Position numbers and translations under genes: made by a program
Assembly (NCBI GenBank): GCA_030272585.1
Contig: BSYQ01000007.1
Span: 4,220,001-4,284,000, forward strand
DNA from: Bryopsis sp. KO-2023
Taxonomy: Eukaryota > Chlorophyta > Ulvophyceae > Bryopsidales > Bryopsidaceae
Length of the DNA stretch: 64,000 nucleotides
Direction of reading: 5' to 3'
The notes under the pieces: model-generated
Database searches by the model: none
Seen by the model: the letters and a program-made list of their open reading frames with translations, nothing else
What the model was told of the DNA's origin: nothing
Part shown: one piece after another, positions 1 to 64,000 of the stretch
Layout: each line of letters opens with the position of its first letter
Numbering within the stretch: position 1 is the first letter of the stretch

Positions 1-2
1 AT

Positions 3-71
3 AAACATGACGTTCCTTTGGAGCAGGTCAAGATGTTGAACGTCACCGTCAAAGATGCTAATGCTGCATAG
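3..71 (+). CDS. Possible 3' end of a gene entering from the left edge (partial)
   Basis: The reading frame starting at base 3 is open from the window edge and ends at a TAG at 69-71. It reads KHDVPLEQVKMLNVTVKDAN followed by two alanines, which has ordinary protein-like composition. Directly after the stop comes an AG-rich run (about 77-115), as expected for a 3' untranslated region. Only 22 residues are visible, so no family can be named, and chance is not excluded. Confidence 0.35.
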   Translation, partial: KHDVPLEQVKMLNVTVKDANAA

Positions 72-1097
72 GGGGAAAAGAAAGAAAAAGAGAGAGAGAG
101 AGAGAAAAAAAGAGTCGGACGAGTTTGTCAAATCTAGCTGGATCCGACTGCTTTGTGGAAATCGCTCGCTGCAATAGGGGTGCTCATGGGTGTGTTTTTT
201 TTGAACAGTTTGGGGAAACCTTTGATGATCTTATTCATGCCAATTCGACATTTGGAAGGAGGTTTATTTTCACCTCCATCTGGCACAGCTACGTTCGAAC
301 TATCACCAACCCCAAAAGAGATAATGTCGTTAGGTGTACATTTGATTCATTTTACAACATGCACCTTGGCCCTGCAATCAATCTTGAAAAAAGATTCCCT
401 TGTCCCTACTGGGTTGATGCTTGCATCTGTATCTTCGTCAGTTTGGAAGGAAAATGTTAAATTGAAGGGCTCCAGCGTAAGAAAAGAAACACTGCAAAGG
501 CACACATCTGGGGGATGGTTGAAAATGGAATTCGTCTCGTTTCAACACCCTACATAACTGTTGAGGGGTCTGTTTATTTTGGAGTTCCTGTTGTATTTTT
601 AGCTTGTCGGGTCTCAGTGCACCTATGACTCCTCCGCATCCACCTGGCTCTCTGAAAATTGGATATTCTGAGGAGAAAAAAGTGTTGCTCCGGGTGGCCC
701 CTCGCCTTTCAAGAACTTGGCTCCCAGAAAAAGAAGGGCGATTCAACCCAACATCGACGAGTTCTGCACGAGACGTAAGCGGCCTGTTATTTTTCCGTGA
801 AGACCGTTTTGTAATTATTATTTGGAAAAGACGGAGTGTGTTGTGGTTTACAAGTTGTGGAAGGGAAGGGTGGGATAGTGATTTAGAGCTGGAGTGCTTT
901 GCATGGAAAATCAAGCATGAAGCTGGGAGGCACACCCAGATGGACTTTTTCTGGACGCCCTCTTTTCTTTGATAGGGGGTCATCCGTTTGGAACATCCCT
1001 GGACTCGGGTCGAACGATGCAAAGCAAGAGACACCTGCGAAATCACCACCTCCAAACACAAACAAAAACACAAAAACGCACACACTTGGAAAATAAA
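72..1097. other. Unresolved stretch left of the inverted repeat
   Basis: Several overlapping frames are open on both strands between 125 and 970, none with a recognisable domain. The minus strand between about 130 and 400 reads as moderately protein-like, but an in-frame TGA breaks it and no splice sites rescue it. It could be a decayed gene, part of a mobile element that includes the neighbouring inverted repeat, or non-coding DNA of balanced composition. Confidence 0.3.
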
Positions 1098-1445
1098 GGG
1101 AAAGCACAGAAAAAGGGCAGACGAGAAAAAGCATGAGAAAGTGAGCCGGGTGTTGGCCTGGCCTTCGAACGCTGTTCGAAGGCTCAGTTTCCAGGGGACA
1201 CCACGAGGAGGTCCCCGGCTACCGCCCCCCACGCACCTTTTTCGCAGCCCGCTAGCTCGTAGCGATTCTTCCTCTCGGCTTGGGGAACGGAAGAGGGAAC
1301 CGTCGCAGGGTCGAACCTGTTTCCTGCACGACAGAAACGGGGACAGGTCAAAAGTTGTCGACGAGATAAACCGTAGCATGCAAGGAAAGGAACCATGCAC
1401 CTTTTTATCGAGAAAGATGGGTGTACTGCATAGCAACTGATTGTT
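1098..1445 (+). repeat. Left arm of a large inverted repeat
   Basis: The reverse complement of this arm recurs at 1513-1862. By eye the arms match almost base for base over about 335 positions, with only scattered mismatches. The similarity becomes patchy towards the loop (1431-1445) and, on the outer side, fades into a weaker match reaching about 1045. The outer part of the arm carries its own short palindrome at 1161-1183 (GCCTTCGAAC, 3-base loop, GTTCGAAGGC). No transposase gene is seen between or beside the arms. Confidence 0.9.
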
Positions 1446-1512
1446 CACAACGACCTCTGAGACGGTCAAGCGGTTGAAACTCGGTACAGTTACTGACCCA
1501 TTCGAAACCACC

Positions 1513-1862
1513 TCGTGAATAGCTGGCGTGCGGTACACCCATCTTTCTCGATAAAAACGTGCATGGTTCCTTTCCTTGCATGCTACGGTTTATCTCGTCG
1601 ACAACTTTTGACCTGTCCCCGTTTCTGTCGTGCAGGAAACAGGTTCGACCCTGCGACGGTTCCCTCTTCCGTTCCCCAAGCCGAGAGGAAGAATCGCTAC
1701 GAGCTAGCGGGCTGCGAAAAAGGTGCGTGGGGGGCGGTAGCCGGGGACCTCCTCGTGGTGCCCCCTGGAAACTGAGCCTTCGAACAGCGTTCGAAGGCCA
1801 GGCCAACACCCGGCTCACTTTCTCATGCTTTTTCTCGTCTGCCTTTTTTCTGTGCTTTCCCT
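1513..1862 (-). repeat. Right arm of a large inverted repeat
   Basis: This is the reverse complement of 1098-1445. The loop between the arms is about 70 bases (1446-1512). Every open frame in one arm has a mirror frame in the other, so the longer open frames here are consequences of the duplication and not independent genes. The short TTCGAA-containing palindrome recurs at about 1778-1800. A transcript across both arms would fold into a hairpin of more than 300 base pairs. A foldback or MITE-like element, or a hairpin RNA source, are the natural readings. Confidence 0.9.
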
Positions 1863-2642
1863 GTTTCTTTTTCTTTTAAGTTTGTGCGTGTGTTTGTGTT
1901 TCTGTTTTGGAGGTGTTGTTCTGTTCGCAAGAGTCCGCCGTCCCTTCTTGTCGTGGTGCGCATTGATACTCCTGGCAGCCAGGGGTTTCTGTTCCTGGTG
2001 CTCTTGGATGGACTCCAAGTGACTTCACACGATCTACGGTGGTGGGTTCAGGCACCCTGAACATATGTGTTGTTTGCGACAAATCTGGAAGAGAACAATC
2101 GACCTGGCTTCTAATCCAAATCCATGAGACATCAAAGATAGGTCCAAAAAAAAATAAAAAATTCCTCCCTGCAGGGTAGGGAGGTCATTTTCCGTTTTTT
2201 TCAACATACTTGAGGTGTGGGGACATATTTAGCCGGTGATTTTTGCCAAAACGAAAAAGAAGCGCGTCTTCGTTGCATAGAACCAGACACTTGGATTCGA
2301 AATCTTTTTCTCAGCCCTCGACAGACAGTGGACATTCTTTTAAAGGCATTACAAAAAAATACATATCAAAACCACCCCAGACAAGCCACACAGCCTCCAC
2401 AAACAAATTCAAAAAAAAAAAAAGAAAACAATCAGAACGGTGGAAGAGAAATCAAATGGCCATGGAAAGCTCTGGCATTTGGAAAAACTGGAATGAATCA
2501 TAACAAAACCTCAAGCACTCAACCGTCCACAGCCCAGCTGCGTAGTAAGACTCCCCACAGGTCCCTCAAAATAATGAACAGTAAATTTTTCGACTCCAAA
2601 CAGAATCTAATGCCGGTTAGGAAAAAAAAAATGGGGGGACCA
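1863..2642. other. Intergenic, downstream of Rubisco activase
   Basis: The part up to about 1920 is a degenerate continuation of the inverted repeat (GT-rich against CA-rich on the other side). From 2140 on the sequence is A-rich and holds several A-runs (for example 2408-2424). It probably contains the 3' untranslated region of the minus-strand Rubisco activase, which ends at 2643. No gene is supported here. Confidence 0.5.
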
Positions 2643-5600
2643 TCATCCTTGGAAACCAATCAGGCCTCCAGCGACTTGCCCGAGGTCTTTCATATAATCC
2701 TTGGACAGTTTGAAATCATTCACGTTTTGCTGCTCCTGGGCGAGTCGATCTCCTTCTTCGATCAAAGCTTCCACAGTGAGTTGCACAGGTTTGAATTCCG
2801 GGAGGTTTTCCTTTTTGATGAGTCGTCGGCCCAAGTCAGACATATCGGCTTCTTCGTCTATGACATCCGATTCTGATGGGAAAAAACAAAAACAAAAGAG
2901 GAAACACATATCAGTTTTGACCTCATCGACGATATTCGAAGTGAAGGATGAATTCAGCAGCAATGGTGACTTTTTTTTCTGTTTTATTTATTTTATTTTA
3001 GTTTGCGATTGCAGCAGAAGACAGCATCACAGGAAATATGTACAAAAAAATTAAATTAACACAGTTATGAATTTCCTCCATCACATGAACTCACCAATGA
3101 CATCATCAGTAATCCAGTTCCGAATTTGATTGTCATAGGTAGAGGCTCGCAACGCTCCAAAGAAATCCAGAGCTAAAATAAATCAAAGTATCAAATCTTC
3201 AAGAAAACCAATCCACATTTCTTTTTTTTTTCCAAATTCCATGAATCCTGCACATATCTTCTTTCATGGAAAAATAGGAAAAAACCGGCCCGTTTCCCAA
3301 ATTTCATAAATTTCGCAGCGAAAACAGCATTATATTGTCCCGAACAAGTGCTTTCTGCTATGGTTTTCTCTGTCCCCCTCCTATTATTCCCCTCTTTTTC
3401 TTGTATCTTACGTTGGTCTGGAAATCTTTCCCTTAGCGTAGCAATTTCCTCTCGTTGCAACCCATCGTCCTTGTACATCTGATACACGATATCCACCACC
3501 TCATCGCCAGTCGGCGACCAATACATTTTCTCCATCCGGCCATCACGAACCAGAGGAGCATAGACTGTACTGAAATCATTTCCTGAAGAGCGAACCATCA
3601 AAAACAAACGTTACACACATGACTCTGTCGTCCAAAGGAACTAAATAAAAAGCCGGACAAAAAAGAGGAAAACAGAAGAAAAACAGAAGAAAAAAACCAA
3701 AAATAGAAATGCTCCAGCTCACACCGCTTCTAAATCTTTCGAAAATGGAAAAATGGCACGGCTTTAATAACACCACACAATCGCATATCCAACCACAACA
3801 GGATTTTAAACCACTCTTTTCAGGGCTGAGAGTAAAATGCAATCACTGACTTTTTTTTCTGCTGTCACCATTTTCTTGGCTTTTTTAAAGCTATTTCCTG
3901 TATTTCTGGCTCCAGCAAGGGGGGTATTGGATGACTAATAACTTGTTGGATATTCTGTCATTACCTGTCACGATGATGGGAACCCTTTGGAGCTTTTTAT
4001 CCGATCGCCATGCTTCCCCTAAGCTGGCCTGGTCGGGATGATCGCAGATATTCATGAGCGTACCCACAACAATCTGGTTGTTCACAGTCACCTGGAGGTA
4101 AAACATCGACACACCAACAATACAATTCAGGAAAAAAAAAGTCTCCACTCTGCAAGCAACTGCCATCGTCGTGTTGAGGTGTAGTTCAGCAGGGTACATT
4201 CAATAAAACATAAAAACTTGGGGATCTTTCCTTCTCATATTTGTTCAAAAGAATAGATGGGCAAGTCTCTGCGTAGCCTTTCCTGAATTTTTTCCCAAGG
4301 ACTGACACATGCTCAACACCCCCAACCGAGGGATTTCCCAATCTAACCCATACGGAGAAGAACAGCATAATTTCACCCTAGAACACTTTTTTCCGATCAT
4401 GGATGACTGCCCTGGAACAAAATGACACAATGCGTCTTTTTTCTTTGTCAAGAATTCCGGTTCCTGTAACTTTCCCCGATAAATTTTGCCATTTTAATAC
4501 TCATGCTTAGGCTACCTGAGTGTTGTCAAATCTGCCCACGCCAGCATCCAAGTCGTTGATCAGCAGACATGTGAGTTTCCCTCGGACCGACGACATTTCG
4601 GATGCCTTTCGGTACCTTTCACGGATCATCCGGCCAGGAGTTCCTGCCCATTCGTGTTCGAGCTCCCCAGCACTCATTATCACTGGCAAAACTCTACCAA
4701 AAGAAAAAAAAGAAAAAAACCTAAATATCAACGAATAGAAACAGGCGACAAAATAGTAGATACATTTATCAAGTAGATTCCGTTTAATTCAACACATTCG
4801 GGCGGCGAGTTTTTCGTGGCAGATTTACAATTCGAAGAATACAATACTTCTTTTTCAAACTTTTTTATTTAAAAAAATATCACTCTGCCGAGGTGTTTTT
4901 CCCATTCATGGCAGCGGTTTGTGTGCATCTTTTTTGGCCTTTTGTTTAAACTCAAAAAAGGCCAAAAAATTTCATGGATGTGAAGCAAAAAGAAGGGGAT
5001 ATGCACCCACCCCATTTTCTTGAAGGCCAACTCTGTTTGGAAGCTTTTTCCGGTTCCTGCATCACACGTTTGCGATTATGGCAACTCCCAAAAGTAAAAA
5101 AAATAAAAAAATACTTAAAAATAAAAAATAAAAAAAAATGAATGAATAAATAAACATGTACAAATGCATATCCAACTACTGAACAGCGTTTTCGGGTCGA
5201 TGCAAAACAGCCGAAAGGTGCCGAGAAAAAGAAAAAAAAGAGAATCCTTACATAATCTGCCTTTTTATATACCCACAAACATAGAAGCTGTTTTTGGTGC
5301 AATTTTCTTTTTTTTTGTCCATTGGTTCAAAGGTTTTACCAACCTTTGAAAACCTTTGAAGGAAATACCTTTCGGACCCCAGATCCCAAGGATCAAGGGA
5401 ACGTTTGCCAAGCCGGGCAAGGATCCTTGTGCCATCAAATAGTTCTTGGCAATGTGCATCTGCGATAACGTCGCCAAAGCTCAAATTTGTTTTACCTACA
5501 TGATGAAAACCCCCTATACTCATGTAAAAAAACATTCGCATATTTTTCCCTTAAACAATACCAGGAGGGGGGTGGAGGAAAAAAAAATAAAAATCAAAGG

Positions 5601-6479
5601 AAACATTCTCGCTTCCGGGGCGTTTTTTTTGTTCATCCTTTCTTTCAAATTTGAAACGCTCGTAGATTCATTTAAAAAAATGAATGTTTTTTGAGCATTT
5701 TTTTTTTTTTTTGGGGGGGGGGGATGAGGAAAAGATGGAAAGAAAGAAGGAAAGGAAAGGAAACTCACCCCGACTGCATCCATGAATCTCGGGGCGACAT
5801 AGTAATCCCCCACGATGTTGTTATACGTCCGGAATTCGAACGCTCGAAGGCTGCCATCAGCAATATCGGTTTTGTGGCCCAAGACATTTCCCGTGAACAG
5901 AGAATCGATGTTGTGGTAATTCTGCCCTGACCGAAAGACAGTCGACCATCTCTAAATAAGAAATCCCGAGCTACAAAAACGAACGATGCATGACCATTTC
6001 CAATAAGAAATTCAAACTAAAGAAACAAGATGTATAACCATCTCAGCTAATTCCTGAATGAAGACTCCCCATCCAAACTCAAATCCAGCCAAAACCAACA
6101 GCTGCCAATATCCATTGTTTATGGTTCACAATTCCCCACCCAAATGATTGATTTTCCAAAAATAGGCTTTTTTGGGGATGGAGCAAAGCTGTGGTTGGGC
6201 TCCCTCACCTGTATCCACGTTGGTATTATAGTCGCTCTTTCCTAGCTCGTACAGATAGTCTGCCCCACCCCCGCGGCCGCCTCCTTTCCCTATATCGTTC
6301 CAGCTGGAGGTGAACTTGTCGCCTTTGGGATTGCCTCTGGAGGGCCTTGTGCAAGAAGTGCGTGTGCGAGAAGGGGTCCGACGGGACGTCAGACTGGTGG
6401 GTCTGGAACAACGGCTGGGGATGCCTCCTGGGGAAATCGTGGCCCCGGTGTGGATCTCTGAGCAGGAAGCGCAACTCAT
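2643..6479 (-). CDS. RCA: Rubisco activase (AAA+ ATPase), nine exons seen
   Basis: Rubisco activase uses ATP to pull inhibitory sugar phosphates off Rubisco in the plastid stroma. Exons, in transcript order: 6479-6209, 5926-5769, 5459-5369, 5056-5011, 4693-4516, 4091-3965, 3582-3412, 3172-3095, 2872-2643. They join in phase to give 449 codons. Visible in order: an S/T/R-rich N terminus; VPLILGIWGPKGTGKSF (Walker A, split by an intron); MSAGELE; LLINDLDAG (Walker B); TVNNQ; VPIIVTGNDFS (sensor); the arginine-rich RDGRMEKMYW; and LDFFGALRA. These blocks are diagnostic of plant and cyanobacterial activase rather than CbbX. Land plants have GGKGQGKS, here GPKGTGKS. The first Met at 6479 gives a transit-like leader with no hydrophobic ER signal; a further 5' exon is possible. 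The C terminus ends after DLGQVAGGLIGFQG. Confidence 0.95.
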
Positions 6480-7120
6480 GATGGTTGATCGAAAGGAAAT
6501 CGACAGTAGAGTGTGCCTTTGTCTTATCGCGCGCGCAAAGAGAGGTGGGGGGTGAGGGGATTACGTCATTCTGAAGTCGGTTATTTGATGCCAAATTTGG
6601 CGTTAAATCGCATGCACTTCCTTATGCAAAAACATCAGACAGACAGATGGCCAGTGTGGAAGCTCCTTTTTCATGGTGTCAGCAGAAACTTGAAGGATGA
6701 GGGAGGGAGGGGGGTCGATAAACATTCAACGTGTGCCACTGGCTTTTCTTTTTTTTTGCTTTTTTGGTGAATTCGTTGTGTTTTGAGCAAAGGCCACAAA
6801 TCCCTCAAACAAACAGAAATGAAAACAAAAACCTGCCACCCTGGACATCCCCATTTCTCTTTCCCCCCCACCCCTGTTTACTATAATACACCTTGCAACC
6901 CATCATTTCTGAACACAGAACACAAATCCTGCCCAAAACCCATTTCAGCCGGTCAGCACCGACCCAGGATTTTTATGTGGCAGCTGTCATTGTTATTAAC
7001 CAACCCCCCGCCCTTTTCTCCGAACCCCACCCAGAAAAAGTGATTTCATAGAAGGCTGACGAAGGAATTTCACAATCCACATCTCAAAATAACGCCATCT
7101 GGTCGAAATCCTCCCCCCTC
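6480..7120. other. Intergenic between Rubisco activase and NDUFS8
   Basis: This stretch should hold the activase promoter and 5' leader (possibly a first exon encoding a targeting peptide) and the NDUFS8 3' untranslated region. A T-run/GC-poor tract lies at 6745-6770. I could not place a convincing extra exon. Confidence 0.4.
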
Positions 7121-9453
<2,333 letters not shown>

Positions 9454-10191
9454 TGTTTTCTTCGCACCCAACGGGCAAGATCGCGAAGGGTTATTTTCGT
9501 TTTTGTGCCAGGTTTGGCGTTTGCGCTCGGATCTGATCCCACGGATCAAGAAACTTGAGAATCGACGTCAGCAAGGTGCAGGAAGCATGACAGAACTCAC
9601 CCTAGGTAGGTCGATCAATCGAGCTGCAAGGATCGCCACTGCTCCCTCCTCTATCAGTCTGTGAAGGGCTCCATAGACGATCTTGCTTACACGAAAAACG
9701 AGCGAAGGGATCTTTGTTTGCGTCAAGGACGGCCACTGAGGGCAGTCGATTTGGCTCGGTGCGCGAACGGGATCTCCGCTGAGCGAAAGCATGGAAAACA
9801 CTGGGATCAAGTGGTAACGAATGCGCGCGTCAGCATCTTCAGCAAGTTTCTGGCCGAAATTCAAGACTAACGCGCTCGATTTTTCTCTGATCAGCGCTGC
9901 TGTTCCGCCGAGACCTGCCTCTGCGGGGCTGCGGCTGGTATGCGTCGGGTTTCTGCAGGATCTGAACCATTCCCACCGGCTGTAGATCTATCGGCTTTGG
10001 TTGAAAATCAAAGTAACGCATGGCGTTCTTGTGTTTTAGAACAGTTCAGCAACGAACAACGCTCCGGAATACACTGGAGGCCCATTCACCAGGTTTGTCG
10101 CTGGCAAAACTTACGCATGCAGACAATAGCGACACTTGCTACCACGATTCCCCCTGAGCCATGTTGATAAGTACCGAATTCTCTGTTGCAG
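9454..10191. other. Divergent promoter region and unresolved 5' exons
   Basis: NDUFS8 starts leftward at 9453 and the coiled-coil gene runs rightward. Frames on the plus strand at about 9530-9605 (reading RIKKLENRRQQG and MTELTLGR before a GTAGGT) and at about 9897-9940 look like short exons of the rightward gene, but I could not join them in phase with confidence. If they are real, the two genes share a compact bidirectional promoter of little more than 100 bases. Confidence 0.4.
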
Positions 10192-12031
10192 GCTCAGAAA
10201 CGAGCTGAAGGCGAAGGAAAAAGACTACGAAGCGGTGGGTTTCATTTTGAACGCGCACATTTACCCAAGATCGATGCAGTGTTTTTTTTAATTCGGGCAA
10301 GTTCTGTGGCGTCGCACAGTGCTCCAGCAGCTTGAAGAAGGCGAGACAAAATCTATCTGCCAGGGAGAAGTAAGCAAAATATCACCCAATGCCAATCAAT
10401 GCATGGATATTCAGATCACCAAGTTCGTATTGCATTAAGGATGCGTCATTTGTGTGAATTTCAGGGTCGTGTTGCGAAAAACCAAGGACTTCGAAGAACT
10501 TTACGAGAAATTTTTGAACACTGAGGGGTATGTTTTGCCAACGAAACGTGGGTCCCATACCACAGTTTTCAGAAGACCTGATGATTCTATTCTTCACGCA
10601 GAGAATTGTCCACAAAAAACAAAGACCTATCAGATGCTTTGGCGGCTAAGGTAGAAGGGACTTTCTGCTGGCTCGACAAACAGCGTCCGATTCAACCTTT
10701 GAGTTACTTTTGTTTTGTGCATCCGCTGGCTCGCGCAGAAAAAGCTCGAGAATGAGAACACGCACCTCAACAGGCGCCTCGACAAGCTGGTCCAGAAAGT
10801 TACGGCTCTATCTGAACAGGCAAGCAACTCTCACTTCCAATTGACCCAAAGTATGTCAACTTTTCTGGAGTGCTTCCCCGTTACTGTTCGGATTTACTTC
10901 TCAGGGTCCAGGCTTCAATGAAGAGCTGGCACGGCTCCAATCTGAGAATAAGCAGCTGACCACGAGCTTGCTGGAGAAGTCTGAGGAAGTGAAGGTATTT
11001 GGGGGGCCATCTTCGTGCAGTTTAACGATCGAAATTTCGCCACTTCCAACGCACACGTGTATGTTTTTTTAGACCAAGGGAAATATAGTGCGACAGAAAG
11101 ACAAGGAGCTTCAAAAAGCGCAACACAAGGTAACGATCGCACGTTTCTTGCCGCGAGCCTCCCAAAGCGCGCTTGTTTCATTGCTTGCATTCAAGCGAGG
11201 GAGGAATTTGCAGGTTCTGAGAACGAAGGAGCTTCAAAACGATTATCAAGGGCAGAAGAACGAGATGTTGGACCTCCAGCGTCGACTCGATCGCGCAGAG
11301 AGTGACAACAAGACTCTCGAACAGGTCGGCTTTGATCCACTCCTTGGAACAGTGCATTGATTGAGTGAGGGCGCTATGCAGATGGGGGCTGAGCAAATTC
11401 GTTGACGTGGTGTAAAGCTTTGGTTGGTGACTTTAGGACTTGAGGAAACGAGGCGCCGATATCGCGCATCAGGAATCCACTCTTGCATCCTTGGAAGCCA
11501 CGGTTGAGCAAAAGGACGGCGAATTATCGAAGGCACTGGCGGACCTGAAGGTGAGAATGTGCAACTGAATGTTCGACGTTCTTTTTTCGACATCTGTTTC
11601 GGGGGGGGGGGGGGGAAGGTCAGGCATGATAATGATATGTTGCTTCGCAGAGGGAAAAGGCGCAGAAGGGTTTTTTAGCTTCGGAGCTTGGCCTTCTTCG
11701 ACAACAACTAGCTCGCACAGAAATCGTCGCGTCGAGGGTGGCGGCTTCTGAGGTCAAAGCAGGTGGGAGCGCAAATCAGCGCTAGCCTAGCTGAGTATTT
11801 TGCGTTTACGCTTGCAAACGAGAATTGAGATGCAACGTGGACATTCGGTTTGGGTTCGTTGGGGATGCGCTGCTCACAATAATGTTTGGCTTTGTGTGGT
11901 CAGGGGGGAAAGATGAAGGTACGATCCCCATAGCGCAATATTTCGAAGAGGTGCGCTATTTGCAAGGAGAGAACGACAGGCTCAAGGACAAACTCAACCA
12001 GGCAGAGCGGCAACGCAAAACCGGAGGTTGA
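10192..12031 (+). CDS. Long coiled-coil protein, many short exons, unidentified
   Basis: A series of short plus-strand exons each translates into charged heptad-repeat sequence with GT-AG borders. Examples: LRNELKAKEKDYEA (from 10192), FEELYEKFLNTE (10470s), ELSTKNKDLSDALAAK (10603-10650), KKLENENTHLNRRLDKLVQK (10740s), FNEELARLQSENKQL (10917 on), RQKDKELQKAQHK, DLQRRLDRAESDNKTLEQ, DLRKRGADIAHQESTLASLE, REKAQKGFLASELGLLRQQL, and last YLQGENDRLKDKLNQAERQ, ending KTGG at a stop at 12029-12031. It should form an elongated dimer or scaffold. No globular domain is visible, so a precise role cannot be given; cytoskeletal, Golgi or flagellar scaffolds are all possible. The start is uncertain and likely lies upstream. 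Confidence 0.75.
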
Positions 12032-12285
12032 AGGATTGAAGGCATCCAACGCATTTTCGGCAGATCAATCAATCAATGATTACATGTTGCAGATATGTTT
12101 TCGGCAGATGTGTCTACTTCGGTTAGGGGTGTGTCCGACGGGAAGCTCCTGTACAATATTGTAAAACACCAAATTGGACATTGGCGGCTGGGGGGCAATA
12201 CCATGTCGAACACCATTCACAAGAAAAAAACCTGGACTTTTTTTTACAGAAAGGAAGGGAAAAAAACCCGATCCAATCCCTGGAG

Positions 12286-15200
12286 TTATTCTGAGCGTGG
12301 AACATCCAAAACCGCTCCATCACTGACTTTCACTGGGATGTTTTGCCGATCGCCAACTTTCCTCATCATTTCTACTAAATTGGACACCGTCTTGCGACCG
12401 AGCCTATCCCTCCTCAACCCCACCACTTGCTTCAATGAATGCACCAGCTTTGCGCTGGGGTTTTGCAAGCCTTTAGCACACTCCATGAATTCCACCAAGT
12501 AATCGATCGAGAACAGGAGCAGGTTGGAAAGGGACAGGGTGTCCAGAAATCCGTTCATAGCTGTGATGGTTTGATCGTTTTCGGTTCGAATCTTAGCGAA
12601 TGCCCGGACGATGCGCACTCTGTCAGATATGCCGAAACGGTCGGCTCGACCTGGGTGGGACATTTCTGTGAGTAAGGATTGAAGGTTTGACGGCCTGCAT
12701 TCCTGAAAATGGGAGGGGCACAACAAAGAGAGGTTGAGCGACAGAACGATCATCTAACGATTGAACCATCGAAATCAGGCACCGTTTTTTTAAATTACGC
12801 AATCTTAATCTGAATTTACTTCCCTACAGTTTGGACATACATATTGCGATGGATCGAAACAAAAGAGAGCATGCGTCGCGACCACCTCCAGGTCGTGGCC
12901 AGGCATTGTGATCGGTTTTCCCTGCTGTTTCTCGTTTATTTTCTTTCCATCTTTTCCACGTTACCTCCATCGTCGCCATATATTCCAGAGTTTTGACAAG
13001 GGAAGCCTCATGAGCGTCGCTCAATCGAGAAGGGTTCGTCAAAGTCTCCACCAACCGTTCTTCCAAAACCCCATCCGCCTGGGCATCGAAATCGACCCTC
13101 CTCTGCAGCAAACACCCCAGCATATTGGACATCGCTTCGTTGGAGAATTTCAACATTCGCTCCTCCTGCCCTGCCTCTTTCCATAGCCTTTCCCAGACCC
13201 CCCCCTTCTCAAATTTCAGTCGGCTCAAGCTGTGCATGACCGTGGATAGGGTGCTTTCGTCGCACGATCCCAACATTTCCTCACAGGAGGTGAATGTTTC
13301 CGCCATGATATCCACCAGGTCGATATCCCGACAACCGATGCATGCTAGAGAATGCAGGATTTTAGAAACATCGGTTGGCTTCAGGAATTCCCTCCGTCGT
13401 TTGATCGTGTCGAAAATGGGGGTCAACTCCAGATGCTTATCCTTCCATGCACCGAGTTGTGCCAACCCCAGCAGAATAGTCACCACCGTGTGCGTACTGA
13501 AGCGATCGATTCGATCCGGTTTCAGAACTTCCTCGATCAAGAAAAGGATGGATGCGCTCTTAGGAAACGAAAAACCGCCCAGCCCGAATATGATGTTGCT
13601 CAAGCTGTGTTCGCTGCAGTTCTCCAGCCCTCTGTCGGCCGCTTCGAAAATCAGCCTGACCAGTATCCCCTCCCCTTGCTTGATCTTTCCCAAGGTATAC
13701 ACGATACGAGCTATATTGTCGATGGAAAGATTGCGCAGTCGGCTTTCCTTCAAAATTTCATCGAACAAAACGCCCACCAATGGATTCTCTATTGCCCGGA
13801 CATTGAGTGCAGCGATCGAATGAGCAACCCAAGCCAGGTAATCCTCGCTGCATTTTTTCAACCTTCCTGACTCCGTGGCTGCTTCCATGATCGGAGTCAC
13901 GTCCATACTGTTGCTAAACCCCATTTTCTCCAATGAACGCAACACACTCAATAAACCCCCATCGCTAAAACCTGGAGCCTTCCTCCCCACCTCCCCAAGC
14001 AAAGCTCTGACACTGTTTTCGTCCGGCTTCTCCATGAGGGAAATTGAACAAAGAAAATTGGATAAATCGGCCTCGCTGGAGTCTACCAGCCGCCCAGACA
14101 TGACAAATTCGCTTATGATGGCCGAATATACCCCCTCCTCGGAAACCCCAGCCGTCAAAAATCCACAAAACAAAGCGGTGAGGCCCTTTTGCGATAACTG
14201 AGCCAACTTCCCCTTCACCAAGACCGCCCTTTTCGCTGCACTCCAAAAACCTTGGTGCTTACATCCCATATGACTCAACCCACATACGATATTACACAGC
14301 GCCAACCCTTTGAACAAATCCATGTCCAATCGCCGGCTGATTTCGTCGAACAGCGGACCCAGCCTTTCCAGATCTTTCCACTCTATTTTTTTCAAACTGT
14401 AACACATCGTGGCCAAGCTTTGCTCCAAGAAATTCGGCAGCCGTTTCGCATCCAGAACTTCGTCGACGATAATGCCCACTTTGGCCTCGTTTCTGTAACC
14501 CAGATCAGCAAAGGTGAACAGAATCGTCGACAGGGCGACTTCCTTGAACCGCACGAGCCTTCTGGGTTGAGTGATTTCATGGACCAAAGTTTCCATTAAA
14601 TCCCCTCCCAACCCAAGCTGGGACGTTCTGTAAAACATTTCAACCAGGCCGTACGGTCTCAGCTTCCCTAACCGCTCCTCGTCGCTGACTAATCGCCTCA
14701 CCGCCGAAACGATCTCCTCATGCTCTATCCGAAGTTGACCTAACCCAGTCAGCAAATTAGCAAGCTCAAATTCTCCTAGGTGCCAGTCACTGTGGTCCAG
14801 ATACGAAACAATCTGCCCAGCCATCCGATCGATCAACCCATGCGACGAAGGCACCGAACCTGGTCCGAGGGAATTCTCAATCGCACCCAATGCATAAGTC
14901 AATATCACGATATCTCGTCTGGTAAACGTGCTGGTGCCAGCGACCCCTTTCACGAATCGATCAAGCAATTCGCTGTTAGTATACCCGATTTTTGCCAGAG
15001 AGTGGATTGCCCCCACCACCTGCCTGGGGGTGGCCTGTTTGTTGAAACCCTTGATCAGCACTTCCAGCACTCCATCCAGGAAACCCTCCTCCTGGCCGTT
15101 CTGGCTTGGCAGCTTCTTACAACGGAGCAACACGACTTCGGCATGCCATCTGTTTCGATCGTCGGTGCATTCGTTCCATGCATTTCGGACCTCATGCCAG

Positions 15201-15321
15201 GATTTGCAATTCTGAACTCTGTCAAAGAATTGGTAAGACCCTCTGCTGTAGCTTCGACAGTTCGAGCCATCCCAGGTTTGAGCTCCTCGACCGACCTCCT
15301 TATTCCTTTTGAGATTTCCAT
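12286..15321 (-). CDS. Large helical-repeat protein (FASTK/heptatricopeptide-like), 910 residues
   Basis: Three exons, 15321-15191, 15149-12965 and 12702-12286, join in phase (911 codons). The intron at 15190-15150 is only 41 bases. The protein is almost entirely a tandem array of about 36-40-residue units with the pattern (E/D)xxxPxRLxxFxxxxLxxILxxLxxLGxxD, for example LVHEITQPRRLVRFKEVALS, VLDAKRLPNFLEQSLATMCY and IEEVLKPDRIDRFSTHTVVT; I count well over a dozen units. This is the layout of the all-helical repeats next to FASTK and RAP domains in organelle RNA-binding proteins of protists and algae. I see no C-terminal RAP domain. By family knowledge the likely role is binding and processing of mitochondrial or plastid RNA; that is inference. 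The N terminus (MEISKGIRRSVEELKPG) is not an obvious targeting peptide, and a 5' exon is possible since an acceptor-like TTTTCCCTCAG lies just upstream. Confidence 0.85.
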
Positions 15322-15608
15322 GGTGGTTGGCAAAATCCTGAGGGAAAAAGTTTCGATAACTGAGTTAACTATTGATTAAAATTCCATAACTAAAATTCCT
15401 CATCTGAAATTGTGAATTGGGGCATACTCGAGGGGTTGTACAACCAGCTCCCAATGAAGTTAAAATCATGAACACATGGCACAGTTTTCCAACTAAAATA
15501 AAAAAGCTTTGTTCGCAGCCCATCCCCCATACGTCAAGCCACTGTTTTTCCAGTAGTTTCCACAACACAGTAGCAACGGTTATGCTCTTTTTTTCGATTA
15601 ATATTTGG

Positions 15609-16052
15609 TTAATGTGTGTTTAGTTCCGGGTCGACGCTCGTCGAAGAAACCCAGATCGCACCTGGCGAAAGTTGCGAAACGTGCCGTTCGCCACAGAAAA
15701 TTCGCACTGCGAAAGCGACGGCAGCGACGTGATCTGAAGGACGGATACGCCGCGTAAAACATTCGTCAAGTGGTTGAGCGGATCTACACGACGCAAGCTC
15801 AAACTTTCGAACGGAACTCCGAAATACAAGAGCGCGAAAAATACCGTCCGCTACAAAAACCAAAAAACTCACGTTGTCGCCACCAGTATACCTGAAAGGC
15901 CCGTCGTCGGACTCGCGAAGTGTCGGCGAGCCCAGCCCAAGATCATCCTCCACAACTTGACAAGGTGCCGAAATGAAACCCCCGCTTTCGCGAGCAGAAA
16001 AAGGGGAAATTGCCAGAAACGCGTCACTCGTGTTTGTGTTCGTTTGTGACAT
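15609..16052 (-). CDS. Possible small gene or 5' exon, unidentified
   Basis: An ATG at 16052 opens a frame that stays clear to a stop at 15609 (147 codons). The first 60 residues are serine/threonine- and acidic-rich (SPFSARESGG, VVEDDLGLGSPTLRESDDG). After FRYTGGDN there is a good donor, GTGAGTTTTT, so the true product may splice into a second exon in another frame, for instance one giving SLSLRRVDPLNHL. The stretch is GC-richer than its surroundings, like exons here. I do not recognise a family. Confidence 0.35.
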   Translation of the reverse strand: MSQTNTNTSDAFLAISPFSARESGGFISAPCQVVEDDLGLGSPTLRESDDGPFRYTGGDNVSFLVFVADGIFRALVFRSSVRKFELASCRSAQPLDECFTRRIRPSDHVAAVAFAVRIFCGERHVSQLSPGAIWVSSTSVDPELNTH

Positions 16053-17248
16053 TGTAGTACAGCAGATATTAGTCAGGCAGCCAAAAGTCTATGTCAAGGC
16101 TCGAGGTAAGTTGGAAGAAGAAGAGTGATTACGAGAGCTGCACCAAAGGGGTGGCTTCAGAACGACAGCATTCAACCTCGTGGCTGGAAAGAGGAGGCGA
16201 TCGAAAACGAGCTGGGGGGCATCATAGCACAGACGCACGTTGGGGATGTTGGGGACGTTGGGGGTGGCACTGCTGAAAACTCAGAGCGAGTCAATGCTGG
16301 GGGTGGGCACGAGGTCTCAAAACGGTGAGGAGTTTTGTCTAGGTTTCGTCGCGAACGTCCAGATCTGCGTGCCGTGCCGTGACGCCGATGTCTAACACAC
16401 TTGGAACACTGTGCGGATAGCGAGTCAGGCTCGATTGATAGGCTGCTTGTGGGGGTCTGTGTGTGTGTTGGATTGGCGGCAAGGTCACACCACCAATCGC
16501 ACCCCACGAATCCCTTTCCACTCCCCACTGCCAAGTTTACACAAGTGTCGTTGAGGATATCGATTCTCCTAGTCACAAGTTGACGAGCTGACACTTGACT
16601 CTGTTTTCAAAACGAAAGCATCAATGCGCGCGCGTGGGGTCAAATCAAATCAAGTCAAATCAGCTTTCTGAGAATCGATTTTCGATCGCGGGGAGAAAAA
16701 GATTGCGCTTTTCGGCCTTAACGAGTTTGGGCCAAAAAAATTTTGCCCATCACTTCTCCCTTCTCACTTTTTGAGGGCAATCAAAAATCGATTCACAGTA
16801 CTCTGATAGTGAGGAAAAAAAAGCATTTTTTTAATCCCATCGATAGGGACAGCATTTTCCTGAATAAGTAAATAAAATCATCTCATTTACATCTTGTCTT
16901 CTGAGTCACAAATATCCCCCCATTTCAAAGCTAAACCACAAAATCGCCTGCTGCAAGATGCCTAGCCAAGAACAAAACGATGCTACAAACCTTCTGCAAA
17001 AGAAGCCAAGAAAGAAAAGAAAAGGACAAAAAAAAATGCTAAGTGTTTTTCAATTAACCTAGTAACTGCTCAATGTCTCCTTCAAAATCATCTCCCCTCC
17101 CCAGCATTTTATCAGTAATGTTTTATCACAAAGCAATCTCAACACGAAGCGAGAGCCAATTTGAGAAAAAAAAGGTAGCGCTTCTTGGATCAACCTCCCT
17201 CCCTCCCTCCCTCAAAAAAAAGGCAAATACCCCTCCCGTTACAGGATA
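16053..17248. other. Intergenic, no supported gene
   Basis: The segment 16090-16600 has several short open frames on both strands with glycine- and tryptophan-rich or proline-rich translations, none conserved-looking. From 16620 the sequence becomes A/T-rich with A-runs and contains the CCCT-type repeat CTCCCTCCCTCCCTC near 17195-17215. Nothing here can be called a gene from sequence alone. Confidence 0.4.
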
Positions 17249-17340
17249 GTGATGTGACCTCAGTTTGAACACCAGACTGACATCTAGTCATTTGGGGACT
17301 GTGATGTGACCTCAGTTTGAACAGCCAGACTGACATCCAG
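17249..17340. repeat. Tandem duplication overlapping the bZIP stop codon
   Basis: Two copies of a 39-40 base unit, at 17249-17287 and 17301-17340, are separated by 13 bases. They begin GTGATGTGACCTCAGTTTGA and end GACTGACATC(T/C)AG, differing by one inserted base and one substitution. The right copy contains the stop codon and last residues of the minus-strand bZIP gene; the left copy lies in its 3' untranslated region. Confidence 0.9.
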
Positions 17341-18675
17341 ACACCGCTTGAAAGATTTCATTGATCCTTTGGCAATTGGAGTGATGCTCTTCCACCACCC
17401 GCTGAATTTTGGCATCCACCATTCTCGAGCTAGTCGAGAAGAGAGTGTTTACGACCGCTTCCAACAGCTCCTGCTCATGTTGGTTTGCTGTGCCTTGTTG
17501 AAACATCCCATGATTGATCACCTGCACAGACGGACAAAAGAAAACCCATATCACTGTACTGTAAGTTTTGTAGAAGGCAGCAGGGGGTGATACAAACATG
17601 GAAACCATTTTTAGCAAGGAAATGGCTCCTCAAAAAAGAAAAAAAAGGGTTTTTTTATAATTTTTATAAAGATAGAGTGGCTCCTCAGGCAACAGCTCAA
17701 GACGATGGTTTTTCAGGGTGAGAATACGGTCTGTACCTTGTCAAGGGATACCAGGCTTCTGTTCCACTCTTCCTCCAGCTTCACAATTGAATCCCTGGAT
17801 GTTGAGCCAGCCAGAGCAGCATCGGCAAAAACCACATTTTCAGGCACTGTGATTGATGTTTTTCCTTCAGTTACATCAATGGCCTCATACTCCTCGGAAG
17901 CTGCCTGGGAATTCTCCCAGTTCTGTGATGGAATGGTCCAATCATCTGGCATAGATGTGGAAACAGGAAAGGCCCCTCCTGACTGGGATCTATTTGGGAG
18001 GACATATTGTGTGGAGGCACAAGGAACTGCAATACATTGTCGACCCTCCAATGATTGCGGCTGACAGTCAAGGTGTTCGACGCCATACCCAAAGCCAGCC
18101 ACCAATCGCACCAGCCTCTCATTTTCCTTGCGTACTCCTCGCAAGGATTTCACTTCTGACGAGAGTTGACCGACAACACCTTGCATACGCTCGAACGCCT
18201 GCTTCTTTCGTTCCCTGTATCGTTTCTGTGCCAGGGAATTCGACAACTTCTGCTGCTGATTGCGGTATCGCCTCCTTCGTGGGAGTTTTCGTATAGCCAC
18301 GTCTCGGCCAACTGCTGGCGTGCTTGCGTTGCAGGCTGTTGTATAGTCCTTAGAGGCGGCCTTGTCAGGCGTCCCCTGCAAGTTCAGCCCCTCAACCGCC
18401 TTGCCAAAAGGTGTGCCACGCAAGCGCCGTGCATCACTCGGCCCCTCCTTCCGAAACTCCCAGCTCCAACCTCCACTTGTTTCCGAGACCAAGTGGGGCC
18501 CACCCGTGGTTCTGGGACGCTGATTAACGTGGACCTGAGATCCTGCAGCAGTATGTACTTGGCCTTTCTTCAGGCTTGCAGCATCGCTGGAACTACAGTC
18601 GTCGAGCTCAGCCAGGAACTCCGCAACACGCACATCCACCGGTAACTGGGATACCTCCACCGAAACAGGGAGCAT
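17312..18675 (-). CDS. bZIP transcription factor
   Basis: Two exons, 18675-17737 and 17521-17312, join in phase and end CQSGCSN. The basic region is KLSNSLAQKRYRERKKQAF, with the N-x7-R signature (N of NSL, R of RYR). The zipper that follows has heptad positions M, L, L, N, V in FERMQGVVGQLSSEVKSL and on, so it is short and weak in leucine. Upstream lie long serine-rich, low-complexity segments and the acidic VAEFLAELDDCSSSDAA, a possible activation domain. The second exon adds a helical tail. I chose the first ATG in frame (18675). The frame stays open further 5', to about 18860, without an ATG, so an extra 5' exon adding about 60 residues is likely. The target genes are unknown. Confidence 0.85.
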
Positions 18676-18859
18676 CTTCCCCACAGTACGTTGATCAGCG
18701 GAATGTTTGTCCCCCGGAGAACTAGCAGTGTCTGTGCTTGCCGCCGCTTCGTTCGTGGAGCAAGTTTGGCCGCATACTCCCAGCGCGTCGCCAATAGGGC
18801 TGTCCAACGGTGCGGTTGACGCACTGCCTGCTGGTATTGCAGGCCACAGATGTTATCTG

Positions 18860-19345
18860 GGGCCACAATGGTTAAAGGCACAGGAAGGTGGTACGTAGAA
18901 GTCACGTGGTAACTGCATACAGAAACTCGAACGGTGAATGGTGTGCGCGTTGAGCATCTATTCTTGCGACGGCCACGGGGGTGGTGGTGCACTTTTTGCC
19001 CCCTGGTGGCGCATTGTCAATCACAGCGCGATTTGCCTCACCACACTCGAACATTCTCTAATCGATTACAAGAACCCACTCGGTGGACTACTGTCACACT
19101 CCTCACCCCAACCTATACTTCCGAACACCTCCTCCAAACAAACTCCAAGCTCAGGCGGCTGGACGGGAGCAAAACGTCCAACTCGACATAACTTTTTCCA
19201 CCGAGGAAGAACTTCTCGAACCTTCACGTTCGTCAACACACCACAGGTCCAATGACTGCCTTCTCCAGTCGAACTATTACGATAACAATGGCGAACAAAC
19301 ACAGCTCCACGTTGAAAGGGCGTATTTCCTTGGTCGAACTCATGA
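18860..19345. other. Unresolved stretch 5' of the bZIP gene
   Basis: This region should carry the bZIP promoter and perhaps its first exon. On the minus strand a frame at about 19066-19385 is open for 100 codons (containing YDHEFDQGNTPFQRG), in a different frame from the small ORF at 19528. The two may be parts of one spliced gene, but I could not place a matching donor and acceptor. Confidence 0.3.
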
Positions 19346-19528
19346 TCATAGCCGCGCCGACCACGATAAGCCGCCGTGTTCCGCGTGTTGTGCTCCCATG
19401 TCCTTTACAGAAGCTTCGTCGTCATCGAAAGTTCGACCTTTTTGCAACTCCTGGTACGACTCGCCTTGGTGCGCGTCCATATTACGTGGGAAATGCGCCT
19501 TACGAATAATATCCGCTGGGCGAAACAT
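19346..19528 (-). CDS. Possible first exon of a small unidentified gene
   Basis: An ATG at 19528 starts MFRPADIIRKAHFPRNMDAH, followed by QELQKGRTFDDDEASVKDMG. The basic N terminus resembles a short organelle presequence. A donor-like GTAAAG follows DDDEAS, so coding may leave this frame there instead of running to the stop at 19346. No family is recognised, and the match may be chance. Confidence 0.3.
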   Translation of the reverse strand: MFRPADIIRKAHFPRNMDAHQGESYQELQKGRTFDDDEASVKDMGAQHAEHGGLSWSARL

Positions 19529-21441
19529 CGTAACGCACAGTATGTCACTTCATGTAACTTGACGTTTGTGGGTTTTGCTATTTCCACCCGCGGCATTCGG
19601 TGTCAGATGGAAGATTCACGCGGATCCAACCCAAAATCATTCACAAGGAAAAACGGCAGGCTGCTCAACGATGTTTTCATTTGACGTTTGGGCTCGTGTG
19701 GGACCAATTGTAGTATGGTCGTGACTGACCCCAATCTCTGGATTTTCTTCAGCGCTGAAGTGATGTTTCGTTGAAGGAACAGTCGGGAAAGGGCAACAGA
19801 AATGGTTGAGTGGAGCAACTGTACTACCACATCGAAAGTGCTGTATTCGATCGTTATTGATAGTGCAGAATAGGACACTTTCTTATAAGGCCTGTCCTCT
19901 TTTATTTCTCGACCCACAGCGGGTGTGTTTGTGTTTTTACCCTACACACAAACGTCCAGTCCCACTTCACTATTCTCTTCTCACTTCAATTCACATCTAG
20001 TCATTCCGTGTCCATGATCTCATCCATAACGTTATCCATTTCCCTCCCTCTCTTTCGTTCTAAGACGGTTACGCCACCTCTTGGCAGCCGAGACAAATCC
20101 GGGCTGGCATAAATCTGGAACAGATCAGGCAAAATCTGAAGCCAGTCCCCCCAAAGTGAAGATCCCATCCAGATTGAACATTTTTGACGAGTGATTGATG
20201 TTGTCTTTGTTGTTTCTTGCCTGCAGGCAATGTTTTGCGTTACAGTATTTTGTCCTGCTGTCTCAGTGTCTGTTCTGAATGAATTCCAGCCTGAAAGCCT
20301 AAACTACCCCACTCAATGTTCGACCGAGTGAAGATGGAGCTCTACCAGTACTGAGATCGCTGGCGATTCTCCAGAAAGAGGTTTCCAATAACGCTTACAT
20401 AATATTAACAAATTTCCACATGAGCAAAGTCCATGCTGAGAGATATGAACCTCCCCTGCAATCGTACCAGGTTGACTGAAGGGCTTATCTTGCAGAGATA
20501 AGCCAGACAGCAGGTTTACCTACTCGATGCATACTTTCTTGAAATTAGGTTTGCTTTTGGGAAGCATCGAAAAAGCGTATGTTTATGTGCAACTACACTC
20601 AACCCTGAATGAACTCTTTTTTCCAAAAGAAGAACTCAGGGAGCCAAAATGAAAAGTTGGCTTTTCTTCCAGAGCCCAAGCGCAACAAAGGGCCAGCGGC
20701 AGTACATGGAACAGATCGATGCCAGCTTTGCAGAACTGTTTTGGAAGAGGAGTGGACTCCTGACCCTCCAGTCTGACTATCAATAAATACGACGCAGGCG
20801 ACCGAGAGAACTCCAACAAGGATCTTACAATACGACCCCTCAATCCACTGTTTTCTTTCTAACCACGGCGCAGCAAAGAAGAAGCAGCCACAGCTTGCAG
20901 TTCTTTTGCCCAAGACATTCTTGCCATCCCCGATCGACTCCATTGCCACGCCTAAATATCTAAAGAAACAATACGGTCGTTTTGGTTACCAACACACAAG
21001 AATTTGTCCAGCTACCTAAACCCAACAGCAACACTCCCTTCTCCACTCCAGCGGCCAATGGAAGCACCCATCCAATCTGCTTGAGAAGAGGATTCCCAGC
21101 ATGGAAAGCTAAAATATAGCATTTCTCAGTAATCCAACAACTTTCAGCATTTCCCAAAGCCATCAAGAAAAACCTGCAAGCGATCAAACCGCTGGTGGAG
21201 AGATTTCGCCAAATCCAAATTGTGAATTGTGACTTGTGAATTTCTCCAATTCTTTGAGGTGCCATTCAAATCCCCCCTCCCCCAAACGCCTGGATGGAAC
21301 TCCATGACATTCACCCCACCTTGCCTTCAATCGTCCCAACCATGCAATTGGAGAATGGGCGCCGCAAAGAGCAACCCCTTGCCACCCATAACAAATTATC
21401 CACCCAGCCCCAAAACAAAACGAACAAGCGAAAAAAAAGAA
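19529..21441. other. Gene-poor stretch with two weak candidate exons
   Basis: Two minus-strand frames are open for about 100 codons: 20599-20943, starting MESIGDGKNVLGKRTASCGC and holding one hydrophobic segment (ILVGVLSVACVVFI), and 20960-21265. Neither resembles a known family. A small perfect hairpin sits at about 20481-20503 (GGCTTATC, 7-base loop, GATAAGCC). Most of the rest is plain A/T-rich spacer. Confidence 0.3.
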
Positions 21442-22293
21442 TCAAAACTTTGGCCTCCTTTTTCGCCCTGTGAATCGGGTGTCCATGGGTATCCGCTCGT
21501 AGCCTTTGTTTCGCATTTGCTCCTTTTTTCTCAAAACCCAACCCTTTCCTTTCCCCTTTCCCTCGTCCGGATCGACCCTCTGCCTCTTTTTGAAACCTCC
21601 TTGCCGACCCACCACCCCAACTTCCTCCGCAGGCTCCCCGGTCAAAGCTAAATCCTGGTGCGGGATATCCCCCCCACCCACCATCAACACCAAGAAGTAT
21701 TTCTTAGCTCTGGTACTGTTCGGGAAATCCACCACCAACCCCCCGGAGAACCCCACTTTCAATGCAGCAGTTGTCAGCATTTCCGCCTGCTCCACATTCT
21801 GAGGGTATAGCTGCAACACCGCCCGAGCCCCCTTCGCCAAACAATCATACAAGGTTTGGAAAAACCACTTTATCCTTTTCCTGGGGTTAGAGGAGCTGGT
21901 GTCTGCATTGCACAGCCACTGGACGGCAGAGATGCTTATCGCACCATCCACGGTCCCAGGTCTGAAAGGCACACCTTGCCCCATATCCAACAGAGAAAGA
22001 TCCCCCTCCACCTCACGGTCCACAGCGACGCTCAACATCGCAGGACTGATATCCATCCCCACCCAGTGGTGCCCGGCCTCCGTGATTATCTCCCCACTCA
22101 GCCCTGAACCACAGCCCAAATCCAGAAGCAACTTTGGAACCCCATCGTCGGGGAGCATCAACAATTCCAGGGCTCGTTCCGTTAAGCTCGTCTGGACCGT
22201 GGTGATTCTAGAGTTGTGCGTATACTTGTGGGCTTCCTGCTCATTGTAAAACAAATCGGCAGGTCCCGTCAGCTCCGGCCTTTCTCCCCCCAT
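21442..22293 (-). CDS. BUD23: 18S rRNA (guanine-N7) methyltransferase BUD23/WBSCR22
   Basis: BUD23 uses S-adenosylmethionine to methylate N7 of a conserved guanine in 18S rRNA during 40S ribosome maturation, working in the nucleus with TRMT112. The single exon codes for 283 residues from the ATG at 22293, which gives MGGERPELTGPADLFYN, like other family members. Visible: YTHNSRI, SERALELLMLP-like SAM-domain entry, motif I LLDLGCGSGLSGE, VGMDISPAMLSVA, EVEGDLSLLDMGQGVPFRPG, DGAISISAVQWLCNAD (substrate-side loop), PNSTRAKKYFLVL, and the basic C terminus ending TGRKRRPKF, the BUD23 nuclear-localisation tail. The C-terminal region (GEPAEEVGVVGRQGG) is slightly extended. The lack of introns contrasts with its neighbours. 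Confidence 0.97.
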   Translation of the reverse strand: MGGERPELTGPADLFYNEQEAHKYTHNSRITTVQTSLTERALELLMLPDDGVPKLLLDLGCGSGLSGEIITEAGHHWVGMDISPAMLSVAVDREVEGDLSLLDMGQGVPFRPGTVDGAISISAVQWLCNADTSSSNPRKRIKWFFQTLYDCLAKGARAVLQLYPQNVEQAEMLTTAALKVGFSGGLVVDFPNSTRAKKYFLVLMVGGGDIPHQDLALTGEPAEEVGVVGRQGGFKKRQRVDPDEGKGKGKGWVLRKKEQMRNKGYERIPMDTRFTGRKRRPKF

Positions 22294-22509
22294 CTTCCTT
22301 CGCAAAGCGCTCTCGTTTCCGTTCAAGCCAACGACCCCCCAAAAGAAAGAAAGGACAGTGGTTACACAAAGTCAGCACCAACCCAACAAAAAAAAACAAC
22401 ATATTTAGAAAGCGCACTTTTTACCTAATCAGGTCGAGTCGGGGGAAGGGTGTCGATCACTGCAGGGCAGCTGCTGCTGAGCGAAGCGTGAACGCCAGAA
22501 TTCTTCAGG
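22294..22509. promoter_or_regulatory. Shared 5' region between BUD23 and the CFAP210-like gene
   Basis: The two start codons face away from each other across 216 bases (22293 leftward, 22510 rightward), so both promoters must fit here or overlap the genes. No TATA box or other named element is obvious. Confidence 0.5.
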
Positions 22510-24671
22510 ATGTCTACAGGGTCCACAGTCAACGTGATCAGTCGAAGGGAGCTGGATGCGATTCGGGAAAAGGTGTAATTCCAGCCAGGCCTGGTTTTTT
22601 TTTTTTTTTTTTAAAGAAAAAAATGCCTCTAGACTGGGCATATTTTGAGAAAATGTTGCAGAAGGGATTGCTGGTGCATGAGGAACCCTAACAGCCAGCC
22701 CCTTGCCTGTTCAGGTGGCAGATCAGCCGATTGACACCAATCTTCTGACACGGAAGACTCTCCAGAGAAAGAGCGAAGAACGAGCTTCAAAATGGCCGAA
22801 CACTCTGCAGGTGCTGGAGCCACTGAGGCTGATGGGTTGATCCGTTCAGTACATGTCAGGCAATATGGCCGAATGTGTGCAATGCTCTCCCGAAGAGTCC
22901 GCTTTCTGCAGAAGGATATGTTCTGTGGGTGTTTTTTTGAGTTTGAAAGCGAGCTTCTCGTTAATGCTAATGTGCTTCAGGCCGTTCGAGTGAGAAAGGA
23001 GAAAGCCAGGCAGGAGAGAATGGCGGCTGAGGAGGCGGAGAGAGTGAAGGTGCGGCTTAAGCAGTTGCTGCTTCGATTCTTTTCCAATTTCAAGGCATAG
23101 TTTCTTGGCAAGGCTGGACGATGCCATGTTCCTGGTTCACAGATCGATAGAAAGGAGGCGACTCTCAGAGAAGAGAACAGACGTCAACAAATCGAGCGGG
23201 CGAACCGAATGCTCTTTGATGACACCGACAAAGTCAAAGCCTTCCACAGTTCTCTTCTCATGAGCGATGTGGTGAAAGAAAGGGAAGCCCAGATTCAGTA
23301 CAAGAAGCAGATCGCTGCCCTCAGGAAAGCTCAGGATCAAGCGTTCCACGAAGAGCAATTGAAGGCTATTGAGGTAGCATGTCTGGAAGATTGTTGCTCC
23401 TCCTGTTCTTCCTCTCGTTTCAGGGCATCCTTCCTAAATGACTCGATTTTGCAGGAAGGAGACGAGGCTGAACTCCGCAAACTCAAAGAGCAAGCAGACC
23501 GGGCGTTGCAACAAAAAAGAGAACAGATACAGCAGCTGGACCAGCTGAAGAAGATCATCCTAGCGGAAAGGTGGGTGGCACGGAATAGCACTTTTACAGT
23601 CAACATCCTCATCACCAGTCACTGGTGCTGTTGTGGTGATGACTGCCTCAACAGGAAGATGTTGTTTTTGCTTCAGAGAGGAGAACAGGTTGGATGGTGA
23701 AGAGATTCGTCGAAGGGCAGTGGAGGAAGTTGACGAGCTGAGAGAAAATGAGCAAGCTGCAAGAGAGAGAGCCACTAGAGCCCATCAAGAAACGCTTGAT
23801 GCAAATCGGGCTCTTCAAGCGTTCAGACTGAGAGAAATGGAAAGAGAGCGGGAAGCAGATCGAGCTATCATTGGTAGATTTCTCAACATACAGGAGTTCA
23901 TCTTGTTTCGAAGAAGCGCTCGATTCGACTGCTGAGTCGACGCTTTTTCTTTGTCGAACAGAGTATTCTAATAGGCAAGCCGAGCTGATGGAGGAAAGGG
24001 CGGCTCGGGAGGCCGAGAAGGCTGCAAAGAAGGAAGCCAACCGTCAACGAATGATGGATATTATGGAAAAGAACTATCTCGATGAGCAAGAAAAAGCAGA
24101 AGCGAGACTGGCAAGAAACATTGCGCAGTCGGAGGAGAAGAGACAAAACGAAGAGAAGGTCAAGAAAGCGCTTCGTAAGGAAGAGCTTGAATCGATTCAT
24201 CAGAGCCGCCAGCAGCAAATCCGGATAAAGAAAGAGAATTTCCAAAGACAAAAGTGGGAGGAGCAAGCTATGGTCGAGGTGGGACGATGGAAAAATTACT
24301 TGAAGGAGTGCTTTTGCTTTTTCTCTGTTTCGACACTGCATTCAAAGTTTGTTTTACATTCTAAGGCATGGAAGACGAGAACGGAGGAAATCCAGGAAGA
24401 AGAGAAACTGGAGACGGAGCACCAGCGTCACAAAGATGTACAGACAATGAAATTCCAGAAGCACCAAGTTGCGAGAAAGCAGCTCCAAAAGGAGAAGAAG
24501 CATCAAGAGGATGATGACGTAGTTGGAATGCTTCAGATGAGCTTGCGAGAGGAGGAGGAGCGTTTCCAACAGTATGCCGCAGAGTGTGTCGATGAATGGA
24601 GCAAATCTGGGAAATCGACAAAGCCCATGGAATTGTATTTGACAAAGAAGGAGTCTTTGGACACCTTATGA
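22510..24671 (+). CDS. CFAP210: CFAP210 (CCDC173)-like flagellar microtubule inner protein
   Basis: Eight exons (22510-22572, 22715-22810, 22981-23049, 23143-23373, 23455-23570, 23677-23873, 23962-24278, 24366-24671) join in phase to 464 residues, the size of CFAP210. Nearly all of it is charged coiled coil of the trichohyalin-plectin-homology type. The block VKAFHSSLLMSDVVKEREAQ is characteristic of CFAP210 among the related CFAP45, CFAP53 and MNS1 proteins. Other blocks are RKTLQRKSEERASKWPNTLQ and ANRQRMMDIMEKNYLDEQEK. CFAP210 lies inside the doublet microtubules of motile cilia and flagella. The start MSTGSTVNVISRRELDAIRE is followed by a normal donor. The family assignment is strong; the exact member is slightly less so. 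It implies a flagellated life stage. Confidence 0.85.
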
Positions 24672-25478
24672 CGATTTTGTAAGAAATAGAGTTTGGCCAA
24701 GAGGGATGGACATACCCTCTGAGCGCTGCTGCGTCGACTCTACAGAACTACTGAGCTCTCAAGGAAACCGATCTCCTTCCCACCTCAGTTTTTTTTTTCT
24801 TAATCATCACGACATTTTTCTTCTAGAATCCTGCACCAACACCTTTGATGTGGTTTCCCGTGCTGGGGCATCCTGGAGCGTGCCTGACAATATCATTATT
24901 TTACTGGACAAATGCTGCAGCTTCTGTTGCAACAGCTAACTGATCTTTAGTGAACCCCTTTAACCTGCTTTAAATTTTCTCATTTTCGGAGCAAGTGCGT
25001 TCGGACTAAGATGAATATGACGTCCCGTTACTTTCTTGTTTCGTGTTACGTGGAGCCACGCAGGTTTTTCCAGTCGAAAGTTCAGGAGTTTTTCGAAAAA
25101 TTTCACCAAATTTTCGTGCAGAGTCAGTCTTATTGGATATCGTCGAGCTGTCGGAGCGCAACATCGATGTGCATCAACTGCAAGAATATGCGAATCGCAT
25201 CACCCTACACTCACATTAATGCTCCGATGAGGACAACCTATCCTTCTTCAGTTGAAGAGTAATATCTCTTCTTCAAAAAAAACTCGACACAAAAATCAAG
25301 TTCTCAAACAGATTTCGGTGAAGCCCAGCCAAACCGTTGTCAGACTCTTTTTGTCGGGAAAAGGTGCAGCGGGACATACTCGTTTTGGCGCTCTTTTCCT
25401 CTGTGACAGCTGTTGGTGTTTCGTTGCAAAGCCTTGCAACCACAGGCAATTTTGGCAGCGGCGTGAAAAGTCGCGAGC
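24672..25478. other. Intergenic, no supported gene
   Basis: This is the 3' region of the CFAP210-like gene and the 5' region of the phosphatase gene. Short open frames at 25011-25262 on the plus strand have no recognisable content; they could be leader or upstream coding exons of the next gene. Confidence 0.4.
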
Positions 25479-26978
25479 ATGAATATTATATTCGACCTGG
25501 ACAGTACGCTCATTGACGCCCAGTACTCGATGGGGGGAAAGGCAGCGTTCGTGATGGGCAGGCAAGGACCTGCACACGTGTGCGGGAAGGAGCTTTGCAA
25601 CCTATACATTTACAAGCGTCCCGGAGTCGACGACTTGCTGGAATGGTGCTTTCAAAACTGCGAAAACGTTGGTGAGTGTTCAAAAGCAGCTCTTCAACCG
25701 TTTCTGCGGGTACAAGTGTGTGAGGCCTCCCACACCGACACCAGACAGTGAAATTTTTCGTTGAAAAAGCCAGGATGCCATCCCGTTCGCTGAGCACCCG
25801 TTTCGCGTGCAACAGGCATGTGGACCCTTTCCGGTCCAAAGTGGGTGGATGAGGTTCTAACTCACGTGCTCAAGGGCTTCCCTAGAGAGCGCTGGAGCTT
25901 TATTTGGACTGGGGAGAGGGCTACCCGCTTAACGTTGCAGTCAACTCGAGACATATCTGCAGACGCTGTGGTTCTCGAGGGTCGAAAGGTCGTGAAAGAC
26001 CTTAAGAAAGTCTTCCGGCAACAGGTGAGCTCAGGAACGTTTGGCTGTGTAAGCGTGGCTCGTGTGGTGGCGTGGGCAGCCGGGCCCGCTGGATTAGGCA
26101 TAGGTGTCACAAATTTTTGGCGGAATCACTAACAGCATGGTGACAACTGGCCCAACACCTCTCAAACATCGAGAACTGAACTGAGCATAGCAATACATTT
26201 CAGTACAATGCATGGAAAAGGATGGAGGCTTGGTTGCATTCACTACCAACAGAAGGCACACACATTGGAGGTTTGTGTGGGAAAAAAACGAAATAGCATC
26301 TCAGCGTATGCGTTTGTGTGTTGTGGTGGTCAGGGGTTGCGGAAGAAGGGTTACCGGCGCAATAACACGATTATCGTTGAAGATACCCCTAGCAACTGTG
26401 CCCGGAACTATGGAAATGGCATATTCGTTTCACCGTTCGACATTCTGAAGTGCAGCACTCCGGACCGCGAACTCCCGATGCTGCAAAAATACCTAGAAAC
26501 CTTCGTGCTAGGAAAGGATGATGTGAGGGAAATTTACAAAAGGAATTGGCTGGCATCAGTGGGACAGCTCGAGAAGAAAGAAGAGGGGGAAAAAAAGCTT
26601 TCTGCGGGAGTCAGCAGAAAGACTTGCTTCTGGATGTCTCAAGAGTTGGAAGAAAACGAGAAGAAGCAAAAGCTTTCCGTGGGGATCAGCAGAAAAACTT
26701 GTTTCTGGATGTCCCAAGAGTTGGAAGAAAACGAAAAGAAGCAGTGCAGCCCCTCGACCTCTCCGAAACATGGCTGCTTCTGGATGTGCGAAAGCTGGGA
26801 CAAAGTAAAGACTGGCATCAGCAGCCACACTTCGTTGAGCAGGAGTAAAAAGTACGGAAAAGAAGATAAATGCGGGCCAGCCAAAGAATGTGCAGCGCAA
26901 AAGGGGTCATGGCTGTCGACAAATTGGAGCCACCAAATGAAGGAGCAATTTAGAAAAGTTGCTGCCTGTCATACCTGA
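25479..26978 (+). CDS. FCP1/SCP-like (NIF domain) phosphatase with repeat-rich tail
   Basis: Three exons, 25479-25671, 25816-26024 and 26334-26978, give 348 residues in phase. The start MNIIFDLDSTLID holds the catalytic DxDxT motif of HAD phosphatases of the FCP1/SCP type. Later blocks are YKRPGVDDLLEWCF, SFIWTGERATRLTLQ, KVVKDLKKVF and NNTIIVEDTPSN (the HAD acidic loop), then a region reading GNGIFVSPFDI. Such enzymes remove phosphate from serine in proteins such as the RNA polymerase II tail; the substrate here is not known. After about residue 205 the protein changes into a tandem array: two near-identical 25-residue units with RKTCFWMSQELEENEKKQ, a third with HGCFWMCESWDKV, and a last SWLSTNWSHQ. 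No transmembrane segment is seen. Confidence 0.85.
26595..26744 (+). repeat. Two tandem 75-base coding repeats
   Basis: Units at 26595-26669 and 26670-26744 encode 25 residues each and differ at only a few positions (A/V and V/I near the start). A third, diverged unit follows at about 26745-26820 and keeps the CFWM core. The unit is an exact number of codons, so gain or loss of copies keeps the frame. Confidence 0.9.
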
Positions 26979-28186
26979 CAAGATATGAGCCATTTCAAAG
27001 TTTTACTGGTGCCAGCACCTCAGCTGTGTTGAACAGAGACAGCAGCGATTTTCTTGCTGGTGGCAGATCAGGCTCTAGGTGCCTTCCAATTGTTTATTGC
27101 AGCATTTGATAGATATCCTATTACAAGGGTAAAGAGGTAGAGAATGTGTGGGATTCTTCTTTCGGGTAGAGTGGGGGGGGTACCTTTGAGACATGCCCAT
27201 TTTCATGACATGTAATGTCAAAGCAAAAAATACAAAAAAAACATCATTCAATAAGGACTCCGGGAAGAGCACCATCTTCTCCGTTAGTTTGTTGGGTTGG
27301 ATTGCAGGAAAAAAAAACAACAACATGTATATTTTTTTTAGTTGTCCAGGCTTTGAGTCAGTGGCACAAATAAGATTCTTGCGGCGGCTCAGTGCTGGTC
27401 TGTTTTCCAATTTGGATGGGTTTCCTCATTTCCTGTGGTTCTTAATTCATACATTTTCCCCTGGGCGTGTCGGTACATTGTATATTTCTGTGGAAAAAAA
27501 AAAAGTTCGTCCCGGCAGAGTTGTTGGGGAAGAAAACAGAAACAAAAATCAAAAGTCAAAAAAGAGAGTAGGGGGGTGGGATGCTGGGATGCTGGCGGTG
27601 TCCGCTTTTTTTGTTAGTTGGGGTGCAGTTGGCAACAAAGGGGACTTTGAAAAAAGATAATGAACGTCTTGTTGCTTGTAAAATGTAATTGAAATATTCT
27701 TGCTGGAGTTTCGAACACCCTCTTTGTTTGCGTTATGATGCACACAACACGCGGGCCACACGATTGTGGTGTTGGAGAAGCCCATTGAAATCGAGCGTGC
27801 GCTTGCCAGCAGATTTCGCAAACTGCTTCAGTGGACGTGCGATGACGCACACCACGGATTCCCAGGAACTTTCCATGTTCCAGGCGAAGTTGTCCTCAAG
27901 TAGCCACATAAAACTCGCGAACGCGTGTTCTGTGTGAAACTCCTTAACCCAACTCCTAAGCCACGCTGGTACACCTGCACAGGGTAGTAGTCCCCACCGA
28001 CTTCTCCACTCGCACTCACTCAAGCAACTCAGCACAGCAACTCACACCAGCACAGCAGCCAAAGTCATTCCTTTCGCGCGTGTTGTTTCAGGCAGCTGCA
28101 CCTGTGCCCAGCCACCCGGCAACTGTTGTGCGTGGAAGCTTATTTCCATATCCGTGCAGTGCTAAGGAGAGTGCCCAAACGTCGAG
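26979..28186. other. Intergenic between phosphatase and ankyrin genes
   Basis: From 27160 to 27660 the sequence is rich in A-runs and has no protein-like frame worth noting. From about 27690 to 28035 it is GC-richer and the minus strand is open for 100 codons (KEFHTEHAFASFMWLLEDNF within it), with a competing open frame on the plus strand. It is an unresolved possible exon or the promoter of the ankyrin gene. Confidence 0.35.
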
Positions 28187-30355
28187 ATGGCGCTCGCCTG
28201 GAAGTTTTATGCACTTGTTGCTTTGCTTCTCGTTCCGCTGGCGCTGCCAGCCCAAGCAGCCAGAGTTCTTACAGATGACGACCTTGTGAGCGTCTTACAA
28301 CTCGTTGCTTGATTCTTCCGCTCCACAGCGCTTGTTCCACCCAGCAATCTTCTCAATCTGTTACACACTGGGAAAACCAACATTATTACGGTGATTTTTC
28401 CTTCTGACAGAACTGCATCAGAAATTCTTGGGTTGGTGGTTAGCTCAAGCATGTAAATCTGAAACATGGCATTCCTTACAGGCATTGATTGCAGCTGCTA
28501 AAGATGGGGACCTCAAGGCGGTGAGGTCACTGAACAAGAAAGGAGCAAGGATCAACATCAAGGATGACACAGGAACGACTCCGTTGGGCTGGGCATCATT
28601 CAACGGGCACGAGGATGTGGTGTTCTTTTTGCTGAAAGAAGGAGCCCTGGTGAATGCTGCAGACTATGAGGGCTTCACTCCACTGGACAGTGCAGCTGAA
28701 AAAGGATTCGTGAAAATAGCTAGGGCCCTGATCGAAGATGGAGCTCCAGTGAACACCAGAAATCACGAGGGACGAACACCTCTGTATGCTGCTGCCAGTG
28801 GAGGGCACCTCGCCTTGGTGGGTTCCGTATGTCAGTCTTGGATGACGTTACCCTTGCAGAGTTCACCTTTCATAAAGGCCCCTGCAAGTTTATTGATGAA
28901 TGAATGCATGCTTAATTCATTGGGGAAACTTGCCCAACGAAGGCCGTCCACAGTGAGGTGATTTTTTACCCCAAGGTTATTTGAATTTGATGAGTTGCTC
29001 AAGATTTCCCTCTGCACGTTGATGCTGTAGGTTCGATTGCTGGTTTCAGCAGGAGCTGATATTGAAACTCGATATCCCCCCACGGATGGGACGCCATTTC
29101 TGGTGGCCAGCGAACTGGGGTTTACGAAAATCGTGAGCTACCTTCTGGGAAGGGGTGCGAAAAGTGATGTGGTGGACAGATTCGGTTCTTTTGCCCTCTA
29201 CCTTGCATCTCAGAATGGGCATGCCGAAGTGGTTGAAATAATTTTGGATATCAAGGATATCGACCCAGATAAAGCAGGTCCAGGGACAACAACACCCGTC
29301 ATCATTGCAGCTCAAAATGGTCACAGCGAGGTATGGTTGATTCAATCTTACGCAAACCTGCAATACAGACGAAAAGGAAAGGAATCTTAGAAATCTGTTT
29401 TACAATTGAGTAGGTCGGTATGGCTGTAACACCTGGGGCCTGTTTCACGTCTCGATCGATGAGCTGTTCACACCATTGAAAACACAAAGGAAAGCATCTT
29501 TTGTGTAAAATGCTGTGGAGTCTGTCCCTGGAGATAGCTCTGGAATGGGTGCGAAATTCTGACTTGGTGGTGGGAAATTTTGCTTGTCAGGTTGTGAAGG
29601 CGCTCCTGGATGCGGATGCAGACCCAACAAAAGCCAATCTGTTTGGCGACACCGCCCTGCACAAAGCCCCCACCATTTTCGACCTTCCGGAGCTGATGGA
29701 AATGCTCCTGGACGCTGGTGCTGATATCGATGCTCCAGACAACAGAGATGACACGCCCCTCCACATGGCTGCCCAATTCGGTGCGAAGAAATCCGTGGAA
29801 GTTCTGGTGAAGGCAGGGGCTGATGTGGAGCTGCCGAACAACTCTTTTCTGCTGCCAGAAGATGTGGTTTGCCAGTGCATTGAATTCAAGAAGTTTCCTG
29901 ACTCGTTGCAATGCCCGGTGGGGTCTTGCTCTGAAGAAGACATCAACGAGATAACAGCATTGCTGAAGGTAAGATTTGTTCCAATGACAGACGTGGGTCC
30001 AACAATGATTCTGACAATGGAAACCATGGGGCGGAGTGCCTCGATGTAACAATAATTTTGCAATATGGAAAGCATGAGATATCGTTTTCTGTTGAAACCT
30101 GTGAAGTTAATTCCACAGAGTGGCGAGAAATGAGCGACCAGGAAAAGGGAAGATTGAATGGATATGTGGGACTTTTTTTCCCTGTTTTTCCGGTTCCAAA
30201 ATGATGGGAAGAAAAGAGTGACAATAGAACGGTACATCTGCCGGTACATCTGCCAGTACATCTGCCTTCCTCCTTTGACAATGTTTGCATTTCGTTTGCA
30301 GGGGGATGACGGCGGGCTCACCATCTCCACAGCTCCTGCCCCTGAGACTATTTGA
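28187..30355 (+). CDS. Secreted or ER-lumen ankyrin-repeat protein
   Basis: Five exons (28187-28285, 28482-28817, 29031-29330, 29591-29968, 30302-30355) join in phase to 388 residues. The first exon codes for a clear signal peptide, FYALVALLLVPLALPAQAA, with likely cleavage after AQA. The rest is ankyrin repeats of about 33 residues with the TPLxxAAxxGHxxVVxxLLxxGAxVN pattern: TTPLGWASFNGHEDVVFFLL, FTPLDSAAEKGF, RTPLYAAASGGHLAL, GTPFLVASELGFTKIVSYLL, LYLASQNGHAEVVEII, TALHKAPTIFDLPELMEMLL and DTPLHMAAQFGAKKSVEVLV; seven or eight in all. Intron positions fall at similar places inside repeats. Two cysteines lie near the end (QCPVGSC). An ankyrin protein with a signal peptide is unusual. It could be an ER, endomembrane or plastid-routed protein; the partner is unknown. 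Confidence 0.9.
29385..29475 (+). repeat. Dispersed repeat A, copy 1 (in an ankyrin-gene intron)
   Basis: This part of the intron matches the reverse complement of 41420-41530. Shared words include GGAATCTTAG, GAGTAGGTCG, TATGGCTGTAACACCTGGG, and ATGAGCTGT. About 80 per cent of positions agree by eye, with small indels. It has no coding content. Confidence 0.85.
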
Positions 30356-31432
30356 TGGACGGTCGGTATATGGGTTACTGTTGACAGGTGAATTCCTTCG
30401 AAGTGAGCCGATCAGACTCGACACTCTGGATTAAAAAAAAACAACCCTTTCAAATGCTGAAATCCCAAACCCCACTGTCAGCCCCAAAAAAGTGAGCCAT
30501 ATATCTTATTTGCTTTTTTTCTTTTGTTCACTTTGCACCAACATTTTTATCCTGTCAGAATCCAGACTACCCAACCGGACCCAAACAACGGGGCTCCCGA
30601 TCGAAAAAAGCATTTGATCGCTTAAAAACGTGGCGTAACGCGTTGCAGGGATTTTAAACGGCATCGCCACCAATAATTGAGGGTCCATCGATTGCCCACG
30701 GGTGAAGTGATTCGCAGCGACAAGAAATCCCAGCGCCAGGTTGGCCAGGGGGGTTTCTCGTTCAGATTGGGTGGAAAGAAAGAGTTGTTTCGGCGCACCA
30801 AAGTTTTTTTTTTTGAGCCTTCATATTTTATTCTCTTTCTTGAATTCACGTGATTTAGTGATTTTGGGGGCTAGTTGAATAATAAAAGAAAGCTATGTGC
30901 CTTCATGTTTTGATATGTGATTTCTTGTGGCATTGAATTTCACCTGTGTGGGAAGGATACGTGGGAAGAAGAAAAAAAAAAAAAACGAAAAAAGAAAAAA
31001 AAACAGTCCAAGTGATCAAATGAATTGGTGAATGGCTGAGAAAAGGGTTGACATATCTTGTTTTTGATCGAAGCTTTTTAATCCCTGTATAATGTTTTTT
31101 TTCAGCTTCTGATGCCGTTTTCAGGAAATTAAAGTATTTTTTTTTAATTAGTTTATGTCGTCGATTGCTGGGGGTGCAAAAGGAAAACCCCGTGAACTCT
31201 TTTGGTTTTTTTTTTGGAAAGATTTGGAGGAACTGTAGTTTCAGGACCAGATCAAGATTTATTTATTTTTTAGATTCTGCTGGTGGCCTATGTGTAAGGA
31301 CGATAACATATATGGACATAACATCTCATCTCTCTCTCTTCTTTTTATATTTAATATATATATATATATTTTACTTACATATTTCTTATTCGAATTTTGT
31401 TAATTTTTGTTGAATTCACATTTTTACAGCAA

Positions 31433-31530
31433 AAGGTACGACCCCTATTCCAACCAAGGTCCCTTCAAATACCACGTCCCGGAGTCCTAATTGTACAAAC
31501 TGCACAGCAACTACCCAACTGAATTAGCCC
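31433..31530 (+). repeat. Dispersed repeat B, copy 1
   Basis: This matches 57643-57745 in the same orientation. Shared words: GACCCCT(A/G)TTCCAACCAA, CCCTTCAAAT(A/G)CCAC, AGTCCTAA(T/C)TGTACAA and CAGCAACTACCCAACTGA. Identity is about 80-85 per cent by eye. It does not resemble a known gene. Confidence 0.88.
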
Positions 31531-31650
31531 CTTCCACATTTTTTTTTTCCGATCTAAATTATGAAAGGCTGAAAATCGCACATCGCCCCTATGCAGACAC
31601 GAGGTATGGTGCCGATTTATTCTGTATTTATTTTACTATTATTATCAATT

Positions 31651-31685
31651 TTTTTTTTTTTTTTTTTTTTTGGGGGGGGGGGGGG
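31651..31685 (+). repeat. T-run joined to a G-run
   Basis: More than twenty T are followed directly by about fourteen G. It is the longest example of a junction type that recurs across the window, on either strand (see the finding). Confidence 0.9.
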
Positions 31686-31994
31686 TTAATGAAGCACCAC
31701 ACATGGACAAGGCATCGTCTTATTGTGTGACAATCTTGCAACTCTTTTTCACATAAACCCCAAGTACACAACTCATTTATTAACCTCGTCAAGTAAAACA
31801 CGACCAAAGGAGATATATCCCCGATCAGAAAACAATTTCCCTCAACTACACAACCTCCCCGTCAAAATTACTGCAACCGGATGATGACTTCCAGATTCCT
31901 CCAAAAACAAACCCACAAAATGTCAAATCCCTGAGGATTAATTTTCTTGATCCAACCTAGTTCATTATAACCCCCCCCCCAAAAAAAAGCCTCC

Positions 31995-34900
31995 TTAGTC
32001 AGAGGTGTACCCTCGAGCTGCCAGTTTCACTTCCTCTCTGAAACGAGCCAATCCATCCAGCAAATGAAGCATCTCTTTCGATTTCGATTCTGTTTCACTG
32101 GGATCGTCTGACTGGAGGTAACCGTTCAGAAGGTTGTTGATTTCCAGGCAAGACCCAGTGATTTCCTTGTGCTTTTTCTTTGATTCGCTTTTCACGGAAG
32201 TGACGCTGATTCGAATGGTTATCGAGGATTCGGCCGATTGCGATTTGCTCAGCCATGAAAAGGTCCCCTGGAAAAAACCACCAAGAATTTTAATGTGTAC
32301 ACTTTTTTTTAATTTTTTGCTGCTGCTTATTCTTAAATTGGAAAACCGAAGGGTCAAAAACCTCGAATGAGCCAAACTCAGCCAGGATAATTCCAAGAAA
32401 AAACAACAACAAAGCACATGATGCAAGAAATGTCCAGAAGAAAAAAGGGAGCAAAATTTGATAGGGAATATAAGGATCGAGCTCTTTTCAGCGACCCAAT
32501 TTTTCTGAATCACAAAACATTAGGGACAGGAAAAAAAAAAACCAAAAAAAAACAGAATGCTATTAAGTAAAACAAAAAACAGACATTGAGTTTCACTGTG
32601 GCGCTCTGGCAGTCAACTATGGCACAAAAACAGGTCGATGAATTCATCTTTATATTTTTTTTTATTTTTTACCTGATACGTGGTTTTTGCTTTGCTTCGG
32701 CACTTGTCAACCTGTAAAAATGATTTTTTCACATTTCTGGGGGAATTTATCACCAGCCGGTCGTTCTTCAAAGAAAAGGATCCATTTTCTGTCAGTGCAT
32801 TGATGTATGCAGCCCCTTTGTCGCTCGACCCCTGCCCATGCAATTTTGAAAAAAAACAAACCCAGTTCCAAAAAAAGGAATCACCAATAATATCTAAATT
32901 TAGATAATTATTCCGTCTCCATCATCACTTCGCCACAAAAACAATTTTTGTAAATCTGCTTTCTTTACAAATATATACATATTGTGTTTTTTACATGACG
33001 AGGGAGGGTTGAGGGGAGGGGGGGGGGGGGGATATTCGTCGGGTATTTTATTTTATTTTATGCTTTAATTTATTATTTATTTTATTTTTTCATCGATGTG
33101 ATGTGATGCAACCTTTTGGATACGTCTCTGACCAACAAGCTTCAGTCGAAAATCGATCGATTCTGGGTCCATCAGGGCCAGCAGTTGCGACTTAACGGCG
33201 CCGTATTTAGCTTTACGGATCTTCAGCGCCCCTTTCTTTCTGCAATGATCCAAGAACTAAAAAAAATCAGCCAAAGAATAAAATAAAACGAAAAATAAAG
33301 CTCGAATCAGCAAGTTTTCTTCCAACATGTTTTTTAACACTGCACTCAACCGATACATTATCCCCACAACAGAACAGGAGGCATCAAGCTATTTAAACGT
33401 GACCATTTTAATTTAATTTTTATTCTCGGGTATATATATTATCCACTTCCTACTAGACTTACTTTTTTTTATCTTTGATGCAAACTGTCAAGGGGCTTTC
33501 TACTGAACTGGCTATATTCAGTTGGATTTTTTTTTTCTCTCAAGGGTTTGGGCTAAAATCACCTCGTTGCGGACGACTTTCGTTGGGCAAGTTTGCCCAA
33601 CGTAAATTTAACATTCATTTTATTCACTCATTTTATCCATCCATATTATACATGCTTGTCGTATCTTCCGGTAGCCCCACCTTTGAAAAAACGACAGGGT
33701 GTACATTGCATTAGAGCTTGGATGCCTGAGGTGCCCCGACACCGTCGATTTGGACTCTTTCTGTTTGAACCCCATCACTTCCTTCAACATTTCCTCCACA
33801 TTTTTGCAAATTTCCGTCGTGACTGCGTTGGTGAAAGCAGCTTTGATGTTTTCCCTTTCTTGGAGGCAATAATTCTGGAAAAAAAACAACAGCAGAGCCC
33901 GACCCAACCCAACCTCAACAGCTTTGAAAAAATAAGTAAAAAAAATAATTCTGAATGCGTGGTGAGCAGCCGTACCAGGTCATCCATTGTCATAGGCTCC
34001 AGAGGCACTTGGGCGTTTTTGTTCCCAGGGAGAAACAGCTGTTTTCCTGATAGGAAAACAAAAGAAGGGACCAAAAAATAACAATTAAAAAAACAAGCTG
34101 CAAGGATGGAGGTGTTTGCAAAATGCATCTTTCATAAAACCCTCGAAACCATTCAAAAAAAAAAGAAAAAAAACTGCAACTTCCAGGCTGCGCTTTTCCA
34201 TTGAGTTTTTTTTCTCAAATATAGTGGATGAGGGGCCGAAAGCCAAGGGTAGCCCGGTCGATGTGCCCAAAAATGAATGCTATGATATATTTGCTGATTA
34301 TGTTGGGATTAAAATTGAGAAGAGGATTTTTATTGAAAATAAATTAATTAATTTTGGAATTTATCGTACCGAAATTGAATTTGACTTTCAGTTCGTCCCC
34401 CTTGTGAGCTTTCGGTGCAATTTGCTCGATGGCATCGACAAATTTTTTGAACAGAACTGGAACATCGGCGGCACCGAAAAGACTCTGTAAAAAAAATATA
34501 TATATATATCCATCCAAAAAAATTAATCAACAAAGACTGACTTGTCCGAATGCCCCCCCCCCTCCATAAAAAAATGAAAAAAAGAATGAGAAAAGTCGGA
34601 AATTGGCACTTATCACCAAAAAAAGCAACAGAAAAAAGAAAGAAAACACGACAAGAAAAGTAAGTAAGAGGTATTTGTGAGAATCAAAACAGATCAGCCT
34701 GATTTTCCCCTTCAATTGTGAATTTGATGGAGAAGGGGTCGCACTTTGCTGGAGTTGTTCGTTCCACATGTTGAGGGACCGTCACCATGGCCATAGCCAG
34801 CTTCGCTCAAGATGACGTCGCTGCCTATATCCTCTGGTTTTACAGGTGTTACGCTGTAAAAGGGTCCAGAGTTTTCCATTGCACGCGTGACCTCGTCTGT

Positions 34901-37900
34901 TGATCAGCAAGAAACAGAAAAAGAACAAGAACAAGAAAAAGTCACACGTAAGGCAAATCTATAAAAAAAAAAGCAAAAAAAAAAGCCAGGCTAATCTGAA
35001 CATGAAATTAAGAAGATGAAAAGCTTGCAAGTCCGCCTTGAAAAAAAAAGAGGACAGAAAGAAGGATTTTTTTTTCTCGTCAGACTTGGAAAGTTGTTCT
35101 ACGAAAACTGTGATATTCACCATTTCGAAAACGATTCAGAGTGTACCCATCGATGGCAAGTTTTTTGTCAAAGGCAAAGTAGAAAGCTTTTGGAAACATA
35201 TAGGCCCCAACTGCAACACGCACACAAAAAAAAGGTAAAAAGAAAAAGAAGTTCTCAATACCTTTGAACAACAACAATGTTGCGAGGGAAACAAATATAT
35301 ACATTAATTAAAAAAAAACAAAGGATTCGATACGGATCATTATTCAAAGAGAAAGAATATATATTTTTTCTGTCTGGATGCAACTTTTCTACGACTACGT
35401 TTTCTTTGGGAGATCTTTGGAACCTTTCTTTGGCGACCAGGGCCCCAAAACTCTATTTATATTTTATTAGTTTTTTTTTCCCTCCAATATCTGGCACCAC
35501 ATCCATATTCCTGGACCAAAATTCAGGACCAATTTAAAAACAAGAAAAATGTTGGGGAAAAAAGAATTAAAAAATCCCCCCCCCCCCCCAAAGAAAAAAA
35601 AAATTAAAAAAATCGCACCCGACTGCTGAAAGTAACTGAACTGCTGCTCCAAAATCGACCTGGCGGCATCTACTCCCTCTTTCGACCCTTTGCATAAAAC
35701 CGCCCCTTCAGTCTCGGCCAAATCCAATGAAACTATTCCAGGGCATTGACTTCGTATGAACCTGATGTTGCACCCCTTGCTCCCGATCAAACTCCCAAAT
35801 GAATATCCTGGAGGCAATTTTATTTTGGCAACCTGTCTGTTGTGCAGCGACAAAGCTGACATTCGGCCCTCCAGGGAGGGGGTGGCCTGCTGCGAGTGGA
35901 AATCCCAGCCTGAACTCAGGGCTTCTTTGCTGGATGTTGGAGAGCTGGGAAGAACCACCAAACAAACAGAAAACATGAAACGATTGTCCAAGGAAAAGAA
36001 AAAAAAAAGAGGGGGGGGGAGGAAAGTTGGGTGATCAAATTTTGGCAAGCGGCCTCCACCATTCCGGCTCTGTTTTCTCAAATGTATTACATTCGGATGG
36101 AAAAACCTCCTCTAGCTTGCCCAGAATACGAACGAGCGATGCTAGGCTTTTTTGCGGGACGGGGAGCCTTTATACATTTTATAGGCAAAACAGATGAACG
36201 AAAGCCAAAAAGAGAAAAGAAATAAAAAAACTACTCACCGCATCCATTGATATGGAAGTTTCGACAGAAATTCTTTCCAAGATATGTACATTAGTTGCCT
36301 TCATGTGGATATTGGGCACGTTCAATTCGTTCCGATCCAATTTTTTTCTTTTCAAACAATAAAAGTCAGTGCAAAGGTCCCCCCCCCCCCCTTCTTCATT
36401 TTGTTTTTTTTTTCCACCTGACTGTGGTGCTGCAAGCAATTCCACTTGGCCCAGCTTCAACATTATTCCATGCACATCGTCGAAACCCACCAGGGCGAGC
36501 CTGGGGAAATTTTCAAATTCACTCAGATTCTTAAAAAACTTCAACACAAAAAAACACCTCTTGAAAAACACACACACAGGTCAGCAAAAAGCATCCCATG
36601 CAATCGATGTTTTTCCCCACATACAGCCACCCCCCCCCCAAAAAAAAATAAAACCAAAAAAAACCACACCGGGTAATGATTGCATTGAAACAATCGACCC
36701 TCACTTTGTCCAGCTCTTGGGCGAACGTTTGGGATTCCTGCATCGCACAGAGTGCCGCCCGAATGAGGAAATGCACCCTGGAGCATTTTTCCAACTGGAG
36801 GCTCCAATCGCCCAGCTCCCACCATGCCGCCAGCGGAACCAGAGCCTCCCCCAATCCCCACAAACTTTTCACACATCTGGATATCCACACAACACACCCA
36901 AATTGCTGCTCGTTTTGATCAGATTCTACCAGAAACTTCTTGCTATAATATATTAACAAAAGACCCTTCTTGGCGGACACCCCCCAAAAAAAACAAAAAC
37001 AAAAACCCCTAAAAAACCCAGTAAACACAAGTGGTGGTGGGTTTGGAGGGTGTCGAGTTCTTACCCTTCGATTGCCATCAGCACATCCTCCAAAGAGTCC
37101 ATCAATTTTTTTCTGAAGGCTTCTCTGGCGGATGCAACCACTTTTTTCATATCTGGATTGAACGATTGTTCGGGCAAAACCGTCAGGAGCTCCAGCATAC
37201 ATTCCCTACTTTTTTCTACCACCCACTCCTCCTCCTGAACGGAAAAAAAAAAAAATGGGAAGGGTTGGAAATCAAAATTATAGCTTTAAGAAAAGGATAT
37301 CCCCCCCCTCCCAAAAAAAAATAAAAAAATACAAGAATTGGAAAGGTAAGAAACCCATGAGCCCACCTCAGTTCCACAGTGGATGGGTTTTGTACCGGCT
37401 GAGGAAAGAAAAAAATATACTAAAGAAAAACAACGATAAAATAGCGGTGCTTATCGAAAAACACCATCATAATATTGTCCCCCCCCCCCACCAAAAAAAA
37501 AAAGTAGGGAAAAAAAGGGAAAAAAAACAGGGGGACCTCACTTTTCCAGCCACTCCACTGTTGCTTCCATCAGAAAAATCGAAGCCTTGCGAAATGATGC
37601 CCATCCGCTTGCCCAGATAACCAACAACGGAGCTCCCTTCCCATATTTCTTCGTTTCCTTGAATTGCCAATGCGCTCAAGCCCACACACAATGCCGTTCG
37701 ATCCGTCGAGCAGGTGCATCCGGACAGTCCTTTCAGCAGCACTTCACGGATGCCTTTTTGACCATCGCTGGATAATTCTGAGATGTCCTCTATTACCTGG
37801 TTGGATTGATTTTGAAAAGAAGAGGGGGGGGGAATAAGAACCACCACGAAGGATCCATCAGTTGATTCCACTCTTTTCATTTTCACATATAGCTCCAGAT

Positions 37901-38357
37901 GTTGCATGTGTGTCAGGGCATTCCCATGTTTTGTTTTGGTTGGGGGTTGAGTGGGAAGGGCGCCGATTTTTGCATTGGTTTCCATGCAAACTAAGGGGGG
38001 GGGGGAGGGGGGGGAATTTGATCGAGGGTTTTTGTTGTTTAATGTAGAATTTGTTTTGTCTATTAATGAAATCCCGGAGTGGAAAGCTGCAGCAGGAAAT
38101 TGCACGAAGGCCAAAAGAGGAATCTGGAAGTCGGCTACCTTCGACTTGAGCTCCTCTGCCGACACCTCCTCTTCCACATCCCAAGTGCCTGATCGAAAAT
38201 CGAAATCATGCCCACTGAAAACGCTCCAAAGCTTCTCCACAGATGTCTTCGACATCATTCGAATCCAGACGTCAAATGTCGCTGCGGCAAAGCGATTTCT
38301 GAGATAATTTTGATGGGAGCATTTGAGCATTTGAATAAACAGCTTCCTGGGTACGAC
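31995..38357 (-). CDS. Unidentified multi-exon locus with a KH-like segment (one or two genes)
   Basis: At least a dozen minus-strand exons with good borders lie here. From the 5' side: VVPRKLFIQMLKCSHQNYLR...VEKLWSVFSGHDFDFRSGTW (38357-38150); VIEDISELSSDGQKGIREVL...TALCVGLSALAIQGNEEIWE (37800-37540); EEEWVVEKSRECMLELL...LMDSLEDVLMAIEG (37235-37070); SLWGLGEALVPLAAWWELGD (36880-36670); FPRLALVGFDDVHGIMLKLG (36520-36430); NVHILERISVETSISMDA (36305-36240); a KH-like stretch with IKLPPGYSFGSLIGSKGCNI (35940-35620), whose GSKG is the RNA-binding loop signature; VPVLFKKFVDAIEQIAPKAH (34490-34375); ENIKAAFTNAVTTEICKNVE (33880-33680); and the end, FREEVKLAARGYTSD, at 31995. The helical 5' half and the KH-like 3' half may be separate genes. 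I do not recognise the family. The 5' end is not found. Confidence 0.6.
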
Positions 38358-38892
38358 CTGGCGACATCCATATTTTGAAAGCACATTGATGGGGGGCGCA
38401 AAACCAAGGGAAACTTGAATTGAGATCTTATTTTTATATATATGTATATATTTCTTTCTTTCTGTGAAGAGGGGGTGTTCTTGAAAGCGAGGGAAATTGT
38501 TGTTTGCTTGCTGGATGCCAGTTGGGTTTATGACTGAGTCCTTGCCAGCCTGTGAGATTTTTTTAATCAATATGCAAAAAGATTCAAATTTGTAGATTCA
38601 ACAAAACACAGAGGGGATTGCTCGAAATCCATCGGAAATCCAAGTGCCTATTTTGGTAAAATGCTCCAGCCTTACAAATCCGCTCAGGTTCCCTTTTACA
38701 ATAAGACTCTATGTTGTTTTACAAACCACCACACCTCCCACCCTTATTTTGCATGACAAAAAAAAAAAAAAACGAAACAAAAAATTGAACACCAACACGA
38801 TAAAAGCACCGAGCACAACACTTTTGCGAAAATTCCTGGAGCGAAAGATTGCGAAGAAAAAAAAAAAGAAAACGATTTTTATCAGTTTAGGA

Positions 38893-40834
38893 TCAGGATT
38901 GATTGGTTCTTCGATCGACTCCTTGGTCCATTGCAGATTGGCTGAGCATCGCACCCCCAGCAATAGCTTTGTTGGTTTTGGTTTGCCGCCGTTTTTCAAA
39001 GTCGCTCCACCCTTCGATGGATTCCAGAATCTGAATCATTCAACAGGACCTCCCTCAAAAACACAACTAACAACAGAATCGCAGAAATAAAATAAATAAA
39101 ATACATTAAAAAATTAATAGTAAATAAATGAACCATGCAAAAATCCATACATCCATTTCATCCATAAGTAAACGAATCCGTAACATACAATGGATCCTAT
39201 GGGAAAAAAAAAACCCTCAACAAATCCTTGACAAAAAATCAGAACGAGGAGACTTCATGAACAACAAAAAAAAGGGGGTTAATGGAAAAAAAAAGAAAGA
39301 CGAAGAAAAAAAAACACTGCTAGCACCCAGCTTTTCATTCACTCTTCAATGTTCTCTGCAATTCCTACCTCCGGAGTTATGGGATTCGAGTGGAGGGAAA
39401 GCGTTTGCAACGCCACGCAGTTCACCAATATTGCCGGAGGCATATTCGCAACCCGGTTATTGTCCAGCCCGAGCGTTTTCAGTTTTTTCAATTTTCCGAG
39501 AGCCTCCGGAACCTCATCCAGGTAATTGTCCGTCGCTTCGATTTCCTCCAACCCAGAGCAATCCCCGATGGAGTCTGGCAAAGCGTGCAGCTTGTTTCGG
39601 GCGATGTGGAGCTGTTTCAGCATGGTGAGTTTTCCCAAGGAATCCGGCAAATTGGATAAGTTATTGAAGGACAGCGACAGCTGCTCCAGTCTGGATAAAT
39701 CGCCGATGCTTTCCGGAAGGATCGAGAGTTGGTTGAAGTCCAAAACGAGGACCTGGATGGAAAGACCTGAAACAGATGTTAATCGCCTAACATGTATTTA
39801 TATATGAGTTTTTTCTATATATGTTTCTTTAAATTAAAAAAAAAGAAACCTGCTGGGAAGCAGGCCTGGGAGCTAGGCCTGGGTCGGGCAATTCTTTCAG
39901 TCATGGATTACCGCTCAGTTTATGAATCGATCTTGATGTGCACATATTTATTTTCTTGAAATATCTTTTTTTGTCTATAACATTATCATTGTTTTTCTCA
40001 ATATTGTTGTTCTTTTTAAACATTCCTCTTTTTTTTCCAGTATTTTTTTTTTTAATAAATATTATTATTGCTGTTTTTAATACTATTATTTTTTCAATCC
40101 TCTTATCGTTTCTTATGATGAACGAAGTATCTTTTGTTTACTATTCTTATTATTTTTGGCGTTTCTTTTCTTTTCGTTTTTTTTTTTTTTTCTTCAACAC
40201 TCTTATTGTTGTATTTTTTTTCTAAATCCCAGAATATCTTCATCAATGGTTGATTCATGGAAGCAAAAAAAGGAGCATCGACGTTCAATTTCGGTACCTT
40301 GATTTGGGCTAGTTGCCCTATGACTGACGGGATTTCGACCAGCACATTTTTTGCCAAATTCAACCTCTGCAGCGATGCCAGATCCACGATCGAAGCTGGC
40401 AAATTCCTCAGTCGATTGTTGGTTGCATCCAAAGTAGTCACTTTGGAACCCAGCTCCACCACTGACAATGGCAATTCCTATACAAAATTGGGGCAAAACA
40501 GGGGTTATTTATCTATTCAACTTTTTTTTTATTTGAAGAGAAAACACCATGGAGCTCGAGGTACCCAACACTCTACAGCTTTGCCCAAATCTGCTTCCAG
40601 AAAAGGAGGAAAAAGAATAAATATATTTCTTGTTTTTTTTTTAATATCAACACAAACAAACTGTTTTTAGGATCCGATATATCCTACACATAAGCTTTTT
40701 TTTTTGCGTTTTTCTTGCGGCAGCACCTTCAGTTTTTCGTCCCTCAAAGAAACGATCCCGGTTCGAGCCCAGCCCTCGAGCCTTTGAGCTTTGGCCTTGC
40801 GGGAAAGACGAAAAGAACCACAGCAATTTCCCAT
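38893..40834 (-). CDS. N-myristoylated leucine-rich-repeat protein, LRRC57-like
   Basis: Four exons, 40834-40727, 40477-40298, 39752-39369 and 39030-38893, give 269 residues in phase. The start MGNCCGSFR carries the G2 and cysteines of an N-myristoylation plus palmitoylation signal, so the protein should be on the inner face of a membrane. About nine 23-residue leucine-rich repeats of the Ras-suppressor type follow, for example LDATNNRLRNLPASIVDL, LSLSFNNLSNLPDSLGKL, LHIARNKLHALPDSIGD and LGLDNNRVANMPPAIL. The end, ILESIEGWSDFEKRRQ, corresponds to the ELEGYDKYMERF-type tail of LRRC57. Its length, start and tail fit LRRC57 (239 residues in animals). The function of this family is poorly known. 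Confidence 0.85.
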
Positions 40835-43800
40835 TTCGCGCTCGCGTTCCTCTCTTCGAAATTAAACCAAGATTAGATACGCCCTTCTGGGTTTTGAGGA
40901 AATTCGATCCACGAAAACAGCGACGCCCCAAGCCAAAACCCAAGCATGCAATCGTCCGAGGTGGCAACGGTGTGACTCGTATTGATATTAGTAATAACAC
41001 ATTACTGTCATTAAACTTTTTCAATCAGGTGATTAAGAGGCTTTCAATCCATCAATCAATGATTACATCTTGACACACTGCTCCTATCTAAACCCAATAC
41101 CAGACAATCAGCTCATCAGAAAAACAAACTTTTTTCCATAAGCCCTTCTGCAAGAAACAACCAAAAAAGCAAAAATTGGCTTTTTACACTTGTCCGTTCT
41201 CAGGTGATTCAGGAGGCAGTGTATCTTGCAAGCTATTCTGTGCAATTGCATTGGGGCTCTGGTGTGCGAGGAAGACTGAGGTTCTTCGTGGTCTGACTCG
41301 GTTCTGCCAAAAATAAACCCGTTCGAACTGTAACAACCAGAGTGTGGGAAGTGCTTCTTGCCCTGTACTTAAACTGGGTTGAAACAGCTTTGTTATGAGA
41401 AAATCACTTGGGGGTCGGTCATTCAATCACCACCACTACCACAGCTCATTGATTGAGACTTTGAACCAGGCCCAGGTGTTACAGCCATAGCGACCTACTC
41501 GTTAAGTGTTAATAGATTCCTAAGATTCCACCACCACTGTCAACTGCAGCATTTTATTGAAAAATAATTTGAACCATAACATGGTCGCAAAAAAAAAGGA
41601 GCCGTGCCAGTCATTTCCACACTGAACTGAACCCTCAGTACGAAACATTTGGACCGATCTTTTGTTGATTGAGGAAAGGAAAAAAAAAATAAATCCTGGA
41701 AGGGGTGTGGTATGGAACAAAAGGGGCAGAAATGTTGTTTTCGAGAATGCTCAAAAGGGTAAGAATGTATGTCTTCATTGCAACCCATTATTCTTCTTTC
41801 GCTCATTATTGAAGGGTTTTTTTCCTTTTTTCAACTTCTTCACAAATGCCATGTCTTGCCACGCATCGAGTTCTATTTACAGATCCAAAAACTCTCTCTG
41901 AAGTCGACAGCGTTATTTCCTTTCCTTTCCTTCGTTTTTTTTCTTCCCCCCGTCACATTGGCAAAAACCAAAAAAAAAAAAAAAAATTCCAATAAGCTTG
42001 GAACTAGGATCAACACGGTCGCCCTTATCCGCACTCGAAGGAGTGTGGATTTTTCTTTTTTTTCTTGTCCAAAGATAACCCCCAAACGAACAAAGTGCCT
42101 GTGTTTTCTTTTTCTTTTTTTTTCACTCCACTTCACCCCCCCCTCCCCCTTTTTTTTTGTTTTCTTCTTTTTTTTCCTAAGAACGATGATTCAAGAAACC
42201 CATTGCAAAGATCTTCCTTTTTTCTGTTTTCCTTTTGTTATCCTATCTTTTCTTTTTTCGGAAAACTTTTTTTTTCCTTCTGTAAATCCACTTTTTTTTT
42301 TTTTCTTTCGGTCACTTTCCTTCAAAACTTATCACGTGATCTCCTCAATTTTGAATAGCAGGTCAGATACACACAACACTCGGAGATATATTTCTCGATA
42401 TCTATGTATATGTATATTTATATATACTTTTGGAGCTAAATACAGCACACCCCAAGAATATATACACAAATTAATTGAGGAAAAAAAAATTTCAAAAACA
42501 AAAAAGTTTATTACGACGTCAACTTTTTTTTTTCCTCCCCTTCCCCAGCCCCATCTATTTTTTTTTCTCTCTTTTCCATCTATTTCTTTTTGTTTTTTGC
42601 TCTCTCCTCAACAAAACGCACAAAATCTTTGCACTATATATTTGACCCAACATCAATCACCTAAACTTCCACAAATTTAATATCTTTCCCTTCCCCCCCA
42701 CACACACTCTCTCTCTCTCTATCTTTTGCATCTCTCTGGATCTTTTTTGAGGGGGGATAGGGGGGGTTTCTTTTTTTTCCCTATGATATATATATATATG
42801 TATATATATATATATTCCCATACAGAAGCTCGCCTATAATTTCCATATCTTCTATTCTCTTCTTTTTTTTTCTCCTTTTTCTCTTTTTCTTTTTCAAATA
42901 TATATTTTCCCTCCTTTTCGAATGCCCAAGCTATTCTTTCTTTTTCTTTTTCTTTTTTTTTTTTTTTTTTGTTCCCCAAATCTATCATGTTAGGAATTCC
43001 TCTCTAGCATTCTTTTGTTTTCCAAAAATTCTAATAAACATTTTACTCCCTTTTTTTCTTTCTTTCTTTCTTCTTTTTTTTCCAAGTGGATATTTTCCAA
43101 TCGCATAAACAAGAAAAAAACACAAAACAAAAACCATTTTCCCCCCCTCATCCCCTGAAAACTTTATATGTCACCTGAACTTTTTTTTTTGCCTTTTCCT
43201 TTTGCCTTTTTCCTGTTTTTTTGTTGTTTTTTTGCCTTCCTCCCCCACACCACACTATACCATAAACCGCCCCCCTTGTTCAGGCACCTGTTTGTTTCTG
43301 TTCTCTTTTTTTCCCCCTTTTTTTGTTTTTCCTTTTCGCATCTCAAATTAATATGTACAAAAACATTTGGATCAGCAACGTGAGAAACAAGGCAGATAGT
43401 CTATTGGAGCAAATTGGGTGAAGAGTTTCCTCGACCTATCCATCATTACAGTCCAAACACCAGAAAAAAAAAACTAAAAAAAAAAAAAGAAAAAAAAAAG
43501 CGAACAGAAAAACCAGAAAAAAAAGGTGAACAAAACAGCCACTGAACACCTTTCTCATCCCTCCCCCCCCCCAAACAAAAAAAACAACCACCCTTCATTT
43601 AAATCTTAAATGAGTCGAATTACTAATCACAGACATCCATTTTTTTTCCAATTATGTGAATGCTATTTGTTTTATTGTGCCTTTACGATCAGACAAAGAA
43701 TTTCTCCGTTTTTCTGTTTCCTTTTTCTTGCTCTTTTTTTTTTTTTTCTTTCTTTCCCCTTCCCCTTTGAAAATTTGATTCATTCAAATTTTAAAATCGA

Positions 43801-44816
43801 AAAGGATTCCACACCTGGTGAAGGTGAATGATGTAGACCAGAACCGCTCTGAAGCGGGTAATCCAGGGACACATCCTGTGACTGTCCCTGAATGTTTCCA
43901 AAAATAAAATAAATAAAATAAAACCAATGCAATGCAATGCAATGTAAACAACTGCATTATTCATATTCCAACCATGGTGGTGTTGCACTTTCATTTCCAC
44001 TAAAAAAATGAAGTTTTTTGCCAGAATCTCGACCATCAGTCATCGAGACTTCAGATGTTCTCGAGGAAAACCATTCATGACGGGCAAAAAAAACAAAAAA
44101 AACACACACACACACACTTTTTTTTTCGATTGATAAATAAAAATAAAAATATATTGCAGTTGATTCAGAGGTATGAGCACAGGGGAGTACGAACCTCTAG
44201 CAGTTGTGATGGACTTCCACCCAAGTCCCTTTTTCCATCTTCAGCGCTTTTTCCCATTCCGGAGCCCTTGTCACCCTTTATTCACACACACAGAGAAAAA
44301 AATCTTCACGACTGTACTTTTTTTTTTTTTTGGAATAATCAATCAGTTGAGAAGTGATCAAGTCCAAAAAAAAAAAACAGAACAGATTTCTGCAGGCAAC
44401 AAAAAACTGGAGCCATTGTATGAATGAAAGGGCACAAATAGTTTTCTCTTTCTTCCTTGTTCTGCAGAATTTCAGAGTTTTAATTTTTTTAAATTTTTTT
44501 CCCTGGAGAATGAGGGGACCAGGAAACTCACCTCAAACTGCGGGGGTAGAAGGTCCACAAGCAACAGCAAACAAATCACCTGTCAGACTTACTCACTGGA
44601 TGGCATCATAAGGTCAACAAAACAAAAAAAAACACATCTATAGTTGTTCATATTAATTTATCTAAGTTCATTTTTTCTTCTTTGAATATAGATTACATCT
44701 CAATATTACATCGAGAATGAAAGCCCCAAGGAGCCCCCATACAATATGCAAATGAGTGATGTGGACCTTGTTTTATTACTATTATTACATTAGACTTTAT
44801 TATTATTAATGATGAA
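40835..44816. other. Four-kilobase gene-poor region, strongly pyrimidine-rich from 41880 to 43800
   Basis: I find no exon that looks coding on either strand. The stretch from about 41880 to 43800 is dominated by T- and CT-runs with C-runs, and holds an AT microsatellite at 42785-42815. A long open frame at 41769-42680 is simply the translation of this T-rich DNA into phenylalanine, serine and leucine. Repeat A copy 2 lies at 41420-41530. A long 3' untranslated region of the NF-YB gene may extend into the right part. Confidence 0.55.
41420..41530 (-). repeat. Dispersed repeat A, copy 2
   Basis: In reverse complement this matches 29385-29475 (see that entry). Here it lies in gene-free DNA. Confidence 0.85.
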
Positions 44817-45672
44817 TTACACACAAATCACACATGAATCAGTCCATGCATGAGGATGCATGAGCTGTGGAGGATTCAAACGAACCTCTCGATGTTTCTG
44901 GAGGAAAAGCTTCAGGGGTTCCACGTATTCCTCAAACCCCAAGGTGCTCAATGCCCACAGCAAATCCTCCCCATTTATTGTTTTTCTTTTCTCCCGCTGG
45001 CACTTGTCACTAGCCCTGGCATCCACCAAAAAAAACATAAAAAAAACAAACATTGCATGCAGTATCATTAAGTATGTGTGTGTGTGTGTGTGTGCGAGGG
45101 AAATGCAACCGCTTACAAACAAATGCTTCCTGGATTTCTATACATTATCTATAATAATAGCTTGTGTTTTAGGTTTGATAGATTGATTTGAAGTTTTGCT
45201 TTAAAAAAAAATCTCAAGGTCTGGATTTCGCCCCCCCACCCCCCTCCCTGATGGATGAACCAAAAAAAAAACATGATGTCAGTCATAGGGTCCGCTGTGA
45301 CTACTCGTTTCGGGTTTACGAGAGTTTCGGAACCTTTCTAACCCCCAAAAAACACACGAACGAAGGCACCTCTCGAACGGCGCTCCAGATCCTTTTTTTC
45401 CCAGAACAAACCGTCCCGGTCAACGCCCACGAAACGCGCGCGTATAAGTCTTCTCACTCGCTGGTTATGAAACTGATGAACTCGGAAACGCACTCCTGCA
45501 CCGTCTCCTTGGCATCCTTCGCTATTTTGGCGTTCGTCGGCAGGGCCTTCTTCATGATTCGACTTATGTTGGCGATCGGCAAGAATCTGTCCTGCTCTCT
45601 CACGCTGTTCTCGTACGAACCTCCACCGCCCGATCCGCCCGACCCCCTCAGCGCTGGCCCGTCAGAACTCAT
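44817..45672 (-). CDS. NFYB: NF-YB (HAP3), histone-fold subunit of the CCAAT-binding factor
   Basis: NF-YB pairs with NF-YC through a histone fold and, with NF-YA, binds CCAAT boxes in promoters. Two exons, 45672-45458 and 45015-44817, join in phase to 137 residues. After a glycine/serine-rich start ([10 protein letters not shown]) come [60 protein letters not shown] and [20 protein letters not shown], the whole family core with its DNA-contacting and dimerisation helices intact. The final residues ([13 protein letters not shown]) are not conserved, and a donor-like GTTCGT after QKHRE suggests coding could continue in a further exon downstream. TAF1, another general transcription protein, starts divergently on the other side. 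Confidence 0.95.
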
Positions 45673-46121
45673 ACCTTCTTTTTTCTCCTTTTTCTTTTAG
45701 TGGGGAAGGGGGGCGGGTGACTGTGGGGTTTCTAATATTGTTTTTGTCTTTTTTTTCTGCTGTCTCTCCTGGTGTCAGGGGGGTCGAAGAAGCCAGCGAG
45801 AAGTCGGTGTGTGAAAATGCCAGAAGGAAAGTCATTCAAAGGCAAGCTGAAAGGGAAAACAAAATGAATGAGAGGAGAAAGAAATGAGTAAACTCTCCAG
45901 TACGACGGGGCCACCAGAACACGTGGCCTCGTACGGCAATCGCCACCCAAAATAGAAAACTAGAAAAAAAAAGTATAAGACGAACATAAAAAAAGGGAGG
46001 AGTCGTCTGCGAGCAGAAACGGTGTGCAAGGGAGCGCTAACGGCGAGAAGAGGGTTTTTATCTCCCTGTTTTTATATCTCGGGATCATCATCGGTTTTTG
46101 GCGAGGGTCGATACTGGGAGG
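45673..46121. promoter_or_regulatory. Divergent promoter region, NF-YB and TAF1
   Basis: The start codons of NF-YB (leftward, 45672) and TAF1 (rightward, 46122) lie 449 bases apart. The left part is CT-rich, and the rest is mixed sequence with no protein-like frame. Both promoters must be here. No CCAAT or TATA element was confirmed. Confidence 0.5.
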
Positions 46122-49100
46122 ATGAACGACCTTCCTGTGGGAATGCTGGCGGACTACAATGTTGGGGATTATCTGGACGAGGTGCGGTGCTCTTGGCGTG
46201 GAAGCTTGCAGGAGTTATCTTTTTTCGGCATGAAAAACTTGGGCGAGCACCACAGATTGAAAAAAAACAACAGAAAACATACGGAAAATGCACGATATTG
46301 ATCGAGTTACAGTTTGCAATCCTCCTTGTAAAACACCTCGCAAAGATTCGAAAAGCAGCCTCCCAGCCTCATTGTTTGCGACGAATACGGGCGTTGTGGA
46401 ATATCCCTTCGGCTATTTTCTCACCAACTTAAATTTGGAAAAAAAATTGACAAAAATTACAAGAACTTGGGAATAACCTTTATTTTTGCTTCATCTTCGG
46501 CCATCTGTTGATTCTTGTTCAAGTGAATTCGACCTTTTGCATCCCCCCAAACAAAATAAAAATAAAGTATTTGCAGAATGTGTAGGAAAATCTAAGGTGC
46601 AGTGGCTGCCCTTGAAAATGAAACGAACCCTTCCAAAAAATCCACAGCGTATATATATCCTTGTCATGGAATTTGTAAATGAGGTTTCCTGAACTGCTTC
46701 AGCTGAAATGAATGAAATTGATTTATTTGCACTTGAACAAAAAAAAAAAAAAAAACTTGTTTTTTCTACTTATTTGGATCCTGTTGCGTTTGTAGGAAGA
46801 ACGAGCAGCCCTTGCTACGGGGGGAGATGTACTGGGTTCTCTCCTTTCTGGATTTCCTGGTCAGGCTGGCATCAACATCAGTGAGGATGATGGGACGTCA
46901 AGGTGTTTTTTGTTTTTGTTTTTTTCAATTTTCATCCCCAATAAGGCTCCGTAGTTCTTTGTTAAAAAAATCTTCAGCTTCTTTTTAACAGATTAATTCG
47001 TTGGAGAAAAGTGGAAGTACGAAACGAAATATGGTTTAGGGCAGGGCTCCCATCCTCGATATATAAATGCATTTGAAAAAATAAATGAACACGTGTTTAT
47101 TTTTATTTTTTGTTGCTGATTTATGTAGAATATGACATAATATTAAGAAAGAATCCCCCCTCCCCCCTCCCAAATACGACATACTTTTTTTCCCCGGAAT
47201 TTGAATGCACGAACCTAACCCTTCAAGAGGGGTCTTTCCTTTTTTTAAACAGAATGGATCTACCCACAATTGATGATGAGGTGGTGATTTCCGAAAGCGA
47301 TTTGGACTTGGACATGGATATGGAGGGAGCAGAGGAGGATGAGGAAGGAAAAGATGGTGTCGATGGGGAGTCTGACATGGAAGGTACAAGACAATCCATT
47401 TCGACAGGCATTTCAATACTGAAAACCACCACCATTAAACAAAACTGCACCAGTTTTGTATTCGATCGCAGCCACCCTTGGATGCTATATATCGAGTCCG
47501 AGGTTTTTTTTTTTATTACATGCAAAAATGTGGAGTGTTTTTTTTGTCTTTTTTTTTTTTAGAGGATACTTCTGAGTCGGAGGCGGATAGCCCGAAAATA
47601 GAAGAGAGCAAACCTCCGGTCAAGGGGTATAACCTTCCGGTGCTGGGAAAGGGGGAGCATCAGGAGAGGATATTTCGGCTTTCGGAAATATTCTCCGGCA
47701 AGGGCGTGAAGCATTTTTTCCCGGAATACGAAGAGGAGGACGTAAAAATCGAAGATAGAAATCAAAAACTCCTAGAAAGGATAAAGCAACGCAGAGAACT
47801 CCCAGAGAAACCACCAGGTGGGCTGGGGGGGGAGAGGGGTTTGAAAACTTTTCCCACACGGTTTGGGTATCGTTTTCCGGACAATGAATATTTCCTCCAA
47901 AAAAAAAGAATAGAAAAAAATCAGTAAATACAAATGTACAAAAAAAAATCCTGGAACTTGAATAAAAAAAGAAAACCATGTTGCCCCCCATCAACAAAAT
48001 CACTTCAGCATCCCAGCAGAACTCAAAGAAACCGTTGATGGTTTCCCAACCGATTTTCACGGCAATTTCTCTTCTTTTTTTTTGTAAAGCTGAGTCTGCG
48101 TTTCCTGAGGTTTTCAGGAGATCTGTGATATTCAATTTAAACTGTTGTTTATTCGGATTATTTCTCTGAAAGCAGAACTACACGATGAAGCAAAAATTTG
48201 GACGGATTTACAACTGGACGAAGAGGCCGTTTTCGAATACCCACCTACGCCAGTTGCGAGTCCAGGGAGCAGCTTGGATTCTAGAAAACATGGGTAAAGA
48301 CATGGATGATCGAAATGTTGAAAAATGTTTGAAGAAAGAATTTGACACATCTGGCTGGATTAAAGTAGCCTGTAAAAATTGTATATATAATAAATAAAGC
48401 AGCCGCCACTTTGTTTCAGCTGGTGATCATATTGATTGGGTAATGACTAACCTTCATTGGGTTGCATTTTGTTTTGTGTCCGTTGTGTATGAAAATCGAT
48501 AAATCGATTTTATTTGAACGGATGAGGATGAGTGGGTGTTATATGTGATGCTGTAACAAATTAGGCATTCAAAATGCATAGAAAAAAAAGCATCAACAAT
48601 TTTGTGTTAATGTTATTTTTAATTCTTTTGGTGATATAGAAGGATTTTGCTCGATTTCCCCCTGATTTAAAAAAAACCCTGAAGTTTTGTCTTTGTCCAT
48701 ATTTTTTCAGAAAACGGAAAAACAGGATTCGGAGTAGGAACGAGGATGACCTCCGGGCCACCTCCAATGATAATGCCAGCGAATCGAGCTCAGGGATGGA
48801 CGATATTTCCTCGGAATTTCTGCTGGGAAATTTGCTGCGGTGGGAAGATGACATCATTTACGATATGGAGGACTTGGGTGGGTGTGTTTGAAAAAGGAAA
48901 AAAAAAAAAAGAGAAAAAATGTAAGAAGATACGAAAGGGGTTAGAAAAGAAAGAGAGCTCATCGTTGAATGTTAAAAAAACCCATCGATACTGCTTGAAA
49001 AATGATTTTTTTTTTTCCATTGGTAATTTTTCTAACCGGCTTTTTTTTCAAGGGGGGGGGGCTCCTCTGTTGTGTCTGTTTCCTTATCGTTTCCTGCCTG

Positions 49101-52100
49101 AATTTTTTTGTTTTGTTTTGCAACTGCTTGTTGCATACTTTTTTTTCTTGATTTCTGTTGGGTGTCTTTCAGAAAAAGCGAAATCCAGAGACAAGAGAAA
49201 ACAAGAAGAAGGCGATAATGACGATCCTCTGGTTAGTTTCGCACAACCAATCCACCCCCCCCCCAAAAAAATAAATAAAAATATATATATATATTTTATC
49301 AAAACATACACTCATATGAAAGATCCGAATCTTGTTGCAAACCCCACTCACACCCATAACCAAATTTATCAAATTAATATGATGCCTCCCTCACGAAAAA
49401 AGCTCCGAAATTCTTCATTTTCCATGTCCAAAAAATGATATCACAGGTTTTGTTCGTTTGGTTTTCTAAACAACAGCAAACATATTTTTCTTTCTCACGC
49501 TGAATTAAACTGCTGTTTTTTTTGTTTTTTTTTCTCCAGAAATGGACATGCAACCCTCATTTGATGAGCGACGATTGGATGAAAAACATAATGTGGAGCA
49601 GCCGGGATCGGCCTCCTTCACCTCATCTGCTTTGGGATTTGAACGATCCCCACATGAGGTTTCAACTGCAAGAGGGTGCCAACGGAAAGATCGCTCAAAA
49701 TGCAGCTGCTACTGTTATACCTCCAAATCAACACGTAAGCCAACCCCCCCCCCCAAAAAAAAAAAAAAAGATCAAGATCACGAACAAGAACAAGAACAAG
49801 AACAAGAACAAGAACAAGAACAAGAACAAAAGACAGCTAAAAGACGAAGAAAGAAAAATTAGTTTCTTCAGATTGTTAGGTTGGATGGATTGGAAATACG
49901 AAAAGAGGTGATCGTTGAATGATGTTTGTTTGTTTTTTGGCTGCAGAAGAATAATGTGAAAGGGGTGCAAGGTGGTGGAAACGATCTTTGTGAAGCCTTG
50001 GGTTATTTTTCCATCAGCAAAGATGACTATTATTGCAAAGAACAGACCGGAGGTCAAGACGGGGTTGGGGAAGGGGTGGCATCACCCCACGCAGTGCCTG
50101 CGTTGACCTTATCCACCCTACCTTTGCACACAGCCGATCAAGAGCTCAGGGAATTTCACAGGTGGGGGGGTGGGGGTGGGCAATTGGCGCACTTTTTCTG
50201 GTGTTTTTTTTTCCCAACCTCAGTGCATCTTTTTTCCCCCAGTGAAAGAGTTTGGAAGTGAAAAACTTAGTGGAACAGAATCGTGGAATATGGAATGTTT
50301 TGTTCGTTTTTTTTTTTTTGTTCTTTTGGGGTGATTTTTTTTTGTTCAAATTGAAAGCTTGGGGGTAATTCAATCGATCAACTTGGGTTTTTTTTCCTTT
50401 TTGGCAGGTCGAAAAGCTTTTGGATGTCTGCGTCTGACTTGGGGGCATCTCGCAATTCGAACTCGAGCAACCATGTGGAAATCATGTTCAAAAGTGTGAC
50501 TGGGAGGACGGCCACCGTCGTCAGAAGCTCCGAGGAATCCGACGATGCCACCATAGGCCATCTGTTCGACCAGGTGCACTCCCCACCACTGTTTTCATAT
50601 TACCTTTCTTGTTCTTTTAAATTAAATGCCCACCCACTCGGCAATTCATATTTCCTTTCTTTTTCTTTTAAATCAAATGCCCATCTACTCTGCAGTTCAT
50701 ATTTTCTTTATTTCTTTCTTGATTTGAAATTCCCATCTCACTCTGCAACAAATCCCTTGCAATGTTTTTTGTTTTTTTGTTTTTTTTGGAGCAGGTGAAA
50801 GTGAAAGGGTTTCCTGATGCTGGCCGAGTGAACCCCATTTTCTTGACGGGGCAAGACCTCCGGCCGATTTCTGTGGATACCACCTTGAGAGGTATGGGTT
50901 TGGGGGAAGCGGCCAATCACATTGTCGTATGGGTTGTCTTTCAAGACGTGCAGCTGCTGCCGGTGTCGGCTTCTCAATTGCCCAAGCCCGATTCAAAAAC
51001 TCCTTTGAGGCCACCTGGTGCCTTCGGGGTGAGTGCTTTTCTGGACAGTTTTACCCATTCATTTTTGACATATATATTTCCTTATCGGGCGAGAGAGAGA
51101 GAGTATGTTTTTCAGTATAATGGGTTTTTTGTTTTGCCCATTGGTCGAATTTTTTGAGTGTTCCAGTTTTTTCTTGGTCGTTTTGTGAGTTATTATTATT
51201 TATTTTTTTTGAAAAGTCTGATTGTATGCATTTTTGAACCCTGTGCGGAACAGAAACGGAAAGATTTGACCGGGATGGATGGGCACCTTCTTTTGCTGGA
51301 GTATATGGAGGAGAATCCACTTTTGTTTGCTTATCCAGGTGAGTTGGGGCTCCAGGTGCCTTTGGCCGATCAGCACCCACCTCCGTCAAGAAATTTCGAG
51401 AGCAGTGAAAACTGTGGCCTGCATGCATTCAAAAAAATAGAGAAAAGCGAATGAAAGAAATGGATCGTTGTTTTTTTTGGAAGCTTTTTTTGCATTGACA
51501 TCCGAGTTTTTGATTTGTTTTATCAGGGATGGGTTTCACTATCCGAACATGGCATCGGCAAAGGGATCGGGAAGACACAGATGGGGCTCTTTTGGCCGAA
51601 GATGTGGCAGCTGGGGAAAGATGGACCGTCGGAGCGGTGAAATCCATCTCAAGAGATGACCCCAGTCCTTTCATTGGAACATTAGAGGTCAGTCTCACAT
51701 ACCCCTTCCCTCCCCCCTCCTCCTTTCCTTAAAAAAAAAAGACAGAAAGAAAGAAAAAGTCAAATTTTGACTGCGTTTCGGCCTGATTGGGAAATGATGG
51801 TGGTGGTTTGTCAGGAAGGGGCATCGAGGTTGTCGGTGGAGGCTCCGATGTTTCGCAGTATAGCTTCACCAATGGATGCGCCTCCGACCGATTTTCTTTT
51901 GATAAGATCTGCAGCAGGGGCGCTATCTTTGAGGGAAATCACTGGGACTTTGGCTGTGGGTCAACAGCAGCCCTTGGTGAAAATTCCCCAGCCAGCAACC
52001 AGTGCTTTGAAGTGAGTGTCCTCTCTAGCACACCCCATCGACGATTTTCAGATCCCCATTTAAAAAAAAAAAAAAGAGCTGTGCAATAAAAAAAACCGGA

Positions 52101-55100
52101 TCATGGAAAAAGGCTGACCTCATTGTCTGCGTGATTTCATTATTAATCGTGGTAATAATTTTCATCGGTATGTCATTGACACAAGGAAAAAAAGCTCAAT
52201 TTTGAGGAGTTCATTTTTTTTCCCATTGCGTTGTGAAGGGATTTCGAAGAGCGGCGGCTCGTTGCGTACGCTTGTCGAAAATTGAGGCAAAAATCTCACA
52301 AGTCGTCGAAACCTGCCGAAGTGTCGGTCGATGAGCTGCTCGGGCTGTTCCCCCTGACAGAAACCGTGATCAAGGCCAGATTGAAAGATCGATGCTCCTG
52401 CATTCCGAAACGTGGCGAAGATGGCAGGTGCAATCCAACAGAAATCACATGTTGAAAAAATAAATAAAAAATAATAGGAATAGTAATAGCAAGAAAAACC
52501 AGCCCTGCCCCCAAGAAAATGCCAGGGGAAAAAGGAAAAAAAAAGGAAAAACACTGGAGGTAATGGGTCGTGAATATTTTTTTTGTTTTTGTTTTGGACG
52601 TGTTTTTTTTCAGTTTTACTCTGAAGCCTGGGGCAAGCTTGCATTCCGAACACGAGCTGCGGCAAATTTTGAGTCCGGAAGACGTGTGTGCCTTCGATAG
52701 CACCAGGAGCTTGAAAGCTCATTTGACTGGACTCGGCATCAGATATCCAGAAAAGCTCATGAGCATGTCGGTGGAAAAATGGAAACTGGCCATCGACATG
52801 CTTCCGGAAAAGAAGGTCCGATTTTTTATTTTCATTTTTGGAGGAATACCCCCACACACATGCATATGTTGCCTGAACCCCCCCCCCCCCGTGGATCTAA
52901 AAATATATTTCCCACGAGAAAAAATGGTAGGAAGAAAAAGTTAGAAAGATATGGGAAAGGAAAAAGCTTCATTTCATACTTCCACCGAAGTCAATCGGTG
53001 TCTTGTCATTTGGTTGGGTTTTAACAGAAGCACATGGCAAGGCATCTGCTGGAGGTCATCCAGACGGCCCCATGGGCTCAAAGCGATGGATATTTGGCAT
53101 GGAAACAAGGCAAAAGTCAAGTGTCTGTGGCTGGCCCAGGAGATGTGTCTGGGCGTGGATTGACATGCTCTTTCATGAAGGAGCCTATTCGAAAGGTATA
53201 ATGAAAGAAACAGAATGAAACAAACAGACGTGTCATCTGTCTGACGGCATTGAGCAGCATCTGGAAAATGCCCAACTCTTTTTCTTCCCTTTTTTCTTTT
53301 TTTTTTGGGGGGGGGAGAGGAGATTCCTTCAGGTCATCGAATTGACCAGTAGCTCTGTGAAGGTTTTCGAAATCCAAAACTTTGGTGCTTCAGAAGAAGA
53401 AAAAGGAAACAAAGGAGAGGGAAATCTGTGAAGGATTTTGTCGCGAAAAAACACACGAAACACACATCTTGAAAGCTGTGCTTACATACCATCCTAGGCC
53501 GAAGAAGGACGACCAGCGGTTCGACAGCCTACCGGCATCACTGGAACGGGCGCCGACCTCAGAAAGCTGGGTGCCGAGGAGGCCGTGAGGGCACTCCAAG
53601 GCCTTCCCGAGCAGTTTCACAGCGGCATCAATTTCGACGAACTCAAGAAATTCGATCGGTGGGAAATCATCAAGTATGTTCGCAACATCGCCACCGCCGC
53701 CGTGAAAGATGGGGTCGAATTGAGTCCAGATTTGGCGAAATTTGCTCGCCACGGGCGGTCGACGCAGCAGGTGGCCGCCGGGCTGAAGAGGAAGGCGGAG
53801 GAAGTGTTCCGCAGGCAACTCAATCTGTTGGATGGAGAAGATGTGGAATGCGAGGCGATCAGTGGAAATGCATCCGAACTTATCAGCGCCAATTCTATGC
53901 CTGCGAAGGTGCTTTCAATCCCCCCCTTCTTTCCTTTTGCTTTTTTTTGTGTCTCTGGATTCATTCCAGTTACACAAGAATTCCTGGAAATCGACATAAT
54001 CAAAAGTGTTAAAAATAGTAAATAATAAATTGAAAAAATCTTTTGCTAAGCACTGATGGTGGCTGTCCAACCCCCTCCCCCCCCCAAAAAAAAAAGAAAA
54101 AAAAAGGGAAATTGATGCCATTCAGACATGAAAGGGCCTCCTTTCCAGCAACGCTGAAGGAGAAACTGTTCAAATGAATCATAGGTAGTGGGTTGTCCAT
54201 CTGCATGGCATATCACATGAATTTTATGAACGCTTTCCTTTGGGTTTCATTGAATTCAGGTGAGAAATGCGCCGGGCACTCGACGGATCCGTCGAATCAT
54301 TGTAAATCCTGACGGCAGCGAGCGGAGGGTGTTCTTGCCAATGGAGCGATACAACCAGATCGTCTGGGGTGGAAAGAATCTAGCCAACCAGAAAAAGAGA
54401 ATCATCGAGGGTCGGCGGCCATTGCCTGTGATCGTGGAGGACCCCGTGAAGCGTCCGGTCAGCCGAAAGGTGCATCTCAATTTTTCTCAGTCAAACTTTT
54501 GTTTTCCCTCGCCCGACATAGCCTGTTCCACTTTTATGTGGATTGAGTGCGTTGTTTGAAACAAATATAATGAATAAAATAAAGAAATGAAACGATCAAG
54601 AAATGATGCAAGAAAATGTGTTGCCTGGTCCCTCTCGAGGGGCTTCGGGTGAAAACCGATTGTTGAAGTCGGGGCGATATCAGGCCAGTGATGCCCTTAC
54701 TCAACAATTGGACCTTTCCTTTTCTTTTTTCTGAATTTAATCTGCATGCTTTGTGAATGCGACAAAGCATGTGGTTGCAACAGAACAGATTTTCCCTTCT
54801 TAACAATGATTTTCTCCTTTTTTTTTGGGGGGGGGGGTGGTTATTTATGCAGGCTGCTCCTAAACGTCCCCAGCCACAGAGTGCCAACCGGAGCAAAGTG
54901 ACTTGTTCGAGGAAAAGCGGGACGGCCAAGCGGCCATCCACAGAGGAGGTGGATGACCTAGCCGTGAAGCTGAAAATCACCATGAAGAAACCACGAACGA
55001 CCAAAGGGGTGGCCAGAAAGATTGATGCCGCTGGAAAGCAGAAAACACCCGTCAAGAAAACCCCTGCAAAACGCCAGCCACCGAAGCGGAAGGTTAGATA

Positions 55101-57349
55101 AAATTCGATCAGTGAAGAACCAGAGGCTTCTGGGAGTTTCAACCGTTCAATACCTCACAAAATGCCGATCTAAATTTCAAAGTTCTCCCCTGGTGGTCTT
55201 TTTTCGGATGCACATGGTGCAATTTCCATATCCAGGAGAAAAATCATTCTCAATAACTGACATATGAAGATAAAATCAAAATAACGCTGACCATTTTTTT
55301 CTGAACGAACCAAGGCAAAGTCAATAACTTACATGTGAAGATAAAATCAAGAAAAAGCGCTGACCACTTTTTCCTACTGCTTTTGGTCAATACTTGCAGC
55401 CTTCAGCTCGGGTGATGGCTCGGGTAAAGACCGAACCCCCCATCGACATTCCACCCCCTGTGGAATTTGCTCCTGTGGAGTTTCCTGAACCAACTCATCC
55501 AGACCCTCCCCTGGAAATGGATTCTGAGCTGCCTGGCCACATAGCCTCCATTCCAGTTCCTACAGCCGAAGCTCCAGACAGACCTCAGCCAGCGATGTTC
55601 ACCGTTTCGACGGCGCCGGCCGTAATGGTACCCCCTGTGACGCACATCACGCCCCCCATTACGCGACAAGTTTCGTTGCCTGCCACCTCCTGCAGGAAGG
55701 GGAAAACGTTCAAAACGAAGGATGGTCGGAGAATGACTGGCAGGAAAGTGCTGAACAACAAGGTGCTGACGAAAGTCCTTTCGGCGATCAACAAATACGA
55801 GCATTCGAAATGGCTCAAGGTGATCCAAGGGGAAAATGGCCAAACGATCATATGGGAAATCATCGGATTTTTCATGCTCAGACACATTTTCCATTTTTTG
55901 TTCATTTTTTTGAATTTATTCATTTTTTGTATATTTTTTTTGAAGTGCCAACCAAGGCGACCTCAAATTTCATAAACCTCAAAAGACAAACAGTTCAGCA
56001 GGAACTCGTTTTCCTTTGGGAAAAAAAAATTTGGTGCAATTTTTATTTTTATTTTTATTTTTATTTTTTTTGGGGGGGGAGGGGGGGAACGAAGGCTGTT
56101 ACAGAAGGAAATCTAGGGAAAGATCATGAGATCGTTGTGTGTGTGTGTTTTTATTTTCTTTTTCTTTTTTTCCCCTCGTGGCAGCATCAAGTAAACAAAT
56201 CAAGAGCACCGGACTACAGCAAATTCGTTAAGGCATCGGACGAAATGTGGCTGGAAAAAATCTCGAAAAAAGTGAAAGGTTTGAAATACTGCACCGCCGA
56301 AGCTTTCAGGGAGGACATAGAACAAATTCGTGCAAACGCGGTGGCCTACAATTCCCCTGGGAAGGGAGCATTTGGAGGCGAAAGTACGAGTCTCAGAAAA
56401 CTGGATTTTTAGTTGTTTTTTGTGTTTTTTTTCCCAAAACTTTGCTAAAAAATAAGCCTTTTACGTTGGGAATAATCTCCAACTTTTTTTTACCCCCTGA
56501 GTGCAGTTTTCAAAGAATCGTGTGGATCGGCGCTCTGAGCAGAAATATCCTTTTTTATATTTTTATATTTTTCTTAAACCTGATGTTTGCTTGAAATACG
56601 TTAGGTTAAATTCTGTTGTTTTGTTTTTCGTTTGGTTGTGCAGTTTTTATCACGTGTGCGGAAGCGTTGCTTAAGATTTGCAACGAGGAGTTGGCAACCC
56701 ACCAAGATCAAATCGAAGAGGAGGAGGAACGAATACGGCAAGAAGATATGGAAAAGGTGCAATGCTCGTTGTTGTTACTAATCAATCTTTTCTTCTTCTT
56801 GAAACTCATGCTGCCACTCGGAGCATGGCCTTTTCTTTGATTTTATTAATTTATCTATTTGTCTTTTTTGGGGGGGAAGGGGGATTATTGCTCTGTTGGC
56901 ACCTTTGAAAGATCTCCGTTTTTCAACCATTCTCTTTTGTTGGTTTCACCCTTTTTGGTATTTCTTTTTTATGCATTGTAGGACATAAAAGCAAAGGTCC
57001 GCTTTCGAATACGCATTCTTTAAGGATTCAAGAAGAAAACGTCTCCATTAAGAAAAAAAAGGTTTCTTTCTTTCTTTCTCGCTCAATTAAACATCAATGG
57101 TCGGCTTTTTTTTTGCAGGAGCGACAAAAATCTTCCAGTGTCAAGCTCGAGGACCTCGAGGTTTAAAAAAAACAGACACTCATCGAGCGCCCCCCCCCCC
57201 TCCCCCCCAAAAAAAAATGCATTCTGTTTTCTTTCTTTTACCCAAGCCCATCTCACATTTTCTTTTCTCGCTGGGGTAATATTGGTTTTTCTCTGTAGAT
57301 TGGAATTGTACATTACCAGTGGTCAGCACTAGTAACAGAAAATATATAA
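46122..57349 (+). CDS. TAF1: TAF1, largest subunit of TFIID, with one bromodomain
   Basis: TAF1 is the scaffold of TFIID; it binds TBP, promoter DNA and acetylated histones. More than twenty plus-strand exons follow the family order. N-terminal region: MNDLPVGMLADYNVGDYLDE (46122-46181), then DVLGSLLSGFPGQAG (46796-46902), the TBP-binding part. Acidic segments follow, then IFRLSEIFSGKGVKHFFPEY (47563 on), WEDDIIYDMED (48711-48877) and SPHLLWDLNDPHMRF (49540-49734). The DUF3591 core includes FSISKDDYYC, PTDFLLIRS, FTLKPGASLHSEHELRQILS, and ADLRKLGAEEAVRALQ...DRWEIIKYVRNIA (53510-53910). A lysine- and proline-rich linker (54260-55820) precedes the bromodomain, KSRAPDYSKFVKASDEMWLE to IRANAVAYNSPGKGAFGGE (about 56185-56383) and ITCAEALLKICNEEL (56642 on). 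Animals have two bromodomains; here I see one. No CCHC zinc knuckle was noticed. The end (IGIVHYQWSALVTENI) is tentative. Confidence 0.95.
49782..49829 (+). repeat. Hexanucleotide microsatellite (GAACAA), about eight units
   Basis: It lies inside a TAF1 intron, after a C-run/A-run junction at 49744-49770. The array is perfect. Confidence 0.95.
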
Positions 57350-58875
57350 CACTTCTTTGTCAAAACCCTGCTCAGAAAAATGCTCCCTTTCATTCGTGCA
57401 TCGCCACATTCGAAAAAGTACATGAAGATAATCGTGTGAAAGCATTCACCTGCAATTATAGGGGTGGCAATTTGGATCTGTTGAATTTGCATTCCTGCAA
57501 GTGTATTATTTCTGAAGTTGTTAAAAAAAAAAGGCCAAGATATGCAACGACGAACGCCGCTTTTTCCTTCCATTCTCTGTAAGATTAGGTAATGAACGTC
57601 TTAAGGTGATTCACGGGATTTCCAATGCAAGTAAAAAGTTTTGACCCCTGTTCCAACCAAAAGCCCCTTCAAATGCCACAACCTATAGTCCTAACTGTAC
57701 AAGCTGCCAGCAACTACCCAACTGAGTTGCTCCTTTCTGAAGGTCTCTTCACAATTCCTTGCAGTAGAAACCAATGCACACAGTGAGGCTCCACACACCA
57801 TACATAGTGTTGTTTTTTGACATCAGTATCCTGGGACCAAAAACATCTGTGGCATTCTGGATCCTATCGGCTGGGAAACCTGCTGCACCTTCAAGGTGCA
57901 CCAAATACGTTATTTAAATAAAGTTGGTGCTCCTTGTGTTGCTGGTGGTTGGCCAATACATCAGCTCCTCGATCATGCAGCCCCCCGTGGACCCCAGTTC
58001 CGAAGATGACAGCGGGAAATGGATCGAATATATATATATATATGCCGTGAAACTGTTGCCTTCGCTCGTGGGGTATTTTTCTTGAAGCTGCCCTCTGGGT
58101 TAAGTCTGAATAACTTGAACAATATCATTTTTGACAAGTAGTCAACAGATCTACCCTCGAAATTGTTACGGTGCTGATGTGAGTATCTATGCCCCATGCA
58201 CATTTCTGAAACAAGGGATACCCTTGAAAGGGGTGTTTGCTTTGGTTGTATCAGTAATAGTTGGCTGATATGAATAATGTCGGTAAAAATTTATGGAAAA
58301 AAATATCGATGAGATATATTGTGAGGCTCGGGTGTGCCAAGCATAGTAGACACCAGCTGTGCCCTGCAATTCTTGTCCAAACAACAAAAAAACCCTCCCC
58401 CAAAAAATCCCTTCCGACTTGACTCGCTTGTTTGCTTATTGTTCATCAAAGGTGGTTCGGGTGGTCCAGCGATCCTAGCAAATTATGGAGACTCTGGGGA
58501 TCATTGTTGTGAAAACCCAGGGTGGGACAAGGTTATGGTGTCACGTCTTTTGGAAGAAAACAATGTGGACCTGCGGCTCCTGCTGTCTTCACTCTCGTTA
58601 GCAGTTTCTGGGTCTGAATCAATGGAGTGATTACCTCTGATGGGACCTTAGATGGGCAAGGATATGGTTTCATTTTTTCATTTTTTTTTGCTTTCCTTTT
58701 GATTGTGTGCTGTGCATTGTGGTTGAGGATGGGGAGATCAGTTCTGACCACAAGGAAAGCCCAATCCATGATCGATCGATCGACCTTCCAGTGGGACTCA
58801 ACTCAACTCAACGCAACTTCCCCCAATCATCCAAACTGCCCAGTGGATGCCTACGCACACATACATCCAGCGCCA
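57350..58875. other. Intergenic between TAF1 and the second helical-repeat gene
   Basis: A plus-strand frame at 57319-57582 is open but has no family look. Repeat B copy 2 lies at 57643-57745. An AT microsatellite is at 58029-58042. A plus-strand frame ending at 58630 (HCCENPGWDKVMVSRLLEEN within it) begins after a plausible acceptor and could be an exon of an unrecognised gene or an early exon of the following gene; there is no clear join. Confidence 0.4.
57643..57745 (+). repeat. Dispersed repeat B, copy 2
   Basis: Same orientation as 31433-31530 (see that entry). Here it lies a few hundred bases downstream of TAF1. Confidence 0.88.
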
Positions 58876-60261
58876 ATGATGCTCGGCAGAGTCTTCTTCA
58901 AACAAACCGCAACGAGCCAGCTCGGCGTCCGACTATGTTCGGCGGCGACCGAGCATTCGGGTCTGAACGAGACGCTGTCTCAGTCTTTGGGGGAGCTCAG
59001 CGGCGCAGGGCCTGCGGAGTTCGATTTCCCCACGGTGCGAACTAAACCAGACGAGGAGAATGAGTCCAGTCCACAGCAGAGCTTCCCGAGAAGACATCAA
59101 CCTGCTTCTGAAAAGAAAAAGAGACGGCCAACCCCAGGGGACTCTGTTATTGAGTCTGCCAAACGAGAGGTTCAGTTCATTGATGGGAGATCCAAGGTAA
59201 TTTGGGGGGGGGGGGGGGTAGAAAAAAAATCACAGATGAATTTTTGGACTGCAAAACTTGGAGGAGAAAAAGCATTGTTATGGGGCATGCAATAGGGTTG
59301 GGATGATTTAAGCCCACCATTACAGTGGATTTATGATGGTTGGGATCAGGGGAGAGACATAATTGCTTGTAAAACAATTGGGGCTTGCACAATATCCATG
59401 TGAATGAGCACATCTCACTCTACCTCACTTTTTCGATACAAACACACTTTTTTTCTATGTATGACATTCGATTTGCTGGGTTTTTTCCTCATCCTCAATG
59501 TAATGCCTTCCCAACTCTCAGCATCAATGCATCCTTCCAATATGGACAGCGATGTGTGTGATGGTCTTACTTCGTCTGTTTTTTTCCCCTTCTTTTTTGA
59601 GTCAGACTCACGCCCAAGGAAATTTTCGATGAATGAATGTGTGTGTGTGGGCGATCCTGTGTTTTCCCAGATGGACATGAGTCAAAAAGAGCGTCTTACT
59701 CTGAAAGAATTTCGCAAATTCACCAGCGGAATCAACGCCAGAACCAGCTGGTACAAGCAATGCAGCCGGGAGGAGTTGGAGCAGCTGGCCAATAACCTAC
59801 TCTTCTACGTGGATGACATGGGGGAACGCAACCTCACATGGAGCATCTACGAATTCGCCAAGCTGAAATACCGTAACGATCGAATTCTCACCGCCCTGGG
59901 GGAGAGGTTCACCGAGCCGAGGCGGCTCCAGATGGCCACCCGTCAGAATTTATGTTACACTTTGTTTGGGTTCGCCCAGCTGGGTTATGACAACCACGAA
60001 ATCATAAACAAGGTGGTCCAGCAGCTGGCTTCCTCCCACCTGATGTACAACTACAGGAAAGATCATCTGCTGATGATCGCGGCTGCGCTACACAGAATGA
60101 AATGGTCCGACGTGCATGTTTTGACTCTGTTCGCGAGGGAGTGCAAGGTGCGAATGGAGCAAGGGAAGTTCAAGGTCAACAAGCAGGTCGCTTGGCTGTT
60201 GGATTCAACAGGGGTGGCGAAATCGCATTACTCCACGCGGAGGAAGGTGGTCCTGGACTGA
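58876..60261 (+). CDS. Helical-repeat (FASTK/heptatricopeptide-like) protein, probably mitochondrial
   Basis: Two exons, 58876-59196 and 59671-60261, join in phase to 303 residues. The N terminus MMLGRVFFKQTATSQLGVRL has the arginine/hydroxyl pattern of a mitochondrial presequence. A low-complexity basic segment follows (PRRHQPASEKKKRRPTPGDS). The second exon holds about four repeats of the type in the large gene at 12286-15321: LANNLLFYVDDMGERNLTWS, IYEFAKLKYRND, ALGERFTEPRRLQMATRQNL, CYTLFGFAQLGYDNHEI and MIAAALHRMKWSD. The likely role, by family, is organelle RNA binding. The two starting Mets make 58876 or 58879 equally possible. Confidence 0.85.
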
Positions 60262-61048
60262 GCAGACCTACGCTTTGTGAAATTTTGTTCCTTTTTGTTA
60301 TGGGGGGCGGTGGACTAGAGGAAATTCAGTAGATGGTTTCGATTGGATTTTAGTCAACGGGGTAGACTTGCCGATGGGGATGTAGAACACTGCAGCAAGT
60401 CTGTCATGAGCATTTCCTAAGATGGTGATGCTTTAAGGAACAAGGATAAGGTTGTTCGCCTGGTGCACACACCCCACCATCTGATGATGTTGTGGGACAT
60501 TGTGGGAAATTACCTCTTGAGGGAGGTAGGGTGTTGGATTTGGTGGCCAAATCGCTTTATGTAAGATTCACTTCGTTGTGTGTGTGTGTGTGTCGAATTT
60601 ATTCTGATTTGATGTTCGCAACATCCCGACATGCAGTTAATATTATGGATTCCATCTGGAGCCCTGAATATCTTCCTGTAAATAGTCAGGACATCCTTCA
60701 ACCCTCTGCACCCCCCTCCCTGCGAGCAGAGAGAGAGTGGTAGAAGGACTGAGGGCTTGAGTAGTATCAAGCCCCAATATCTCTTCCGTATTTTTGGCAG
60801 ATTCGACAGAATTCGTGCTGGCATTTTGGCCAGACAGAGAGACGCACAGTTTCTGGCACTCGGTTGGTTCTTAAGCTCGATTTCATTGTGTTTACCGACC
60901 TGTTTCTTTCGAGGTCTCCTGTGGGTTTGTGTAAAACGGAGAGATAACGGCGGAGTGGTGGCGTGTGAAGTTTCATTCCTTGGGAGCAGTCGCCGTCGCT
61001 CAATCCTGTCCGCTCGGCTCGACCCAGTGGCGATTCTCGAAAGGCGAG
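60262..61048. other. Intergenic, no supported gene
   Basis: This is the 3' region of the helical-repeat gene and the promoter of ANP32. A GT microsatellite lies near 60576-60592. Short open frames on both strands have no recognisable content. Confidence 0.5.
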
Positions 61049-63861
61049 ATGAAGACCATGGACGCTGTGATCGAAGAGGAGCTCCAGAGGCAGGAGGTCA
61101 AACGTGAAGACATCGAAGAGCTGAACCTGGACGGGCAATGTCGAGCAAAGAGCATCGTGGTGAGTTGCTGGACCTTGCTACCTCCAGAGTCGGGGTCATC
61201 GCGATGACTTTTTGACGGTTGAGGATGGGAGGAGTAAAAAAGTCACACGAACCGGCCAACCTCGTGTGATGCGCTGGGAAGTGGATTCGAAGCGCATCAA
61301 AACAGACATTTCGTTTCGTTTCGAGGGCCCGAAGGGAGTCGAAGTGTCGAATCAACGCGAGAACGCGCAATCCCATCAATACCATTCCGCTGGTCACTCT
61401 TTTTTTTTTCTTTTTGAAAGCAAGATTTGGAGGCATTATGGGTGTTGTGGGTAGTTTCTGTATCCACCACACCCCCTCCTCCCTACTGAAACAAGCAATT
61501 TTTGCCTAAATTTCTGCTTGAACTGAAGGATTTACATATCCACAGGGCCTGGATGGCTGCAAAGCTCTGAAGACATTATCTTTATGCCACGTGGGCCTCA
61601 CAACGCTGGATGGGTTTCCTTCTTTGCCGAAATTGACCGAACTGCACCTGGCTGACAACAAGATTTCCACTGGACTGGGGGTCCTCTCTGGCCTGGCTTC
61701 CTTGGAAAAACTCAACCTGGTCCACAACACGATCGTATCGGTGGAAGAGCTGGCCCCCCTGGCAAAGCTGAACATCAAATGGCTGGATCTTTTCGCTTGC
61801 CCCGTGGAGAGCATCGACGGCTTCAGGGAAAAAGTTTTCGGAATCATACCCTCCCTCGAAGTGCTGGACAATGCTGATCGAACAGGGAAAGGTGAGGAAG
61901 GATGCTAATAAAAAAAACATGTATCAATAAATGTGTTTTTTTGATGGAAGAGAGTAATTGAATGATGATTGAATGATGCCGTTGTGATTTTGAGAAACTC
62001 TGTTGGGTTTTTTTTGTGTTTTTTTCCTGGTTTGAATTTGTAACTGGAGATCACTCAAAAAAAGCACGAAAAAACTATTTTTTTTTTGGAAATATAGAAA
62101 ATACGGACAGCGAAGATGAAAGCTATGTCGAAAGCGAAGAGGAGAATGGAAGCGAAGAAGAAGCTGAGCATAGCGAGTCGGTGAGAAATCCCATGCTCAA
62201 CTTTTTTTTTCTTTTGTTCAGTTTTTTCCGAAAAAGAAGATAAAAAACAAACCATCTCCCGACCTGAGTCAATAATTTCTCTCATGGGGAGAATCCTACG
62301 TTCATCTGTTGGGCTTGCCAGAAAAAAAGGAGCTTCTGGCAATATGTCTGCTGAAACAAAAGAAAATCTGAATTCAGGGTGAGGAAGATGGTGGCGAGGA
62401 TGATGGTGACAAGGAAGCAGGAAAAGATCCTGAGGTATTTTTTGCTCCATACTGTTTTTCTTTTTTATTTCAAATATATTGTACATCGATGCTGAAATCT
62501 CTGCAGTCCGTCCAAGTGATACGAACCCGCATTAAACTATTTCAAGTTTCTCTCTCTCTCTCTCTCTCTCTTTTCTTTTCTTTTTTTTGGGGGGAGGGTA
62601 TTAAACTGGCATCTAGTAGGAAAAACCAAAAATGTAGGCAGCACCGGGATTGAAAAAATTCCATGTGGTTTTTTGGTTTTCGATGGTGGATTGATCTTGA
62701 AAAAAGATTTCATTGTTCAGCAGGATGTCAATGATGGCGACAATGGAGATGAGTCAGAAGCTGAAAAAGTGGACTTGTCCATGTTGGTGGTGAGATGTTT
62801 TTCGATCGGCTTTGCAAAACTCTTTTTTTCCCGATCACCGTTTCCCCCTTTGGTTTATAGACGTCTATTATCTTGGACAAGGGACTCCAATGCTGCAATT
62901 CAGTCATGCATCCTGTCTGCTCTTTTCTTGTTTTCAAACCCTTTTCTGGGATTTCTACAAAGAGTGTCACTGCGTCGTTTTCCCGGATGTCGTGGGACCC
63001 CTGGGAAGCATTTGTTTCGTGCAATTTGCGAAACAATTTAAATTTAAATTTCTTTATGCCGTCAATTTTTTCCAATCCCATTTCATGTTATCTTTCAGGA
63101 GGGACCGCCTGTAGACGACAGCGACAGAGATGTCGACTACAATGATGTAGGTCCCTTTTTTTTCCGGTTCAAATCCTCTTTCATCATAATGGCCCATGTC
63201 GAACTGAAGCTAAACTCATTCACCTCCTCATCCAGAGAAGGGAAAAAAGAAAAAAACCGCACACTCGGGAAAGAAAAACATGCCTTATTTATTGATCGAA
63301 ATGAGCTGCTGGCAGGATGTGGATGCCCCATCCAGCGAAGATGTGGATGATGAGGATAACGCTGATCTGGACAACGACGATTCAGAAACGGACCGTGGGA
63401 TTGAGGAGCCCTCCGGTGTTGGACCTTCTAATGTCGGTGAGCACAGCTGCTTCTTGAATGAATTGTCCTCCTGGATGAAATCGCCCGACACATTTTCCTT
63501 CGCTGAATTTTTCAAGCTTCACGTCTACCTAGGTATTTTGTGAAGATGAAAAAGGGCTTTACTTTTTATGTCGAGCAATCAGGAAGTGTTCGCTTTTTTG
63601 TGTGTGTGTGTGTGGGGGGGGGGGTTGCTCAAATCAAATAATGATTACGCACGAAGGAGCTACTTTTGGGGGGGTTGGGTTCACGTCCTCTTGCCATGGG
63701 GGACTGACTTCGATTTCTTGAAATATGGGGATGGTTTGGCTGAGGCGTCTACCGCTTCAAATGGATCTTTTTCCCCATGGAAAGTGATATGTTTTTTTGG
63801 TTTTTCTCAAGGTAAGAAGAAACGCAAGCGAGAGGGGGACGACGAAGAACAAGTGTTGTAG
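61049..63861 (+). CDS. ANP32: ANP32 acidic leucine-rich nuclear phosphoprotein
   Basis: ANP32 proteins are histone chaperones and phosphatase regulators in the nucleus. Eight exons (61049-61159, 61546-61891, 62098-62180, 62378-62434, 62721-62789, 63099-63146, 63316-63436, 63812-63861) join in phase to 294 residues. The first two hold the leucine-rich-repeat domain: VKREDIEELNLDGQCRA, LCHVGLTTLDGFPSLPKLTE, LHLADNKISTGLGVLSGLAS, LEKLNLVHNTI, and the LRR cap WLDLFACPVESIDGFREKVF...IPSLEVLDNADRTGK. The remaining six exons encode the acidic tail (ENTDSEDESYVESEEENGSE, GEEDGGEDDGDKEAGKDPE and so on) and end with the nuclear signal GKKKRKREGDDEEQVL. The start could be Met1 (61049) or Met4. The length and layout are those of the family. 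Confidence 0.95.
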
Positions 63862-64000
63862 CCATATTGTGTGTTATTTGTACAATTTCGTTAGAAAGGT
63901 GCACCGTTCACCCCCCTGGAGTGGAAAATACATCGACACATATCGAATTCCCAGATTTGACGGATTGGTTTTATGTTCATAACAAAAAGCTAGTGGGGTG
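63862..64000. other. Window end, 3' flank of ANP32
   Basis: Only 139 bases; they probably hold part of the ANP32 3' untranslated region. No gene is seen. Confidence 0.5.

Follow-up and report, generated by a model that had tools for sequence, protein, structure and literature searches.

The window (the whole 64,000-nucleotide stretch of DNA analyzed, C7:4220001-4284000 of a 91 Mb genome of 28 contigs) contains a large inverted repeat close to its start. This raises the questions of whether the palindrome is real, what its arms specify, and what keeps them alike.

The Inverted Repeat and Its Surroundings

A search of the window for inverted repeats of at least 40 nt and no more than 3000 bases apart (seed 12) identified arms at 1090-1430 and 1529-1869, which are 341 nt long, 98% complementary, and separated by a spacer of 98 nt. 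It is the sole inverted repeat found that is not of low complexity; the other four pairs are low-complexity sequences of 40-55 nt that are 73-81% alike. When 1097-1430 is aligned to 1529-1862, 4 of 334 places are mismatched (1115/1844, 1198/1761, 1401/1558, and 1427/1532), which bears out the near-perfect repeat of the original prediction. Its nearly complete match between arms stands, but the inner ends it gave, 1445 and 1513, both fall within the loop, which measures 98 rather than about 70 bases. A weaker outward match to about 1045 and 1920 had also been described and was recovered in two parts, 1060-1103/1864-1907 (73%) and 1044-1056/1906-1918 (92%). Folded as RNA, 1045-1920 has an energy of -795.1 kcal/mol versus -293.9 ± 6.9 kcal/mol for shuffled sequences (n = 20). 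An assembly fold-back, already disfavored at the outset, is further disfavored because the same layout occurs with diverged sequence at two more places on the same contig and because the arms are not bordered by the same sequence, either in the loop or in the outer flanks. The inverted repeat at 1090-1869 is real.

Inverted-repeat search and arm alignment delimit one ribozyme unit per arm, reading leftward on the minus strand from the left arm (1090-1430) and rightward on the plus strand from the right arm (1529-1869). Comparison with other loci suggests that the loop (1431-1528, no strand assigned) is an upstream region common to both units. Of its 98 bases, 96 align at 99% identity with the single-arm locus C9, and identity to loci C7a, C7b, and C8 is 77-81%. 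The right outer flank (1870-2140, plus strand) is likewise homologous to C9, with indels that are not multiples of three. A protein-coding reading of the arms was rejected: long ORFs span both arms, but copies differ by nontriplet indels and some stop early (by eye). No Pfam match was found for the 366-aa ORF over the left arm, and neither tRNA genes nor Rfam families at gathering threshold were found in the window or 16 fetched loci.

The gene near the repeat, on the minus strand, matches rubisco activase (window 3191-3607, best E 4.5e-16). The match points to a probably photosynthetic organism, and the window is probably part of an algal chromosome. It extends over window 2643-4200, has introns, and its 3' end faces the inverted repeat. 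Elsewhere in the window, at 26593-26743, a 75-bp unit is present in two tandem copies, its length divisible by three.

Each Arm Contains a Predicted HDV-Like Ribozyme

A permissive Rfam scan of 900-2200 placed HDV_ribozyme (RF00094) on both arms, with scores of 29.1 and 24.9 bits; the model aligns end to end in each, with the conserved L3 and the J4/2 C placed. On the basis of this alignment, covariation, and cross-subfamily models, a ribozyme is predicted at 1729-1815 on the plus strand of the right arm. Its predicted helices are P1 (1729-1735 with 1760-1766), P2 (1739-1745 with 1809-1815), and P4 (1772-1801), with the catalytic C at 1803 and cleavage predicted between 1728 and 1729. The left-arm ribozyme, predicted on the same basis, occupies 1144-1230 on the minus strand, with the corresponding C at 1156, cleavage predicted between 1231 and 1230, and one P1 pair that is G-U, not G-C (position 1198). 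Both predicted ribozymes point outward from the loop. The TTCGAA palindrome noted at the outset in each arm is present at 1161-1183 and 1776-1798; inverted-repeat search and fold alignment identify the former as the P4 hairpin of the left ribozyme (minus strand) and the latter as part of the P4 hairpin of the right one (plus strand).

The RF00094 gathering score of 50 bits is reached by no site in the genome (best 41.1), and the whole-genome search returned 12 sub-threshold matches. Sub-threshold matches were also found in 4 of 14 control genomes, so RF00094 scores alone are not decisive. Because the cut-off is not reached, the arms are assigned to the HDV-like fold class rather than to RF00094.

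The Ribozymes Belong to a Dispersed Family

Used as a DNA query, one arm has 16 matches in its own genome, located in the window and at 12 other loci, and the RF00094 search added six more loci. A degenerate core pattern fitted to family members and allowing up to three mismatches (cores with indels would be missed) matched 26 times: 22 without mismatches, none with one or two, and four with three, one of which is the opposite strand of a member. The reversed pattern, used as a control, matched once. Together, there are 22 ribozymes at 19 loci on nine contigs, comprising 15 type A loci (18 sites) and four type B loci. No exact match to the core pattern was found in viral contigs. Bacterial and archaeal genomes have at least 117, mostly in G+C-rich actinobacteria, and these are taken as chance because a model built from subfamily A, allowed E up to 1, has no match at the pattern places of the 80 listed loci.

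Full mirror pairs are present at 3 of the 19 loci (the window, C7a, and C7b), all on the same contig, with the C7a hairpin at ~4348863-4349532 and that of C7b at ~4451161-4451824. For 15 of 19 loci, no inverted arm match clear of shuffles was found in the 1100 bases upstream; the 16-nt inverted matches of C6 and C1f slightly exceed the shuffle maximum. Locus C10 has a 63-bp inverted match (90%) to the inner arm upstream, plus another of 18 bp, without a second ribozyme; this feature was also picked up as a 72% palindrome. This second-arm stump (L015), ~375 to 283 bases upstream of the core, could be a pair that lost an arm or one that is part-made. Given the stump without a ribozyme, single-arm copies may in part be hairpins that have lost an arm.

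Compensatory Changes Support the Fold

Across the 18 subfamily A sequences (16 distinct) in which P1, P2, P3, and P4 were scored, 94.6% of helix cells pair and 10 of 28 pairs changed on both sides. Pairing percentage, number of double changes, and covariation score all lie beyond every one of 500 shuffles; of the five measures, only the number of pair types, which 58 of 500 shuffles reached, fails to stand out. With both subfamilies combined (20 distinct sequences), 99.5% of P1 and P3 cells pair and 20 cells are double-changed, values reached by 0 of 500 shuffles, with two of the five measures not above shuffles (122/500 and 361/500). The seven pairs of P1 form in 21 of 22 sites, C9 having six and one unpaired position, and the three pairs of P3 form in all 22. 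For P2, all cells pair in subfamily A and the 5-bp helix is invariant in the four B sequences. P4 is looser, with 86.9% of cells paired in subfamily A and a shifted register in several copies. A C-N-R-A motif in J4/2 is present in 22 of 22 sites, and its C would, by analogy, be the catalytic C.

Models from one subfamily also detect the other. A model of the four B copies recovers 13 of 18 A sites at E < 0.01, including both arms of the window (E 1.7e-4 and 0.0042). A 14th, C9, appears only at E 0.22 and 12.4 bits, no better than background, and four sites (C7c, both of C7a, and C8) are missed. Conversely, the A-only model finds all four B sites (E 9.1e-7 to 1.3e-3). The weakest B site scores 19.8 bits, not far above unrelated matches of the same model in L044 (14.5 bits) and in a bacterial locus (18.2 bits), so neither that site nor C9 is strong alone. 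The L044 match, at 3781-3920 (14.5 bits, E 0.052), is 1.1 kb downstream of a type B ribozyme and is probably background. When alignments were folded against shuffled columns, the ribozymes had z scores of -5.4 (A1) and -8.7 (B), with 0 of 100 shuffles as low in either.

The HDV-like fold of the arms is thus supported by compensatory changes and by cross-subfamily model matches. With a 7-bp P1, P2, P3, and P4 predicted in nested double-pseudoknot order, the arms are placed in the HDV-like ribozyme fold class. A chance ribozyme-like fold, in a G+C-rich palindrome that has another role, would be consistent with Rfam scores under the cut-off and with the presence of the core pattern in bacteria and archaea, where it is mostly in G+C-rich genomes and presumably due to chance among the matches listed. 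Covariation and cross-model detection oppose it, as does the failure of the A model at the 80 listed loci, and we regard such a coincidence as extremely improbable.

Arms of the Same Locus Appear to Recombine

Within the mirror-pair loci, arm identities are 99.0%, 100%, and 100% over ~315 bases. Between loci, the arms of C7a and C7b are 92.8% identical (7.2% different) and those of the window are 85.9-85.0% identical to C9, the right arm differing by 14.1%. Arms are more alike within a locus than between related loci, the pattern that marks a palindrome under conversion, and in a tree they group by locus rather than by side. The outer flank (82% over 446 bases) and loop (96.5% over 85 bases) shared by C7a and C7b suggest that their ancestor was probably already a hairpin. 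Furthermore, the loop is inverted relative to the shared outer flank in three of three pairs (window-C9, C7a-C7b, and C7b-C8). From the grouping of arms by locus and the flipping of loops against shared flanks, we infer that arms recombine with each other through gene conversion and loop flipping. Gene conversion was among the explanations first offered for the likeness of the arms, and these patterns support it. Fresh, independent inverted duplications were also considered; they fit the identity of arms but not the shared loop and flank.

Promoter-, Leader-, and Splice-Like Features Differ Between Subfamilies

A TATA-like ATAAAA is at 1551-1556 (plus strand) in the right unit, where comparison of motifs across loci suggests a promoter; by symmetry, the ATAAAA at 1403-1408 (minus strand) is the putative promoter of the left unit. 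With a motif set picked after looking at the sequences, a TATA-like hexamer precedes the core by 180-205 bases in 11 of 11 A1 loci, counting degenerate forms in C8 and C4b, and TATTTA or TACTTA precedes it by 185-224 bases in 4 of 4 A2 loci. Among A1 loci, conservation is highest in the ribozyme core and the bases immediately preceding it (0.89-0.93 at -40..19 vs. 0.17-0.69 elsewhere). Alignment folding detected no conserved RNA structure in the A1 and A2 leaders (z 0.0, -0.3, and 0.2; 0.0 being the A1 leader), nor was a consistent reading frame seen in type A leaders by eye.

The site comparison also revealed a hexamer, GTGCGT, at 1723-1728 (plus strand) and 1231-1236 (minus strand), which resembles a 5' splice site and ends exactly at the predicted cleavage site. 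Before the predicted cut of type A sites, AG is followed by GTGCGT in 15 of 18 and by GTAAGT, GTACGT, or GCGCGT in one each. The positions that vary are those at which 5' splice sites are lax. Relative to the core, an acceptor-like YAG is located at +163 to +174 in C1b, C7a, C7b, C8, C1d, and C11 and at +201 in C1e; it is changed or absent in some copies (C1a, C1c, and C9; by eye). Downstream of the ribozyme in L019 and L020, a putative short frame starting MSSTHRLSFVGS is common to C1c and C1d (by eye).

Type B loci have a different upstream organization. RNA structure is conserved across the 290 bases that precede the ribozyme (z -7.0, 0 of 100 shuffles), with one of the four rows, C1g, lacking its 5' part in the alignment. 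The structured domain spans ~400 to 110 bases upstream of the ribozymes (L041, L042, L043, and L044) and includes a long-range helix and a hairpin that change on both sides (by eye). Permissive scans of two of the four loci gave no convincing Rfam match for the domain, which may be a new noncoding RNA. In all four copies, a pyrimidine-rich tract ending in TAG stops 2 bases before the predicted cut. The tract looks like a splice acceptor, or AGGYGGGT could be read as a donor. Type A leaders and the type B upstream domain both contain a motif resembling AGCGGGCWGC, which immediately precedes the cut in the former and is ~360 bases upstream in the latter; the likeness may be a coincidence.

The outward orientation bears on whether the locus is a source of long hairpin RNA that dicing would convert into small RNAs, with ribozymes trimming the ends of the hairpin. 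RNA reading through the palindrome would give an almost perfect stem of ~334 bp. However, ribozymes and promoter-like sites both point away from the loop, the conservation seen among loci tracks the ribozyme, and a full second arm is absent at 16 of 19 loci, making this reading very improbable.

The Family and Mobile Elements

Another explanation is that the family is a ribozyme-bearing mobile element, either a nonautonomous retroelement or similar to a retrozyme, and that pairs arose from two insertions or by foldback transposition. Its dispersal over nine contigs is consistent with this, and genomic self-cleaving ribozymes are described as mostly linked to mobile elements (PMC7761336, PMC4035085). 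The genome is also rich in reverse-transcriptase elements: at least 150 matches pass the cut-off, which is all 150 listed of 1978 first-look candidates. Yet the closest of these 150 is 24 kb from a ribozyme locus (C9; by eye), and the lack of cores with one or two mismatches gives no sign of a decay series (cores with indels would escape this search). Conservation also extends upstream of the ribozyme, unlike the case of a ribozyme at the 5' end of an element.

Target-site duplications had been reported as not identifiable at the window locus, and the edges of the 19 loci agree. Between zones -520..-190 and +60..+460, the longest direct repeats are 7-11 nt, compared with means of 7.9-8.5 and maxima of 10-14 in 100 shuffles; none exceeds the largest shuffle and only that of C1g (11) ties it, although the boundaries of the element are not sharply defined and a short duplication might escape notice. 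A scan of 125 ORFs at 18 loci revealed no protein family of mobile elements. These ORFs came from the 150 longest among 389 (minimum 90 aa) in retrieved stretches of 4.5-6.5 kb; this flanking set leaves aside the ORFs of the window locus, five of which were scanned separately, and several over the ribozyme unit. The same 125 ORFs include no downstream reverse transcriptase of the R2 or L1Tc type, and a more distant ORF would be missed. Instead, Pfam neighbors of family loci are ordinary genes, such as those for a ubiquitin-conjugating enzyme, a DEAD helicase, and a relative of ORC2. The left flanks of L014 and L009 share segments of 824 and 1046 bp, 96-99% identical between C7a and C9, which probably represent a young repeat with no relation to the ribozyme unit.

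The foldback transposon or MITE first proposed is therefore not supported, with full arm pairs at 3 of 19 loci, a stump at one more, no direct repeat above shuffles, and no mobile-element protein in the 125 ORFs. For a mobile element, many two-armed copies were to be expected in a genome-wide search with one arm, and both full arms occur at only those three loci. We consider a mobile element to be an unlikely explanation.

A Model of the Locus

We suggest that the locus is probably a head-to-head inverted pair of small noncoding transcription units with HDV-like ribozymes, belonging to one family, whose arms are kept alike by recombination. Transcription would proceed outward on each strand from the TATA-like boxes beside the loop, and each unit would begin with an unstructured leader of ~150 nt. 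The ribozyme, whose fold is identified by comparison, is predicted to cut the outgoing transcript just 5' of P1, ~178 bases past the TATA-like box (1551 to 1729), leaving a 5' product that would end in the splice-donor-like hexamer. Since the predicted cut in subfamily A directly follows this hexamer, cleavage and splicing may compete. Mutual gene conversion and loop flipping would keep the arms nearly identical.

A broader interpretation is possible but is held tentatively. The family could be one of host noncoding RNA genes independent of mobile elements, in which the ribozyme sets the 3' end of an RNA, which in subfamily B is structured, or, in subfamily A, cleaves exactly at the border of a 5' splice site, possibly freeing a leader with a bare donor. 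Some copies would then be palindromic divergent pairs maintained by recombination between arms. If true, the family would be a natural case of RNA ends made by a ribozyme, or of a ribozyme set against the spliceosome. What would make the case is its multicopy nature, together with conservation upstream of the ribozyme, the structured domain of one subfamily, and a predicted cut abutting a donor-like hexamer. The mirror pairs would also provide three small natural palindromes for measuring how gene conversion and inversion of the loop act across a few hundred bases. Searches of open-licence literature listed no paper that describes HDV-like ribozymes from an alga or arranged in palindromic pairs.

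Comparison with Known Systems

To our knowledge, the eukaryotic HDV-like ribozymes with studied roles are in retroelements or in the CPEB3 intron. The known homes described for such ribozymes include R2 and L1Tc/ingi elements and CPEB3 (PMC4035085, PMC8256844, PMC10919898). According to one account of the class, ~60 nucleotides are needed and only six are invariant (PMC8256844); another gives the helix plan and a cut at the first nucleotide of P1 (PMC4908430). Like the HDV, CPEB3, R2, and L1Tc ribozymes, those predicted here form a nested double pseudoknot with a 7-bp P1, P2, a 3-bp P3, and P4. They also share with the class a G-U at the cut (18 of 22 sites), CCUCC at P3/L3, and a catalytic C before N-R-A. 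Unlike others of the class, they do not stand at the 5' start of a visible retroelement, conserved sequence lies upstream of them, and their scores stay under the Rfam cut-off. Three of their loci are mirror pairs, and in subfamily A a donor-like hexamer extends exactly to the predicted cut.

The mammalian CPEB3 ribozyme is intronic, and its cut is proposed to be tuned against splicing (PMC10919898), a likeness to the arrangement suggested for subfamily A. Unlike it, the ribozyme here is multicopy and would begin directly at the predicted donor, at intron position +7. Retrozymes, which are described as having hammerheads in LTRs or tandem repeats (PMC7761336), are similar in being small noncoding repeats with self-cleaving ribozymes, here predicted; they differ in that the motifs here are HDV-like and some are in inverted pairs.

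The third comparison, with palindromes, concerns the arms. Arms of ~330-380 bp are short for palindromes kept by gene conversion. Unlike palindrome P6 of the human Y chromosome, the palindromes here are noncoding and show no sign of belonging to a sex chromosome. Like gene-converted palindromes such as P6, as described in PMC3723533, they are more alike within a locus and their middles are inverted.
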